Positions 1 through 64,000 of a stretch of DNA of 64,000 bases are shown piece after piece. Under the pieces are notes generated by a model that was not told the DNA's origin, searched no databases, and saw nothing but the letters and a program-made list of their open reading frames with translations. Position numbers and translations under genes: made by a program. The DNA comes from Aromatoleum buckelii (GTDB lineage: Bacteria; Pseudomonadota; Gammaproteobacteria; Burkholderiales; Rhodocyclaceae), in contig NZ_WTVH02000009.1 of the NCBI RefSeq assembly GCF_012910785.2, positions 372,001-436,000 of the forward strand. Direction: 5' to 3'. Numbering within the stretch: position 1 is the stretch's first letter; each line of letters opens with the position of its first letter.

Positions 1-1127
1 GCATCGTTCACGGCGCCGGCGGGACCTTGCTGCAGCACCTGAAGGAACACAAGCTGCACACCGACGTGCGCGAAAGCGACCGCCTGTTCTACTTCACGAC
101 CTGCGGCTGGATGATGTGGAACTGGCTCGTCTCGGGCCTGGCGTGCGGCGCGACGCTGATGCTGTACGACGGCAATCCTTTCGTAGACGAGGGCCGCATC
201 CTGTGGGATTACGCGCAGGCCGAGCGCTTCACGCATTTCGGCACGTCGGCGAAATACATCGAGACGCTGGCGAAAGGCGACGTGCGCCCGAGGCAGTCCC
301 ACGACCTTTCCGCGCTGCGCGCAGTGCTGTCGACCGGCAGTCCGCTCGCGCCGCAAAGCTTCGACTTCGTTTATGACGCAATCAAGCCCGACATGCAGCT
401 GGCGTCGATCTCCGGCGGCACCGACATCATCTCGTGCTTCGTGCTCGGCAACCCGACGCTGCCGGTGTGGCGCGGCGAGATCCAGTGCATCGGCCTCGGC
501 CTCGCGGTCGAGGTGTGGGACGACGACGGCCGCCCGGTGGTCGGCGAGAAAGGCGAGCTCGTCTGCCGCAAGCCGTTCCCGAGCATGCCGATCGGCTTCT
601 GGAACGACCCGGACGGGGCGAAGTACCGCGCCGCGTATTTCGAGCGTTTTCCGGGCGTGTGGTGTCACGGCGACTTCTGCGAGATCACCGCGCACGGTGG
701 CCTGATCATCCATGGTCGCTCGGATGCGACGCTGAACCCTGGCGGCGTGCGCATCGGCACGGCTGAAATCTACCGCCAGGTCGAGAAGCTGCCGGAGGTG
801 CTCGAATCGATCGTCATTGGCCAGGACTGGCCGCCCGAAGCGCCGACCGATGTGCGTGTCGTGCTGTTCGTCAGGCTCGCCGAAGGCGTCGTGCTCGACG
901 ACGCGCTCGTCGCGCGCATCCGCCAGGCGATCCGCGACAATGCGACGCCGCGCCACGTGCCGGCGAAGATCGTCCAGGTCGCGGACATCCCGCGCACGAA
1001 GAGCGGCAAGCTCGTCGAGCTCGCAGTGCGCAACGTCGTGCATCGGCAGCCGGTGAAGAACATCGAGGCGCTCGCGAACCCGGACGCGCTCGAGCAGTTT
1101 CGCGATCGCGCCGAACTTCGCACCTGA
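1..1127 (+). CDS. Acetoacetate-CoA ligase, C-terminal part (5' end outside window)
   Basis: ATP-dependent activation of acetoacetate (or a similar 3-oxoacid) to its CoA ester, AMP-forming. The frame is open from base 3, so about 375 C-terminal residues of a roughly 650-residue enzyme are visible. Seen: an adenylation-core segment with [10 protein letters not shown], the hinge region GVWCHGDF, the C-terminal domain signature [15 protein letters not shown], and [15 protein letters not shown], which carries the catalytic lysine region. The dedicated acetoacetyl-CoA synthetase family ends in the same way. It converges on guaD with 17 bp between the stop codons. It provides a second route to acetoacetyl-CoA besides the acx operon genes at 30037-33399. 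Confidence 0.85.
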
Positions 1128-1144
1128 AGTGCGCTCCGCACCGG

Positions 1145-2449
1145 TCAGCAGGGCCGACGCCAGGCAGGTTCGCCGAGGATGTGGGTCGCCGCGACGGCGC
1201 GGTCGTCGCCGAGCAGCATCAGCGCGAACAGCCGCTCGGCGAGAGTCGTCGCGACGGCCGTGCGCCGGGCGAGCAACGGCGTCGCGGCCGGGTCCAACAC
1301 CACGAGGTCGGCTTCGCGGCCGGTGTCGAAACTGCCGATGCGGTCGTCGAGATACAGACTGCGCGCCCCGCCGCGGGTCGCGAGGTAGAAGCCGCGCTCG
1401 ACCGGCAGCCGCTGTCCCCGGAGTTGCTGCACTTTGTAGGCTTCGTTGAGCGTCTGCAGCATCGAGAAGCTGGTCCCGCCGCCAACGTCGGTGCCGAGCC
1501 CGACCCGCACGCCGGCAGCCTGCGCCCGATCGAGATCGAACAGGCCCGACCCGAGGAACAGGTTCGAGGTCGGGCAGAAGCTGACCGCCGCTCCCGTGGC
1601 GGCCATGCGGCCGCGATCGGTGTCGTCGATCCACACGCAGTGCGCGAACACGCTGCGCGCGCCGAGCTGGCCGTAGCGTTCATACACATCGAGGTAGCTG
1701 CGCGCTTCCGGGTAGAGCTTCGCGACCCACGCCACCTCGCGCTCGTTCTCGGCCAAGTGAGACTGCAGATAGATGCCGGGATGATCGGCGAAGAGGCGTC
1801 CGGCGAGCGCCATCTGCGCCGGCGTCGAAGTCGGGGCGAAACGCGGCGTCACTGCGTACAGCAGGCGGTCGCGGCCGTGCCAGCGCTCGATCAGCGCTTT
1901 CGATTCCGCCTCGCCGCGGTCCGTCGGGTCGCCCAGGAAGTCCGGGCAGTTGCGATCCATCAGCACTTTGCCGGCGATCATCCGCATGTGCCGTTTGCGC
2001 GCCGCGGCGAACAGCGCGTCTACGGACGCCGGATGCACGGTCGCAAACGCCATCGCAGTCGTCGTGCCGTTCCTCAGCAGCTCGTCGCAGAAGAACTCCG
2101 CGACCGCGGCCGCGTGGGCCGGATCGGCGAAACGCCTTTCGGTCGGGTAGGTATATTTCTCGAGCCACGCGAGCACCTGTTCGCCGTAGCTGGCGACGAT
2201 GTCGGTCTGCGCATAGTGGATGTGCGTGTCGATGAAGCCGGGCAGGACCAGCTTGCCACGGTAGTCGTCGATGGTCGTGCCGGCCGGCAGCCGGGGCAGC
2301 AGGTCGGGGGCGGGGCCGAGTTCGGCGACGAGGCCGTCGCGCACGATCAGCAACCCGTCCGGAAAGTGCGCCAGCGCGGCGGCGCCGAGGTCCGCCGGGT
2401 CGCCGAGGAAGTGCACGATCTCGCCGCGGATTGCCCTCAATCCGCTCAT
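1145..2449 (-). CDS. guaD: Guanine deaminase
   Basis: Hydrolyses guanine to xanthine and ammonia in purine salvage or catabolism; cytosolic amidohydrolase. The 434 residues match the usual length. The metal-binding motif PGFIDTHIHYAQTD lies near residue 70, a second histidine region QSHLAENE comes mid-protein, and the catalytic aspartate stretch GLGTDVGGG is in the C-terminal third. These are typical of guanine deaminase among the amidohydrolases. ATG start at 2449. The neighbouring genes are unrelated to purines, so it probably acts alone. Confidence 0.88.
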   Translation of the reverse strand: MSGLRAIRGEIVHFLGDPADLGAAALAHFPDGLLIVRDGLVAELGPAPDLLPRLPAGTTIDDYRGKLVLPGFIDTHIHYAQTDIVASYGEQVLAWLEKYTYPTERRFADPAHAAAVAEFFCDELLRNGTTTAMAFATVHPASVDALFAAARKRHMRMIAGKVLMDRNCPDFLGDPTDRGEAESKALIERWHGRDRLLYAVTPRFAPTSTPAQMALAGRLFADHPGIYLQSHLAENEREVAWVAKLYPEARSYLDVYERYGQLGARSVFAHCVWIDDTDRGRMAATGAAVSFCPTSNLFLGSGLFDLDRAQAAGVRVGLGTDVGGGTSFSMLQTLNEAYKVQQLRGQRLPVERGFYLATRGGARSLYLDDRIGSFDTGREADLVVLDPAATPLLARRTAVATTLAERLFALMLLGDDRAVAATHILGEPAWRRPC

Positions 2450-2537
2450 TGCCCGCCTCCGTCAGCATATTCCGACGGGCAGGAACGCGCCGGCTCGAGG
2501 AAGCCGGCTGGGAGATGCTGGAACGGTGCGCTCACTT

Positions 2538-3110
2538 TCAGGGAACGTGCAGCCGGCTCTGGTGCGGCAGGTGGCGGGCGAGGAAATCCATTTGGTCGGC
2601 GAGGATCTGGCGATTGCACAGGATCAGGTATTCGGCCTTGTTCGGCACGTACGGCGCATACAGCAACGGCATCCGCGCCTGTTCCGGGGTGCGCCCGCTC
2701 TTGCGCTGGTTGCAGGGCCGGCACGAGGTCACGACGTTCATCCACACGTCGCGCCCGCCCTGCGAAACCGGGACGATGTGCTCGCGCGTCAGGATGTGGC
2801 CCGAGTAGCGGTCGCCGCAATAGGCGCAGATGTGACGGTCGCGGTGAAACAGTTCGCGGTTGTTCAGCGGCGGAACCTGGCTGTGGCTGTCGGGACGGAA
2901 GTGGCGTCCCTTGATCGCGATGATGCTGTTCGCCGTGATTTCGGAACGCAGCCCGGTCGCGCGACAGATTCCCCCGACAAAGCGGAACTGCCGGTTTCCG
3001 ACGACCCACGCGACCATGTCGAGAGCATAGTAGTGGCACGCCGCCTGCCAGCTTATCCAGCGGTGCGGCAGGCCGCGGCTGTCGAGCGTGAGGATCCAGG
3101 GGTGTTGCAC
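2538..3110 (-). CDS. HNH endonuclease family protein
   Basis: Predicted DNA nuclease of the small stand-alone HNH family. A zinc-type HNH core is visible: CAYCG, then REHIVPVSQGG (the H-N histidine region), a W-x-N segment, and CRPCNQRKSGRTPEQA. The first CxxC and the later CRPC would bind a structural zinc. I chose the GTG start at 3110, giving 190 residues beginning QHPWILTLDSRGLPHRW. It follows an AAGG ribosome site, and homologues usually start just before this WILTLD segment. An ATG at 3284 would add 58 low-complexity residues without a ribosome site. No methylase, integrase or repeats are adjacent, so a mobile or restriction role is not supported; the cellular role is unknown. Confidence 0.75.
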   Translation of the reverse strand: MQHPWILTLDSRGLPHRWISWQAACHYYALDMVAWVVGNRQFRFVGGICRATGLRSEITANSIIAIKGRHFRPDSHSQVPPLNNRELFHRDRHICAYCGDRYSGHILTREHIVPVSQGGRDVWMNVVTSCRPCNQRKSGRTPEQARMPLLYAPYVPNKAEYLILCNRQILADQMDFLARHLPHQSRLHVP

Positions 3111-3308
3111 GACAGGGAGCCTTGCCCGCGGCTGGCCCGGTCGTCGTTCGGATTCGATTACTTTGTCATGAGCCGCTGTCGGCACGATACCTCCTGCGCT
3201 GCTGTTCTGCCGGCACAGGGGGCGCCGGCACGATCCTGTCGGACCGATGATGCGAACCGGCAGTATCGGCCGGCCTTTTGTCATTCGATCGGCGGCGGCC
3301 GCAGTGGT

Positions 3309-3860
3309 TCAGGCAGTGCCGACTGGCGGGGGCGGGGCGAGATCGCTGGTGCGGAAGCGGAAAGTGCCGCGGCGCCGGTCGTCGAAATAATGCTGCAACG
3401 TCAGCGCGATCGACCGGAACGCGATCTCGTTCCACGGGATTTCATGTTCCGCAAACAATCCGACCTCCAGCGATTCCTCGCCGGGCGCGAAATCCAGGTC
3501 GATCAGGCGCGCCCGATAGACGATGTGGACCTGGCTGATGTGCGGGACGTTGATCAGCGTGAACATTTCGCCGACCTCGATCCGCGCACACGCCTCCTCG
3601 AGCGTCTCGCGCGCGGCGGCCTGCGCCGTTGTCTCGGCGTTTTCCATGAACCCCGCCGGCAGCGTCCAGAAGCCGTGGCGCGGTTCGATCGCGCGCCGGC
3701 ACAGCAGGACGCGATCTTCCCATTCCGGGATCGCGCCGACGACGATCTTCGGATTGACGTAATGAATGCTGCCGCAGGTCGCACACATATGGCGCGGCAG
3801 CGAATCTCCGGGAGGAATGCGCAACTCGACGGTCGCGCCGCAGTTCGAGCAGAACTTCAT
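3309..3860 (-). CDS. Zinc-ribbon Nudix hydrolase
   Basis: Hydrolase of a nucleoside diphosphate linked to another moiety (ADP-ribose or NADH type in this subfamily); cytosolic. The 183-residue protein begins with a zinc ribbon (CSNCG near residue 4 and CATCG near 27). The Nudix box follows: GFMENAE, then seven residues and RETLEEACA. The usual second glycine of the box is a cysteine here, a variant I associate with this zinc-ribbon subfamily. The start is the ATG at 3860, just before MKFCSNCG; the open frame extends 69 codons further but that part is arginine/proline-rich and unlikely to be real. Substrate cannot be told from sequence. Confidence 0.82.
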   Translation of the reverse strand: MKFCSNCGATVELRIPPGDSLPRHMCATCGSIHYVNPKIVVGAIPEWEDRVLLCRRAIEPRHGFWTLPAGFMENAETTAQAAARETLEEACARIEVGEMFTLINVPHISQVHIVYRARLIDLDFAPGEESLEVGLFAEHEIPWNEIAFRSIALTLQHYFDDRRRGTFRFRTSDLAPPPPVGTA

Positions 3861-4061
3861 GGCAGTGGCTGAAGGCTGGGGGTCGCTGGATTCTAGCCCG
3901 GAACGCCGGCGCCTCGGTGGCGGAGGTCGCAAAACGGCCCGCCGGCCCTGCGCAAAACGCATTCGCCCAGCATGCGGGAGAGCCGTTCGCACGGCCGTGG
4001 CGTCGATACAACAGATAGTTCGTGAAGTGTGCAATCCTGCCGCTGCGGCCGTGGATCTCGC

Positions 4062-4090
4062 TTGCAATTGCTAACAATTGACTCTAATTT
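4062..4090 (+). promoter_or_regulatory. Possible sigma-70 promoter of flhDC
   Basis: TTGCAA at 4062-4067, a 17-bp spacer and TAATTT at 4085-4090 lie 31 bp before the flhD start. Match to consensus is only moderate, but this is the AT-richest stretch upstream of flhD and the spacing is ideal. Confidence 0.25.
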
Positions 4091-4121
4091 CAGCTACCCT
4101 ATTCACGGTAATGGCCAAGCG

Positions 4122-4442
4122 ATGAAACGCCAAGATTTCCAGCCCGAGATCCAGGAACTCAACCTCGCTTACATGATGCTGGCGCAACAGATGCTGCGCG
4201 CCGACCGGGAAACCGCGATGCTGCGACTCGGTATCGGCCATGGCGTTGCCGAGCTTATCGAGGGATTGTCCACTGCCAGGCTGGTGAAAATGGCGAGCAG
4301 CCAGATGGTGCTGCCGGGTTTCCGTTTCGACAATGCGATGCTGGCGGGCCTGATTGCCGGCAACGGGCGGGATGCGGCGACTTCCAGCCTGCACGCCGCG
4401 ATCATCGCTGCCGGCAAGCCCGTGCAGGACCTGGCCGGATAG
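4122..4442 (+). CDS. flhD: Flagellar master regulator subunit FlhD
   Basis: FlhD combines with FlhC into the FlhD4C2 activator that switches on class II flagellar genes through sigma-70. The 106-residue length and helical composition, with the conserved LNLAYMMLAQQMLRAD near residue 12 and MASSQMVLPGFRF in the middle, are characteristic. The start is the ATG at 4122; the upstream in-frame extension (from 4029) has no family similarity. flhC follows 20 bp downstream, so the two are one operon. Placement at the head of a motility/chemotaxis block supports the assignment. Confidence 0.92.
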   Translation: MKRQDFQPEIQELNLAYMMLAQQMLRADRETAMLRLGIGHGVAELIEGLSTARLVKMASSQMVLPGFRFDNAMLAGLIAGNGRDAATSSLHAAIIAAGKPVQDLAG

Positions 4443-4462
4443 CCCCACTGCAGGAGAGCAGA

Positions 4463-5008
4463 GTGAAGAACAAGAGCATCATCGGCGAAGCCGAAGACAT
4501 CCAGCGCGCAGCGGAAATGGTCCGCCTCGGCGCCCGCATGCAGATGCTGGAAGCCGAGACGAAGTTGAGTCGCGAGCGTCTTCTGAAAATCTACAAGGAA
4601 GTGCGCGGCATGTCGCCGCCGAAGGGGATGCTGCCGTTCTCGACCGACTGGTTCATGACTTGGCAGCCGAACATGCATGCCTCGCTGTTCATGGCTTTCT
4701 TCAGTTTCTTTCACGACAAAGCCGGCCTCGACGGGCTCGATCCGATCATCAAGGCCTACCATCTGTACCTCGACCACGTCGAGGCCGAAGCGATGGAGCC
4801 GGTGCTCAGCCTGACGCGCGCCTGGACGCTGGTGCGGTTCTTCGACGCCGACCTGCTGCAGCTCGCCCCCTGCACGAGCTGCAGCGGGCGCTTCGTCGCC
4901 CATGCTTATGATCCGACCCACCACTTCGTATGCGGCCTGTGCAACATGCCTTCGCGGGCCGGAAAGACCAAGCGGGCCGCCAAGGCGGCGTTCGCCGAAG
5001 CGAACTGA
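4463..5008 (+). CDS. flhC: Flagellar master regulator subunit FlhC
   Basis: DNA-contacting partner of FlhD in the class I flagellar activator. 181 residues; the C-terminal third carries the zinc site C-x2-C (CTSC) and C-x2-C (CGLC), about 20 residues apart. The N-terminal half includes the family segment SPPKGMLPFSTDWFMTW. GTG start at 4463 with GGAGAG seven bases upstream. A rho-independent terminator at 5030-5063 closes the flhDC operon. Confidence 0.93.
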   Translation: MKNKSIIGEAEDIQRAAEMVRLGARMQMLEAETKLSRERLLKIYKEVRGMSPPKGMLPFSTDWFMTWQPNMHASLFMAFFSFFHDKAGLDGLDPIIKAYHLYLDHVEAEAMEPVLSLTRAWTLVRFFDADLLQLAPCTSCSGRFVAHAYDPTHHFVCGLCNMPSRAGKTKRAAKAAFAEAN

Positions 5009-5029
5009 GGGACGAATCGCCGTGCTCGA

Positions 5030-5063
5030 GGCCGCCGCGCCCGCAGGCGGCCTTTTCGTTTTT
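5030..5063 (+). terminator. Rho-independent terminator after flhDC
   Basis: Seven-bp perfect GC stem GGCCGCC / GGCGGCC (5030-5036 with 5046-5052), 9-nt loop, then a T-rich run TTTTCGTTTTT. Confidence 0.8.
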
Positions 5064-5069
5064 CGGCGC

Positions 5070-5096
5070 TCAAGTCCGGCGTGCCGGAGTCGTTAC
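5070..5096 (+). promoter_or_regulatory. Candidate FliA (sigma-28) promoter of motAB-che
   Basis: TCAAGTCC, 11 bp, GTCGTTAC. This resembles the sigma-28 consensus (TCAAGTTT-N11-GCCGATAA), with six and five of eight bases matching. The same arrangement with the same spacing occurs at 8684-8710 before the first cheV. It sits between the flhDC terminator and motA, where a class III promoter is expected. Confidence 0.45.
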
Positions 5097-5159
5097 AGTG
5101 GCCAGTATTTCTACGAAGCGCGGGGGCGTCTTCGTATATGAATCGACAGAGGTTTCCCG

Positions 5160-6014
5160 GTGTTCTTGATCGTTGGCTATGTGATCATCCTTCTCGCGTC
5201 GATCGGGACCTACTCGTTTCACGGCAGCCTCATGGCCCTGTGGGTGCCGCTCGAATACCTCGCGATCGTCGGCCTGATGATCGGCGGGTTCGTCGCCGGC
5301 AACGGCAGCAAGGCGCTGAAGGCGACGCTGGCGGCGCTGCCGGGGATCCTGAAGGGCTCGCCGTACAACAAGGCGATGTACATGGACCTGCTGGGCCTGT
5401 TGTACGAGGTGCTCGCGAAAGTGCGCAAGGAAGGGCTGATGTCGATCGAGAACGATGTCGACAATGCCGAATCGAGCCCGATCTTCACGAAGTATCCGAG
5501 CGTGATGGCGAACCATCACGCGATCGAGTTCCTCACCGATTATCTGCGCATGATGGTCGGCGGAAACCTCAACGCGTTCGAGCTCGAGAGCTTGATGGAC
5601 AAGGAAATCGACACCCATCACCAGGAAGCGCATACGGCGCCGCATGTCGTGGCGAAAGTCGGCGATGCGCTCCCCGCGTTCGGTATCGTCGTCGCGGTGA
5701 TGGGCGTGGTGAACGTCATGGGTTCGGTCGGCCAGCCGCCGGCAGTGCTGGGCAAGATGATCGGCGGCGCGCTGGTCGGCACGTTCCTCGGCATCCTCAT
5801 TTCCTATGGTTTCGTCCAGCCCATCGCGAGCCAGCTGGAACAGCGCGTCGAAGAGAGCGGGAAAGTCTTCGAGTGCATCAAGGTGGTGCTGCTGGCGAGC
5901 ATGAACGGCTACGCGCCGCAGGTGGCGATCGAGTTCGGGCGCAAGGTGCTGCATTCGACGGAGCGTCCGGGCTTCGCCGAACTCGAGCAGGACATCAAGA
6001 ACCGCAAGGGCTGA
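5160..6014 (+). CDS. motA: Flagellar motor stator protein MotA
   Basis: Inner-membrane proton-channel subunit of the flagellar stator; forms the MotA-MotB complex that turns proton flow into torque. 284 residues with four expected membrane segments: two N-terminal (residues about 2-20 and 28-50) and two after residue 165 (AFGIVVAVMGVVNVM and the following glycine-rich helix). The large cytosolic loop between them contains YEVLAKVRKEG, a charged segment of the kind that contacts FliG. GTG start at 5160 behind AGAGG. motB follows 70 bp downstream. Confidence 0.93.
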   Translation: MFLIVGYVIILLASIGTYSFHGSLMALWVPLEYLAIVGLMIGGFVAGNGSKALKATLAALPGILKGSPYNKAMYMDLLGLLYEVLAKVRKEGLMSIENDVDNAESSPIFTKYPSVMANHHAIEFLTDYLRMMVGGNLNAFELESLMDKEIDTHHQEAHTAPHVVAKVGDALPAFGIVVAVMGVVNVMGSVGQPPAVLGKMIGGALVGTFLGILISYGFVQPIASQLEQRVEESGKVFECIKVVLLASMNGYAPQVAIEFGRKVLHSTERPGFAELEQDIKNRKG

Positions 6015-6084
6015 GAGCTGCGATGACGAGCTTGCCGCGCTTCGTGCCTCGCCCGGCCTCTGCGCGACCTGGAGGCGCCCGGCC

Positions 6085-7092
6085 GTGAGCGACGACACCC
6101 AGCAGCCGATCGTCGTCAGGCGCATCAACAAGGTCGCGGCGGGAGCGCACGGCGGGGCCTGGAAGATCGCGTACGCCGACTTCGTCACTGCGATGATGGC
6201 TTTTTTCCTGCTGATGTGGCTCCTCGGCTCGACCGCGCAGGGCGACCTCGAGGGGATCGCCGATCATTTCCGGAATCCGCTGAAAATCGCGATGCAGGGC
6301 GGAAGCGGATCGGGCGACAGCTCCAGCGTCATCAAGGGCGGCGGCCAGGATCTCTCCCGTTCGCTCGGACAGCTCAAGCGCGGCGATGTCGACGAGCGCC
6401 GTTCGATCAACCTCGATGCGGCGAAGGGACGCGAGACCCAGCGACTGGAGGGTGATAACGAAGGGGCGGAAGCGATGCGCGAGCGGGCGCGGCTGATCGA
6501 CCTGAAAGGCCGCATCGAGGCGATCGTCGAGGCCGACCCGAAGCTGCGCAGCTTTCGCGACCAGATCCTGATGGACATCACGTCCGAAGGGCTGCGCATC
6601 CAGCTCGTCGACGAACAGAACCGGCCGATGTTCGACACTGCGAGCGATGCGCTGCAGCCCTACACCCGTGACCTGTTGCGGGCGATCGGGCGGGCGCTCA
6701 ATGACGTGCAGAACCGGCTCAGCCTCTCCGGCCATACCGACGCCGCGAAATACGCCGGCGGCGAGCGCGGCTTCTCGAACTGGGAGCTGTCGAGCAACCG
6801 TGCGAACGCGTCGCGCCGGGAACTGATCGCCGGCGGGCTTGAGCCGGGGAAAGTGATCCGCGTCGTCGGCCTCGCCGAGACGGTGCCGCTGAAGGAGGAC
6901 GACCTGTTCGATCCGGCCAACCGTCGCATCAGCATCGTCGTCATGAACCGGAAGACCGAAGAGGCAGTACGGGCGCAGCGCGGTTCGCTCGACGTCGGCG
7001 CGGCGACGCCCGTCGACGACGAGAAGCTCCGCCGCGATATCGGGGCGGCCGCCGCGATGCCCGGAGGTGCGCGTGCCGCCCGGCAACCCTGA
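6085..7092 (+). CDS. motB: Flagellar motor stator protein MotB
   Basis: Stator subunit that anchors the motor to peptidoglycan. 335 residues: one N-terminal membrane helix with the proton-carrying aspartate at position 32 (YADFVTAMMAFFLLMWLL), the same number as in E. coli. A periplasmic linker follows, then an OmpA-like peptidoglycan-binding domain (SLSGHTDAAKYAGGERG, SSNRANASRREL, VVGLAET). GTG start at 6085. The 3' end overlaps the start of cheR, suggesting translational coupling. Confidence 0.93.
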   Translation: MSDDTQQPIVVRRINKVAAGAHGGAWKIAYADFVTAMMAFFLLMWLLGSTAQGDLEGIADHFRNPLKIAMQGGSGSGDSSSVIKGGGQDLSRSLGQLKRGDVDERRSINLDAAKGRETQRLEGDNEGAEAMRERARLIDLKGRIEAIVEADPKLRSFRDQILMDITSEGLRIQLVDEQNRPMFDTASDALQPYTRDLLRAIGRALNDVQNRLSLSGHTDAAKYAGGERGFSNWELSSNRANASRRELIAGGLEPGKVIRVVGLAETVPLKEDDLFDPANRRISIVVMNRKTEEAVRAQRGSLDVGAATPVDDEKLRRDIGAAAAMPGGARAARQP

Positions 7093-7933
7093 ACCCATCG
7101 ACGCCGGCATGCGCGACCGCGAATTCCTGTTCACGACGACGGATTTCGACCGCATCCGAGCGCTGATCCACCGCTACGCCGGCATCGCGCTGTCGTCCGC
7201 CAAGCAGGACATGGTGTACAGCCGCCTCGCCCGGCGCCTGCGCGCGTGCGGCGACCGGACTTTCGCGGAGTACCTCGTCCGGCTCGAGCGCGATCGCACG
7301 GAGTGGGAAGTCTTCGTCAATTCGCTGACGACGAACCTCACGTCGTTCTTCCGCGAGCCGCACCATTTCGACCTGCTTGCCCAGCGGCTGCGCGGCATCG
7401 CGGAAAAGCGCACGATCCGGATCTGGTGCAACGCCGCTTCGACCGGCGAGGAGCCGTATTCGCTTGCGATCACCGCATGCGAGGCGTTCGACACGCTGAC
7501 CCCTCCGGTGCAAATCCTTGCAAGCGACATCGATACCAGCGTGCTCGCCCAGGCGCAGCGCGGGCGGTATCGACAGGATCGCCTCGAACGACTGTCGGCG
7601 GAGCGGTTGCGGCGCTATTTCGTCCGCCCGGCCGGCGGGCCCGGCGAACTGGAGGTGCGCCCGGAGTTGCAGCGCCTGCTGAGTTTCCGCCGCATCAACC
7701 TGCTCGAACCGAACTGGCTCGTGCAGGGGCCGCTCGACGCGATTTTTTGCCGCAACGTCATGATCTATTTCGACAAGCCGACGCAGTACGCGGTCCTCAA
7801 GCGCTTCGTGCCTTTGCTGCGCAAGGATGGAGCACTCTTCGCGGGCCACTCGGAGAGCTTCCTGCACGCGGTCGATCTCTTCCGCTCGATGGGCCGTACG
7901 GTCTATCAGTGCGTCGATGCAAGTCCCGCCTGA
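7073..7933 (+). CDS. cheR: Chemotaxis protein methyltransferase CheR
   Basis: Methylates glutamates of chemoreceptors with S-adenosylmethionine, for adaptation. An N-terminal helical domain is followed by the SAM-binding fold: FFREPHHF, then [18 protein letters not shown] (SAM site), [12 protein letters not shown], and [10 protein letters not shown] near the end. I prefer the GTG at 7073: GGAGG ends five bases upstream, and homologues have a short N-terminal lead. An ATG at 7109 and a GTG at 7067 are alternatives. It overlaps motB by 20 bp and the cheB-like gene by 17 bp. Confidence 0.92.
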
Positions 7934-8549
7934 AGGCGGCGTGGCGCTGCGCGCTCCTGCGGCGCGCATCGTCTTCATCGGGGCTTCGACGGGGGGCACC
8001 GAAGCCATCAAGAAGATCCTCGTCGGCTTGCCTGAACGCTCGCCGCCGATCCTGATCGTGCAGCACATGCCGGAAACCTTCACCCCTTCATTCGCCCGCC
8101 GGCTCGACGGACTGTGCGCGCCGACCGTGAAAGAGGCCGAGGACGGCGAGCCGGTGCTGGCAGGAAACGTGTACCTGTCGCCGGGCCATTCCCATCTCGC
8201 GATCCGGCGCACCGCTGGCAGCTTGCAGTGCGCGCTGTCGCGGGGCGAAGCCGTCAATCGCCACCGTCCTTCGGTGGACGTGCTGTTCCGCTCGGCAGCG
8301 GCCGAAATCGGGACCGCGGCGATCGGCGTCCTGCTGACGGGGATGGGCAAGGACGGTGCGCAGGGGTTGTTGCAGATGCGCCGCGCGGGGGCGTGGACGA
8401 TCGCGCAGGATCACGATTCGTGCGTTGTGTACGGCATGCCGCGGGAGGCGGCAAGTATCGGCGCCGCACGCGAAATCGTCCCGCTCGACGCCATCGCGCT
8501 GCACGTCCTGCAGCGCGCCGGGCTGGTCGTGGGAGGCCGGGCCGGGTGA
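7917..8549 (+). CDS. Receiver-less CheB-type protein-glutamate methylesterase
   Basis: Catalytic domain of CheB, which removes methyl groups from (and deamidates) chemoreceptors. Only 210 residues: there is no phospho-receiver domain, which normally takes up the first ~130 residues. The triad is intact: Ser24 in IGASTGG, His50 in VQHMP and Asp146 in GMGKDGAQG. Each is exactly 140 lower than the Salmonella CheB numbers (164, 190, 286), so the missing part is just the receiver and linker. The ATG at 7917 overlaps cheR by 17 bp and the upstream sequence is occupied by cheR, so a receiver has not simply been missed. Activity would not be switched by CheA phosphorylation in cis. Confidence 0.85.
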
Positions 8550-8683
8550 GCGCCCGAGCGGGTGTTCGTCGTGGAACGGCGCCCCGCTTCGGCAGGCGGC
8601 GCGGGCAAGGCGGAATTGCCGCAGCCGTCTGGTCACATCGCGCCGCTGAACACGGCGCAGCAATAAACCCGGTGCGCCCGCCC

Positions 8684-8710
8684 TCAAGAATCGGCCGCCA
8701 TTGACGTTAT
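8684..8710 (+). promoter_or_regulatory. Candidate FliA (sigma-28) promoter of the cheV-cheA genes
   Basis: TCAAGAAT, 11 bp, GACGTTAT; 64 bp before the first cheV start. It matches the sigma-28 consensus in six and five of eight bases and shares TCAAG and CGTTA at the same spacing with the motA candidate at 5070-5096. The 225-bp gap 8550-8774 has no credible gene. Confidence 0.45.
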
Positions 8711-8774
8711 CCCTCCCAACCCTGCGGCACGAACCCGTTGCCGGAACATATACCGGCATCTTGCGGAGAGCCAA

Positions 8775-9743
8775 ATGTCCGAACTATTCAGGAATATCGA
8801 GGCGCGCACACGGCTCGCCGGCACGAACAAGCTGGAGATCCTGCTGTTCACGCTGGGGGCCGACGCGCGCACCGGCCGCCGGGAGACTTTCGGCATTAAC
8901 GTGTTCAAGGTGCGGGAAGTCATGCGCACGCCGGTCATCACCGCCGCGCCCGAGATGCCGGCGTCGGTCGAAGGGATGGTGAGCCTGCGCGGCGTACTGG
9001 TGCCCGTCGTCGATCTCGCGCGATATGCCGGCATAGGTGCCGAGGCGCGGCGCGACATCATGATCGTGACCGAATACAACGGCCACACCCAGGGTTTCCT
9101 CGTCGAGGCCGTCGATACGATCCTGCGGCTCGACTGGGCGCAGATGCGGGTTCCGCCGGACATGCTGACCGCGAACCTCGGCGGCCTGGTGACCGCCGTC
9201 ACCGAGTTGCCCGGTGAGCGGCTCGTGATGATGCTCGACGTCGAGAAAGTGCTGTCGGAAACGACGACCCAGGACGATCCGTTGTTGTTCCGCGGCATCG
9301 AACCGCTCGAGGACGCGGCGCAGACAGTCTATTTCGCCGACGACTCGTCGGTCGCGCGCAAGCAGATCGAACGCACGCTCGAAGCGCTCGGAGTGCCCTA
9401 TGTCGGATCGATCAACGGCCGGGCGGCATGGCAGGAACTGCAGAAGATCGCGCTGCATGCCGAAGCGACGGGACGCAAGGTCAGGGAACTGGTCGGTCTC
9501 GTGCTGACCGATGTCGAAATGCCCGAAATGGACGGCTACATCCTGACCAAGATGATCAAATCCGATTCGCGCTTCGACGGCATCCCGGTTCTCATGCATT
9601 CGTCGTTGTCCGGAATGTCCAACCAGCAGCTCGGGAAGTCCGTCGGGGTGGATGAATACGTCGCCAAATTCGAACCCCGGCGCCTCGCCCAGACACTGCG
9701 TCGCCTGCTGGTCGAGAGCAACGCCTCGTCGCGGGCATGCTGA
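8775..9743 (+). CDS. cheV: Chemotaxis coupling protein CheV (first copy)
   Basis: Links receptors to CheA like CheW and carries its own receiver domain, probably for adaptation or as a phosphate sink. 322 residues: CheW-like domain (about 15-165, with [15 protein letters not shown] and SLRGVLVPVVDLARY), then a receiver (about 185-310) with acidic pair YFADDSS, phospho-acceptor VLTDVEMPEMDG and the conserved lysine region VDEYVAKFEPR. ATG at 8775 after GGAGAG. A second, clearly related cheV follows 14 bp downstream. Confidence 0.92.
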   Translation: MSELFRNIEARTRLAGTNKLEILLFTLGADARTGRRETFGINVFKVREVMRTPVITAAPEMPASVEGMVSLRGVLVPVVDLARYAGIGAEARRDIMIVTEYNGHTQGFLVEAVDTILRLDWAQMRVPPDMLTANLGGLVTAVTELPGERLVMMLDVEKVLSETTTQDDPLLFRGIEPLEDAAQTVYFADDSSVARKQIERTLEALGVPYVGSINGRAAWQELQKIALHAEATGRKVRELVGLVLTDVEMPEMDGYILTKMIKSDSRFDGIPVLMHSSLSGMSNQQLGKSVGVDEYVAKFEPRRLAQTLRRLLVESNASSRAC

Positions 9744-9757
9744 GAGGGAGCACCGAT

Positions 9758-10708
9758 ATGTCGAGCTTCAATTCCGACGAGAGCGGCCTGCTGAACGTCG
9801 TCGATGGGCGCACCAACCTCGCCGGTTCGAACCGCATGGAAATCCTGCTGTTTTCGCTCGGAACCGGCGAAACCTTCGGCATCAACGTATTCAAGGTGCG
9901 CGAAGTGTGCACCGCGCCTTTCATCACGCGCACGCCGAACATGCCCATTGGCGTCGAAGGGCTGATCTCGCTGCGAGGCAACGTGATCCCGGTCCTGTCG
10001 CTGGCGAAGATCCTCGGCCTTGCCCAGCCCGGCGCGCCGCTCGGCGGATCGATGATGGTGACCGAATACAGCAAGCGCACGCTCGGGTTCCTCGTCGACA
10101 GCGTGGATCGCATCATTCGTGTCGAATGGGACAAGGTCCGGGCGCCGGACAACATTTCGAGCAATGTGCAAAGCTACATCACCGCGATCACCGAGTTGCC
10201 CGATGGCAAGCTCGTTTCGATCGTCGACGTCGAGACGGTGCTGGCGACGACGTTCGGCGACGCAGTGGTCGGGAACATCGCGCCGATCGCCGGCGGCCAC
10301 GAATACGACATTTTCTTCGTCGACGACTCGGGGGTGGCGCGGCGCAAGATCGCCGAGGTGCTCGACAAGCTCGGCGTCAAGCACAAGCATGCGATTAACG
10401 GGCTCGAAGCCTGGACGCGACTGCAGGGCATCGCGGGCCACGCGCAGCAGTGCGGGCGCCAAGTCGGGGAAGAACTCGATCTCATCCTGGTCGATGCCGA
10501 AATGCCGGAGATGGACGGCTATGTGCTGACGCGCAACATCAAGGCCGATCCGCGCTTCAACGGCATTCCCGTCGTCATGCATTCGTCGTTATCGTCGGAA
10601 GCGAATCGTGCTATGGGAAAACAGGTAGGCGTCGATGCATACGTGGCAAAATTCGACGCTGACGCGCTGGCCGATACGCTGCGCCCGCTGTTGTCGAAGG
10701 GGCACTAG
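9758..10708 (+). CDS. cheV: Chemotaxis coupling protein CheV (second copy)
   Basis: Second CheW-receiver fusion, 316 residues, same architecture as the gene before it: [15 protein letters not shown] and [15 protein letters not shown] in the CheW half, [26 protein letters not shown] and [11 protein letters not shown] in the receiver. Start chosen at the ATG at 9758 with GGGAG seven bases upstream; an in-frame start at 9737 would overlap the preceding gene. Tandem duplication with divergence is likely. No cheW gene lies in the window, so the two CheV proteins may serve as couplers for this CheA. Confidence 0.92.
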
Positions 10709-10743
10709 GCAGGGCCGGCTGCGAGACGAATACGGAGAACAGG

Positions 10744-11145
10744 ATGTCCGACCCCAAGATGAAATTTCTCGTCGTCGACGATTTTTCGACGATGCGCCGC
10801 ATCGTGCGCAACCTCCTGAAGGAACTCGGATTCACGAACGTGGACGAGGCCGAGGACGGTGCGGTCGCGCTGCAGAAGCTCAACAGTTCGTCGTTCGACT
10901 TCGTCGTCACCGACTGGAACATGCCCAACATGGATGGTCTGACGCTGCTGCAGACGATCCGGCAGACGCCCCACCTGCGGCACCTGCCGGTGCTGATGGT
11001 CACCGCCGAAGCGAAAAAGGAAAACATCATCGCGGCGGCACAGGCAGGTGCGAGCGGCTACATCGTGAAACCGTTCACCGCGGCGACGATGGCGGAAAAG
11101 CTCGAAAAGATCTTCGAAAAAATTGGCAAGAAAGCGGTTGCCTGA
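10744..11145 (+). CDS. cheY: Chemotaxis response regulator CheY
   Basis: Single-domain response regulator; when phosphorylated by CheA it binds the flagellar switch FliM. 133 residues with every functional residue at its textbook number: Asp12, Asp13, phospho-acceptor Asp57 ([10 protein letters not shown]), Thr87 and Lys109. ATG at 10744. cheZ follows 33 bp downstream. Confidence 0.96.
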
Positions 11146-11178
11146 ATGGCGCCGGCTGAACGAATAGGGAATCCGATA

Positions 11179-12027
11179 ATGGCGAAAAAGCTGAAGCTCG
11201 ACGAGACCGGTGATTCTGACGATCTGCAAGCCTTGTTCGACAGCATCGCATCCGGTCCGGCGAAATCGGAGTTCAAGGTCGTTGCCGATCCCGGCGGATC
11301 GAGCGGTGACGACGACGAACTGCAGTCCCTGTTCGATGCGGTCGCCGCGCAGTTCGATGCTGCCGCCAGCTGCGAGTCGTCCGTAGAAAAAATCCACTCG
11401 TCGTCTGCACTTCCCGAACACAGCTGTGATGCCGTGTTTACGCGGATTGGACAGATGACGCGTCAGGTGCACAACACGCTGCGCGGGCTCGGTTCGGACG
11501 GCCTGCTCCAGGACGCCGTGCAGGCGATCCCGGACGCCCGCGAGCGGCTCAGCTATATCGCGCAAATGACCGAACAGGCGGCAAGCCGGGTGTTGAACGC
11601 GACCGACATCGCACAGCCGATCCAGAACCGGATGCACGCCGATGCGCGAAACCTCGAGGCGCAGTGGGACCGGCTGTTCGCGAACGAACTGTCGGTCGAC
11701 GAGTTCAAGGCGCTGTCGGGCAGCACGCGGGATTTTCTCGGCGAAGTCGTCAGGAGCAGCCGGGCGACGAACGAACAGCTGATGGAAATCATGATGGCCC
11801 AGGATTTCCAGGACCTGACCGGGCAGGTCATCAAGAAGGTCGTCGATCTTGCGCAGAAACTCGAAACCGAACTGCTCCAGGTGTTGCTCGAGGTGACGCC
11901 GCCACAGATGCGGGGCGACCGGCACGGCAATCTCCTCAACGGCCCGGTGATCAGTTCCGCGGGGCGCGACGACGTCGTGACGACCCAGGAGCAGGTCGAC
12001 GATCTGCTCGACAGCCTCGGCTTCTGA
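11179..12027 (+). CDS. cheZ: CheY-phosphate phosphatase CheZ
   Basis: Speeds loss of phosphate from CheY-P. 282 residues, mostly helical. The active-site helix is recognisable as MMAQDFQDLTGQVIKKV, with the catalytic glutamine near its centre. The C-terminal end EQVDDLLDSLGF is the CheY-binding tail typical of the family. The start is the ATG at 11179 with AGGGA eight bases upstream; an ATG at 11146 directly after cheY is less likely. The N-terminal 65 residues are acidic and less conserved. Confidence 0.93.
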   Translation: MAKKLKLDETGDSDDLQALFDSIASGPAKSEFKVVADPGGSSGDDDELQSLFDAVAAQFDAAASCESSVEKIHSSSALPEHSCDAVFTRIGQMTRQVHNTLRGLGSDGLLQDAVQAIPDARERLSYIAQMTEQAASRVLNATDIAQPIQNRMHADARNLEAQWDRLFANELSVDEFKALSGSTRDFLGEVVRSSRATNEQLMEIMMAQDFQDLTGQVIKKVVDLAQKLETELLQVLLEVTPPQMRGDRHGNLLNGPVISSAGRDDVVTTQEQVDDLLDSLGF

Positions 12028-12072
12028 ACATCAAAGGGGACGGCGGGCAACCGCCGTTTGATGCGGCGACAG

Positions 12073-12090
12073 GCCGCGCCGCGGCTTTTT
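12073..12090 (+). terminator. Weak hairpin terminator between cheZ and cheA
   Basis: GCCGC - GCC - GCGGC followed by five T. The stem is only five bp with a 3-nt loop, so termination would be partial; it may lower cheA relative to cheYZ. Confidence 0.35.
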
Positions 12091-12126
12091 CGTCCCGGCA
12101 GTCTGCAACGATAATGCGAGAACGTC

Positions 12127-14013
12127 ATGAGTGACTTCGCGGGAATGGAAGATCTCCTGCAGGATTTCCTGATCGAGGCCGGGGACTTGCTGTCCGGCGT
12201 CGATAACAAGCTCGTCGATCTGGAGCGCGCACCCGACGACCGCGGCTTGCTCAATGAGATATTCCGCGGCTTTCACACGATCAAGGGCGGAGCCGGTTTC
12301 CTCAATGCTGCCGAACTGGTGACGCTGTGCCACCTGACCGAGAACCTGTTCGACAATCTTCGCACTGCTGCGGTGCAGGTCACGCCCGAAGTCATGGACG
12401 TGATCCTCGAAGCCACGGGAACCGTGCGGACGATGTTTTCGCACCTCGAACATAACACCCGGCCCGCTCCCGCGGAGCCGGAGCTGATTGCGCGCTTGAA
12501 GCAGGCGATCGCAGGAGAGCTTTCGGCGGCGACGCCGCGGGGGCCCGCTGTCGAGCCGGTGCCTGCGGAGCGGGCGGACGTCCTGCAGCGCGGGGAGCCG
12601 GACTGGGAAGCGCTGCACGGCGCGCTCACCGGCTCGCCGGCTCGTATGGCGGCGGCAGTCAAGCAGGCGGTGACCGTTCCCGCGCAGCCGGCCCGGCCGC
12701 CGGAGGAAGTCATCCAGGCCGCGATCGGACGGCGCGGGAACGACAAGCCTGATGCTGCCGCAGCGCTGGCCGGGCGGCGCGACATCGAGAGGCAGCGCGA
12801 CAACTCGATTCGCGTCGACACCACCCGGCTCGACCAGGTGCTCAACCTGTCGGGGGAGATCGGCCTGACGAAAAACCGACTCAACGCGCTACGCAGCGAC
12901 ATCCTGAGCGGGCGCAACGACACCGAGACGCTGCATTCGCTCGACCTCGCAGTCAGCCAGCTCGACCTGCTCGTCTCGGACCTGCAGAACGCGGTGATGA
13001 AAACCCGCATGCAGCCGGTCGGCCGGCTGTTCCAGAAATATCCGCGAATCGCGCGCGATCTTGCGCGGAACCTGGGCAAGGACGTCGAACTGCTGCTCGA
13101 CGGCGAGGAAACCGAAATCGACAAGACGATGATCGAGGATTTGGCCGATCCGATCATCCATCTGATCCGCAACGCCGTCGACCATGGCGTCGAGGATCCG
13201 GCTGAACGCATCGCCAACGGCAAGCCGGAAAAGTCGGTGGTGCGGCTCGAAGCGCGCCAGGAGGGCGATCACATCATCCTGCTCGTCGCCGACGACGGGC
13301 GCGGCATGAACCCCGAGCGACTGCGCGCGAAGGCACTGGAGAAGGGGCTCATCACCGATGAGGAATCGAACGCGATGGACGAGCGCCAGAGTTTCAACCT
13401 GGTGTTCCTGCCCGGATTCTCGATGGCGTCGCAGGTGTCCGACGTTTCGGGGCGCGGAGTCGGGATGGACGTCGTGCGGACGAACATCCAGAAGCTCAAC
13501 GGCAGCATCGAGATCAAGTCGCAGCTCGGCAAAGGCACGACGTTCGTCATCAGCCTGCCGCTGACGCTGGCGATCCTGCCGGTCCTGCTGGTGCGGCTGG
13601 GCGAGCAGCCGTTCGCGGTGCCGTTGTCGATGGTCAGGGAAATCCTGCCGATCGACATGCGCGAAGTCCAGGAAGTGGGCGGGCGCGCGACGATGGTGGT
13701 GCGCGGAGAAGTGCTGCCGATCCTGCCGTTGGCCGGCATGCTGGGCTGGCCGCTCGAACGCCCGCCCGGCTACGGCGTGCTCATGCAGGCTGCGGAACTG
13801 TCTTTCATCCTCGCGATCGACAGCTTCGCCGGCCGCGAAGACGCGGTCATCAAGTCGCTCGACGATTTCAGGCCGAAAGGTGTCGCCGGCGTGACGACGC
13901 TTTCGAACGGCCAGATCGTGCTGATCCTCGACATGAAGGAACTGCTTGGCGGTTCCGGGGATTTCCGCGGCATGGCCCGTCTGGCGCTGACCCCGCAGCA
14001 CGCCGCGGCCTGA
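12127..14013 (+). CDS. cheA: Chemotaxis histidine kinase CheA
   Basis: Autophosphorylates under control of receptors and passes phosphate to CheY. 628 residues. P1/Hpt domain with phospho-histidine His50 in FHTIKGGAGF; dimerisation segment about 230-300 (NLSGEIGLTKNRLNALRSD); kinase ATP site with N-box HLIRNAVDHG, DDGRGMNPE and GRGVGMDVV; CheW-like regulatory domain in the last 150 residues. Residues roughly 110-215 are alanine/proline-rich, and I see no P2 (CheY-docking) domain there, so this is a short CheA. ATG at 12127. Confidence 0.94.
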   Translation: MSDFAGMEDLLQDFLIEAGDLLSGVDNKLVDLERAPDDRGLLNEIFRGFHTIKGGAGFLNAAELVTLCHLTENLFDNLRTAAVQVTPEVMDVILEATGTVRTMFSHLEHNTRPAPAEPELIARLKQAIAGELSAATPRGPAVEPVPAERADVLQRGEPDWEALHGALTGSPARMAAAVKQAVTVPAQPARPPEEVIQAAIGRRGNDKPDAAAALAGRRDIERQRDNSIRVDTTRLDQVLNLSGEIGLTKNRLNALRSDILSGRNDTETLHSLDLAVSQLDLLVSDLQNAVMKTRMQPVGRLFQKYPRIARDLARNLGKDVELLLDGEETEIDKTMIEDLADPIIHLIRNAVDHGVEDPAERIANGKPEKSVVRLEARQEGDHIILLVADDGRGMNPERLRAKALEKGLITDEESNAMDERQSFNLVFLPGFSMASQVSDVSGRGVGMDVVRTNIQKLNGSIEIKSQLGKGTTFVISLPLTLAILPVLLVRLGEQPFAVPLSMVREILPIDMREVQEVGGRATMVVRGEVLPILPLAGMLGWPLERPPGYGVLMQAAELSFILAIDSFAGREDAVIKSLDDFRPKGVAGVTTLSNGQIVLILDMKELLGGSGDFRGMARLALTPQHAAA

Positions 14014-14138
14014 GCGGGGCCCGTTTGTCGCCCGCGCGGCCACACGCGCAGGCGCTACGCCGCTGCGCTTGCGTCACCCCCTCCTGCTGCCTACGATGAA
14101 ATGTGCATGGCCGTCGCCGTGCCGCGGGGAGGGGCGTC

Positions 14139-14471
14139 ATGGCCGGCTTCGATTTCGGGTACTGGAGCAGTCTCGCGAAGCGGGATCCGCAAGCGTTCTT
14201 TCGCGCTCGCTCCGAAGCCATCGAACAGTTCATCGCAGCCCATCCGGCGGCCGAACGCGGCCGGCTACGGGCGCTTCAGGGCAGGATCGACTGCATCCGG
14301 GCGAGCGCCGGCAGCCCGATGCGGGCCACCCGACTGCTGGGCGCGATGATGACGGAGCGGCTGGAACTGCTCCAGTTGCAATGCGAGCGGCTGCGGGCGC
14401 TCGGCGAAGTACCGAAAGCGGGGCGGCCAGAAGCCGGGGCGAACGGCCGCCGCCCGAAGCTCAGGCAGTGA
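14139..14471 (+). CDS. DUF3135 family protein
   Basis: Function unknown. The 110-residue protein resembles the DUF3135 family: FDFGYWSSLAKRDPQAFF near the start, RLRALQGRID in the middle and a MMTERLELLQLQCERL helix. No signal peptide or membrane segment. The ATG at 14139 follows GGGAGGGG. It lies in the same direction 125 bp after cheA and may be the last gene of that transcript, but nothing ties it to chemotaxis. Its 3' end overlaps the convergent transaldolase by 11 bp. Confidence 0.7.
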   Translation: MAGFDFGYWSSLAKRDPQAFFRARSEAIEQFIAAHPAAERGRLRALQGRIDCIRASAGSPMRATRLLGAMMTERLELLQLQCERLRALGEVPKAGRPEAGANGRRPKLRQ

Positions 14472-15540
14472 GCTCGAGAAGTCCGGCAAAGGCTTCTTCG
14501 AACTGACGCAGTCCTTCGTCCTGCAGGCGCTTTCCCACCGCCGTCATGTCGATGCCGCGCCTTTCCAGTGCAGCGAACTGCGCCCGCGCCGCCTCCACAT
14601 CCCGCTCCAGCGTGCGGGCGACCGTGCCGTGGTCGCGCAGCGCGGCGAGCGTCGCGTCGGGCAGCGTGTTGACCGTCTCCGGTCCGATCAGCGGTTCGAC
14701 GTACATGAGGTCGCTGTAAATCGGGTTCTTCGTCCCGGTGCTCGCCCAAAGCATGAATTGCGGCCGCGCGCCGGCGTTGCGCAGGCTGGCGAACGCGGCA
14801 CCGTGGAAGCGTTCGCGATAACGCTGGTACGCGAGCTTCGCCATCGCGACCGCGGATTTTCCGCGCAGCGCGAGTGCCGCGTCGCTGCCGATCTCGTCGA
14901 GCTGCTTGTCGAGCAGCGTGTCCACGCGGCTCAGAAACAGGCTCGCGACCGACATCACGCGCCCGACATCGCCTCCCGCCTGCTGCCAGGCCGCGAGTCC
15001 ACGCAAGTAGGCTTCGGCAACCGCGTCGACATGCGCCAGCGAGAACATCAGCGTGACGTTCACGCTCACTCCGTGTCCGGTCAGCTGCTCGATGGCTTCG
15101 AGGCCGGCGGGGGTCGCGGGAACCTTGATCAGCACGTTGTCGCGCCCGACTGCGTCCTTCAGCCGCAGCCCGGCGGCGACGGTCCGCGCCGAATCATGCG
15201 CGAGCGCCGGGGAAACTTCGAGACTCACGTAGCCGGCATTGCCGCGGCTCTCGTCGAACACCGGGCGCAGCAGGTCGCAGGCGCGCTGCACGTCCGGGAT
15301 CACGAGCCGCTCGTAGCGGGTTTCGGCGTCGAGCGCTTCGTCTTTGAGACGGGCGAGATCTTCTTCGTAGTAGCGCCCGCCCGCGATCGCCTTGTGGAAG
15401 ATCGCCGGATTGGTCGTGACGCCGGCAAGGCCGTCCGCGGCGATCAGCCGGGCGAGGTGCCCTTCGTTGAGAAGCGTGCGGGAAAGATTGTCGAGCCAGA
15501 CCTGCTGGCCTTCGGCGCGTACGCGGAGCAGAGGATTCAT
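14461..15540 (-). CDS. tal: Transaldolase
   Basis: Transfers dihydroxyacetone between sugar phosphates in the non-oxidative pentose phosphate pathway. 359 residues, the long bacterial type. The Schiff-base lysine is in NVLIKVPATPAGL; the N-terminal GVTTNPAIFHKAI and the central SLFLSRVDTLLD are family signatures. Start at the ATG at 15540 (MNPLLRVRAEGQQVWLD); 12 further in-frame codons upstream are not family-like. Convergent with the DUF3135 gene. Confidence 0.93.
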   Translation of the reverse strand: MNPLLRVRAEGQQVWLDNLSRTLLNEGHLARLIAADGLAGVTTNPAIFHKAIAGGRYYEEDLARLKDEALDAETRYERLVIPDVQRACDLLRPVFDESRGNAGYVSLEVSPALAHDSARTVAAGLRLKDAVGRDNVLIKVPATPAGLEAIEQLTGHGVSVNVTLMFSLAHVDAVAEAYLRGLAAWQQAGGDVGRVMSVASLFLSRVDTLLDKQLDEIGSDAALALRGKSAVAMAKLAYQRYRERFHGAAFASLRNAGARPQFMLWASTGTKNPIYSDLMYVEPLIGPETVNTLPDATLAALRDHGTVARTLERDVEAARAQFAALERRGIDMTAVGKRLQDEGLRQFEEAFAGLLELTA

Positions 15541-15727
15541 GGGATGGCTGCGGGGAGGAGTTGCTCGAAGATTCATTGTGCTATGAATCGCCGGTCGCCG
15601 AAAGCTTGCGCGCGGCCCGCGCCGGGCCTCGTCTGACGGCCTCGGGACGGGGCACCATCGCGCGGTTCCGGCAGTCGACCGCCGCCATTCACCCGTGTTC
15701 CCGGCAAAGGCGGTCGGGCCGGAGCGT

Positions 15728-16705
15728 TCAGATCGCGACGCCCGAAGCGTCGAAAAGGCCTTCGAACAGGATCGAGCTGAGGTAGCGCTCGCCCGAGTCC
15801 GGCAGCACCACGACGATCGTCTTGCCGGCGTTCTCCGGGCGCTGGGCGATGCGCGCCGCTACCGCCACCGCGGCGCCGCACGAGATGCCGGACAGGATGC
15901 CTTCCTCGCGCGCGAGCCGGCGTGCGTAGAGAACCGCGTCTTCGTTGCTGACCGTCTCGACGGCATCGATCAGCGACAGGTCGAGCACTTTCGGCACGAA
16001 GCCGGCGCCGAGTCCCTGGATCTTGTGCGGCCCCGGTTTGAGCGGTTCTCCGGCGCGCGTTTGCGTCAGCACCGGGCTGGCTTCCGGTTCGACGGCGACC
16101 GAAACGATCGCCTTGCCGCGCGTCTCCTTGAAGTAACGCGACACGCCCGTGATCGTCCCGCCGGTACCGACGCCGGAAATGAAGATATCGACGTTGCCGT
16201 CGGTGTCGTTCCAGATCTCCGGGCCCGTCGTCGACGCGTGGATCGCCGGATTGGCGGGGTTGTTGAACTGTTGCAGCAGCACGTAGCGACCCGGGTCGGA
16301 TGCGGCGATTTCCTCGGCTTTCGCGATCGCGCCGTTCATGCCCTTGGCACCTTCGGTCAGCACCAGTTTCGCCCCGTATGCGACGAGGAGCTTGCGACGC
16401 TCGACGCTCATCGTCTCGGGCATCGTCAGCGTGATCGGGAGGCCGCGCGCGGCGGCGACGAACGCCAGCGCGATGCCGGTGTTGCCGCTCGTCGGCTCGA
16501 CTATTTCCTTGCCGGGACCGAGCAGGCCGCGTTGCTCGGCGTCCCAGATCATCGCGGCGCCGATACGGCACTTCACCGAATAGGCGGGGTTGCGGCCTTC
16601 GATTTTCGCAAGGACAGTCGCCGCGGCGCCGTCGGTGACGCGATTCAGTTTGACTAGCGGCGTCTTGCCGATCGACAAGGCGTTGTCGGAATACCAGTTC
16701 GACAT
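15728..16705 (-). CDS. cysK: Cysteine synthase A (O-acetylserine sulfhydrylase)
   Basis: PLP enzyme forming cysteine from O-acetylserine and sulfide. 325 residues. PLP lysine at position 45 in [13 protein letters not shown]; the substrate loop TSGNTGIAL and the phosphate cup [10 protein letters not shown] are intact. The C-terminus [13 protein letters not shown] resembles CysK, not CysM. ATG at 16705. It is monocistronic as far as can be seen. Confidence 0.92.
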
Positions 16706-16935
16706 AATCGGGCTCCATGAAAGAGTGGAATGAATGCTCTCGGCACCGGTCCGTCCGGGGCGCGAGGTCGAAGATACGACTCGACGAATGAACGAGGGCA
16801 GCTACGGACAGGAAGATTACGACAGTCGGCGCCGGTTTAGCGAAGAACCTCTTCGATGACTCGTGAGTGCGAAGCATGTGCGCCGGAAGGGGCTCGCGGG
16901 CGCGTCCCCCTGCTTCGGGCACCGCGATCGCGGCG

Positions 16936-16963
16936 CGAAGTGTTTCACGAACGAAACACTTCG
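16936..16963. repeat. Perfect 11-bp inverted repeat, possible activator site
   Basis: CGAAGTGTTTC - ACGAAC - GAAACACTTCG: perfect 11-bp arms with a 6-bp centre. It lies about 190 bp upstream of the sigma-54 promoter at 17154, a typical distance for an enhancer-binding protein site. The candidate protein is the sigma-54 activator encoded at 22218-23558. Binding is inference. Confidence 0.55.
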
Positions 16964-16977
16964 TTATCGCCCAGGCT

Positions 16978-17043
16978 GGCGCAAAAAACCCGGCCGTACA
17001 AGGGCTTGGCTCTGAATCGGGCGAAAGCGCCGGGTTTTGCGCC
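16978..17043. repeat. Long imperfect inverted repeat
   Basis: GGCGCAAAAAACCCGGC (16978-16994) pairs with GCCGGGTTTTGCGCC (17029-17043) apart from two extra A residues; the spacer is 34 bp. It lies about 110 bp before the sigma-54 promoter. It could be a second regulatory site or the terminator of an unseen small RNA; nothing decides. Confidence 0.45.
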
Positions 17044-17153
17044 GGTCGAGTTGTACAACCATTGAACAGTCAGGCTGGCGTTTCGCCGGGACCGATGCCG
17101 CTGCGACAAAAAAATTCACGTTCAATCAGCTATTTGGCTTGTCTGCACATCGA

Positions 17154-17168
17154 TGGCACAGCTCTTGC
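17154..17168 (+). promoter_or_regulatory. Sigma-54 promoter of the amyloid-like operon
   Basis: TGGCAC - AGCTC - TTGC: exact -24 and -12 elements with the required GG-N10-GC spacing. Expected transcription start is near 17180, leaving a 47-nt leader with GAAGGGGAAG before the ATG at 17227. A sigma-54 activator gene sits at the other end of the locus. Confidence 0.8.
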
Positions 17169-17226
17169 GCAGTGTCCGCACCGGGCCTGGCATGGGGCTG
17201 GCCCTGGCTCTCGAAGGGGAAGTGCA

Positions 17227-18564
17227 ATGAGAAAAACATTGATTTCAGCCGCGATCGGACTTGCCTTTGGTCTTGCCGGGCAAGCTTGGGCGAATCCGGT
17301 GAATACGGTCACGGACACTACCGACGACAACACGCAAACCGCAACGGCCACAGCGACGCAGGGCGGCGACACCAGCCCGCAGGCGAACGAATATTCGAAT
17401 GCAACGCAGGACAACAGCAGCTTCGCCGACAGTTCGAACAACTCCGACAACTCGAACAATTCAGATAATTCGGACAATTCGGACAACTCGAACAATTCGG
17501 CGACCGACAACTCCGACAACTCCGACAACTCGGACAACTCGGACAACTCGCTCACCGACAATTCCGACAACTCGAACAACTCGGATCAGAACAACGACAA
17601 GAGCGCCGGCGACAATCGCAACAATGACGGAACGGCGCGCGCCGAGGGCTATGGCACGGCCGCGGCGAACAACGGCTCGACCTCGACCGCTACGTTCACC
17701 AACGCCTTCAACCAGACCTACGTAACCGCGTCGGCATCGCTCAGCGGCACGGTCACCGGCGTTTCCGTGAGCAACATCGGCAACGTCGCGACGAACCATG
17801 GCAGCGCATACGGCGGTAATGGGGCGGCCGGCGGAACGGGCAACGGCGGCGACGGGATCGGCGGGAATGCCAACGGCGCGGGCGGTGCCGGCGGAGCAGC
17901 CGCAGGTGGGGAAGGCGGCATGGGCAGCAATGGCGGGGACGGCGCCGGTGGGGCCGCCGCCAGTGGCACTGCGAACGGCGCCACCGGGTCGACTGGCGGA
18001 AGTGCTTATAGCGCCAACGGAGACGGTGGCGACGGCAGCGATGGTGGCGGCTCGGGGAGCGCCTCGAACGGTTCGAGCGGTGGCTCGGGTGTCCCCGGCG
18101 GAGAGGGCGGCTTGGCCGGAGGTGCGGGCACTTCGGGCGACGCGAATGGAACCGGCACTGGCGGTAGCGGGACCGGCGGGGCAGGCGGCACGGCCACCAA
18201 CACGGCGGGCAACGGCGGCAACGGCGGCACGGCGACCAGCGGCGCTGCGACCGCCGGTAACGGCACTGCGGGTAACGGCGGCAACGGCGGCAACGGCGGC
18301 ACCAACACGGCTGGCAACGGCGGTGACGGCGGCACGAACACTGCGGGTGCCGGGACCGGCGGTGCGGGTGCGGGCGGCGCCGGCGCTGCGGGCGGTGCGG
18401 GCGGTACGGCGTATGCCGATGCAGGCGCCTTCAACATGTCCAACACCGTCGGCGGCGGCAGCCTGGCCAACTCGGCGGGCATCTCGATGACCTCGCTGAA
18501 CAGCGGCATTGGTGCACTCGTGCAGCAAAGCGCAAACGTTCAGGCCAACCTGACGGTGCAGTAA
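17227..18564 (+). CDS. Secreted Gly/Asn/Ser/Asp-rich repeat protein, putative amyloid fibre subunit (FapC-like)
   Basis: Exported protein of unknown exact function, probably the main extracellular matrix or fibre component of this locus. 445 residues: signal peptide 1-22 (MRKTLISAAIGLAFGLAGQAWA), a Thr/Gln-rich stretch, and a block of Ser-Asp-Asn triplets at about 70-120. Next come a non-repetitive segment 125-190 (TATFTNAFNQTYVTASASLSG) and about 200 residues of Gly-Gly-Asn/Ala repeats. The C-terminal end is GALVQQSANVQANLTVQ. No cysteine in the mature part. The ATG at 17227 has a good ribosome site; the open frame upstream is not coding. The fibre role rests on the neighbours: a C39 peptidase and a FapF-like barrel. 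A self-associating adhesin is an alternative. Confidence 0.65.
   Translation: MRKTLISAAIGLAFGLAGQAWANPVNTVTDTTDDNTQTATATATQGGDTSPQANEYSNATQDNSSFADSSNNSDNSNNSDNSDNSDNSNNSATDNSDNSDNSDNSDNSLTDNSDNSNNSDQNNDKSAGDNRNNDGTARAEGYGTAAANNGSTSTATFTNAFNQTYVTASASLSGTVTGVSVSNIGNVATNHGSAYGGNGAAGGTGNGGDGIGGNANGAGGAGGAAAGGEGGMGSNGGDGAGGAAASGTANGATGSTGGSAYSANGDGGDGSDGGGSGSASNGSSGGSGVPGGEGGLAGGAGTSGDANGTGTGGSGTGGAGGTATNTAGNGGNGGTATSGAATAGNGTAGNGGNGGNGGTNTAGNGGDGGTNTAGAGTGGAGAGGAGAAGGAGGTAYADAGAFNMSNTVGGGSLANSAGISMTSLNSGIGALVQQSANVQANLTVQ
17434..17586 (+). repeat. Degenerate 9-bp tandem repeat encoding Ser-Asp/Asn-Asn
   Basis: About 17 tandem copies of a 9-bp unit (forms of GACAACTCG / AACAATTCG) inside the gene at 17227. 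They encode Asp-Asn-Ser and Asn-Asn-Ser triplets, broken twice by Ala-Thr and Leu-Thr. Synonymous third-base variation shows it is not a fresh slippage product. Confidence 0.85.
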
Positions 18565-18576
18565 GCAGCACGATCG

Positions 18577-18602
18577 AGCCGGGGGAGAAGCTTCCCCCGG
18601 CT
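18577..18602 (+). other. Intercistronic hairpin after the fibre gene
   Basis: Perfect 10-bp stem AGCCGGGGGA / TCCCCCGGCT with a 6-nt loop, 13 bp after the stop. No U-run follows (CTTCACCTTTG), so a 3'-end stabiliser or partial terminator is more likely than a full terminator. It could keep the abundant first product above the rest. Confidence 0.55.
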
Positions 18603-18629
18603 TCACCTTTGCAGTCGAGGAGTGAAGCC

Positions 18630-19016
18630 ATGAGACAGGTACTGCCCCTGCTGACTCTCGGTATCGCGCTGGCCCTCCTGGCCGGCGGCACGCGCCTCGT
18701 GCATGCCGACGACGTCGTGATGCTCGGGGATGCGGAATCCTTCGCGCTGCAGCGCCCGGCGCAGAGGCTGATCGGCGGAGCCACGGTGGATGACGCGGCG
18801 CTTTCGGGTCAACGCGGCGGCGCCGACACGCACATCAGCGAGATTCGCGCGGTCGGTTCGATGAGCGAGATTTCGGTGTCGGAGGCCGTCACCGGACACA
18901 ACCTGATCACCGAAGGCGCATTCGCCAATGCGAACATGATGGGAACCGTGGTCCAGAACAGCGGCAACGGGGTCATGATACAGAACGCGGTGATCCTCAA
19001 CCTCGAGGTGAAATGA
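18630..19016 (+). CDS. Small exported protein of the amyloid-like locus
   Basis: Function not known. 128 residues with a signal peptide (MRQVLPLLTLGIALALLAGGTRLVHA). The C-terminal half has an amyloid-like pattern: EGAFANANMMGTVVQNSG, then VMIQNAVILNLEVK. The motif VVQNSGN recurs as VIQNSLDN in the gene at 19729 and as LVQQSANV at the end of the 17227 product. A minor fibre component or nucleator is my best guess. ATG at 18630 after GAGGAG; the C39 peptidase follows after 10 bp. Confidence 0.7.
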   Translation: MRQVLPLLTLGIALALLAGGTRLVHADDVVMLGDAESFALQRPAQRLIGGATVDDAALSGQRGGADTHISEIRAVGSMSEISVSEAVTGHNLITEGAFANANMMGTVVQNSGNGVMIQNAVILNLEVK

Positions 19017-19026
19017 CGAGGCTGCC

Positions 19027-19719
19027 ATGAAAATCCGCCCGCTTGTTTTCATCGCCTTGCTCGGTGCGTCGATGTGCCAGTCTGCGGCGGCGCAGTCCGA
19101 TTCGGCGAGGATTCTGGGGCCGTCCGGGAGCAGTTATGCAGTGCCCGTGACGAGCCTGAAAGGGGCGCGCTTCGTGTCGACGCTGCGTCAGCAATACGAC
19201 TTCAGTTGCGGCTCCGCAGCGGTCGCAACGCTGCTCACGCATCATTACGACCGCAAGGTCGACGAAGTCGAGGTGTTCAGGCACATGTACGAGCGCGGCG
19301 ACCAGGCGAAGATCCGGCGCGAGGGATTTTCGATGCTCGACATGAAACTCTATCTCGACGGCAGCGGTTTTCGTGCCGAAGGCGTGCGTGCGTCGCTCGA
19401 CCAGCTTTCCGCGGCACGTGTCCCGGCGATCGCGCTGATCAGGGAAAACGGCTATGCGCATTTCGTCGTGGTCAAGGGCCTGCGCGCGAAGCGGGTCGTC
19501 ATCGGCGACCCGGCAATGGGCACCCGCGTGCTCGATCGCGCCGACTTCGAACGCTTCTGGACCAACGGCATCCTGCTCGTCATCAACGACCAGCCCGAGC
19601 GTGCCCGCTTCGACCGCGACGAGGACTGGCGCGTCCGGCCCCCGGCGCCGATTGGGCAGGGGATCGGCGGCAATGCAACGGACGTCCTGCTGCTGCGCCG
19701 CGGGCCGATGGATTTTTGA
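19027..19719 (+). CDS. C39-family cysteine peptidase, FapD-like
   Basis: Periplasmic papain-like peptidase of the kind found in Fap amyloid operons (FapD). 230 residues: signal peptide (cleavage near SAAAQ), catalytic cysteine in QQYDFSCGSAAVATLL, histidine in NGYAHFVVVKG and aspartate in IGDPAMG. No ABC transporter parts are attached, unlike bacteriocin C39 exporters. ATG at 19027. It lies between two small exported proteins. It may trim the barrel plug or the fibre subunits, which is inference from Fap systems. Confidence 0.82.
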   Translation: MKIRPLVFIALLGASMCQSAAAQSDSARILGPSGSSYAVPVTSLKGARFVSTLRQQYDFSCGSAAVATLLTHHYDRKVDEVEVFRHMYERGDQAKIRREGFSMLDMKLYLDGSGFRAEGVRASLDQLSAARVPAIALIRENGYAHFVVVKGLRAKRVVIGDPAMGTRVLDRADFERFWTNGILLVINDQPERARFDRDEDWRVRPPAPIGQGIGGNATDVLLLRRGPMDF

Positions 19720-19728
19720 GTCTCTTCG

Positions 19729-20757
19729 ATGATCACTTTGCGGAACAAACGCGTGGCCGGGCTCATGGCGATGCTTGCCGTAGGTGCCGGAATCCCGGAA
19801 ATTCCGCTCCGGTTGCTGGAGCATGCGCATGCGACGGATGACGTGGTCGAGGGCTTCTTTCCCGCACTGTGTGCCGGCGACATGCCGCCCGCCGAACTCC
19901 TCGCGCTCGCCGACTGGCCGCTGGATGCCGAAGGGATCGGCTGCCGGCCACACCCCGGGGTGCTCGACGCGCTCGCTGCGACCTCGGACGACGCAAGTCG
20001 GCCGGGAACGATATCGCGGCTCCTGGCCGAATACGTCCTGTCGCTCGATGTTCCGCCTGGAGGCCCCGAAGAGGGTGCGCTGCCGGGGTCCGCGCCGGCT
20101 CCGATCGCGGACGGCGCCGACGAAAGGCTTCCCGATGCTGCGGCCGCGACGTCTTTTGCCGTGTCGACACCGGATTCGTACCAGCCCGAGCCGCTCGCCG
20201 CGCTCGGCGAACCGTTCCCGTCGCCCGCGCCGTCAACTGTAGCAACCGTAGCGGAGCGCGGTGACCACGATCACGACCTGGAACCGGTGCCTCAGGCTCT
20301 CCTGCAAGGTGGTCGACCCGAGGGCGAGAAGATGCTGTTCTCCGGTCTGCTGGTCGATGACGACACGCTCGGCGGCCTGCGCGGCGGCTTCGAGACGCCG
20401 GGCGGACTGATGCTTTCGTTCGGCATCGAGCGCGTGGTCCTCATCAACGGCGTGCTGTCGAGCACGACGACGTTGAACGTCGCGGACCTGAGCCAGCTGG
20501 CCGGGGGTGTGGCGGGCACGCAGGCGCTGCCCGTCGGCACCAGCGTCGGCGTGATCCAGATCGGCGCGAACAACAGCTTCGATCCGGCCGTGCTCGCCTC
20601 CGGCTCTTTCGCGACCGTGATCCAGAACAGCTTGGACAACCAGAAGATTCAGACGGTCACGACGATCAACGCGCAGGCCAACAGCATGGATATGCTGCGA
20701 GCCCATCGGCTCGGGGAGTCGTTGAGGAATGCGTTGAACAGTTCGCTGCTGCGGTAA
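19729..20757 (+). CDS. Exported protein with amyloid-like C-terminal segment
   Basis: Function unknown. 342 residues; the N-terminus (MITLRNKRVAGLMAMLAVGAGIP) may be an uncleaved or weak signal. Residues about 30-190 are Pro/Ala/Glu-rich. From about 210 on a conserved-looking domain follows: GGLMLSFGIERVVLINGV, then SFATVIQNSLDNQKIQTVTT and a closing helix MLRAHRLGESLRNALNSSLL. The VIQNS motif is shared with the other secreted proteins of the locus. Its position after the C39 peptidase matches FapE, a minor fibre component, but I cannot prove homology by eye. It starts 9 bp after the previous stop and converges with the barrel gene. Confidence 0.65.
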   Translation: MITLRNKRVAGLMAMLAVGAGIPEIPLRLLEHAHATDDVVEGFFPALCAGDMPPAELLALADWPLDAEGIGCRPHPGVLDALAATSDDASRPGTISRLLAEYVLSLDVPPGGPEEGALPGSAPAPIADGADERLPDAAAATSFAVSTPDSYQPEPLAALGEPFPSPAPSTVATVAERGDHDHDLEPVPQALLQGGRPEGEKMLFSGLLVDDDTLGGLRGGFETPGGLMLSFGIERVVLINGVLSSTTTLNVADLSQLAGGVAGTQALPVGTSVGVIQIGANNSFDPAVLASGSFATVIQNSLDNQKIQTVTTINAQANSMDMLRAHRLGESLRNALNSSLLR

Positions 20758-20785
20758 ACGACTGTATCGGGTGTCACGGAGGAAC

Positions 20786-20826
20786 TCGCCGGCAACAGCG
20801 GTTCATTGCGGACCCCGCGCCGGCGA
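20786..20826. terminator. Possible bidirectional terminator between convergent operons
   Basis: TCGCCGGC (20786-20793) pairs with GCCGGCGA (20819-20826) across a 25-nt loop; CCGTGTTTTA follows on the plus strand. The long loop makes it weak. Confidence 0.3.
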
Positions 20827-20833
20827 CCGTGTT

Positions 20834-22168
20834 TTACAGCGTGATCGGCATCCGCAAGGTCAGTTGCAGGTCCGGCGTGTCCTCGGTGAGACCGGCGCCG
20901 ACCGACAGGTTCAACGTCCGGTTCGGTGCCATGCGGTAGGAGTAGCCGAGCAGCAGGGTGCCGAGCTGAACGCGTACTGAAGTCGCGGCGGTCTCGCCGT
21001 TCTGCTTGACCTTTCCGACCGACAGGTGATCGTAGCCGATGCTGAACGACGAGCGCTCGTTCAGGGCGAGACCCATGCCGAAGTTGAAACCGAAAGCGCC
21101 GCCCGGCTGGACTTCGCCGAGCTCGATGTCGCCCTCGTTCGTCTTCTGCTTCACGTTGTCACGCTTGAAGCTGTACTGATAGCTGACACCGCCGAAAAAG
21201 ACCACGGGGTCGGAAGGAATCAGCACCGTCAGGCCCGGCTGGAGCGAGTAGAAACCCGAGCCGGTCGGAATTTCGGTCTGGAGACCCACTCCCCCCGTCG
21301 TCGATCGGATCGTTCGGTCGATTTCGACTTCGAACGGATCCGTGCCGGTGCGCGACTTGAAGCGCAGCGAGGCGATGTAGTACGGCCGGTCGGCCCCGCC
21401 GTCGTTGAGCTGGTACCGGCCGGTCAGCTCGATGTCGCCGATGTCGTTCCCGTCCGTGTCGAATACTTCGGGATTGGCGCTTCCTACGGCGACTTCCCGG
21501 CTCACGCTCGAATCCCAGCGATAGACGTACGGAATTTTCGCCTCGAGTTCGAAGCGGTTCGTGATGCCGCGCCGCACGGTCAGCGCCGCGGTCAGTGAAT
21601 TGCTTTTGACCTCCCGGACGTCGATCAGGCCGATCAGCAGCGCGGGGATGATCGTGTAGCCGATCAGGGCAATGCGATTGCTCGATGAGTACGCATACTG
21701 CAGCGAAGGCTCGAGGATCCACGTTCCCCGTGGCGTCAGTACGCCCGGCTGCTCGAAGATCGGTGCGACCGGCGGCGGTCGAGTGTCGGTGCGGGTCGGC
21801 GCCTCGCCGACGGGACGCTGCGCCGGCGCCTGGGCGACCTGTTGTGCGGGCGTGCTCGGTGCCGGCGGTGTCGCGACCGTTGCGGGCACGGCGGCCGTGG
21901 CGGGGGCGGCGGCAGGGCCTCGGCCGCTGATGCCGCTGATGTCCAGCGCACGCCGCATGTCGTGCAGCACTGCCTGCTGGCGCGCCAGATCCTGCTGCAG
22001 CGATTCGATCTGGCGGCTCTGTTCCTCGATCCGCTGCCTGAGCGAATCGACGCTGCCGTCGAAAGCCGCGTCATCGGCGGCGTGGAGGAACGGGCTCGAT
22101 GCGGCCAGCACCAGCCCGGCCATGCTGCAGCCCACGACGGCGCCGGACCGGCGTCCCGAGGTCTTCAT
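20834..22168 (-). CDS. FapF-like outer-membrane beta-barrel with N-terminal coiled coil
   Basis: Predicted outer-membrane pore that would export the fibre subunits. 444 residues: signal peptide (ending near SPFLHA), a coiled coil at about 39-78 (LRQRIEEQSRQIESLQQDLA), and an Ala/Pro/Thr linker to about 140. About 300 residues of alternating beta strands follow (LEPSLQYAYSSSNRIALI, IELTGRYQL, SFSIGYDHLSVGKV), ending LQLTLRMPITL. Coiled coil plus linker plus barrel is the FapF layout. The start at 22168 has AAGGGGG eight bases upstream. It lies 49 bp after the regulator gene on the same strand, opposite to its presumed substrates. Confidence 0.75.
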   Translation of the reverse strand: MKTSGRRSGAVVGCSMAGLVLAASSPFLHAADDAAFDGSVDSLRQRIEEQSRQIESLQQDLARQQAVLHDMRRALDISGISGRGPAAAPATAAVPATVATPPAPSTPAQQVAQAPAQRPVGEAPTRTDTRPPPVAPIFEQPGVLTPRGTWILEPSLQYAYSSSNRIALIGYTIIPALLIGLIDVREVKSNSLTAALTVRRGITNRFELEAKIPYVYRWDSSVSREVAVGSANPEVFDTDGNDIGDIELTGRYQLNDGGADRPYYIASLRFKSRTGTDPFEVEIDRTIRSTTGGVGLQTEIPTGSGFYSLQPGLTVLIPSDPVVFFGGVSYQYSFKRDNVKQKTNEGDIELGEVQPGGAFGFNFGMGLALNERSSFSIGYDHLSVGKVKQNGETAATSVRVQLGTLLLGYSYRMAPNRTLNLSVGAGLTEDTPDLQLTLRMPITL

Positions 22169-22217
22169 GGTTATCCCCCTTGTCTTTCCTGTCTTCGATG
22201 TTCCCGGCCGGGCACGG

Positions 22218-23558
22218 CTATAGAACGATTTTCAGGCGGTCGATCATGCGATACAGCGTCACGCGCGAAATGCCGAGCTGCCGGGCGACTTCCGAAACGT
22301 TGTTGCGGTACTTCTGGAGACTGCTGATGATGACTTCCTTTTCGACCGTCGCGCGCACTTCGTCGAGCGTCGGGCCGATGCCGGGCATCTCGGGCGCGGC
22401 GATGCCCAAGTCGGCGGCGGTGATGAGCCTTGACTCGGTCATGATCATGGCGCACTGAACGCGATTGATCAGTTCGCGCACGTTGCCCGGCCACGGGTAT
22501 TCCCACATCGCATGAACCGCCTCCGAACTGAAGCCTTTCACCTGCGAACTCTTCTGGTGCCGGTTCTGGGTGAAGATCGAATTGGCGAGCAGCGGAATGT
22601 CGCTGGTGCGTTCGCGCAGGGGCGGCACCTTGAGGTGCAGGACGTTGAGCCGATAGAAAAGATCTTCGCGAAACCGCCCCTGCTCGACGGCGCGCTCGAG
22701 GTCGACGTGCGTCGCCGCGATCACCCGCACGTCGACGCGGATGCGCTCGGTGGAACCGACGCGGACGATCGTCTTTTCCTGCAGGAAACGCAGCAGGTTC
22801 ACTTGCAGATCGAGGGGCAGGTCGCCGATTTCGTCGAGGAACAGGACGCCGCGATCGGCGGTTTCGATATTTCCGATCTTGCGCTGGTGCGCTCCCGTGA
22901 ACGCGCCGCGCTCGTGGCCAAACAGCTCGGACTGGATCAGATTCGGCGCAATCGCACCGCAGTTCATCGTGACGAACGGCGCATCCGTGCGGGCCGAATA
23001 GCGGTGGATCGCGTTTGCGACGAGTTCCTTGCCGGTGCCCGATTCGCCGCCGATCAGCACCGGCGCGTCGACACCGACGATCTTGTCGATCTGGTTGAAG
23101 AGCTGAAGCATCCTGGCGTGACGTCCGACCATGCCGAACCGGCTGTCGCCTTCCCCGCTTCGAGGCGAGCAGCCCTCGATGCTCTGCAGCATGAATGCCT
23201 TGCCGTAAGCATGGCCCAGCGTGACCGTCAGGCGTTCTCGGTCGAGCGGCAGCGTGTGAAAGTCGTGGAAATTGCGCAACACCATCGGCCCGTGCTCCTG
23301 GTTGCGCAGCAGATCCTTGCCGAGGATCGCGATCCATTCGACGTCGTTGGAGATCAGCGCTTCCATTTCGCGCGCAGGCCAGGGGTGCGCCGAACTGAAA
23401 GCCACCAGACCGACCAGCGGCGAGCCGGCCGTCAACGCCTTGCGGGCCTCATCAATGGATGAAACCACCTGAAATTCCCACCCGATCAAGCTCATGCTTG
23501 TCAGGTCGGCAGCCACTTCGCCGGTCTGATCCAGCAGCAAGCCTTTACGTTTCGCCAT
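22218..23558 (-). CDS. VpsR-type sigma-54 dependent activator
   Basis: Enhancer-binding protein that opens sigma-54 promoters. 446 residues. The N-terminal 1-130 is receiver-like in size but lacks a clear phospho-aspartate motif, as in VpsR of Vibrio, which answers to cyclic di-GMP. The AAA+ domain spans about 137-370 with Walker A GGESGTGKE, the sigma-54 loop GAFTGAHQR and Walker B GVLFLDEIGD. The C-terminal Fis-type helix-turn-helix has VSEVARQLGISRVTLYRMI. The likely target is the sigma-54 promoter at 17154. It is co-transcribed with the barrel gene. The cyclic di-GMP link is inference from the family. Confidence 0.85.
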   Translation of the reverse strand: MAKRKGLLLDQTGEVAADLTSMSLIGWEFQVVSSIDEARKALTAGSPLVGLVAFSSAHPWPAREMEALISNDVEWIAILGKDLLRNQEHGPMVLRNFHDFHTLPLDRERLTVTLGHAYGKAFMLQSIEGCSPRSGEGDSRFGMVGRHARMLQLFNQIDKIVGVDAPVLIGGESGTGKELVANAIHRYSARTDAPFVTMNCGAIAPNLIQSELFGHERGAFTGAHQRKIGNIETADRGVLFLDEIGDLPLDLQVNLLRFLQEKTIVRVGSTERIRVDVRVIAATHVDLERAVEQGRFREDLFYRLNVLHLKVPPLRERTSDIPLLANSIFTQNRHQKSSQVKGFSSEAVHAMWEYPWPGNVRELINRVQCAMIMTESRLITAADLGIAAPEMPGIGPTLDEVRATVEKEVIISSLQKYRNNVSEVARQLGISRVTLYRMIDRLKIVL

Positions 23559-24497
23559 CAGGGGTGTCCCTATCCGCGCCGGAGATAACGGCCTTCATCG
23601 TTTTCACCCCCGGATCGAGTTACGCCCGCCGTTCGCGCTCATGCATTTCGGTCCCGGAATGAACGTGTCCCACGAAGCAAGAAGCATGCGAAGAACGAAT
23701 GAATCGCATTCGCTCCTATGCATTTCGGACTTCACGAAGCGGAGTGGAATGCGTCGAAAGCGAGAGCCGGATATTCCAACAGAATCGCAACCGAACCCGT
23801 TAAAACAGCCCGTCCATGCTTCGGAAATATCGGTTGCTGGAGGGGATGCGACGTTTCAAACGGCTGGTTGGAGATACCTTGTCCGGGGGTTTCAGGCTCC
23901 AGAAACGCCGGTAGAAAACGCCTGAATGCGTGCCAGTTTTGTGGAAATGCGAACGATGAAACCGCCTGCCGATGCAACGGGAAGCGCAGCAAAAGTGCGC
24001 CCAGCGTGGGTTTCAGAAAACCGGCGTGCCTTTCCTGCCATATTTTTCACCGTGGCCGGCTACCCGAATTTCATCGCGACGGAAATGCGTCTGGCGTAAT
24101 TCCTTGCGGCTCGCTGCCCGGCGGTAGCGCAGCCGGCTGTAAGAAATGCCGACAGCAGACTGGACCGCCGCTCCGAAGAAGTTGCGACGGGTAGAGGGCA
24201 GCCAGCGCGGGCGTAGCAGGGAGACCACGGATCCGCTCAGCCTGCTTCAGCGAGTCCGGTCCGACGAGGTGCCGTGACGCCGTCTGGGTCGCCGGCAAAA
24301 CGGAGATCGGTGTAAAGAATCCCGACGGCGTGGTGAGGGTGCTCGCCGCTAACGGCCCGATAGCGGCCTTGGCGACGGCAGCCCGTCGTATTGACGCTCG
24401 GTTCTCGTCATCCGTTCACCTTCACCGACGACGTTCTCACGCTCTGCAGAGCAATCTTCCCGACCTGCCTCCCGCTTGTCGACCGCCGCTCGCACGA

Positions 24498-24529
24498 CGT
24501 TCGATTTCCGTACGTTCCTCCGTTTTCCG
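24498..24529 (+). promoter_or_regulatory. Candidate AcxR upstream activating site of acxA
   Basis: CGTTCGATTTCCG (24498-24510) occurs again at 33496-33508, upstream of acxR. It ends 125 bp before the acxA -24 element; at acxR the distance is 121 bp. The core TTTCCG is repeated at 24524-24529. AcxR binding is inference. Confidence 0.55.
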
Positions 24530-24634
24530 ATCGGCCGTGTCGGTCGATGACATTTGGTGCGGTGCAATGACAATGATTTTGAAAACCTTTATCCGCAGGT
24601 GTTTTGCGACTGCTGCAATGCAGCGGAAAGAGAG

Positions 24635-24649
24635 TGGCACAGACGGTGC
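24635..24649 (+). promoter_or_regulatory. Sigma-54 promoter of the acx operon
   Basis: TGGCAC - AGACG - GTGC: correct GG-N10-GC spacing and a full -24 element; only one base of the -12 element departs from TTGC. The expected start near 24661 gives a leader of about 50 nt to acxA. The operon's own activator, AcxR, is sigma-54 dependent. Confidence 0.75.
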
Positions 24650-24712
24650 AATAAGACATTCGGGGGCCGGCAGGATCGGCGACTCGCTAATCAAGAGGAG
24701 ATGGAGATAAAC

Positions 24713-26863
24713 ATGGAAGTCCTACAGGCATCACAAGTACAGGTGCTGGGTATCGACGCCGGCGGCACGATGACCGATACCTTCTTCGTGCGCGGGGATG
24801 GTCGTTTCGTCGTCGGCAAGGCCCAGAGCAATCCCGGGGACGAATCCCTGGCGATCTACAACTCGTCAGTCGACGCGCTGGCACACTGGGGGCGGGAAGT
24901 CGACGACGTCTATCCGGAGCTGGCGACCTGCGTCTACTCGGGCACCGCGATGCTCAACCGCGTGCTGATGCGCAAGGGCCTCGACGTCGGCCTGATCTGC
25001 AACCGCGGCTTCGAGCAGATCCATTCGATGGGCCGCGCGCTGCAAAGCTACCTCGGCTACGCGCTCGAGGACCGCATCCACCTCAACACCCACCGCTACG
25101 ACGAGCCGCTGGTGCCGGTGTCCCGGACCCGCGGCGTAACCGAGCGCACCGACGTGCAGGGCAAGATTGTGATCCCGCTGCGCGAGGAAGAAGTGCGCCA
25201 GGCCACCCGGGAGCTGGTCGAGGCCGGCTCGCAGGCCATCGTTATTTGCCTGCTGCAGTCGCACAAGAACGAGAAGAGCGAGCAGCGCGCCCGCGACCTG
25301 GCCAGGGAAGAGCTCAAGGCGCTCGGCGTCGACATTCCGGTCTTCGCGTCGGTGGACTACTACCCGTCGCGCAAGGAAAGCCATCGCATGAACACGACGA
25401 TTCTCGAGGCCTATGGTGCCGAACCGTCGCGCCAGACGCTGAAGAAGGTCAGCGACCGTTTCAAGAAGCACGGCGCGAAGTTCGACCTGCGGGTGATGGC
25501 GACGCACGGCGGCACCATCAGCTGGAAAGCCAAGGAGCTGGCGCGCACGATCGTCTCCGGGCCGATCGGCGGCGTGATCGGCTCCAAGCTCCTCGGTGAG
25601 TACCTTGGTGACGAGAACATCGCGTGTTCGGACATCGGCGGCACGTCGTTCGACGTCGCGCTGATCACCAAGGGCAGTTTCGCGATCAAGTCCGACCCCG
25701 ACATGGCGCGACTGGTGCTGTCGCTGCCGTTGGTGGCGATGGATTCGGTCGGCGCCGGCGCAGGCAGCTTCGTGCGCCTGGACCCGTACTCGAAGTCGCT
25801 CAAGCTCGGGCCTGACAGCGCCGGCTACCGCGTCGGCACGTGCTGGCCGGAAAGCGGACTGGACACCGTGTCGGTGTCCGACTGCCACGTCGTGCTCGGC
25901 TACCTGAACCCGAACAACTTCCTCGGCGGCGCGATCAAGCTCGACGTGCAGCGCGCACGCGACCACATCAAGGCGCAGATCGCCGACCCGCTGGGGCTGT
26001 CGGTCGAGGACGCCGCGGCCGGCGTCATCGAGCTGCTCGACCTCACGCTGTCCGAGTACCTGCGCGCGAACATCAGCGCGAAGGGCTACAACCCGGCCGA
26101 GTTCACGTGCTTCTCGTACGGCGGCGCCGGCCCGGTCCACACCTACGGCTACACCGAGGGAGTCGGCTTCAAGGATGTCGTTGTGCCCGCTTGGGCGGCC
26201 GGCTTCTCGGCTTTCGGCTGCGCCTGCGCCGACTTCGAGTACCGCTACGACAAGTCGGTCGACCTGGGCGTCGCCCAGCTCGCGAGCGACGAGGTGAAGG
26301 CCGCCGCCTGCGCGACCTTGCAGGAAGCCTGGAGCGAGCTCGCGACGAAGGTCATCGAGGAGTTCGTCATCAATGGCTACAAGCCCGAAGACGTGATGCT
26401 GATCCCCGGCTACAAGATGCAGTACATGGGCCAGTTGAACGACCTCGAGATCGTCTCACCGGTGTCCACCGCCGCGACCGCCGCCGACTGGCAGCAGATC
26501 ATCGAGGCCTTCGAGAACATGTACGGCCGGGTCTATGCAAAGTCCGCCCGTTCGCCGGAGCTGGGCTTCTCGGTCACCGGCGCGATCCTGCGCGGTACCG
26601 TCGTGACGCAAAAGCCGGTGCTGCCGGAAGACCCGGACTGCGGCCCGACGCCGCCGAAGGAGGCCTACCTCGGCACCCGCCCGTTCTATCGCAAGAAGAA
26701 GTGGGTCGATGCCGCGCTGTGGAAGATGGAAGCGCTCAAGGCGGGCAACCACATCGTCGGCCCCGCGATCATCGAATCGGATGCGACGACTTTCGTGGTG
26801 CCGGACGGCTTCGAAACCACGATCGACAAGCACCGCCTGTTCCATCTCAAAGAAGCCCGGTAG
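24713..26863 (+). CDS. acxA: Acetone carboxylase, AcxA (HyuA-like) subunit
   Basis: With AcxB and AcxC carboxylates acetone to acetoacetate using bicarbonate and ATP (forming AMP and two phosphate). 716 residues, close to the Xanthobacter AcxA length. Nucleotide-binding phosphate loops of the hydantoinase-A fold are visible: GIDAGGTMTDTFF near residue 13, SDIGGTSFDVA near 305 and FSYGGAGPVH near 470. The start is the ATG at 24713, six bases after GGAG; an ATG at 24701 sits directly on another GGAG with no spacing. First gene of the acetone operon. Confidence 0.93.
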   Translation: MEVLQASQVQVLGIDAGGTMTDTFFVRGDGRFVVGKAQSNPGDESLAIYNSSVDALAHWGREVDDVYPELATCVYSGTAMLNRVLMRKGLDVGLICNRGFEQIHSMGRALQSYLGYALEDRIHLNTHRYDEPLVPVSRTRGVTERTDVQGKIVIPLREEEVRQATRELVEAGSQAIVICLLQSHKNEKSEQRARDLAREELKALGVDIPVFASVDYYPSRKESHRMNTTILEAYGAEPSRQTLKKVSDRFKKHGAKFDLRVMATHGGTISWKAKELARTIVSGPIGGVIGSKLLGEYLGDENIACSDIGGTSFDVALITKGSFAIKSDPDMARLVLSLPLVAMDSVGAGAGSFVRLDPYSKSLKLGPDSAGYRVGTCWPESGLDTVSVSDCHVVLGYLNPNNFLGGAIKLDVQRARDHIKAQIADPLGLSVEDAAAGVIELLDLTLSEYLRANISAKGYNPAEFTCFSYGGAGPVHTYGYTEGVGFKDVVVPAWAAGFSAFGCACADFEYRYDKSVDLGVAQLASDEVKAAACATLQEAWSELATKVIEEFVINGYKPEDVMLIPGYKMQYMGQLNDLEIVSPVSTAATAADWQQIIEAFENMYGRVYAKSARSPELGFSVTGAILRGTVVTQKPVLPEDPDCGPTPPKEAYLGTRPFYRKKKWVDAALWKMEALKAGNHIVGPAIIESDATTFVVPDGFETTIDKHRLFHLKEAR

Positions 26864-26868
26864 TCGCC

Positions 26869-26929
26869 GGCCGCCCCAAGGCCGGCGGCGCGCCCCCTCG
26901 GGGGCGACGCCGAAGGCGGCTTGGGGGCC
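26869..26929. repeat. REP-like hairpin between acxA and acxB
   Basis: GGCCGCCCCAAG (26869-26880) pairs with CTTGGGGGCC (26920-26929) around an inner GCGCCCCCTCGGGGGCG hairpin. It looks like the GC-rich extragenic repeats scattered in betaproteobacterial genomes. Sitting between two subunits needed in equal amounts, it may protect the acxA message end. No second copy in this window. Confidence 0.5.
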
Positions 26930-26954
26930 AATCATTCACTGAGGAGACACGACC

Positions 26955-29279
26955 ATGAACATGATGACTAACAAGGAAGTCGGCTTTGCCGACCTGCTGA
27001 AGAACGGTCAAACGCTCAAGCAGTTCCGTGACGGCATCCTGGAGCGCACGAAGACCTCGGGCCACTACAACGGCCTGGAAAAGCTGGAACTGCGTGACTC
27101 GGACCCGATCGGCTATGAAAAGCTGTTCTCGAAGCTGCGCGGCGGCCTGGTGCATGCGCGGGAGACCGCGAAGAAAATCGCGGCGAGCCCGATCGTCGAG
27201 CAGGAAGGCGAGCTGTGCTTCACGTTGTACAACGCCGTCGGCGACTGCGTGCTGACTTCGACCGGCATCATCATCCACGTCGGCACGATGGGCGCGGCGA
27301 TCAAGTACATGATCGAGAACAACTGGGAAGGCAACCCCGGCATCAATCCCGGTGACATGTTCACGAACAACGACTGCTCGATCGGCAACGTGCATCCGTG
27401 CGACATCGCGACGATCGTGCCGATCTTCTGGGAAGGCCGGCTGATCGGCTGGGTCGGCGGCGTCACGCACGTCATCGACACCGGCGCGGTGACGCCGGGC
27501 TCGATGTCGACCGGCCAGACGCAGCGCTTCGGCGACGGCTACATGATCACCTGCCGCAAGACGGGCATCAACGACGAACCGCTGCGCGACTGGCTGCACG
27601 AATCGCAGCGTTCGGTGCGCACGCCGAAGTACTGGATTCTCGACGAGAAGACCCGCATCGCCGGCTGCCACATGATCCGCGAGCTGGTCGAGGACGTGAT
27701 CCGCGCCGACGGCATCGAAGCCTACGAGAAGTTCGCCTATGAAGTCATCGAGGAAGGCCGCCGGGGCCTGATGAACCGCATCAAGGCGATGACGCTGCCG
27801 GGCAAGTATCGCAAGGTGTCCTTCGTCGATGTGCCGTTCAAGCACGAGGACGTTCAGGTGTCGAACGCCTTCGCCAAGCTCGACTCGATCATGCACTCGC
27901 CGTGCGAGATGACGATCAAGGCCGACGGCAAGTGGCGCCTCGACTTCGAAGGCGCGAGCCGCTGGGGCTGGCACACCTTCAACGCCCACCAGGTCGCGTT
28001 CACGTCGGGCATCTGGGTGATGATGTGCCAGACGCTGGTGCCGACGCAGCGGATCAACGACGGCGCGTACTTCGCGACCGAGTTCCATCTGCCGAAAGGC
28101 ACTTGGTGCAACCCGGATGACCGGCGCACCGGCCACGCCTACGCCTGGCACTTCCTCGTGTCGGGATGGTCGGCGCTGTGGCGCGGTTTGAGCCAGTCCT
28201 ACTTCAGCCGCGGCTACCTCGAAGAGGTCAACGCCGGCAACGCCAATACGTCGAACTGGCTGCAGGGCGGGGGCATCAACCAGGACGGCGAGATCCACGC
28301 GGTCAATAGCTTCGAAGCTTCGTCCTGCGGTACCGGTGCGTGCGCGGTCAAGGACGGCCTGAACCACGCCGCCGCGATCTGGAACCCGGAAGGCGACATG
28401 GGCGACATCGAGATCTGGGAAATGGCCGAGCCGCTGCTGTACATGGGCCGCAACGTCAAGGCCAACTCGGGCGGCTACGGCAAGTACCGTGGCGGCTGCG
28501 GCTTCGAGACGCTGCGCATGGTGTGGAACGCCCAGGACTGGACGATGTTCTTCATGGGCAACGGCTTCATGAACAGCGACTGGGGAATGATGGGCGGCTA
28601 TCCGGCGGCGACCGGCTACCGCTTCGAAGCCCACAAGACCGGCCTCGAGCGTCGCATCGCCAACGGCGAAAGCCTGCCGCTGGGCGGCGACATCGACCCC
28701 GCTGCGCCGACCTACGAGCACAACATCGACGCGACCGCGCGTATCAAGCGCGACAAGCAGTGCATGACCACCGAGGACTGCTACGACAACCACGACCTGT
28801 ACCTGAACTACCTGCGCGGTGGCCCGGGCTTCGGTGATCCGTTCGACCGCGAGCCGAAAGCGATCGAGAAGGACCTGAACGAGAAATTCCTGCTGCCGGA
28901 ATTCGCGAAAAAGGTCTACGGCGCGGTGTTCACGCAGGACGCGAAGGGCGTGTTCAGCGTCGATGCGGCCGCTACCCAAACCCGTCGCGCGGAGCTGCGC
29001 AAGGAACGTCTGGCCCGTGCGGTCCCGGTGCGCGAATGGATGAAGGAAGAGCGCGAACGCATCATCAACAAGCACGCGTCGCAGGCGGTGCAGCACATGT
29101 TTGCGACGAGCTTCGCACTGTCGGAAAAGTTCACCAAGCAGTTCAAGGACTTCTGGAGCCTGCCGGACGACTGGCAACTGCTCGAGACCGAGCTCGGCGT
29201 GCCGTCCTACGGTTCCAAGCACCGCATGGACCTGTCGCTGATGCCGGGCGTCACGACCGTCGTCCAGGTCGAAGAGTGA
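26955..29279 (+). CDS. acxB: Acetone carboxylase, AcxB (HyuB-like) subunit
   Basis: Largest subunit of acetone carboxylase, of the hydantoinase-B family, carrying the metal (Mn) site where carboxylation occurs in the characterised enzymes. 774 residues, in line with the family. Seen: GDMFTNNDCSIGNVHPCD near residue 135, GGVTHVIDTGAVTPG near 172 and GGCGFETLRMVW in the last third. ATG at 26955 with GAGGAG nine bases upstream. Codon use is uniformly GC-rich like acxA. Confidence 0.93.
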   Translation: MNMMTNKEVGFADLLKNGQTLKQFRDGILERTKTSGHYNGLEKLELRDSDPIGYEKLFSKLRGGLVHARETAKKIAASPIVEQEGELCFTLYNAVGDCVLTSTGIIIHVGTMGAAIKYMIENNWEGNPGINPGDMFTNNDCSIGNVHPCDIATIVPIFWEGRLIGWVGGVTHVIDTGAVTPGSMSTGQTQRFGDGYMITCRKTGINDEPLRDWLHESQRSVRTPKYWILDEKTRIAGCHMIRELVEDVIRADGIEAYEKFAYEVIEEGRRGLMNRIKAMTLPGKYRKVSFVDVPFKHEDVQVSNAFAKLDSIMHSPCEMTIKADGKWRLDFEGASRWGWHTFNAHQVAFTSGIWVMMCQTLVPTQRINDGAYFATEFHLPKGTWCNPDDRRTGHAYAWHFLVSGWSALWRGLSQSYFSRGYLEEVNAGNANTSNWLQGGGINQDGEIHAVNSFEASSCGTGACAVKDGLNHAAAIWNPEGDMGDIEIWEMAEPLLYMGRNVKANSGGYGKYRGGCGFETLRMVWNAQDWTMFFMGNGFMNSDWGMMGGYPAATGYRFEAHKTGLERRIANGESLPLGGDIDPAAPTYEHNIDATARIKRDKQCMTTEDCYDNHDLYLNYLRGGPGFGDPFDREPKAIEKDLNEKFLLPEFAKKVYGAVFTQDAKGVFSVDAAATQTRRAELRKERLARAVPVREWMKEERERIINKHASQAVQHMFATSFALSEKFTKQFKDFWSLPDDWQLLETELGVPSYGSKHRMDLSLMPGVTTVVQVEE

Positions 29280-29318
29280 ACTCCCCACTGAACGAACATC
29301 CGAATCAAGGAGCAGAAA

Positions 29319-29822
29319 ATGACCTACACGAATGAGCAGGTTTCGCACTTGGTCGAGGGCACGCTCGACTGGGACACGACTTTCCGCATGCTGTCGATGC
29401 CGAAGGACAACGAGCGCTTCGGCCAGTACCTCGCCGCGCTGCAGAGCAAGGTGAGCTTCAAGGACCGCATCGTGCTGCCGCTGTCGCCGCACATGTACAT
29501 CGTGCAGTCGGCGAAGACCAAGCAGTGGGTCATCAAGTGTGACTGCGGCCACGAGTTCTGCGACTACACCGACAACTGGAAGATGCACGCATTGATCCAC
29601 GTGCGCGACACCGAGGAGGCGATGGCCGAGATCTATCCGAAGCTGATGGCGCCCGACACGAACTGGCAGGTGTACCGCGAATACTTCTGCCCGACCTGCG
29701 GCGTGATGCACGACGTCGAGGCGCCGACCCCGTGGTACCCGGTGATCCACGACTTCGAGCCGGACATCGAAGCGTTCTACAAGGACTGGGTCGGCTTGCC
29801 GGTGCCCGAACGCGCAGCCTGA
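29319..29822 (+). CDS. acxC: Acetone carboxylase, AcxC (gamma) subunit
   Basis: Small subunit of the heterohexameric carboxylase. 167 residues. Two cysteine clusters are visible, CDCGHEFC near residue 70 and CPTCGVMHD near 127, suited to zinc binding. The family segment WKMHALIHVRDTEEAM is present. ATG at 29319 behind AAGGAG. A GC-rich hairpin follows before the acyl-CoA synthetase. Confidence 0.92.
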   Translation: MTYTNEQVSHLVEGTLDWDTTFRMLSMPKDNERFGQYLAALQSKVSFKDRIVLPLSPHMYIVQSAKTKQWVIKCDCGHEFCDYTDNWKMHALIHVRDTEEAMAEIYPKLMAPDTNWQVYREYFCPTCGVMHDVEAPTPWYPVIHDFEPDIEAFYKDWVGLPVPERAA

Positions 29823-29831
29823 TCCACCGCG

Positions 29832-29850
29832 GCCGGGCGGGGCGCCCGGC
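29832..29850 (+). other. Intercistronic GC hairpin after acxC
   Basis: Perfect 8-bp stem GCCGGGCG / CGCCCGGC with a 3-nt loop and no U-run. It separates acxABC from the synthetase and CoA-transferase genes, so it may set different message levels. Confidence 0.4.
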
Positions 29851-30036
29851 GCCTGCGGGCCGGCGCTTCCCGTGACGGGGAGCACCGGCCCCGGAGCCGC
29901 GCTCCGCCTCGCGCCGTTTCTCCCTCTTCAAGCAACGAGCCATGCGAGGCGAATGCCCCGCAGGACTCCGGCATGCCAAAAAAATGAAACTCGCGCCGTT
30001 CCGGGGCGTGAAGGACAAGGGGAGGAGGACTCCGCG

Positions 30037-32031
<1,995 letters not shown>

Positions 32032-32050
32032 TTTTTACCAGGAGAACCTT

Positions 32051-32749
32051 ATGAGCAAAGTGTATTCGGACGCCGGTTCCGCGCTGGCCGACGTCGTACG
32101 GGACGGCCAGACCGTCGCGGTCGGAGGCTTCGGCCTGTGCGGCATCCCCGAGCAGCTGATCCACGGCCTGCGCGACGCAAAGGTCAAGGACCTGACCGTG
32201 ATCAGCAACAACGCAGGCGTCGACGGCATCGGCCTCGGCCTGCTGCTCGAGACGCGGCAGATCCGCAAGATGGTCGCGTCCTACGTCGGCGAGAACGCCG
32301 AATTCGAGCGCCAGCTGCTCGCCGGCGAACTCGAAGTCGAGCTCACGCCGCAGGGCACGCTCGCCGAGAAGCTGCGCGCCGGGGGAGCCGGCATTCCGGC
32401 GTTCTACACCCGCACCGGCGTCGGCACCCTCGTCGCGGAAGGCAAGGAGGAGCGCGACATCGATGGCAAGCGCTACCTGCTCGAGCGTTCGCTCACGGCC
32501 GACGTCGCGCTCGTCAAGGCGTGGAAGGCCGACCGGGCTGGCAACCTCGTCTATCGCAAGACCGCGCGCAACTTCAATCCGGTGGTCGCCACCGCCGGAC
32601 GCATCACCGTTGCGGAAGTCGAGGAACTGGTCGACACCGGCACGCTCGATCCCGACCACATCCACACCCCGGGCGTCTTCGTCCAGCGCATCGTCGTCAA
32701 TCCGCGCCCGACGAAACACATCGAACAACGCACCGTGAGGGAGGGATGA
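32051..32749 (+). CDS. scoA: 3-oxoacid CoA-transferase, subunit A
   Basis: Moves CoA from succinyl-CoA to acetoacetate (or similar 3-oxoacid). 232 residues of the alpha subunit: [14 protein letters not shown] near residue 25 (the oxyanion glycine loop), [15 protein letters not shown] and [10 protein letters not shown]. The start is the ATG at 32051 after AGGAGA. The stop lies directly before subunit B. Confidence 0.92.
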
Positions 32750-32751
32750 CC

Positions 32752-33399
32752 ATGGCCTGGACACGCAACGAGATGGCCCGCCGCGCGGCGCAGGAGCTGC
32801 GCGACGGTTTCTACGTGAACCTCGGCATCGGCATGCCGACGCTGGTCGCGAACCATATTCCCGATGGCATGGACGTGTGGCTGCAGTCGGAAAACGGCCT
32901 GCTCGGCATCGGGCCGTTTCCGACCGATGCCGAGGTCGACGCCGATCTCATCAACGCCGGAAAGCAGACCGTCACGACGCTCGCCGGCAGCAGCATCTTC
33001 AGCAGCGCCGACTCCTTCGCGATGATCCGCGGGGGCCACATCGATCTGGCGATCCTCGGCGCGATGCAGGTCAGCGAGCACGGCGACCTCGCCAACTGGA
33101 TGATCCCGGGCAAGCTGGTCAAAGGCATGGGTGGGGCGATGGACCTGGTCGCCGGAGTGCGTCGCGTCGTGGTGATGATGGAGCACTGCAGCAAGGGCGG
33201 CGAGCCGAAGATACTGCGTCGCTGCGAGCTGCCGCTGACGGGGGCAGGAGTCGTGAACCGCATCATCACCGACCTGTGCGTGCTCGACGTCACGCCACGC
33301 GGGCTGCGGTTGCTGGAGACCGCGCCGGGAGTCGGCATCGAGGACGTCATCGCGCGAACCGGCGCGCCGGTCGACGTCGAGGAGATGGTGATCGACTGA
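32752..33399 (+). CDS. scoB: 3-oxoacid CoA-transferase, subunit B
   Basis: Catalytic subunit; forms the glutamyl-CoA intermediate. 215 residues. Active glutamate in [11 protein letters not shown] near residue 45; [11 protein letters not shown] at the start and [18 protein letters not shown] in the middle are hallmarks. The ATG at 32752 has GGGAGGG six bases upstream; an overlapping ATG at 32746 is possible. Last gene of the acx operon. Confidence 0.93.
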
Positions 33400-33495
33400 A
33401 CCGACGAATTCGCCCCAGCTTTTTGCCGAGCGATCCGGGGTTTGTGGCCGGCCGAAGCCGAGCCGCTCTCTCGCGCAGCCGCCCCGAGCGGCGTC

Positions 33496-33588
33496 CGTTC
33501 GATTTCCGGACGCCGTCCGACGCCGACCGTCCGGAAACCGGACGGTCGGCGATTTCACCTCCCGGACGCTCCGCCCCGGAGTGTCCGG
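33496..33588 (+). promoter_or_regulatory. Candidate AcxR site with nested dyads; possible end of the acx transcript
   Basis: CGTTCGATTTCCG at 33496-33508 matches the acxA site. TTTCCGGACG (33503-33512) pairs with CGTCCGGAAA (33528-33537). CGCCGACCGTCCGG (33521-33534) pairs with CCGGACGGTCGGCG (33538-33551), a perfect 14-bp stem with an AAA loop. CCGGACGCTCCG (33562-33573) pairs with CGGAGTGTCCGG (33577-33588) with one G-U. The first two share an arm and exclude each other. No U-run follows. Confidence 0.5.
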
Positions 33589-33628
33589 CCATCAGAGTGT
33601 GAAGAGATGTTTCCTTTGATGTTCCTCA

Positions 33629-33643
33629 TGGCATCCATTTTGC
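33629..33643 (+). promoter_or_regulatory. Sigma-54 promoter of acxR
   Basis: TGGCAT - CCATT - TTGC (then TA): GG-N10-GC spacing is exact, and one base of the -24 element departs from TGGCAC. This suggests AcxR controls its own gene as well as acxA. Confidence 0.7.
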
Positions 33644-33813
33644 TATTCTGCTAAAGCTGCGACGGATGCTGATGTCGTGGCTTTCGATCAGCCGCAGAGC
33701 TGACCATCCCACAACACGTTCGACGGCGCCTTCGCGGGCAGAATCCACAAGACTTCATCCAATGGCCGTGCTTGCCTCGGCCCGCCGCGAAGCACGCCTG
33801 AGGAGGAGACTTG

Positions 33814-35856
33814 ATGACACGGATGCCGGAAGGGCAGATATTTTCCGACCCTCGTAACGACACTGCAGTGATGGCGGCGTGGGAACGCTTTCTCGACGGG
33901 GGCCGACCCGCCGATTCGCTGCGCACGCTCATCGACGGATCGTGGCAGCGCTGCCAGCAGCAGAATGTCGACCCGGACAAGTGCAGTGCGCCGCCGCCGG
34001 TCGAGGAATCGACGCTCTTCTCGCTCAAGCAGCACAACAGCGAACTGCTCGAAGCGAGCGCGCCGATCATGGCCTATGCACGGGATTTTCTCGCTGAAAC
34101 CGGCACGATGATGGTGCTCGCGGACACGAGCTGCACGATCCTGTCGACGGAAGGCGACGACCCGACGCTCGGAGTCGCGGAAAGCATCCACCTGATTCCC
34201 GGCGTGTCCTGGACCGAGCGAGTTTGCGGCACGAACGCGATCGGTACTGCGCTTGCCGTCGGGGAACCGGTGCAGATCCATTCGGCCGAGCATTACTGCG
34301 CCGGCATCAAGCGCTGGACGTGCTCGGCAACGGTGATCCGCCATCCGCACGATGGCGAGGTCATCGGGGTCGTCGATGTTTCCGGATTATCGGAAAGCTA
34401 CAGCCGGCAAAGTCTCGCGCTGGTCGTGACGACCGCCAGCCGCATCGAGAGCAAGATCGCGATGCGCGAGATGGAGCGGCGCTACGTGCTGCTCGATGCG
34501 TCGTTGCCGCGCTGGTCGGGCGCCGTGGCCGGACTGGTGCTGTTCGATCGCCGCGGGTATCCGGTCAAGATGAACGAGATCGCGCAGGCGGCGATGTCCG
34601 CTTTGGGTGCCGAAATCGATCTCGCCAAGCCGCGGCGCATGCCGGAGCTGGCGATCGACGAGCTCGGACAGTTGCGGCAGGACTGGGCCCTGCCGGCGTG
34701 GCTGCAGCGGGAATGGCTCGAGCCGGTGGTCGACAGCCGCGGCCAGCGGCTGGGGACGCTGCTCGTCGTGCCGTTGCCGCGCCTCGGGCGCGCCGTCTCG
34801 GGCGAAGGCGCACGGGACTTGTCACGCGAGCCTGCCCGCTGGGAGGCCAACCTCCCCGCGGGCTTCGCGACGATTGTCACGCGCGACCCGGGGCTGCGCG
34901 AGGCGGTGCGCAAGGCCGACCAACTGGCGCGCTCGAAAGTGCCGGTGCTGCTGCTCGGCGAGACCGGCGTCGGCAAGGAGGAGTTCGCGCAGGGGTTGCA
35001 CAAGGCGAGTCCGTTCCGCGACGGCCCTTACGTCGCGCTGAACTGTGGGGGACTGACGCGCGAACTGCTCGCGAGCGAACTGTTCGGTTATGTCGAGGGG
35101 GCGTTTACCGGGGCGCGCCGTGGCGGTCTGGTCGGCAAGATCGAGGCCGCAAACGGCGGCACGCTGTTCCTCGACGAGATCGGTGAGATGCCGCTCGATC
35201 TGCAACCGCACCTGTTGCGCGTGCTCGAACAGAGCGAAATTTACCGGCTCGGCGAGAACGTGCCGCGCAAGGTCAATTTCCGCCTCATCGCGGCGACTCA
35301 CCGCGACCTGCGCAAGGAGGTTGCCGACGGGCGCTTCCGCATGGACTTCTACTATCGCGTCGCGGTGACGTCGGTGCGCATTCCGCCGCTGCGCGAGCGC
35401 TGCGGCGACGTGCGCGCCCTGGCAGAGCATTTCGTCGAACGCTTCTGCAAGCAGCACGACCTCGGGCCGCGGCGGCTCGACGACGAGCTGCTCGTGCATC
35501 TCGAAAACTATGCGTGGCCGGGCAACGTGCGGGAGCTGCGCAACGTCATCGAGAGCATGCTGCTGATGAGCGACCAGGAATGCGTCGGCCTCGACGCGCT
35601 GCCGCCGGAGCTGATGTCCGGCGCCGAGGCCGACACACCGGGCCTCCCGCCTCGCGCGGGACGCGAGGCCCGTGCAGTTGCGTCCGTAAGCAGCATCGCA
35701 CAGGGCGAAGTAGAGCTGATTCGCCGCGCGATCGCCACGACGCGCGGCAATCTCACGCGCGCCGCTCGCGAGCTCGATATCGCGAAGAGCACGCTGTACC
35801 AGAAGGTCAAGCTCTACGGACTCGAAAGCGAGATCGGCCGCATGCGGGGAAGTTGA
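33814..35856 (+). CDS. acxR: Sigma-54 dependent activator of the acetone operon (AcoR family)
   Basis: Enhancer-binding activator. 680 residues: N-terminal GAF-like sensor (about 60-300, with ISRGVSW-like segment [20 protein letters not shown]), and AAA+ domain with Walker [10 protein letters not shown] near 383, sigma-54 loop GAFTGARRG near 430 and Walker [12 protein letters not shown]. The C-terminal Fis helix-turn-helix is [19 protein letters not shown]. The start is the ATG at 33814 with AGGAGGA seven bases upstream. The position next to acxABC and the layout match AcxR of Xanthobacter. The inducer is probably acetone or a related ketone or alcohol (inference). Confidence 0.88.
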
Positions 35857-36077
35857 GCGCGTTCCCCCTGCCGCCCGCCGGGGCCGGAGCTGTAGGGGGA
35901 AGTCGGGCAGCGCGGTGAACGGGCAGGTTTCAGTGCCCGCGATCACACTCTCTTGCAGTCGGCCGAAATGGCAGACGGGTTTTTATCGTATCCTCGGGTG
36001 AGCCGGGCGGCGCTTGTGCCCGACTCCGGCGTGCGCGCCCGCACGCCCGTCCCTACTGAATCTCGACGGACCCAGCA

Positions 36078-37523
36078 ATGAAACTTCACCCCGTTATCCT
36101 GTCCGGCGGCTCCGGCACGCGTCTGTGGCCGTTGTCCCGCGAGCAATATCCGAAACAGCTGCTGGCGCTGATCGGCGACGACACGATGCTGCAGCAGACG
36201 GCGCTTCGCCTCGCCGGTTTTTCCGGAGGCCTGCCGGTTTCCGACCAACCGCTCGTTGTGTGCAACGAGGAATACCGCTTCATCACGGCCGAGCAGATGC
36301 GGGCGGCTGGCTGCCCGACGAACCACATCCTGCTCGAACCCGTCGGACGCAATACCGCGCCGGCGCTGACGCTTGCCGCGCTGACGGTGCGGCGCGACAG
36401 CGACGACGGGGTGCTGCTCGTCATGCCGGCCGATCACGTCATCCGCGACCGCGAGGCTTTCCACCGCGCGGTCGACACGGGCATCGAAGCGGCGCTCGCC
36501 GGCGCGATGGTGACGTTCGGCATCGTGCCGGAGCGCGCCGAAACGGGCTACGGCTACATCGGTGTCGGCGACGAGGCGAGCCCAGGCGTTCACGCGGTCG
36601 CGTCCTTCGTCGAGAAACCCGACGCCGAGACGGCGGCCGAGTACGTCGCGAGCGGCGCGTACCTGTGGAACAGCGGCCTGTTCATGGTCAAGGCCGGCGT
36701 GTGGCTGAAGGCGCTCGGGCATTTCAATCCGGAAATGCTGGCCGCGTGCGAAGCAGCGCTCGAGACGGCCGGCCTTGATGCCGACTTCGTCAGGGTCGGT
36801 CGCGAGGCGTTCCAGGCGTGTCCGTCGGATTCGATCGACTACGCGGTCATGGAGAAGCTCGCGGCGACACCGGAACTGGGCATTGCGCCGCAGGTCGTGC
36901 CGATGTCGGTGGGGTGGTCGGATGTCGGGGCGTGGGACGCGCTGTGGACGCTCGCCGACAAGGATGACGACGGCAATTCCGGTCGTGGCGACGTGATGTT
37001 CGAGGGCACGACCGGGAGCCTCGTCCATGCGACGAGCCGGATGGTCGTGTGCCTCGGCGTCGACGGACTGGTGATCGTCGAGACGCCCGACGCGGTGATG
37101 GTCGCGCGCAAGGACCAGACGCAGGACGTCAAGAAAATCGTCGCGCGGCTCAAGTCCGACAGCCGCCCGCAGGCGCTGGCGCACCGCAAGATACACCGGC
37201 CGTGGGGCTGCTACGATTCGATCGACACCGGCGGCCGTTTCCAGGTCAAGCACATCGAGGTCAAGCCGGGCGCCTCGCTGAGTCTGCAGATGCACCATCA
37301 CCGGGCGGAACACTGGATCGTCGTGCGCGGCACAGCAAGAGTCACGCGCGGCGATGAAACTTTCCTGCTGTCCGAGAACCAGTCGACCTACATCCCGCTG
37401 GGCGTCACGCATCGCCTCGAAAACCCGGGGAAGATGCTGCTGGAGATGATCGAGGTGCAGTCGGGAAGTTACCTTGGCGAAGACGACATCGTGCGCTTCG
37501 ACGATACGTACGGGCGCAGCTGA
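36078..37523 (+). CDS. Mannose-1-phosphate guanylyltransferase / mannose-6-phosphate isomerase
   Basis: Bifunctional enzyme (ManC/CpsB/AlgA type) making GDP-mannose for exopolysaccharide or LPS. 481 residues: nucleotidyltransferase domain with GGSGTRLWPLSREQYPKQLL at residues 8-27 and FVEKPDAETA mid-domain. A C-terminal type II isomerase cupin carries RPWGCYDSIDTGGRF, LQMHHHRAEHWIVV and EIVEVQSG-like EMIEVQSGSYLGEDDI. ATG at 36078. It stands alone; no other sugar gene is adjacent. Confidence 0.93.
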   Translation: MKLHPVILSGGSGTRLWPLSREQYPKQLLALIGDDTMLQQTALRLAGFSGGLPVSDQPLVVCNEEYRFITAEQMRAAGCPTNHILLEPVGRNTAPALTLAALTVRRDSDDGVLLVMPADHVIRDREAFHRAVDTGIEAALAGAMVTFGIVPERAETGYGYIGVGDEASPGVHAVASFVEKPDAETAAEYVASGAYLWNSGLFMVKAGVWLKALGHFNPEMLAACEAALETAGLDADFVRVGREAFQACPSDSIDYAVMEKLAATPELGIAPQVVPMSVGWSDVGAWDALWTLADKDDDGNSGRGDVMFEGTTGSLVHATSRMVVCLGVDGLVIVETPDAVMVARKDQTQDVKKIVARLKSDSRPQALAHRKIHRPWGCYDSIDTGGRFQVKHIEVKPGASLSLQMHHHRAEHWIVVRGTARVTRGDETFLLSENQSTYIPLGVTHRLENPGKMLLEMIEVQSGSYLGEDDIVRFDDTYGRS

Positions 37524-37587
37524 AGAGAAGGTCTATTTGCGGCGGGCCGAACGTATCCCGCTCCGAGGTTCCGGCCTGCCGCGGTGC

Positions 37588-38385
37588 TTACCAGAGCTGC
37601 CACCAGGGCCGGGTGTCCTTCGGCCCGCCGGCGAAATAGGCGCTGTTCGGGAAGTTCTTGCGCATCACGCGGTCGGCGTCGTCGCGCAGCTCGGTCATGC
37701 CGAGCGTGTCGTAGCTTTTCACCAGCACGAACAGCGCTTCTTCGGCGGCGGGTGCCTGGGGATAGGTCTCGAGCGCAGTCCTGGCGCGGTTGACCGCCGC
37801 GACGTAGGCGCCACGGCGGTAGTAGTAGCGCGCGACGTGCACTTCATGGGCGGCAAGCGAATTGACGAGATATTGCATCCGCTGGCCTGCGTCTTCGGCG
37901 TAGCGGCTTTCCGGGAAACGCTTCACGAGCTGGCCGAAGGTGTCGAACGACTCCTGCGCGCCCTTCGGGTCGCGCTCGGAAAGATCCTGGTTGGACAGTC
38001 CGGCGAGCAGCCCGAGGTCTTCGTTGAACGTCGCGAGGCCTTTCAGATAGTAGGCGTAATCGGCATTCGGGTGATTCGGATGAAGCTTGATGAAGCGGTC
38101 CGCGGCGGCGATCGCGAGCGCCGGCTCGCCCGACTTGTACTGGGCGTATGCGACCTCGATCTGAGCCTGCTGCGCATAGCGCCCGTATGGATAGCGTGCT
38201 TCGAGTTTTTCGAAGAGCTTGATCGCCTGCTCGTATGCCCCTTCGTTCATGAAGGTTTTGGCTTCGGAGTAGAGACGCTGCGCGTTCCAGCCCGCCGTCT
38301 CGTCGATCTGTTCGGGCATCGAACCGCAACCACCGAGCAGCAGCGCGGCGATAACCGCTAAACTTCGAAAAGTGACCCTGGCCAT
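37588..38385 (-). CDS. bamD: Outer-membrane protein assembly lipoprotein BamD
   Basis: Essential lipoprotein of the BAM complex that inserts beta-barrel proteins into the outer membrane. 265 residues: signal peptide with lipobox LLGGC (Cys20), then five TPR-like repeats (YSEAKTFMNEGAYEQAIKLF, YPYGRYAQQAQIEVAYAQYK, YAEDAGQRMQYLVN). ATG at 38385. Divergent from rluD with a 13-bp gap, so the promoters must overlap the coding ends; this bamD-rluD arrangement is common in proteobacteria. Confidence 0.93.
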   Translation of the reverse strand: MARVTFRSLAVIAALLLGGCGSMPEQIDETAGWNAQRLYSEAKTFMNEGAYEQAIKLFEKLEARYPYGRYAQQAQIEVAYAQYKSGEPALAIAAADRFIKLHPNHPNADYAYYLKGLATFNEDLGLLAGLSNQDLSERDPKGAQESFDTFGQLVKRFPESRYAEDAGQRMQYLVNSLAAHEVHVARYYYRRGAYVAAVNRARTALETYPQAPAAEEALFVLVKSYDTLGMTELRDDADRVMRKNFPNSAYFAGGPKDTRPWWQLW

Positions 38386-38398
38386 CAAAAAGACTCGC

Positions 38399-39361
38399 GT
38401 GAATGAACCGGACGATTATAGCCCACAGGATGCGGCGCCTTTGCACCACCGCTTGACGATTCCGGCCGACTGCGCCGGGTTGCGGCTCGACCAGGCGCTG
38501 GCGCGGCTGTTTCCGTCCCATTCGCGCAGCCGCCTGCAGGGGTGGCTGAAATCCGGCCGGGTAAGCCTCGACGGCGACCAGCCCGATGCCAAGTTCAAGG
38601 TCTGGGGCGGGGAGTCGCTCGAGGTCGACGCGGCTCCGCCGCCCGAAGCCGCTGCCGAAGCGCCCCAAGACATTCCGCTCGTGGTCGTGCACGAAGACGA
38701 GGAAATCCTGGTCATCGACAAGCCGGTCGGGCTGGTGGTCCATCCGGGCAGCGGAAACTGGAGCGGCACGCTCCTGAACGCGCTGCTGCATCACGCACCG
38801 CAACTGGCGGCCGTGCCGCGGGCCGGCATCGTCCACCGGCTCGACAAGGACACCAGCGGCCTGCTGGTTGTCGCGAAAACGCTGGAAAGTCAGACTGCCC
38901 TCGTGCGCCAGCTGCAGGCGCGCACCGTCAGGCGCCACTACCTTGCGCTGGTGCACCGCGCCGTCGCGGGACCGGGCATGGTCGAGGCGCCGATTGGCCG
39001 TCACCCGACCCAGCGTACGCGGATGGCGGTCGTGCAGTCGGGGCGAGCTGCGGTGACCCGCTATCGTCCGCGGGAGCGCTTCGCGCGCGCGACGCTTGTC
39101 GAGTGCCAGCTCGAAACCGGGCGTACGCATCAGATCCGCGTCCACATGGCGCACATCGGCCATCCCTTGGTCGGCGACGCGACTTATGGATTGCGCCGCA
39201 GCGGCAGCCCGGTGCTCGACGCGTTCGCGCGGCAGGCGTTGCATGCTTTCCGGCTCGGCCTGCTGCATCCGGCAAGCGGCGCCGAGATGACTTGGGAATC
39301 GCCGCTCGCCGAGGATTTCGAAGCGCTGCTGGCGAGCCTGCGCGAGGAGTCCGCGGCGTGA
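38399..39361 (+). CDS. rluD: 23S rRNA pseudouridine synthase RluD
   Basis: Makes pseudouridines in helix 69 of 23S rRNA. 320 residues from the GTG at 38399 (a GTG at 38372 would overlap bamD). An N-terminal S4 RNA-binding domain (LRLDQALARLFPSHSRSRLQGWL) is followed by the catalytic domain with the aspartate in GIVHRLDKDTSGLLVVAKT and ETGRTHQIRVHMAHIGHPLVGD. The stop overlaps the start of pgeF by 4 bp. Confidence 0.92.
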   Translation: MNEPDDYSPQDAAPLHHRLTIPADCAGLRLDQALARLFPSHSRSRLQGWLKSGRVSLDGDQPDAKFKVWGGESLEVDAAPPPEAAAEAPQDIPLVVVHEDEEILVIDKPVGLVVHPGSGNWSGTLLNALLHHAPQLAAVPRAGIVHRLDKDTSGLLVVAKTLESQTALVRQLQARTVRRHYLALVHRAVAGPGMVEAPIGRHPTQRTRMAVVQSGRAAVTRYRPRERFARATLVECQLETGRTHQIRVHMAHIGHPLVGDATYGLRRSGSPVLDAFARQALHAFRLGLLHPASGAEMTWESPLAEDFEALLASLREESAA

Positions 39362-40092
39362 CGGAGGACTGGATCGAGCCGGACTGGCCGGCCCCGCCGC
39401 GCGTGCGCGGGCTCGTGACGACGCGCAACGGCGGGGTCAGCACGGGGCCGTACGCGAGCATGAATGTCGGCCTGAACGTCGGCGATTCGGTCGCCGACGT
39501 GCGACGCAATCGGGCCCTGCTTCGGAAGTGCCTGCCCGACGAGCCGGCGTGGCTCGAGCAGGTGCATGGCGTCGCGGTCGCGGACGCCGACGACATCGGC
39601 GCTCCGGCCTGCGCCGATGCGTCGGTCGCCAGGCGGCCCGGCGCGGTATGCGCCGTGATGACGGCCGATTGTCTCCCGGTGCTCTTCTGCAATGACGAAG
39701 GCAGCGTCGTCGCAGCGGCCCATGCGGGCTGGCGCGGTCTTGCCGCAGGGGTGCTGGATGCGACGGTGGCCCGCATGGGCGTACCGGCTGCGACCGTGAT
39801 GGCATGGCTGGGTCCGGCGATCGGGCCAGCGGCTTTCGAGGTTGGCGACGAAGTTCGGGCGGCATTCCTCGCGACCGATCCAGCCACCGCGATCGCCTTT
39901 CGGCGTGCCGGGGGAGCCGGCAAGTGGACGGCCGATCTCTTTCTGCTCGCGCGTCTGCGTCTGGCCGCGCTCGGCGTCTCGCGCGCGTACGGCGGCGGTC
40001 TTTGCACTTATGCCGAACGGGAGCGTTTTTTTTCCTACCGGAGGGAGGGTATCACGGGGCGCTTTGTGTCAATGGTATGGTTGGCACCTTAG
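39358..40092 (+). CDS. pgeF: Laccase-domain purine nucleoside phosphorylase / polyphenol oxidase (YfiH family)
   Basis: Multi-copper-like cytosolic enzyme of the YfiH family, reported as a purine nucleoside phosphorylase and as an editor of peptidoglycan precursors. 244 residues. Metal/active-site residues are visible in EQVHGVAV, MTADCLPVLF and AAAHAGWRGLAAGV; GGLCTYAERERFFSYRREG closes the fold. GTG start at 39358 inside the rluD stop (GTGA), indicating translational coupling; rluD-yfiH pairing is widespread. Confidence 0.9.
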   Translation: MTEDWIEPDWPAPPRVRGLVTTRNGGVSTGPYASMNVGLNVGDSVADVRRNRALLRKCLPDEPAWLEQVHGVAVADADDIGAPACADASVARRPGAVCAVMTADCLPVLFCNDEGSVVAAAHAGWRGLAAGVLDATVARMGVPAATVMAWLGPAIGPAAFEVGDEVRAAFLATDPATAIAFRRAGGAGKWTADLFLLARLRLAALGVSRAYGGGLCTYAERERFFSYRREGITGRFVSMVWLAP

Positions 40093-40111
40093 CCCGAACG
40101 CATGATCCGTA

Positions 40112-40333
40112 CTATTGATCGGGGTTGGAATCGGCATCGCGGGCGTCTGTTTCTTCTGCTCCGCGGCGCTTGCGTGCGCTCCGGCGCCGTGCCGGCGTCC
40201 CGAACAGCCAGAGGAAAAGGGCTAGCGGTCCCACCCCCCAGAATATGAAAGTGAGCACGCCGCCAATCACCGTGGTGTCGGAAATGGCAGCAAGCAGAAC
40301 CACGTATAACCAGGCGATGGCGACTATGTACAT
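40112..40333 (-). CDS. Small membrane protein of unknown function
   Basis: 73 residues with two hydrophobic segments (YIVAIAWLYVVLLAAI and IGGVLTFIFWGVGPLALFLWLF), then a basic/acidic tail RRRSARKRR and EETDARDAD. Start at the ATG at 40333. Small two-helix proteins like this are common beside PHA genes in related genomes, but I cannot assign a function. It converges with pgeF. Confidence 0.6.
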   Translation of the reverse strand: MYIVAIAWLYVVLLAAISDTTVIGGVLTFIFWGVGPLALFLWLFGTPARRRSARKRRGAEETDARDADSNPDQ

Positions 40334-40461
40334 GACTGCCGATTCTACCCGGCTTGTGCCCGCGGCCCCATGCCCGGCAAGTAGCGTGGAAGGACGGCAT
40401 ACCACCAGGGTCACCGCGGCATGCCCGCAAGCAGGCCGGACCCAGGCCTCAGGAGGGGCGG

Positions 40462-42204
40462 ATGTCTGATTCGGAAGACAAGCAGGCTAACGCAGCGGTT
40501 CAGGGAATGCTGCAGTTCGGCCAGGCCATGATGCAGAACTTCTTCGACGCCGTGGGGCGGCAGCAGGCCGCGATGCAGGACAGCTCCGGCGCAACGGTCC
40601 AGCGGCTTCCGTTGCCGGAAGCGGAGGAACTCAGCCGCATGCAACAGCAGTTCGCCGAGCGGCACGCGGCGCTGTGGTCTGCGCTGCTGCAGCGCAAACC
40701 CGGCGAGCAGGCGGCACCGATCGTCGAACCGCCCCCTGGCGACCGCCGGTTTTCGTCGCCAGAGTGGGCATCGAGTCCGGTGTTCGATTACGTCCGGCAG
40801 GCGTACCTGTTGAACTCCGAATTCCTCCAGCAGGTTTCCGACGCGGTGCCGATGGCCGATGGGCGGGCCAAGTCGAGGGTGCAGTTTCTCACGCGGCAGT
40901 ATATCGACGCGCTAGCGCCGTCGAACTTCGCCGCAACCAATCCCGAATTCATCAAGACGGCACTCGAGACCAAGGGCGAAAGCATCACGAAAGGGCTGAA
41001 GAACCTGATCGCGGATCTCGAAAAAGGGCGCATTTCGATGACCGACGAGGCGGCGTTCGAAGTCGGCCGCAATCTGGCCGTCACGCCCGGCGCGGTCATT
41101 CACGAGAACGAGCTCGTTCAGCTGATCCAGTACGCGCCGCTCACCGACAAGGTGGCGCAGGTCCCGCTGCTGATCGTTCCGCCGAGCATCAACAAGTATT
41201 ACGTGCTGGATCTGCAGCCGGAAAATTCCCTCGTGCGCTTCGCCGTCGAGCAGGGTTTCACGGTGTTCCTGGTGTCCTGGAAGAACGTCGGGCCGGAGGG
41301 CGGGCATTTCACGTGGGACGATTACGTCGACAAAGGCGTGCTGACCTCGCTCGACGTCGTACGTGCAGTGACGCGCGTCAAAAAGCCCAACGTGCTCGGT
41401 TTCTGTGTCGGCGGCACGATCCTGTCGGCAGCCCTTGCGGTCGCGCGAGGCCGCGGCGAGGAGCCGGTCGAGAGCGTGACGCTGATGACGACGCTGCTCG
41501 ATTTCGCCGACGCCGGGGAGCTCGCTTGTCTCGTCGACGAAGCGAGCGTCGCGGCGCGTGAAGCGGCGATCGGCAAAGGCGGGCTGCTCAAGGGGCAGGA
41601 ACTGGCCAACGTCTTTTCCTCGCTGCGCGCCAACGACCTGATCTGGCAGTACGTCGTCGGCAATTATCTGAAGGGCAGTACGCCGCCGCCCTTCGACCTG
41701 CTGTACTGGAATTCGGACAGTACGAACCTGCCGGGACCGTTCCTAACGTGGTACCTGCGCAACATGTACCTTGAAAACAACCTCCGCGTGCCGGGCAAGC
41801 TCAAAGTGCTCGGCGTCAAGGTTGATCTCGGCAAGGTGGATGTGCCCGCCTATCTGCTCGCGACTCGCGAGGACCACATCGTGCCGTGGAAAGGCGCATA
41901 CCTGTCGCGCGGTCTGCTCGGAGGCGATACGACTTTCGTGCTGGGTGCGAGCGGGCATATCGCCGGAGCGATCAATCCCGCATCGAAGAATCGCCGCAGC
42001 TTCTGGGTCAATCCTTCCACCGCCGCCGATCCCGACGAATGGCTGGAGGGTGCCGATGAACGCAAGGGCAGCTGGTGGCTGCACTGGATCGAGTGGCTGA
42101 AGCTGCGCGGCGGCAAGCAGGTGGCGGCACGCGGGCGCCTCGGCAATGCGACATACAAACCGACCGAGCCTGCTCCGGGCCGGTACGTGAAGGAAAAGGC
42201 CTGA
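40462..42204 (+). CDS. phaC: Class I polyhydroxyalkanoate synthase
   Basis: Polymerises (R)-3-hydroxybutyryl-CoA into PHB on granules. 580 residues, class I length. Nucleophile Cys315 in the lipase-like box GFCVGGTIL; later aspartate and histidine regions YLLATREDHIVPW and GASGHIAGAINP complete the triad. Class I segments PSINKYYVLDLQPENSLVRF and NDLIWQYVVGNYLKG are present. The start is the ATG at 40462 with AGGAGGGG three bases upstream; 36 codons of open frame before it are not family-like. phaB follows after 105 bp. Confidence 0.95.
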   Translation: MSDSEDKQANAAVQGMLQFGQAMMQNFFDAVGRQQAAMQDSSGATVQRLPLPEAEELSRMQQQFAERHAALWSALLQRKPGEQAAPIVEPPPGDRRFSSPEWASSPVFDYVRQAYLLNSEFLQQVSDAVPMADGRAKSRVQFLTRQYIDALAPSNFAATNPEFIKTALETKGESITKGLKNLIADLEKGRISMTDEAAFEVGRNLAVTPGAVIHENELVQLIQYAPLTDKVAQVPLLIVPPSINKYYVLDLQPENSLVRFAVEQGFTVFLVSWKNVGPEGGHFTWDDYVDKGVLTSLDVVRAVTRVKKPNVLGFCVGGTILSAALAVARGRGEEPVESVTLMTTLLDFADAGELACLVDEASVAAREAAIGKGGLLKGQELANVFSSLRANDLIWQYVVGNYLKGSTPPPFDLLYWNSDSTNLPGPFLTWYLRNMYLENNLRVPGKLKVLGVKVDLGKVDVPAYLLATREDHIVPWKGAYLSRGLLGGDTTFVLGASGHIAGAINPASKNRRSFWVNPSTAADPDEWLEGADERKGSWWLHWIEWLKLRGGKQVAARGRLGNATYKPTEPAPGRYVKEKA

Positions 42205-42233
42205 CGCCAGAGCCGACAAGAAGAATCAGCTCG

Positions 42234-42260
42234 CGGCAGCGGTTACGGGGGGCGCTGCCG
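42234..42260 (+). other. Intercistronic hairpin between phaC and phaB
   Basis: Perfect 8-bp stem CGGCAGCG / CGCTGCCG with an 11-nt loop and no U-run; probably a stabiliser or attenuator between synthase and reductase. Confidence 0.4.
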
Positions 42261-42309
42261 GGCATTGTTACAGACCCTTCGAGAGATGAAACGGGAGAGG
42301 AGTTAGAAC

Positions 42310-43050
42310 ATGGCAAGAGTTGCACTGGTAACGGGAGGCATGGGTGGCCTGGGTGAAGCGGTCTGCATCAAGCTCGCGGCGCTCGGCTACCGCGTGGTGA
42401 CCACGCATTCGCCCGGTAACGCGAAAGCCGGCGAATGGCTGCAGACGATGAACAACATGGGTTACGGCTTCCGTGCCTTTCCCTGCGACGTGTCGGATTT
42501 CGATTCGGCCCGGAGCTGCGTCGAAACGGTGACGAAGGAGGTCGGCGCGGTGGACGTGCTGGTCAATAACGCCGGCATCACCCGCGACATGACGTTCCGC
42601 AAGATGACCAAGGCGGACTGGGATGCGGTGATCTCGACCAACCTCGACAGCGTGTTCAACATGACCAAGCAGGTCATGGACGGAATGGTCGAGCGCAAGT
42701 GGGGTCGGGTCATCAACGTGTCGTCGGTCAATGGCCAGAAGGGCGCGTTCGGCCAGACCAACTACTCCGCGGCCAAGGCCGGGATGCACGGATTCACGAA
42801 GGCGCTGGCACTGGAAGTGGCTCGTTCCGGCGTGACCGTCAACACGATCTCGCCCGGTTATATCGGCACCAAGATGGTTATGGCGATCCCGCAGGAGATC
42901 CTCGATACCAAGATCCTGCCGCAGATCCCGGTGGCGCGCCTGGGCAAGCCGGAAGAAATCGCGGGGCTGGTGGCCTACCTGTCGTCCGAGGAGGCGGCCT
43001 TCGTCACCGGCGCCAATATCTCGATCAACGGCGGTCAGCACATGTTCTGA
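42310..43050 (+). CDS. phaB: Acetoacetyl-CoA reductase (first copy)
   Basis: NADPH-dependent reduction of acetoacetyl-CoA to (R)-3-hydroxybutyryl-CoA for PHB. 246-residue short-chain dehydrogenase: cofactor site TGGMGGLGEAV near residue 8, NNAGITRD, and the catalytic Ser-Tyr-Lys in NVSSVNGQKGAFGQTNYSAAKAG. The C-terminus ISINGGQHMF is PhaB-like. ATG at 42310 behind GAGAGGAG. A strong terminator follows at 43074. Confidence 0.94.
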   Translation: MARVALVTGGMGGLGEAVCIKLAALGYRVVTTHSPGNAKAGEWLQTMNNMGYGFRAFPCDVSDFDSARSCVETVTKEVGAVDVLVNNAGITRDMTFRKMTKADWDAVISTNLDSVFNMTKQVMDGMVERKWGRVINVSSVNGQKGAFGQTNYSAAKAGMHGFTKALALEVARSGVTVNTISPGYIGTKMVMAIPQEILDTKILPQIPVARLGKPEEIAGLVAYLSSEEAAFVTGANISINGGQHMF

Positions 43051-43073
43051 GCAAGGTCCGCAAGGTTCGAGGA

Positions 43074-43107
43074 CGGCGTGTTCCGGCAGCAGGAGCACGC
43101 CGTTTTT
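43074..43107 (+). terminator. Rho-independent terminator after the first phaB
   Basis: 11-bp stem CGGCGTGTTCC / GGAGCACGCCG (one G-U), 7-nt loop, then TTTTT. It separates phaC-phaB from the second phaB. Confidence 0.85.
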
Positions 43108-43112
43108 ACTTA

Positions 43113-43149
43113 TTGCATTGCAGCATCATGCAACAAATGTGCTTATAAT
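43113..43149 (+). promoter_or_regulatory. Promoter of the second phaB with TGCA-rich dyad (possible PhaR operator)
   Basis: A perfect -10 TATAAT lies at 43144-43149. The -35 region is poor but is covered by TTGCAT - 9 bp - ATGCAA (43113-43133), a dyad with further TGCAGCA inside. PhaR proteins bind TGC-rich sites at PHA gene promoters, and phaR is encoded just downstream. Repression by PhaR is inference. Confidence 0.5.
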
Positions 43150-43272
43150 CCTCCCGCTAGTGGTATCCGCGTCCCGGGGTGCCGCCTGTCAGCCAACCGA
43201 AGAGCGGGGCAGCCGGCGAAGGCGCGACTGCCTGTGATTCCTCATCACCCAATTGCAGCAAGAGGATTGCAA

Positions 43273-44013
43273 ATGAATCAGAAAGTCGCACTCGTCACCG
43301 GCGCCATGGGCGGCCTGGGTACCGCGATCTGCCAGGCGCTGGCAAAGGACGGAATGAAGGTCGTGGCCAATTGTCTCCCGGGCTTCCCGCAGAAGGATGA
43401 GTGGCTGGGACGGCAGAAGGAGCTCGGCTTCGATTTCATCGCAGCCGAAGGTGACGTGTCCGACTATGACTCCTGTCGCGCGATGGTGGCGAAGATCGAG
43501 GCCGACGTCGGCGCGATCGACGTGCTGGTGAACAACGCCGGGATCACCCGCGACAAGTTCTTCCCGAAGATGGAAAAAGCGCAGTGGGATGCGGTCATCA
43601 ACACCAATCTCAACAGCCTCTTCAACGTCACCCACCACATCTCGCCGAAGATGGCAGAACGGGGCTATGGGCGGATCATCAATATTTCTTCGGTGAACGG
43701 CGTCAAGGGCCAGGCCGGCCAGGCCAACTACTCGACCGCGAAGGCGGGCGTGCTCGGCTTCACCAAAGCGCTTGCCGCGGAACTGGCAACGAAAGGCGTG
43801 ACCGTCAATGCGATCGCGCCGGGCTATATCGGCACCGAGATGGTGATGGCGATCCGCGAAGACATCCGCCAGGGCATCATCGACAGCGTACCGATGAAGC
43901 GCCTGGGCAAGCCGGAAGAAATCGGCGCCCTGTGCTCCTACCTGTCTTCCGACCTGGCTGGCTACGTCACGGGCGCGACGATCAATATCAACGGCGGCCT
44001 CCACATGTGCTGA
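43273..44013 (+). CDS. phaB: Acetoacetyl-CoA reductase (second copy)
   Basis: Second PhaB paralogue, 246 residues, same fold: TGAMGGLGTAI, NNAGITRDKFF, ISSVNGVKGQAGQANYSTAKAG, and the C-terminal end INGGLHMC. It differs from the first copy across the protein, so duplication is not recent. It has its own promoter and terminator, unlike the first copy, which is read with phaC, so the two may serve different conditions. ATG at 43273. Confidence 0.93.
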   Translation: MNQKVALVTGAMGGLGTAICQALAKDGMKVVANCLPGFPQKDEWLGRQKELGFDFIAAEGDVSDYDSCRAMVAKIEADVGAIDVLVNNAGITRDKFFPKMEKAQWDAVINTNLNSLFNVTHHISPKMAERGYGRIINISSVNGVKGQAGQANYSTAKAGVLGFTKALAAELATKGVTVNAIAPGYIGTEMVMAIREDIRQGIIDSVPMKRLGKPEEIGALCSYLSSDLAGYVTGATININGGLHMC

Positions 44014-44046
44014 TGCAGCATCCGAAGCCTGTGGATGATTGCGAAC

Positions 44047-44069
44047 CCCCGCCGAATGGCGGGGTTTTT
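44047..44069 (+). terminator. Rho-independent terminator after the second phaB
   Basis: CCCCGCC - GAAT - GGCGGGG followed by TTTTT; 7-bp perfect stem. Confidence 0.88.
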
Positions 44070-44084
44070 CTTTCGGCAGCGCGG

Positions 44085-44090
44085 TATAAT
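44085..44090 (+). promoter_or_regulatory. -10 element of the phaR promoter
   Basis: Perfect TATAAT, 46 bp before the phaR start and just after the terminator; no good -35 at 16-18 bp (overlaps the terminator T-run). Confidence 0.5.
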
Positions 44091-44135
44091 TTTTTTACAG
44101 AGCGGAATCGACCGCCGTCGAGGAGAAAAGCGAAT

Positions 44136-44768
44136 ATGGCCGAGCAAGGGCGCCTGATCAAGAAGTACCCGAACCGCCGTTTGTATGATACTCGGACCAG
44201 CTCGTACATCACGCTGGCCGACGTCAAGGAACTGGTGCTCAGCCGCGAAGAATTCCAGGTGGTCGATGCAAAAACCACTGAGGACCTGACGCGCAGCATC
44301 CTGCTCCAGATCATCCTCGAAGAAGAAGCCGGCGGCGCGCCGATGTTCACCAGCGATCTTCTTGCCCACATGATCCGCTTCTACGGCAACGCCACCCAGG
44401 GAATGATGGGGAAGTACCTCGAGAACAACATCAAGGCCTTTACTGAAATGCAGGGAAAGCTGCAGGAACAGGCGCAGGCAATCTACGGCGAGAACAGCCC
44501 GATCAGCCAGGACCTGTGGGCGCAGTTCCTGAATTTCCAGGGCCCTGCGCTGCAAAGCGTGATGGGCACCTACGTCGAGCAGAGCAAGAAGATGTTCTCC
44601 CAGATGCAGGAGCAGATCGAGAGCCAGACCCGCAATATCTTCACCGGATTCCCGTTCCCCAGCTACGCTCCTGCGGGCAAGGACGAGACGGGTGCGAAAA
44701 CGGCCACCGAAACCGAGATGCCGGCAGAAAAACCCACGGGCAAGGGCGGCCGCGCCACCCAGAAATAA
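44136..44768 (+). CDS. phaR: PHA synthesis repressor PhaR
   Basis: DNA- and PHB-binding repressor that keeps phasin and PHA genes off until polymer appears. 210 residues: the N-terminal PHB/DNA-binding domain has the signature [21 protein letters not shown] (about residues 9-29), followed by [20 protein letters not shown]. The C-terminal half is helical and Gln-rich ([12 protein letters not shown]). ATG at 44136 after AGGAG. It lies behind its own terminator-promoter pair. Confidence 0.94.
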
Positions 44769-44823
44769 GGCGAACCCGGCCCGCGGCCACGATCGAGGAC
44801 CGCAGAGGGGTTCAACAGAGAGC

Positions 44824-46155
44824 ATGACTCAGCAGAAATTCCAGCACGTGCCGCGCGTCGGCTTCGTATCCCTCGGCTGCCCCAAGGCCACGGTCGATTC
44901 CGAACATATCCTGACTCGCCTGCGTGCAGAAGGCTACGACATTTCCGGCAGCTACGATGACGCGGATCTCGTCGTCGTCAATACCTGCGGTTTCATCGAT
45001 GCCGCAGTCGAGGAGTCCCTCGACGCCATCGGCGAGGCGCTCGCCGAAAACGGCAAGGTCATCGTCACGGGATGCCTCGGTGCCAAGGACGACGTCATCC
45101 TTGCAGCCCACCCCCAGGTGCTGGCGGTGACGGGCCCGCACGCTACCGACGCCGTAATGAAGGCGGTACACCAGCATTTGCCCAAGCCGCACGATCCTTT
45201 TACCGATCTCATTCCGCCTCAGGGAATCCGGCTGACCCCGGCGCATTACGCTTACCTCAAGATATCCGAGGGCTGCAACCATCGCTGCAGCTTCTGCATC
45301 ATTCCGTCGATGCGCGGCGACCTCGTCAGCCGTCCGATCCACGACGTTATGCGCGAAGCCGAATCGCTCGTCGATTCGGGCGTGAAGGAACTCCTCGTGA
45401 TCTCGCAGGACACCAGCGCTTATGGTGTCGACCTGAAATATCGCACCGGCTTCTGGAACGGCCGTCCGCTCAAGACCAGACTGATCGACCTGGCGAAGGC
45501 GCTCGGCGAGCTCGGGGTATGGGTGCGGATGCACTACGTCTATCCGTATCCGAGCGTCGACGAACTGATTCCACTGATGGCCGAGGGCAAGATCCTGCCG
45601 TATCTGGACGTGCCATTCCAGCACGCCAGTCCGCGCATCCTCAAGGCGATGAAGCGTCCCGGGAATGTCGAAAACGTCCTCGAACGAATCCGCAAGTGGC
45701 GCAGCATTTGTCCCGACCTGACGATCCGATCGACGTTCATCACCGGCTTCCCCGGTGAAACGGATGAAGATTTCGAGCAGTTGCTCCGTTTCCTCGAAGA
45801 GGCGCAGCTCGATCGTGTCGGTGCATTCGCGTATTCGCCTGTCGAAGGCGCCGCCGCGAACCTGCTTGCCGACCCGGTGCCCGACGAGGTTCGCGAGGAA
45901 CGACGGATGCGCCTGATGGATTTCCAGGAAGACATCTCAACGCAGCGCCTCGAACGCTGGATCGGGCGCGACATCACCGTGCTCGTCGAGGAAGTCGACG
46001 ATGAAGGCGCGGTTGCCCGTTCGGGCAGCGACGCTCCCGAAGTGGACGGGCTGGTGATCATCCCGGATGGCGAGGAGCTCGTTCCCGGCGAATTCGCGAA
46101 GGTGCGCGTCACCGATTGCGACGTGCACGATCTTTACGCCAAGCCACTCCCGTGA
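44824..46155 (+). CDS. rimO: Ribosomal protein S12 methylthiotransferase RimO
   Basis: Radical-SAM enzyme adding a methylthio group to an aspartate of ribosomal protein S12. 443 residues: N-terminal UPF0004 domain with cluster cysteines ([25 protein letters not shown]), the radical-SAM core with C-x3-C-x2-C in [12 protein letters not shown], and a C-terminal TRAM domain. ATG at 44824; the patatin gene follows 15 bp downstream. Confidence 0.94.
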
Positions 46156-46170
46156 TGTCCTGCTAGCGCC

Positions 46171-47115
46171 ATGTACGAAACGGCGCTCCCGTGCGTGCCC
46201 GGCAGCAGCCCGGTCATCGGTCTGGCTCTGGGCAGCGGTGCGGCGCGAGGCTGGGCTCACCTGGGCGTCCTGCAGGCGCTGGCTCGTGAAGGAATCGAGC
46301 TCCAGGTGATCTGCGGATGTTCGATCGGAGCGTTTGTCGGCGCCGCGATGGCGGCGGGGGATCTCACGAAGCTCACCGAATGGGCGCAGTCGCTGAAATG
46401 GCAGGACGTCGTTTCGCTGCTCGACGTCAGCCTCAGGGGCGGACTGATCCGCGGCCAGAAACTCATCCAGTTTTTCGAGCGCAATTTCGTCGATCGGGAT
46501 TTTTCCGAACTCCAGCGCTCCTTTGCGTGCGTCGCCACCGAACTGGAAACCGGGCGGGAGATCTGGCTGCGGGAAGGAAGCGTTTCGGCCGCCGTGCGCG
46601 CCTCGATCGCGCTTCCCGGGCTGTTCACACCGGTCATCCACAATGGCCGCCTTCTCGTCGACGGCGGCCTCGTCAACCCGGTGCCGGTTTCCCTGTGCCG
46701 CGCGATGGGAGCCGATGTCGTGATCGCGGTCGATCTGGGGTCGGACATGATCGGAAAATCCTGGCGTCCGGTGCCGGCTGAGGCCGAAACCGGTATCGGC
46801 TGGACGGAGCGCCTGTTCGGACGCCTGGGCTTTTTCGGCAGCGGCGGGAACGGTGAGCCGGGAAACGGTCAGAATCCGTTGCGTGAGGTTAACCTGCCTT
46901 CGCTTCTGACCGTCCTCACTAGCAGCATCAACATCATGCAGGTTCGTATCGCGCGCAGTCGGCTTGCCGGGGAGCCGGCCGATGTGCAGATATCTCCGCG
47001 CCTGGGCCACTTGGGGCCAATGGATTTTCATCGCGCTGCGGAGGCGATTGCGGAAGGAGAGGCGGCCGTCGAACGGATGCTGCCGACGTTGCGATACTGT
47101 CTGGGGCATGGTTGA
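46171..47115 (+). CDS. Patatin-like phospholipase family protein (RssA-like)
   Basis: Predicted lipid acyl hydrolase. 314 residues. Oxyanion loop GSGAARGWAHLGVL near residue 16, nucleophile serine in GCSIGAF near 50, and catalytic aspartate in VDGGLVNPVP near 165 are all present, so the dyad is intact. No membrane helix or signal peptide. ATG at 46171. It overlaps or abuts the FAD oxidase gene. Natural substrate unknown. Confidence 0.85.
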   Translation: MYETALPCVPGSSPVIGLALGSGAARGWAHLGVLQALAREGIELQVICGCSIGAFVGAAMAAGDLTKLTEWAQSLKWQDVVSLLDVSLRGGLIRGQKLIQFFERNFVDRDFSELQRSFACVATELETGREIWLREGSVSAAVRASIALPGLFTPVIHNGRLLVDGGLVNPVPVSLCRAMGADVVIAVDLGSDMIGKSWRPVPAEAETGIGWTERLFGRLGFFGSGGNGEPGNGQNPLREVNLPSLLTVLTSSINIMQVRIARSRLAGEPADVQISPRLGHLGPMDFHRAAEAIAEGEAAVERMLPTLRYCLGHG

Positions 47116-47131
47116 ACGGGAGTTGCCCGAT

Positions 47132-48538
47132 ATGAACGAGTTGCTACCCACGCTCGCGGCGGCCGTCGGGGCGCCGCATCTGCTCACCGACCCCGAGTCG
47201 ATGGCGCCTCACCTGACCGACTGGCGCGGGCGCTACACGGGAACTGCGCTGGCGGTCGTCAAGCCCGCCGGGACGGCCGAAGTTGCGGCAGTCGTGCGCG
47301 CCTGTGCGGCGGCCGACGTCGCGATGGTCCCGCAAGGCGGAAATACCGGCCTGTGCGGCGGCGCGACCCCACTGGCGAACGGGCAGACGGTGGTGATCAA
47401 CCTGTCACGCATGCATCGCATCCGCGCCGTCGATCCCGCCAACAATGCGTTGATCGCCGAGGCCGGCTGCACCCTTGCGGCCGTCCAGCAGGAGGCAACA
47501 TCGGTCGATCGGCTTTTCCCGCTGTCGCTCGCCTCGGAGGGGAGTTGCGAGATCGGCGGGAATTTATCGACGAACGCCGGGGGAGTCCAGGTCCTGCGCT
47601 ACGGCAACATGCGAGACCTCGTGCTCGGCGTCGAAGTCGTCCTGCCCGATGGTCGCGTATGGGACGGGCTGAGGACATTGCGCAAGGACAACACCGGCTA
47701 TGACCTGAAGCAGCTGTTCATCGGGGCGGAAGGTACTCTCGGTATAGTCACCGCGGCCGCGCTCAAGCTCTTTCCCCGCATGCGCAGCCGCGCCACGGCC
47801 TGGGTCGCGATACCCGACCCTGCGGCCGCGGTGACGGTTCTGGCCCGGCTTAGGAATGCAGGGGGCGACCGGGTGACGGCGTTCGAAATCGTCGGCCGCT
47901 CGGCGCTCGATCTGGTATTGAAGCACTTCCCTGGCGCCCGGTCACCGCTTGCCGATCCGGGCGCATGGGCGGTGCTCGTGGAGTTGACGGACGCTTTTGT
48001 CGATGCGCCGCTGGGGGAAATGCTCGAGCGGGCGCTGGCTGAAGCGCTGGACGAGGGGCTCGTGCTCGATGCGGCGGTCGCCTCGAGCCTGGCGCAGGCC
48101 GAAACCCTGTGGGCATTGCGCGAAAACGTCTCCGAAGCGCAACGGCTCGAAGGCGTCAGCATCAAGCATGACATCTCGGTTCCGGTAAGCAGGATTCCGG
48201 AGTTTCTCGAACGAGCAGACGCTGCCCTTCTGGCCGCATGGCCGGATGCGCGCATCGTTGCCTTCGGCCATATCGGCGACGGGAACCTGCACTACAACCT
48301 GTCGAAGCCGGACGCGCAGGAAAACGCCCATTTCATCGCCAGAACAGAGGAAGTCAATCGCCTCGTTCACGATGTCGTCGACCAGCTCGGGGGCTCGATA
48401 TCCGCGGAGCACGGCCTCGGCCAGCTCAAGCGCGTTGAGGTCCGGCGCTACAAATCGGAAGTCGAGCTGGAGTTGATGCGGGCGGTAAAGGAAAGCATCG
48501 ATCCGCGCGGTTTGATGAATCCCGGCAAGGTTTTGTGA
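47132..48538 (+). CDS. FAD-linked oxidase of the GlcD / D-2-hydroxyacid dehydrogenase family
   Basis: Flavoprotein oxidising a D-2-hydroxy acid (glycolate, D-lactate or D-2-hydroxyglutarate). 468 residues: PCMH-type FAD-binding domain with PQGGNTGLCGGATP near residue 70 and NLSTNAGGVQVLRYGN near 145. The C-terminal oxidase domain has FGHIGDGNLHYN near 378 and SAEHGLGQLKR near 425. The start is the ATG at 47132 with CGGGAG upstream; an ATG at 47108 overlapping the previous gene is possible. Substrate not resolvable. Confidence 0.85.
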   Translation: MNELLPTLAAAVGAPHLLTDPESMAPHLTDWRGRYTGTALAVVKPAGTAEVAAVVRACAAADVAMVPQGGNTGLCGGATPLANGQTVVINLSRMHRIRAVDPANNALIAEAGCTLAAVQQEATSVDRLFPLSLASEGSCEIGGNLSTNAGGVQVLRYGNMRDLVLGVEVVLPDGRVWDGLRTLRKDNTGYDLKQLFIGAEGTLGIVTAAALKLFPRMRSRATAWVAIPDPAAAVTVLARLRNAGGDRVTAFEIVGRSALDLVLKHFPGARSPLADPGAWAVLVELTDAFVDAPLGEMLERALAEALDEGLVLDAAVASSLAQAETLWALRENVSEAQRLEGVSIKHDISVPVSRIPEFLERADAALLAAWPDARIVAFGHIGDGNLHYNLSKPDAQENAHFIARTEEVNRLVHDVVDQLGGSISAEHGLGQLKRVEVRRYKSEVELELMRAVKESIDPRGLMNPGKVL

Positions 48539-48564
48539 GATGCAAAGATGATCGCAATTTGGGG

Positions 48565-48593
48565 TTTACAGTGTCATTGGGTAGCCCTATAAT
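48565..48593 (+). promoter_or_regulatory. tRNA operon promoter, copy 1
   Basis: TTTACA (48565-48570), 17-bp spacer, TATAAT (48588-48593), followed by a GCGCGC discriminator typical of stable-RNA promoters under stringent control. Confidence 0.8.
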
Positions 48594-48611
48594 GCGCGCT
48601 CTTTCGGGTCA

Positions 48612-48687
<76 letters not shown>

Positions 48688-48704
48688 ACCGAAGAAGCGA
48701 CGAT

Positions 48705-48780
48705 GTCCCCATCGTCTAGAGGCCTAGGACATCGCCCTTTCACGGCGGTAACCGGGGTTCGAATCCCCGTGGGGACGCCA
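48705..48780 (+). tRNA. tRNA-Glu (TTC), copy 1
   Basis: 76 nt. Acceptor GTCCCC/GGGGAC; anticodon loop CTTTCAC gives TTC; T-arm CGGGGTTCGAATCCCCG; encoded CCA. 17 bp after tRNA-Ala. Confidence 0.95.
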
Positions 48781-48846
48781 GAACAACGCGGGTCGCCGTA
48801 AGGCGGCGCGCAAATCGGCAAAAAACTGCCGATAGCAGGTCAGCGC

Positions 48847-48923
48847 GGAGTGGTAGTTCAGTTGGTTAGAATACCGGCCTGTCACGCCGGGGGTCGCGGG
48901 TTCGAGTCCCGTCCACTCCGCCA
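48847..48923 (+). tRNA. tRNA-Asp (GTC), copy 1
   Basis: 77 nt. Acceptor GGAGTGG/CCACTCC; anticodon stem CCGGC/GCCGG with loop CTGTCAC gives GTC; encoded CCA. The 66-bp spacer before it contains a hairpin ATCGGCA / TGCCGAT that may be a processing signal. Confidence 0.95.
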
Positions 48924-48990
48924 GTTTCATAGCAGTGTTGGTGTGTCGTTCGCCGCTACGTGTTCATTCGGATCGGCGAACAAGCTGTGC

Positions 48991-49019
48991 TTGCAGTGCG
49001 TTCATTCAAGCGCTATAGT
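48991..49019 (+). promoter_or_regulatory. tRNA operon promoter, copy 2
   Basis: TTGCAG (48991-48996), 17-bp spacer, TATAGT (49014-49019), then CTCGCGCTC. Similar layout to the copy-1 promoter but a different sequence. Confidence 0.75.
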
Positions 49020-49034
49020 CTCGCGCTCTGTCGT

Positions 49035-49110
<76 letters not shown>

Positions 49111-49127
49111 ACCGAAGAAGCGACGAT

Positions 49128-49203
49128 GTCCCCATCGTCTAGAGGCCTAGGACATCGCCCTTTCACGGCGGTAACCGGGGTTCGAATCCCCGTGGGGACG
49201 CCA
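49128..49203 (+). tRNA. tRNA-Glu (TTC), copy 2
   Basis: Identical to the copy at 48705-48780. Confidence 0.95.
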
Positions 49204-49269
49204 GAACAACGCGGGTCGCCGTAAGGCGGCGCGCAAATCGGCAAAAAACTGCCGATAGCAGGTCAGCGC

Positions 49270-49346
49270 GGAGTGGTAGTTCAGTTGGTTAGAATACCGG
49301 CCTGTCACGCCGGGGGTCGCGGGTTCGAGTCCCGTCCACTCCGCCA
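49270..49346 (+). tRNA. tRNA-Asp (GTC), copy 2
   Basis: Identical to the copy at 48847-48923; a terminator follows seven bases later. Confidence 0.95.
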
Positions 49347-49352
49347 ACAGAC

Positions 49353-49379
49353 AAGGGAGCCTTCGGGCTCCCTTTTTTT
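49353..49379 (+). terminator. Rho-independent terminator of the tRNA operon
   Basis: GGGAGCC - TTCG - GGCTCCC followed by seven T; only the second trio has it. The first trio has no hairpin-T signal after tRNA-Asp. Confidence 0.92.
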
Positions 49380-49583
49380 CGCCCGTCAAGCGAGTGTCAT
49401 CGGAAAGCGATCATCCAGAGTTGGGTACGGGCCGCCGTGAGTGACGGATGGCTGCGATGGCAGGCATTCGCGGCGCTGGCATCATCAAGGTAAATTGCAC
49501 TAGAGTTTTCCTTATACGCTTCGGTACGGGATTCTCGATGGCAATGCCGATGTGTTCGTTAAACGACAGGAGCGGGATATACA

Positions 49584-50435
49584 ATGAATATGAAGAAAAT
49601 CGGGATCGTTGGTGCTGGAACGATGGGAAACGGCATAACCCAGGCGTTCGCGGTGGCAGGGTTCGACGTCGTGATGAGCGACGTTGCGGACGCGGCGTTG
49701 CAGCGCGGTCTGGCGACCCTGAGCGGCAGCCTCGATCGGCTCGTCAAGAAAGACAAGATGACCGAAGCGCAGAAGGTTGAGGCGATTGCGCGGGTGCGCG
49801 GATCGACGGAGCTCGGCGCGATGAGCGACTGCGACCTCATCATCGAGGCGGCAACCGAAAACCTCGCACTGAAGCTGAAAATCTTCGAGCAACTCGACGC
49901 CATTGCAAAACCCGAGGCGATCATCGCGAGCAATACGTCATCGATTTCGATCACGAAGCTCGCTGCTTCCACGCGACGTGCCGACCGAATCATCGGCATG
50001 CATTTCTTCAATCCCGTTCCGGTGATGGCGCTGGTGGAACTCATTCGGGGTTTGCAGACATCCGACGCCACTTACGCGGCCGTAGAGACGCTTGCCGGCG
50101 CAGTCGGCAAGACGTCGGTGCAAGTGCGCAACAGCCCGGGTTTCGTCGTCAACCGCCTGCTGTGTCCGATGATCAACGAGGCGATTTTTGCCCTCGGGGA
50201 AGGCCTCGCGAGCGCGGCCGAGATCGACGAGGCAATGAAGCTGGGCTGCAACCATCCCATCGGCCCGCTCGCGCTGGGGGACATGATCGGTCTCGACGTG
50301 GAACTCGCGGTGATGCAGGTGCTCTTCGAAGGTTTCAAGGACCCGAAGTATCGCCCCGCGCCGCTTCTCGTGGAGATGGTGGAAGCGGGCTACCTCGGCC
50401 GCAAGTCGGGCAAAGGCTTCTTCGATTACAAATAA
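49584..50435 (+). CDS. 3-hydroxybutyryl-CoA dehydrogenase
   Basis: NAD(P)-dependent interconversion of (S)-3-hydroxybutyryl-CoA and acetoacetyl-CoA. 283 residues: Rossmann motif [18 protein letters not shown] at the start; the catalytic His-Glu pair region [15 protein letters not shown] near 140; [18 protein letters not shown]; ending [15 protein letters not shown] at 49584, with a second in-frame ATG at 49590. The 200-bp region before it, after the tRNA terminator, has no other gene. It converges on rho. Confidence 0.93.
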
Positions 50436-50446
50436 TCCACTCCGTG

Positions 50447-50475
50447 AGGCAGCCGGCTGTAGAGGCTGCCTTAAA
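50447..50475 (+). terminator. Hairpin after the 3-hydroxybutyryl-CoA dehydrogenase gene
   Basis: AGGCAGCC (50447-50454) pairs with GGCTGCCT (50464-50471); followed by TAAAG, a weak U-tract. Confidence 0.4.
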
Positions 50476-50494
50476 GTCTCCTCGGTAGGAACCC

Positions 50495-50524
50495 GATAAA
50501 AAACGCCACCCGAGGGTGGCGTTA
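50495..50524 (-). terminator. Terminator of rho
   Basis: Stem AACGCCACC / GGTGGCGTT with a 4-nt loop; read on the minus strand it is followed by TTTTTTATC. It lies 19 bp after the rho stop. Confidence 0.85.
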
Positions 50525-50542
50525 TCACTTGAGCGTTCTGCT

Positions 50543-51802
50543 TCAGCCGCGGCGCATCGCGTCGAAGAACTCACCGTTGCTCTTGGTGGCCTTGATCTTG
50601 TCGAGCAGGAATTCCATCGCGTCGATGTCGTCCATGCCGTACAGCAATTTGCGCAGGATCCACACTTTCTGCAGCACGTCGGCCTTGAGGAGGAGTTCCT
50701 CGCGGCGCGTGCCCGACCGATTGACGTTGATCGCCGGATAAACCCGTTTCTCGGCCATGCGGCGGTCGAGGTGCAACTCCATGTTGCCCGTGCCCTTGAA
50801 CTCTTCGTAGATCACGTCGTCCATGCGGCTGCCGGTGTCGATCAGCGCGGTCGCGATGATCGTCAGCGACCCGCCTTCCTCGATGTTCCGGGCAGCGCCG
50901 AAGAAGCGTTTGGGCTTCTGCAGCGCGTTCGCGTCGACGCCGCCGGTGAGCACCTTGCCCGAGGCGGGCACCACGGTGTTGTAGGCGCGCGCAAGGCGCG
51001 TCAGCGAGTCGAGCAGAATTACGACGTCCTTCTTGTGCTCAGTCAGGCGCTTGGCTTTCTCGATCACCATCTCGGCGACCTGCACGTGGCGAGACGCGGG
51101 TTCGTCGAAGGTGGAAGCGACGACTTCACCTTTGACCGATCGCTGCATCTCGGTCACTTCCTCAGGGCGCTCGTCGATGAGCAGCACGATGACGACGACG
51201 TCGGGATGATTGGCGACGATGGAGTGTGCGATGTGCTGGAGCATCACCGTCTTGCCGCTCTTCGGCGGGGAGACGATCAGGCCGCGCTGGCCTTTGCCGA
51301 TCGGCGCGATCATGTCGATCACCCGGCTCGTGATGTTTTCTTCCCCGCGGATGTCCCGTTCGAGCTTGAGGCATTCGTTCGGGTGCAGCGGCGTGAGGTT
51401 CTCGAAGAGGATCTTGTGCTTGCAGGCCTCGGGAGGCTCGCCGTTGATCTTGTCCAGCTTGACGAGCGCGAAATATCGCTCTCCGTCTTTGGGCGTGCGG
51501 ATCTCGCCCTCGATCGTGTCGCCGGTGTGAAGGTTGAAGCGCCGGATCTGCGACGGGGAAACGTAGATGTCGTCGGTTCCGGCAAGATAGGAAATGTCCG
51601 GGGAACGCAGGAATCCGAATCCGTCGGGCAGGACTTCGAGCGCTCCGTCGCCATAAATCGGTTCGCCCTTTTTCGCCCGGTTCTTGAGCAGGGCGAACAC
51701 GAGTTCCTGTTTGCGCAGCCTGTTGGCACCATCGATTTCATTCGCGATGGCCATTTCCAGCAGTTCGCTTACGTGGAGGGACTTCAGCTCCGATAATTGC
51801 AT
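50543..51802 (-). CDS. rho: Transcription termination factor Rho
   Basis: Hexameric RNA-dependent ATPase that ends transcription. 419 residues, the standard length. N-terminal helical and cold-shock-like RNA-binding domains ([48 protein letters not shown]), Walker [11 protein letters not shown], Walker [17 protein letters not shown], and the R-loop region [27 protein letters not shown]. Start at 51802; 29 further in-frame codons upstream are not conserved. trxA lies upstream on the same strand, the usual trxA-rho order. Confidence 0.97.
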
Positions 51803-51934
51803 GGCGAGAGGGCGCAACAAGGCGCTATTGGATGAAGCAGGTGAAGGGATCTGGGAGAGAGGCAATCGCGGCGCCGGGAATTTCGGCACGGGGCGCGGGA
51901 GGCGCCGCGGAAACGACCTGGACTGTAGCGCCGG

Positions 51935-52261
51935 TCAGAGGTTGCTGTCAATGAACGCGGTGAGTTGGGACTTCGACAGCGCGCCGACCTTGGTGGCTTC
52001 GACGTTGCCGCCCTTGAACAGCATCAGCGTCGGAATGCCCCGCACGCCGAATTTGGCGGGGGTCTCCTGGTTTTCATCGATGTTGAGCTTCGCGATTTTC
52101 AGCTTGCCGGCGTATTCCTTGGCGACGTCGTCGAGAATCGGCGCAATCATCTTGCACGGACCGCACCATTCGGCCCAGTAGTCGACCAGCACGGGGGTCT
52201 GCGACTGAAGCACCTCGGCTTCGAAATTGCCGTCGGTGACGTAATGGATATGCTCGCTCAT
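51935..52261 (-). CDS. trxA: Thioredoxin 1
   Basis: Cytosolic dithiol reductase. 108 residues with the active site WCGPCK (Cys33, Cys36), the buried aspartate in LVDYWAEW and the cis-proline loop [13 protein letters not shown]. Start at the ATG at 52261 with GAGG upstream. Followed by rho 132 bp downstream. Confidence 0.96.
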
Positions 52262-52535
52262 GTTTCCTCGCATCAGGGGGTAACGGTAGTGCTTCGGATA
52301 GGGGATGGGCCCTGACGGACCCGATCGACAAAGGCGGAATCGAACCGCCTCGTGCTGGGAGTTTCCGAAAAGTTATGCGAAGCCGGCCCGCGCGTCAAGA
52401 AGTTCTCCGGGCCGCGGGCCATGCCGGGCGAGGCGGGGAGGCGGCAATGGCACCAAGCGGGCTCTCTCGGCTATATTGTGAGCACTGGGAGTGTTGCCCA
52501 TTTTGACCGCGTATCGAACTGATGGAGTTCAAATA

Positions 52536-52859
52536 ATGACTTATGTTGTAACTGAAGCCTGCATCCGCTGCAAGTACACCGACTGTGTTGACGTCTGTCC
52601 GGTGGACTGCTTCAGGGAAGGGGCAAATTTCCTGGTGATCGACCCGACGGAATGCATCGACTGCACCCTGTGTGTCGCGGAGTGCCCGGTGGAAGCCATT
52701 TTTGCCGAGGACGACGTCCCCGAGGGGCAGCATCATTTCATCGCCCTCAATGCGGAGCTCGCGCAGCAGTGGAAGCCGATCGTCGAACGCAAGGATCCCT
52801 TGCCGGATGCCGACGAGTGGGCGAAGCGAACGGGCAAGCTCGACGAACTGACCAAATAA
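52536..52859 (+). CDS. fdxA: 7Fe ferredoxin FdxA
   Basis: Low-potential electron carrier with one 3Fe-4S and one 4Fe-4S cluster. 107 residues: N-terminal cysteines in [19 protein letters not shown] and second group [16 protein letters not shown]; the C-terminal tail ([19 protein letters not shown]) is the FdxA extension. Start at the ATG at 52536 after GGAG. In denitrifying betaproteobacteria such ferredoxins serve central anaerobic reactions; the partner here is unknown. Confidence 0.95.
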
Positions 52860-53009
52860 CGGACTCGAATAACGCAGTGGAGAGCCGCATTCGAGGTCTG
52901 CGCACGCCGCGACGACGAGTGCGGCGATTTATGCAGATGCTGTTCGCGCTCACGACAATCCACTAACATCGCCCAAGGTGAATTACATGAAAATGGTGGG
53001 GGAATACAA

Positions 53010-53468
53010 ATGCTGGTGAGCGAGATTCTTGCGATCAAGGGCAAGGTGCTCTATACGATTGCCCCCAGCAGGAGCATGGCTGAAGCGGTAGCCATCATGA
53101 CGGAGCAGGACGTCGGCTCGCTTGTGGTTTTTTCGCAGGGCCAGATGACCGGCATGCTGACTTTTCGCGAGGTGCTGCAGGCCGTACACAAGGGCGGCGC
53201 GGGGTGGGCCGAGATGCCCGTCGAAGCGGCAATGCTTCCCGGGCCGATGATCGCGTCCCCCGACATGGAAATGGATGCGCTGCGTCGCCTGATGGTCGAT
53301 CACCACCAGCGTTATCTGCCAGTGATGGACGGTACTACGCTGATGGGCGTGGTGTCCTTCCATGACGTGGCGAAGGCGGTGCTTGAAGAGCAAAGTTTCG
53401 AGAACCGGATGCTGAAAAACTACATTCGCAACTGGCCGCGCGAGCCGGGCGAAGAGGACGAAAAATAA
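53010..53468 (+). CDS. CBS-domain pair protein
   Basis: 152 residues made of two CBS motifs (about 8-60 and 75-130) and a charged tail (NWPREPGEEDEK). GMLTFREVLQAV and LMGVVSFHDVAKAVLEEQ are the two CBS end helices. Stand-alone CBS pairs bind adenosyl ligands and act as energy or redox sensors; no target can be named. ATG at 53010. Confidence 0.85.
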   Translation: MLVSEILAIKGKVLYTIAPSRSMAEAVAIMTEQDVGSLVVFSQGQMTGMLTFREVLQAVHKGGAGWAEMPVEAAMLPGPMIASPDMEMDALRRLMVDHHQRYLPVMDGTTLMGVVSFHDVAKAVLEEQSFENRMLKNYIRNWPREPGEEDEK

Positions 53469-53644
53469 CGCAGCAGCTTCTCGTTGCGGCGGATGCGCGA
53501 GTCCGGTGACAGGGCGTGACGATCATTGCCGCGGCTCCGATGACAGACCGGATCCCGACGCCGCCTCTCTGACGCCGGGCGGGTTCCGGACGGCTTGATC
53601 AGATCGCGCTTGCCGGCAGCGGTTTCTGGCTGAAGGAGTCGATG

Positions 53645-55312
53645 ATGGAAAAGATCTGGCTGCAGAGCTATCCCCCGGGCGTTCCCGCAGAAATCGATCC
53701 CGACGAGTTCAGCTCCATCGGCGATCTGTTCAGCCGCAGCGTGCGGCAGTTTGGTGACCAGCCGGCCTACATCAACATGGGCAAGGGCATCAGCTATACC
53801 GAACTCGACCGCTTGTCCGTCCGGTTCGCAGGCTTCCTGCAAGGCGCGCTGAAGCTTCCGAAGGGCGCGCGCGTTGCGCTGATGATGCCCAACATGCTGC
53901 AGTACCCGATCGCCATGTTCGGAGTGCTCCGGGCCGGCTACGTCGTCGTCAACGTCAATCCGCTGTACACCGCTCGTGAGCTGGAGCATCAGCTCCGCGA
54001 CTCCGGCGCCCAGACGATCGTCATCGTCGAGAATTTCGCCAGCACGCTCGAACAGGTGCTGCCGAAGCTCACGATGCCTCATATCGTCGTCACGAGCCTC
54101 GGCGAAATGCTCGGCTTTCCGAAAAGCCTGATCGTCAATCTGGTCGTCCGACAGGTTAAGAAGCTGGTGCCGTCATGGAATCTCCCGGGTCATGTGAGTT
54201 TTTCGGCAGCATTGTCCAGGGGCGCCGCATTCCCGCTCGAGCCGGTGAGCGTCGGACACGACGACATCGCCTTTCTCCAATACACGGGTGGCACCACCGG
54301 CGTGGCGAAAGGGGCGGTGCTGACCCATCGCAACATCATCGCGAACCTGCAGCAGGCACACGCCTGGATTGGGCCCTTCGTCCATGAAGGCGAGGAAATC
54401 ATCATCACGGCGCTTCCGCTCTATCATATTTTTTCCCTGACTGCTAACTGCCTGACGTTCTTCAAGCTCGGCGCGACGAACGTGCTGATCACCAATCCTC
54501 GCGACATTCCCGGCTTCATCAAGGAACTCGCCAAGTACAAATTCACCGCCATCACCGGGGTCAATACGCTGTTCAATGCGTTGCTGAACAATCCGGATTT
54601 TGCCAAGCTCGATTTCTCCCGGCTCCACATCGCGCTCGGCGGGGGAATGGCAGTGCAGCAGCAGGTCGCGGACCGCTGGCGGAAGGTCACCGGAAAGCCG
54701 CTCATCGAGGCCTACGGACTGACCGAAACTTCGCCCGCGGTGACCATAAACCCGCTCGACCTGCCCGCCTTCAATCATTCGATCGGCCTCCCCGTTTCAT
54801 CGACGGAAGTGAGCATTCGTGGCGACGACGGCAGCGAAATGCCGCTCGGGCAGCCCGGCGAGCTGTGCGTGCGAGGGCCGCAGGTGATGCGCGAGTACTG
54901 GAATCGGCCGGAGGACACGGCCCACGTCTTTACGCCCGATGGTTTCCTGCGCACCGGTGACATCGCGACGATCGACGAAAAAGGCTTTGTGCGCATCGTC
55001 GATCGTAAGAAGGACATGATTCTGGTATCGGGTTTCAACGTCTTTCCGAATGAGATCGAGGATGTCGTCGCAAGCCATCCGGGGGTGCTGGAAGTCGCCG
55101 CGGTCGGCGTGCCGGACGAACGCACCGGCGAAGCGGTCAAAGTGTTCGTCGTGCGCAAGGACCCTTCGCTGACCCGCGAAATGATCATTGCCCATTGTCG
55201 CGAAAGCCTGACCGCCTACAAGGTCCCTCACCTCGTCGAGTTTCGCGACGAATTGCCGAAGACGAACGTCGGGAAGATCCTGCGGCGCCTGTTGCGGGAC
55301 GGGAAGGCGTGA
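53645..55312 (+). CDS. fadD: Long-chain fatty-acid CoA ligase (FadD type)
   Basis: Activates fatty acids with ATP and CoA at the inner membrane. 555 residues: AMP-binding P-loop [18 protein letters not shown] near 215; [29 protein letters not shown]; the FACS motif [20 protein letters not shown]; catalytic lysine region [15 protein letters not shown] at the end. The second ATG (53645) is preferred, with GGAG six bases upstream. Confidence 0.92.
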
Positions 55313-55335
55313 ACGAATGCGCCCCCGCGTCGCGC

Positions 55336-55365
55336 TTGTTTTTCTGTTCCATCCATGGTTAGAAT
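55336..55365 (+). promoter_or_regulatory. Candidate promoter of the ilvBN leader
   Basis: TTGTTT (55336-55341), 18-bp spacer, TAGAAT (55360-55365); a start near 55372 would place the leader peptide 26 nt downstream. Confidence 0.4.
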
Positions 55366-55397
55366 CCGCAGCACTGGTTCCCGATATTTGTAATGCC

Positions 55398-55475
55398 ATG
55401 ACGCATCTGGTTCTCTCCCTCGTCGTAGTACTGCCGGTACGCGTAGTAGCAAGCGTAGGCAGGCGCGCGTCTTAA
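55398..55475 (+). CDS. ilvBN leader peptide (attenuator)
   Basis: 25-residue open frame MTHLVLSLVVVLPVRVVASV followed by GRRAS and a stop. Seven of eight residues at positions 4-12 other than serine are Val or Leu; overall there are nine Val and four Leu. It ends 31 bp before a rho-independent terminator and 116 bp before ilvB. This is the arrangement of the E. coli ivbL leader before ilvBN: shortage of charged tRNA-Val or tRNA-Leu would stall the ribosome and prevent termination. No isoleucine codon is present, so the signal is Val/Leu only. Confidence 0.8.
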   Translation: MTHLVLSLVVVLPVRVVASVGRRAS

Positions 55476-55506
55476 GGGCAAGGGACAACCAGGTAGCATC
55501 GATTCC

Positions 55507-55546
55507 AACCCCCGCCGGCGCGCAAGCCCGGCGGGGGTTTGTTTTT
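55507..55546 (+). terminator. Attenuator terminator upstream of ilvB
   Basis: AACCCCCGCCGG (55507-55518) pairs with CCGGCGGGGGTT (55528-55539), 12 bp, 9-nt loop, then TGTTTTTG. Located between the leader peptide and ilvB. Confidence 0.88.
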
Positions 55547-55591
55547 GTTCCGCCGGTTCATGTCGCCGAATACGAACCGAAGGAGATCACC

Positions 55592-57259
55592 ATGATCCAG
55601 ATGACCGGCGCCGAACTGATCCTGCGCTTGCTTGAACGGCAGGGCATACGCACCGTTGCCGGTATTCCTGGCGGAGCGATCCTGCCGCTCTACGATGCGC
55701 TGTCGGGTAGCAAACTCATTCGCCACGTGCTTGCCCGTCATGAACAGGGAGCCGGGTTCATCGCCCAAGGGATGGCCAGGGTGTCCGGCCGTCCGGAAGT
55801 GTGCTTCGCGTCGAGCGGCCCCGGTGCCACCAACCTCGTCACGGCGATCGCCGATGCGCATCTGGACTCGATTCCGATGGTGGCGATCACCGGGCAGGTG
55901 CCGCTTTCGATGATCGGCACCGACGCCTTCCAGGAAGCCGACATCTACGGCATGACGGTGCCGGTCACGAAGCATAATTTCCTCGTGCGCTCGGCTGCCG
56001 AATTGCTGCAGGTTATTCCCGACGCGTTTCGCCTCGCGATGTCTGGGCGGCCCGGTCCGGTGCTCATCGACATCCCGAAGGATGTGCAGACCCAGGTCGT
56101 GAGCTTCGATGCGTTTCCGCTGCCGGCCATACCGGATGCCGCGCCGGCAGGCGATCCGGACGCTATCGAAGAGGCGGCACGACTCATCAACGCTGCGGAA
56201 CGCCCGGTGCTGTATGTCGGCGGCGGGGCGGTTCATTCCGGTGCGGCGCAGCAAATCGTCGCGCTCGCCGAGCGGGCCGGCTTGCCGACCACGATGACGC
56301 TGATGGCGCTGGGCGTGATGCCGATCGACCACCCGCTTTCGCTCGGCATGCTGGGGATGCACGGCGCGCGCCACACGAATTTCATCCTCGAGGAATCGGA
56401 TCTGCTGGTCTGCGTGGGGGCGCGCTTCGACGACCGGGCGATCGGCAAGGCGGCGCAATTCTGCCCGCGAGCGAAGATCGTGCATATCGACATCGATCCG
56501 TCCGAACTGCACAAGATCAGGAACGCGCATGTCGCGATTAACGGAGATGTCGGCGCGGTTCTCGATGCGCTGTTGCCGCGGGTGAACGTCAGGCTGCGCA
56601 AGCGCTGGCTGTCCCACGTCGGCAGCCTCAAAAGCCGCTTTCCGCTGCACCTGCCCGGGCTCGACGATCCGCGCAGCCATTATGGTCTCGTCCAGGCGGT
56701 GGCCAGCGTGGTGGGCGATGAGGCAGTGGTCACCACCGACGTCGGGCAGCACCAGATGTGGGCCGCTCAGGCTTATCCGTTCCGCCGGCCGCGTCAGTGG
56801 CTGACCTCGGGCGGGTTCGGGACGATGGGATTCGGCTTGCCGGTGGCGATCGGAGCGGCGCTGGCGGTGCCCGCGCGAACGGTCGTGTGCTTCACCGGTG
56901 ATGGCAGCTTCAAGATGAACATCCAGGAGCTCGCGACGCTCGCCGAAGAGGGACTCAACGTGAAGATCGTGCTGATGAACAACAACTCGCTCGGGCTGGT
57001 GTATCAGCAGCAGAGCCTGTTCTACGGTAAACGGGTGTTCGCATCGAAGTACCGGGGCGCACCGGATTTTCTGAAAATTGCCGAGGGTTTCGGCATCGGC
57101 GGCGTCGATCTCGATACGGCCCAGAACCCGCGCGCGGCGCTGGTCCAGGCGCTTAGTGGCCCGGGGCCGTGCCTGATCCACGCATCGATCGACCGCGAGG
57201 AGTTCGTCTATCCGATGGTGCCTCCCGGCGGTGCGAACACCGAAATGATCGGAGGCTGA
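55592..57259 (+). CDS. ilvB: Acetolactate synthase, large subunit
   Basis: ThDP-, FAD- and Mg-dependent condensation of pyruvate (with pyruvate or 2-oxobutyrate), first step of branched-chain amino acid synthesis. 555 residues: catalytic glutamate Glu51 in ARHEQGAGFIAQG, central FAD domain with FVEESD-like FILEESDLLVCVGARFDDR, ThDP motif CFTGDGSFKMNIQELATL followed by NNNSLGLVYQQ. ATG at 55592 after AAGGAG. Controlled by the upstream leader/attenuator; pairs with the small subunit 1 bp downstream. Confidence 0.94.
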   Translation: MIQMTGAELILRLLERQGIRTVAGIPGGAILPLYDALSGSKLIRHVLARHEQGAGFIAQGMARVSGRPEVCFASSGPGATNLVTAIADAHLDSIPMVAITGQVPLSMIGTDAFQEADIYGMTVPVTKHNFLVRSAAELLQVIPDAFRLAMSGRPGPVLIDIPKDVQTQVVSFDAFPLPAIPDAAPAGDPDAIEEAARLINAAERPVLYVGGGAVHSGAAQQIVALAERAGLPTTMTLMALGVMPIDHPLSLGMLGMHGARHTNFILEESDLLVCVGARFDDRAIGKAAQFCPRAKIVHIDIDPSELHKIRNAHVAINGDVGAVLDALLPRVNVRLRKRWLSHVGSLKSRFPLHLPGLDDPRSHYGLVQAVASVVGDEAVVTTDVGQHQMWAAQAYPFRRPRQWLTSGGFGTMGFGLPVAIGAALAVPARTVVCFTGDGSFKMNIQELATLAEEGLNVKIVLMNNNSLGLVYQQQSLFYGKRVFASKYRGAPDFLKIAEGFGIGGVDLDTAQNPRAALVQALSGPGPCLIHASIDREEFVYPMVPPGGANTEMIGG

Positions 57260-57260
57260 C

Positions 57261-57575
57261 ATGATCGAACAAGTTGCCGACCCTCTGCAGGAATCCGGCT
57301 TCGCCAAAGTCGTGCTGGAACTCGAAGTCAACAATCACCCCGGCGTGATGAGCCACATCTGCAACCTGTTTGCTCGTCGTGCGTTCAACGTCGAAGGCAT
57401 CTTGTGCATGCCGATGTCCGACCCGCGCCGTAGCCGCATCTGGCTGCTGGTGTTCGAGGACCAGCGGCTGGAGCAAATGGTGCTGCAGGTGGAGAAGCTC
57501 GTCGATGTCTTGTCGGTGCGCCGGCACGGGGCGGAGCATGAAGTGTTCGAACGGTTGGAGAAATTTTTCTACTGA
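57261..57575 (+). CDS. ilvN: Acetolactate synthase, small (regulatory) subunit, short type
   Basis: ACT-domain subunit that gives valine feedback control. 104 residues, close to E. coli IlvN (96) and far below IlvH (about 160), so the C-terminal domain is absent. The ACT core VVLELEVNNHPGVMSHICNLFARRAFNVEGI is clear. ATG at 57261, one base after the ilvB stop. The ilvBN plus Val/Leu leader set resembles the enterobacterial isozyme I. Confidence 0.9.
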   Translation: MIEQVADPLQESGFAKVVLELEVNNHPGVMSHICNLFARRAFNVEGILCMPMSDPRRSRIWLLVFEDQRLEQMVLQVEKLVDVLSVRRHGAEHEVFERLEKFFY

Positions 57576-57700
57576 GTACCGCGCGAGGTTGCGAACGGGC
57601 TGCGAAGCGAGGAGAGCGGCCCGGACGAGACCCGGAGGGTGTCCTGAAGCGCTGTGCTAAACTCGGCGCGTCTCCACTCCTCGTCTGAAATCGCGATTCG

Positions 57701-58834
57701 ATGTCCGGCAATAGCTTAGGCAAACTCTTTTGCGTCACTTCGTTCGGTGAATCCCACGGTCCGGCGATCGGGTGCGTCGTGGACGGGTGTCCGCCGGGCA
57801 TGGCGATTTCGACGCAGGAGATCCAGATCGAGCTCGACCGGCGCAAACCCGGCACGTCGCGGCACGTCACGCAGCGGCGCGAACCGGACGAAGTGGAGAT
57901 TCTGTCGGGCGTGTTCGAGGGCGTTACGACCGGCACCCCGATTGCGCTGCTGATTCGCAATCAGGACCAGCGCTCACGGGATTACGGCAACATCGCCGAG
58001 ACGTTTCGCCCCGGCCATGCCGATTATGCGTACTGGCAGAAATACGGGATTCGCGATCACCGCGGCGGCGGCCGCTCGTCGGCGCGCGAGACGGCGGTGC
58101 GTGTCGCAGCGGGTGCGATCGCACGCAAGTGGCTGAACCAGCAGCACGGAATCATCATCCGCGGCTTCATGTCGCAGCTCGGACCGATCGAGATCCCGTT
58201 CGTCGACTGGGATGAAGTCGGGCGCAACCCGTTCTTCGCCCCCAACACGTCGATCGTGCCGGCGCTCGAAGACTACATGGACGAACTGCGCAAATCCGGC
58301 GACTCGGTCGGCGCGCGCATCGCTGTCGTGGCCAGCGGCGTGCCGGTGGGCTGGGGGGAGCCGGTGTACGACCGGCTCGATGCGGATATCGCCTACGCGA
58401 TGATGGGCATCAACGCGGTGAAAGGCGTCGAAATCGGCGCCGGTTTTTCCAGCGTTGCGCAGCGCGGCACCGAACATTCCGATGAAATGACCCCCGAAGG
58501 CTTCCTCTCGAACAATGCGGGGGGAGTTCTGGGCGGCATTTCGACGGGGCAGGACATCATCGTGAGCATGGCGGTGAAGCCGACCTCGAGCATTCGGCTC
58601 GATCGCCGCTCGATAGACAAGCGGGGCGACGCGGTCGTTATCAATACCCATGGTCGTCACGACCCGTGCGTCGGCATCCGCGCGACCCCGATCGCCGAAG
58701 CGATGCTCGCGATCGTGTTGATGGATCACGCGCTGCGTCATCGCGCCCAGTGTGGCGACGTTTCCTGCGCGACGCCGAAGCTCGCCCGGCTCGCGCCGTC
58801 CGGCGTGCAGCGCGTTCCCGCGCCTCCGCGCTGA
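57701..58834 (+). CDS. aroC: Chorismate synthase
   Basis: FMN-dependent last step to chorismate. 377 residues: [19 protein letters not shown] near the start, [36 protein letters not shown] in the middle, and [20 protein letters not shown]. The tail beyond [10 protein letters not shown] is slightly longer than usual. ATG at 57701. The MFS gene follows in the same direction. Confidence 0.96.
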
Positions 58835-58918
58835 CGGGTTTGCCGTTCGTTGGGGCGCCGGCCGTGCGTCAGGCACTGTCTGCCGCGTCCCGCCAGCGCC
58901 GCGGCTAGGACGCCATCC

Positions 58919-60079
58919 GTGCTGCCGTACTGGCGCCTGTCCGCCTATTACTTTTTCTATTTTGCGTTCGTCGGCGCCTTTTCGCCGTACTTCACGCTCT
59001 ATCTCCAGTCGATCTCGCTCTCTGCAGCCGACATCGCGATCCTGATGTCGCTGATGCAGGTGATGCGCGTGATCGCGCCCAACATCTGGGGCTGGCTCGC
59101 CGAGCATGCCGGACGACGCCTGTGCATCATCAGGCTATCGGCGATCGCCAGCCTCGCCGGATTCTGCGTCTTTTTCGTGACGACGCGCTTCGACGGGCTG
59201 TTGATCGCGATGGCGTTGATGGCTTTCTTCTGGAGCGCGGCGCTGCCGTTGGTCGAGAGCCTGACGTTCGCGCATCTCGGGTCCCAGGCAAGCCGTTATG
59301 GCAGCGTCAGGGTGTGGGGATCGATCGGGTTCATCGTCGCGGTGCTCGGCATCGGTTACCTGCTCGATTTCCTGCCGCTCGATTCACTGCTGTGGATAAC
59401 GGCGCTGGTGCTCGGGGGCATCGCACTGTGCGCACTCACGCTGCCCGAAGCCCGCGTCCCAGTGCCGCACTGCGAGACCGCGCGCTTGCGCGATACGCTG
59501 CGCCGGCCCGAAGTGCAGGCCCTTTTCGGCGCCTGCTTCTTCATGTCGGCCGCGCACGGCGCACTGTATGTGTTCTATTCGATCTATCTTGTCGATCACG
59601 GCTACAGCAAGGCCCTCGTCGGCTGGATGTGGACGCTCGGCGTGCTCGCCGAGATCGGGGTGTTCATGCTGATGCCGCGCATCGCCCGGTCGTTTTCGAT
59701 GCGCACCATCCTGGTTTTCGCTTTCGCCTGCGCGGTGCTGCGCTTCGCGCTGATCGGCTGGGGAGTCGAGTCGCTGCCCGCCCTCGTGTTCGCGCAGCTG
59801 CTCCACGGCGCGACCTTCGGTGCCTATCATGCCGCAGCCATCGCCACGGTGAACCTCTGGTTCCCCGGCAAGCTCCAATCGAAAGGGCAGGCGTTGTATG
59901 GAAGCATTTCCTTCGGTGCCGGTGGCATGCTCGGCGGGCTGCTGAGCGGTTTTACGTGGGAAACGATCGGGCCGGCCTGGACGTATACTTTCGGCTCCGG
60001 CTTTGCCCTGGGCGGCCTGCTGTGGTTGTTGCGGGGGTGGCGCCCGGGGCTGGAAACGATCAAAGGAGAGGCAGCGTGA
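58919..60079 (+). CDS. MFS transporter (HcaT / 3-phenylpropionate permease-like)
   Basis: Inner-membrane transporter, 386 residues, 12 predicted helices. The start of the first helix is LPYWRLSAYYFFYFAFVGAF; GSIGFIVAVLGIGYLL and GWMWTLGVLAEIGVFML are typical of the MFS_1-like family that includes the phenylpropionate and nucleoside-type permeases. Start chosen at the GTG at 58919 with AGGA eight bases upstream; an in-frame GTG at 58850 adds 23 unlikely residues. Substrate unknown. The stop overlaps the next gene (GTGA). Confidence 0.85.
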   Translation: MLPYWRLSAYYFFYFAFVGAFSPYFTLYLQSISLSAADIAILMSLMQVMRVIAPNIWGWLAEHAGRRLCIIRLSAIASLAGFCVFFVTTRFDGLLIAMALMAFFWSAALPLVESLTFAHLGSQASRYGSVRVWGSIGFIVAVLGIGYLLDFLPLDSLLWITALVLGGIALCALTLPEARVPVPHCETARLRDTLRRPEVQALFGACFFMSAAHGALYVFYSIYLVDHGYSKALVGWMWTLGVLAEIGVFMLMPRIARSFSMRTILVFAFACAVLRFALIGWGVESLPALVFAQLLHGATFGAYHAAAIATVNLWFPGKLQSKGQALYGSISFGAGGMLGGLLSGFTWETIGPAWTYTFGSGFALGGLLWLLRGWRPGLETIKGEAA

Positions 60080-60891
60080 AAAACGGATTGAGGCATTGCA
60101 TCGCGGCACTGATCGCCGGCTTTATCGCAGTGGGATGTCAGACGGTGCAAACCACGCGCGGCGGGACGGTCGGCGTGGAGCGCGGGCAGATGATGATGGT
60201 CTCTGCCGAGGAAGTGGAGCAGGCGTCGAGCAAGCAATACGCCGAGGTGCTGGCCGAGGCGCGCAAGAAGAACGCGCTCAATCGCGATCCGCGGCAGGTG
60301 GCGAGAGTCCGTGCGATCGCCAGTCGGCTGATTTCGCAGGCGACGGCATTCCGCCCGGATACCGGCGACTGGCAGTGGGAGGTCAATGTGCTCAGTTCCG
60401 ACCAGCTCAATGCATGGTGCATGGCCGGCGGCAAAATGGCGATCTACTCGGGGCTGATAGAGCAGCTCCAGCTGAGCGACGACGAAATCGCGGCGGTGAT
60501 GGGACACGAGATCGCGCACGCGCTGCGCGAGCATTCGCGCGAGCAGGTTTCGAAAGCGATGGCGACCGGTCTGGGCATTTCCGTCGCCGGAGCCTTGCTG
60601 GGCGTCGGCGAAGTCGGACAGGACCTGATGGGCATGGTGGCCAAGGTGACTTTCGAACTGCCCAATTCGCGCCTGCACGAAGTCGAGGCGGACCGTATCG
60701 GCGTCGAACTCGCTGCGCGCGCCGGCTACGATCCGCGCGCCGCGGTGGGCCTGTGGGACAAGATGGCGTCGCGCGCAAGCGGTTCGCCTCCGCAATGGCT
60801 GTCGACTCACCCCGCCCACGCAAACCGCCAGAAGGATCTGGCCGAATACGCAGCGCGGGTGATGCCGTTGTACGAAGCGGCCAAACGATGA
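60076..60891 (+). CDS. M48-family metallopeptidase, lipoprotein
   Basis: Envelope zinc protease resembling LoiP/YcaL. 271 residues: lipoprotein signal with Cys21 in FIAVGCQ; zinc motif HEIAH in [15 protein letters not shown] near residue 145; third ligand glutamate in [21 protein letters not shown]; ending [18 protein letters not shown] start at 60076 overlapping the transporter stop, with AAGGAGAG upstream. Likely protein quality control in the outer membrane. Confidence 0.9.
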
Positions 60892-60973
60892 GGAAAGCCT
60901 TGCGGGCCGCGGCTATTCATGGTGTCTCCCCTGTGAAATAATCAATCCCTTTTCTTTCCACGGAATGCATGGG

Positions 60974-62383
60974 ATGGAAGCCCAAACCCTGTACGAAAAG
61001 CTCTGGTCCAGTCACGTCGTTCATCAGGAGGCGGACGGCACGGCGCTGATCTATATCGACCGCCACCTGATCCACGAGGTGACCAGCCCGCAGGCCTTCG
61101 AAGGCCTGAAGCTTGCCGGGCGCAAGCCGTGGCGCGTCAGTTCGATCGTCGCGACGGCCGATCACAACACGCCGACCGACCACTGGGAACGAGGCATTCT
61201 CGATCCCGTCTCGCGCCAACAGGTCGAAACGCTCGACGCGAACATCCGCGAAGTGGGCGCGCTGGCCTACTTTCCTTTCAGGGACGCGCGCCAGGGCATC
61301 GTCCATGTGATCGGGCCCGAGAACGGCGCAACGCTCCCCGGCATGACGGTCGTGTGCGGCGACTCCCACACGTCGACGCACGGCGCCTTCGCCTGTCTCG
61401 CGCATGGAATGGGGACTTCGGAAGTCGAGCACGTGCTCGCGACGCAGTGCCTGTTGCAGAAGCGTTCGAAGACGATGCTGGTCCGGGTGGACGGCGAACT
61501 GGGCCGCGGCGTATCGGCGAAAGACATCGCGCTCGCGATCATCGGTCGCATCGGTACCGCGGGCGGAACCGGCTACGCGATCGAGTTCGGCGGCAGCGCG
61601 ATCCGCGCGCTGTCGATGGAAGGGCGGATGACGATCTGCAACATGGCGATCGAAGCGGGCGCACGTGCCGGTCTGGTCGCGGTCGACCAGACGACGATCG
61701 ACTACCTGCGCGACAAGCCGCTTGCGCCGAAAGGCGAGGCGTGGGATCAGGCGGTCGATTACTGGCGCACGCTGAAAACGGACGATGGCGCGAAATTCGA
61801 CAAGACCGTCGAACTCGACGCCGCGCAGATCCAGCCGCAAGTCACGTGGGGGACTTCGCCGGAGATGGTCGAGACGGTTTCGGGGCGCGTACCCGATCCA
61901 GCAGGCATCGGCGATCCGGTCAGGCGCGAAGGAATCGAGCGCGCGCTGAAATACATGGGTCTCGCGCCGAACACGCCGATCAGCGAGATTCCCGTCGATC
62001 AGGTGTTCATCGGTTCCTGTACCAATTCCCGCATCGAGGACCTGCGTGAAGCGGCGTCGGTCGCGAAGGGACGCAGCAAGGCGCCGAGCGTCAAGCGCGT
62101 GCTGGTCGTGCCCGGTTCGGGTCTGGTCAAGCGCCAGGCCGAGGCCGAGGGATTGCACGAGGTGTTCCTCGCTGCCGGATTCGAGTGGCGCGAGCCGGGG
62201 TGTTCGATGTGCCTCGCGATGAATGCCGACCGGCTCGAGCCGGGCGAACACTGCGCGTCGACGTCGAACCGCAACTTCGAGGGCCGGCAGGGCGCCGGCG
62301 GCCGGACGCATCTCGTCAGCCCGGCGATGGCTGCCGCGGCAGCGGTCACCGGCCATTTCATCGACGTGCGCGAACTCGCGTGA
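60974..62383 (+). CDS. leuC: 3-isopropylmalate dehydratase, large subunit
   Basis: 4Fe-4S isomerase in leucine synthesis. 469 residues from the ATG at 60974 (an ATG at 60965 adds three). Cluster cysteines: one in [15 protein letters not shown] and the C-x2-C in [30 protein letters not shown] and [18 protein letters not shown] are further signatures. leuD follows after 67 bp. Confidence 0.96.
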
Positions 62384-62450
62384 TCGCCGCCGTGGCGCAG
62401 GGTATGAATATTTCGAAAGGATGGCGAGCCCATCCAGAGGTGGTGAGACC

Positions 62451-63092
62451 ATGAAGCCGTTTACCGAACTCAACGGGCGCGTCGCCCCGCTCGATCGCGC
62501 GAACGTCGATACCGACGCGATCATCCCGAAGCAGTTCCTGAAGTCGATCAAGCGCAGCGGCTTCGGCCCGAACCTGTTCGACGAATGGCGCTACACGGAT
62601 CACGGAGAGCCCGGCCAGGATTGTGCGAACCGGCCGAAAAATCCGGACTTCGTGTTGAACCAGCCGCGCTACGAAGGAGCGCAGATACTGCTGACGCGCG
62701 ACAATTTCGGCTGCGGCAGTTCGCGCGAGCATGCCCCCTGGGCGCTCGAAGACTACGGCTTCCGGGTGTTGATCGGTCCGAGCTTCGCCGACATCTTCTT
62801 CAATAACTGCTTCAAGAACGGCCTGCTGCCGATCGTGCTGCCCGGGCCGGAAATCGATGAGCTGTTCCAACAGTGCGAGGCCACCGACGGGTATCGGCTC
62901 AAGGTCGATCTCGCGGCGCAGACAATCACCCGTCCCGACGGCAAAACGATCGCGTTCGACGTCGACCCGTTCCGCAAGGAATGCCTGCTCAACGGCTGGG
63001 ACGACATCGGCCTGACGCTGCGGCATGCGGACAAGATCCGCGCCTTCGAAGAGAAGCGCCGCGTCGATCATCCTTATTATTTTGTTGCCTGA
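62451..63092 (+). CDS. leuD: 3-isopropylmalate dehydratase, small subunit
   Basis: Small swivel-domain subunit. 213 residues with [36 protein letters not shown] and [20 protein letters not shown] at 62451 after AGAGG. leuB follows after 36 bp, completing leuCDB. Confidence 0.96.

Positions 63093-64000
<908 letters not shown>

Follow-up and report, generated by a model that had tools for sequence, protein, structure and literature searches.

The inverted repeats upstream of acxA and acxR are best read as the upstream activating sequence (enhancer) of AcxR, driving both the acx operon and acxR itself. We assign this reading a probability of about 0.88, judged from comparative sequence evidence. 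The window, by which we mean the whole stretch of 64,000 nucleotides analysed, carries 17-bp dyads ahead of the sigma-54 promoters of acxA and acxR. Established at the sequence level are the dyads, their spacing, the promoters, their conservation among relatives and the change of the box together with the type of regulator. The predicted operator would be a new one of a known kind, the sigma-54 enhancer.

The genes acxABC and acxR are linked within 11.2 kb of the window, and the linkage is also found in relatives (Table 1). AcxR comprises GAF, sigma-54 activator (AAA+) and HTH_8 domains by Pfam, with GAFTGA present in the translation. The distance between acxA and acxR is 9.1 kb in the window and about 15.5 kb in same-genus genomes that have both genes on one contig; given this difference, the window seems to be without a gene block like that of locus L004, in which genes with BNR-repeat, MMPL transporter, DUF1302 and DUF1329 domains precede the synthetase gene (L004:10-6077).

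Table 1. Genes, sigma-54 elements and predicted AcxR boxes of the acx locus in the window
Feature	Sequence	Position	Strand	Basis
acxA, acetone carboxylase subunit (hydantoinase A type)		24713..26863	+	Pfam
acxB, acetone carboxylase subunit (hydantoinase B type)		26955..29279	+	Pfam
acxC, acetone carboxylase gamma subunit		29319..29822	+	Pfam
Acyl-CoA synthetase-like gene		29872..32031	+	Pfam AMP-binding, ACAS_N
CoA transferase subunit A		32015..32749	+	Pfam CoA_trans
CoA transferase subunit B		32752..33399	+	Pfam CoA_trans; start from sequence
acxR, GAF - AAA+ (GAFTGA) - Fis HTH activator of sigma-54 RNA polymerase		33814..35856	+	Pfam
acxA sigma-54 -24/-12 element	TGGCACAGACGGTGCA	24635..24650	+	By eye, scored
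acxR sigma-54 -24/-12 element	TGGCATCCATTTTGCT	33629..33644	+	TGGCAYN5TTGCT
acxA main predicted AcxR-box dyad, CGTTCG-ATTTC-CGTACG	CGTTCGATTTCCGTACG	24498..24514	+	Best window position of cross-genus motif
acxA degenerate second site (tentative), 19 bp downstream of first	CCTCCGTTTTCCGATCG	24517..24533	+	Sixth-best window position
acxR distal predicted AcxR-box dyad, CGTTCG-ATTTC-CGGACG	CGTTCGATTTCCGGACG	33496..33512	+	Second-best window position; conserved pair spacing
acxR proximal predicted AcxR-box dyad, CGTCCG-GAAAC-CGGACG	CGTCCGGAAACCGGACG	33528..33544	+	Third-best window position

The starting point was a sequence-only reading of the window, which had proposed a 13-mer shared by the two upstream regions as an AcxR box. 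The 13-mer, CGTTCGATTTCCG, is indeed exact at 24498-24510 and 33496-33508, its sole mismatch-free matches in the window. The distance from its end to the T of the sigma-54 element is 125 bp at acxA (TGGCAC, 24635) and 121 bp at acxR (TGGCAT, 33629), and the similarity goes on behind the 13-mer, with TACG following at acxA and GACG at acxR. Comparison among relatives supports a shared box while redrawing its limits: the putative box is a 17-bp dyad, roughly CGTYCG-RWWWY-CGRACG, of which the 13-mer is the larger part, and 16 of the 17 letters are equal between the acxA and acxR places. The dyads are inverted repeats upstream of the -24/-12 elements, centred 129 bp before the TGG at acxA and 125 and 93 bp before it at acxR. 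The layouts of the two promoters differ: acxA has a strong and a weak site at a spacing of 19 bp, acxR two strong ones at a spacing of 32 bp. The proximal acxR dyad, missed by the sequence-only reading, is enclosed by a perfect palindrome with 14-bp arms (33521-33551). A second, near-perfect palindrome with 12-bp arms lies at 33562-33588.

Within the window alone, a chance match of the 13-mer would draw some support from shuffled sequence. Among 4,000 pairs of dinucleotide shuffles of both upstream stretches, some 13-mer was common to the two on the same strand in 10, and at equal distance (within 5 bp) in one; likewise, CGTTCGATTTCCG with two mismatches is no commoner in the window than in shuffles (4 found, 3.84 expected). 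The 4.16-Mb genome (10 contigs) contains three exact copies, the third of them within an ORF. Chance is nevertheless refuted, because the dyad is conserved at both promoters in other genera, and we regard it as practically dismissed.

To define the motif de novo, the acxR upstream sequences of 16 genomes outside the window's genus were used, and no acxA sequence was included. The input was cut before the sigma-54 element in a second search, because the first search had returned the sigma-54 element itself. The resulting motif, CGTTCGATTTTCGAACG, has a width of 17, and its top three positions in the 64-kb window are 24498, 33496 and 33528; a width-19 motif placed the same three on top. As a motif from the acxR genes of other genera ranks the window's acxA site first, this site was recovered independently of any acxA input. 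The weak copy at 24517 comes sixth, after two positions that lie outside both promoters (16596 and 27851). The former (16596-16612) is the fourth-best match to the dyad motif and lies within ORFs. The nearest sigma-54-like match seen, TGGCACAGCTCTTGC at 17154-17172, is about 550 bp beyond it, also within ORFs, and both are probably chance matches.

Genome-wide, CGTYCGRNWNYCGRACG matched without mismatch only at the two acxR sites, with which in view the pattern had been drawn up; the acxA site departs from it by one mismatch. Allowing up to one mismatch gave 20 distinct places, three of them acx sites. Nine of the 17 further near matches were inspected, and these suggested no target: six lie in ORFs of at least 120 aa (weak coding evidence in GC-rich DNA), two in ribosomal protein genes and one in acxB (window 27851). 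Patterns with up to two mismatches were not enriched in the genome (246 versus 246), and the loose dyad CGTNCGN5CGNACG alone was uninformative at this scale, with 35 places compared to 33 for the reversed control. The signal of the dyad is carried by its centre letters and by pairing. On this sequence evidence, AcxR looks like a local regulator, with a further target possible among the other eight near matches.

For the comparison among relatives, acx loci were gathered from named genomes (30 loci) and from further relatives and plasmids, the latter contributing seven plasmid regions. A first upstream set comprised acxA matches of at least 60 % and acxR matches of at least 50 % identity that start near the start codon, with identical upstream sequences merged; fragments such as L032 and L033 dropped out. 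The enlarged set held 49 acxA entries and 58 regulator entries. Conservation was counted over the 32 regulators at least 62 % identical to AcxR and over 37 of the 49 acxA entries, the 12 left out being eight entries (seven loci) with a diverged regulator and four alphaproteobacterial ones.

Upstream of acxR, at least one perfect CGTNCGN5CGNACG was present in 31 of the 32 sequences, at least two in 29 and two spaced 32–33 bp in 27. When one site had to be perfect and the other was allowed up to one mismatch, a pair was found in 30 of the 32 promoters, at a spacing of 32 bp in 15, 33 bp in 13 and 30 bp in 2. Restricting the count to 23 less similar acxR representatives gave the dyad in 22, two or more in 20 and the 32–33 bp pair in 19, whereas in 200 shuffles of these representatives a single dyad occurred in a mean of 0.125 sequences and a second one in none. 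The background rate was one dyad in 479,473 bp of flanking DNA (L004-L031). The sigma-54 element TGGCAYN5TTGCT was likewise exact in 31/32 acxR upstream sequences. An exception is L016, where acxR has the sigma-54 element and lacks the dyad. Five acxR genes of 58–61 % identity (L024, L025, L026, L030 and L145) have neither their own sigma-54 element nor a dyad. In L024, L025, L026 and L030, acxR starts 140–280 bp downstream of the synthetase gene or acxC, in the same orientation, so that it may be transcribed from the operon promoter in those loci.

Upstream of acxA, the perfect dyad was found in 23/37 sequences and in 18/31 representatives. Where the genome encodes an AcxR at least 62 % identical, it was present in 20 and absent in 7 of 27 acxA upstream sequences, which were hand-picked from the 37 with near-identical ones left unmerged; three of the remaining ten carried it. 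The perfect site is centred at -127 to -129 from the TGG in 18/27. That of L082, listed at -95, is counted from another candidate element and stands at -128 from the usual one. The matching distance proposed in the sequence-only reading therefore needs dividing: it is near-constant for the acxA site, and the paired acxR sites are centred anywhere between -206 and -74. The best second position at acxA was 18–20 bp away in 20 of 25 upstream sequences (hand-picked from the 49). Only eight of these 20 score above 11, and the weak second site at acxA is therefore tentative. The further proposal that AcxR controls its own gene is supported by this comparative evidence, from which we infer binding and the direction of the effect.

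Regulator type and box were also compared together. In some relatives, acxA lies near a diverged regulator with 42–43 % identity to AcxR and the recognition helix ISRSTLYVK. The acxA genes of these loci are 91–95 % identical, and TGTNCGN5CGNACA stands upstream in 6/7. One of them, L110, has a CGT...ACG dyad too, and L124 has neither box intact. With a close AcxR (helix IAKSTLYQK or a near variant), the acxA boxes are CGT...ACG in 20/27 and TGT...ACA in 0/27. The same joint change is seen inside the window's genus, where genome G154 combines the diverged regulator type and the matching box with an acxA 95 % identical to that of the window, and has no AcxR closer than 54 %. As the diverged regulators group in a single clade (support 100/100), the joint change represents one regulator type and few events. 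It is nonetheless the best sequence evidence for the regulator reading the box. The NifA box, TGT-N10-ACA, is a sigma-54 enhancer dyad as well. In contrast to it, the window's sites start with CGT and end with ACG, and even in the diverged group TGT and ACA are 11 bases apart, not 10. A sister group of activators, 52–55 % identical to AcxR (L077, L151 and L152, also L150 and L117), has the helix IAKSTLYLK or a near variant and similar upstream dyads spaced about 22–24 bp.

The joint change also bears on whether the dyads might serve another sigma-54 activator. An activator gene with a VpsR domain adjoins the acx genes (window 22218-23558, minus strand); it encodes a complete AAA+/Fis activator near acxA, and the genome as a whole holds 18 matches to AcxR at an E value of 1e-20 or better. 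However, the VpsR-domain neighbour has no close counterpart in the other loci, where the best matches are partial, 39–42 % identical and to generic activators, although many of these loci span only 1.5–2.5 kb beyond acxA. The dyad, in contrast, travels with acxR and changes with the acxR type. We consider service to such an activator very improbable, and retain AcxR as the predicted reader of the box.

In any one genome, the two sites upstream of acxR tend to mirror each other as reverse complements, and this extends to the variable letters. Over 22 distinct pairs, mean agreement at the seven variable positions was 5.3 for the mirror comparison within a genome, compared to 3.6 between genomes and 2.4 for the direct comparison within a genome. 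None of 20,000 partner shuffles reached the observed mirror agreement, either for the 22 pairs or for the 18 representatives to which the 30 site pairs had been reduced by way of the 22, although shared ancestry may inflate this test. Exact mirror images occur in 7/18 representative pairs, and the window's own pair agrees at five of the seven positions. T predominates in the distal centre and A in the proximal centre of 25/30 pairs; the pairs of L013, L017, L029, L021 and L004 go against the mirror tendency. It is possible, at rather less than even odds on these sequences, that the acxR enhancer is a single two-fold symmetric array, which tends to be kept so while its variable letters change between genera. 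If so, the array would represent either two oppositely facing AcxR dimers with unequal half-sites or correction by template switching, a concerted evolution of the enhancer, and differing array geometry would set a different output at acxA (19 bp) than at acxR (32–33 bp).

The mirror relationship could stem from a symmetric array of protein, from template switching (concerted evolution) or from pairing of RNA. RNA pairing is the weakest of these: folding of one site onto the other is lacking in 11 of 21 sequences, and at most four T are found in the eight bases behind the proximal site. The same observations count against the proposal that RNA hairpins, which end the acx operon transcript or stabilise its 3' end, account for the palindromes in the gap between the CoA transferase gene and acxR, rather than protein sites. 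The segment 33486-33600 does fold as RNA far better than its shuffles (z -6.9), the arms flanking the proximal dyad covary among the window and its three nearest relatives, and 10 of the 21 sequences fold site to site. However, no terminator-like site with a T-run was found, the letters are conserved beyond what pairing alone asks for, and the same dyad precedes acxA, which is not behind the operon. An intrinsic terminator was rejected as the main role, hairpins being present and the T-run absent. Hairpins as the explanation of the dyads are highly unlikely; a side role of the acxR-upstream palindromes as a hairpin is possible.

Under the preferred reading, in which the dyads are the AcxR enhancer, each 17-bp dyad would bind one AcxR dimer through the C-terminal helix-turn-helix. 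Acetone or a derivative would be the signal upon which AcxR assembles on its sites, from where it would loop to the -24/-12 element and contact sigma-54 RNA polymerase. In this way AcxR would open the promoter of the acetone operon, with a predicted extent of acxABC, the synthetase gene and the CoA transferase genes, and also that of its own gene, giving a positive feedback loop. The spacing of the acxR sites, 32 bp here and 32–33 bp in most relatives, would amount to about three helical turns; paired sites about three turns apart are also a feature of XylR/DmpR/HbpR-type activators. IHF-like sites between box and promoter are unsupported, the best having three mismatches.

Sigma-54 activator genes beside acetone carboxylase genes recur in other bacteria, reportedly including Xanthobacter autotrophicus Py2. 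The acx locus of Cupriavidus metallidurans CH34 resembles that of the window in this respect, but its type of regulator is 43 % identical to AcxR and divergent from acxA, with TGTCCG...CGGACA boxes. For CH34, the activator and a sigma-54 element are named and no binding site is given in the part of the source available (PMC2864759); for Methylorubrum extorquens CM4, the accessible sections describe a sigma-54 activator gene beside the acetone carboxylase cluster (PMC3621897). Palindromic activating sites 100–200 bp upstream of a sigma-54 promoter are described in the available portions of the work on DmpR (PMC7264223) and HbpR (PMC3040749). Compared to the XylR/DmpR/HbpR type, AcxR has a GAF sensor domain and other box letters, and a conserved sigma-54 promoter carrying the box also precedes acxR itself. 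In the Clostridiales, boxes of AcoR-type activators have been defined comparatively, with similar boxes corresponding to similar DNA-binding domains; these belong to another phylum, and AcxR is not in the part of the regulon table covered (PMC6615313, in part). In Paraburkholderia phymatum nodules, a nifA mutant showed raised levels of both the operon and the regulator gene behind acxABC, according to the part of PMC8305402 available. The corresponding locus, L126, has a perfect dyad before acxA and another before the regulator. An AcxR binding site is absent from the available parts of PMC2864759, PMC3621897, PMC6615313, PMC8784404, PMC8305402, PMC7264223 and PMC3040749. None was found described in the full-text literature searched, from which subscription journals are mostly excluded, and an earlier description is possible.

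For the regulator of acetone carboxylase in Aromatoleum, Thauera, Azoarcus and related bacteria, these results provide the exact predicted operator letters, and with them candidate parts for acetone sensors. The swap of regulator type and box at a nearly unchanged operon offers a naturally occurring experiment on how activators of this kind change their specificity. For the acetone system itself, the predicted enhancer would imply positive feedback, with a different geometry of sites at the target than at the regulator's own gene.
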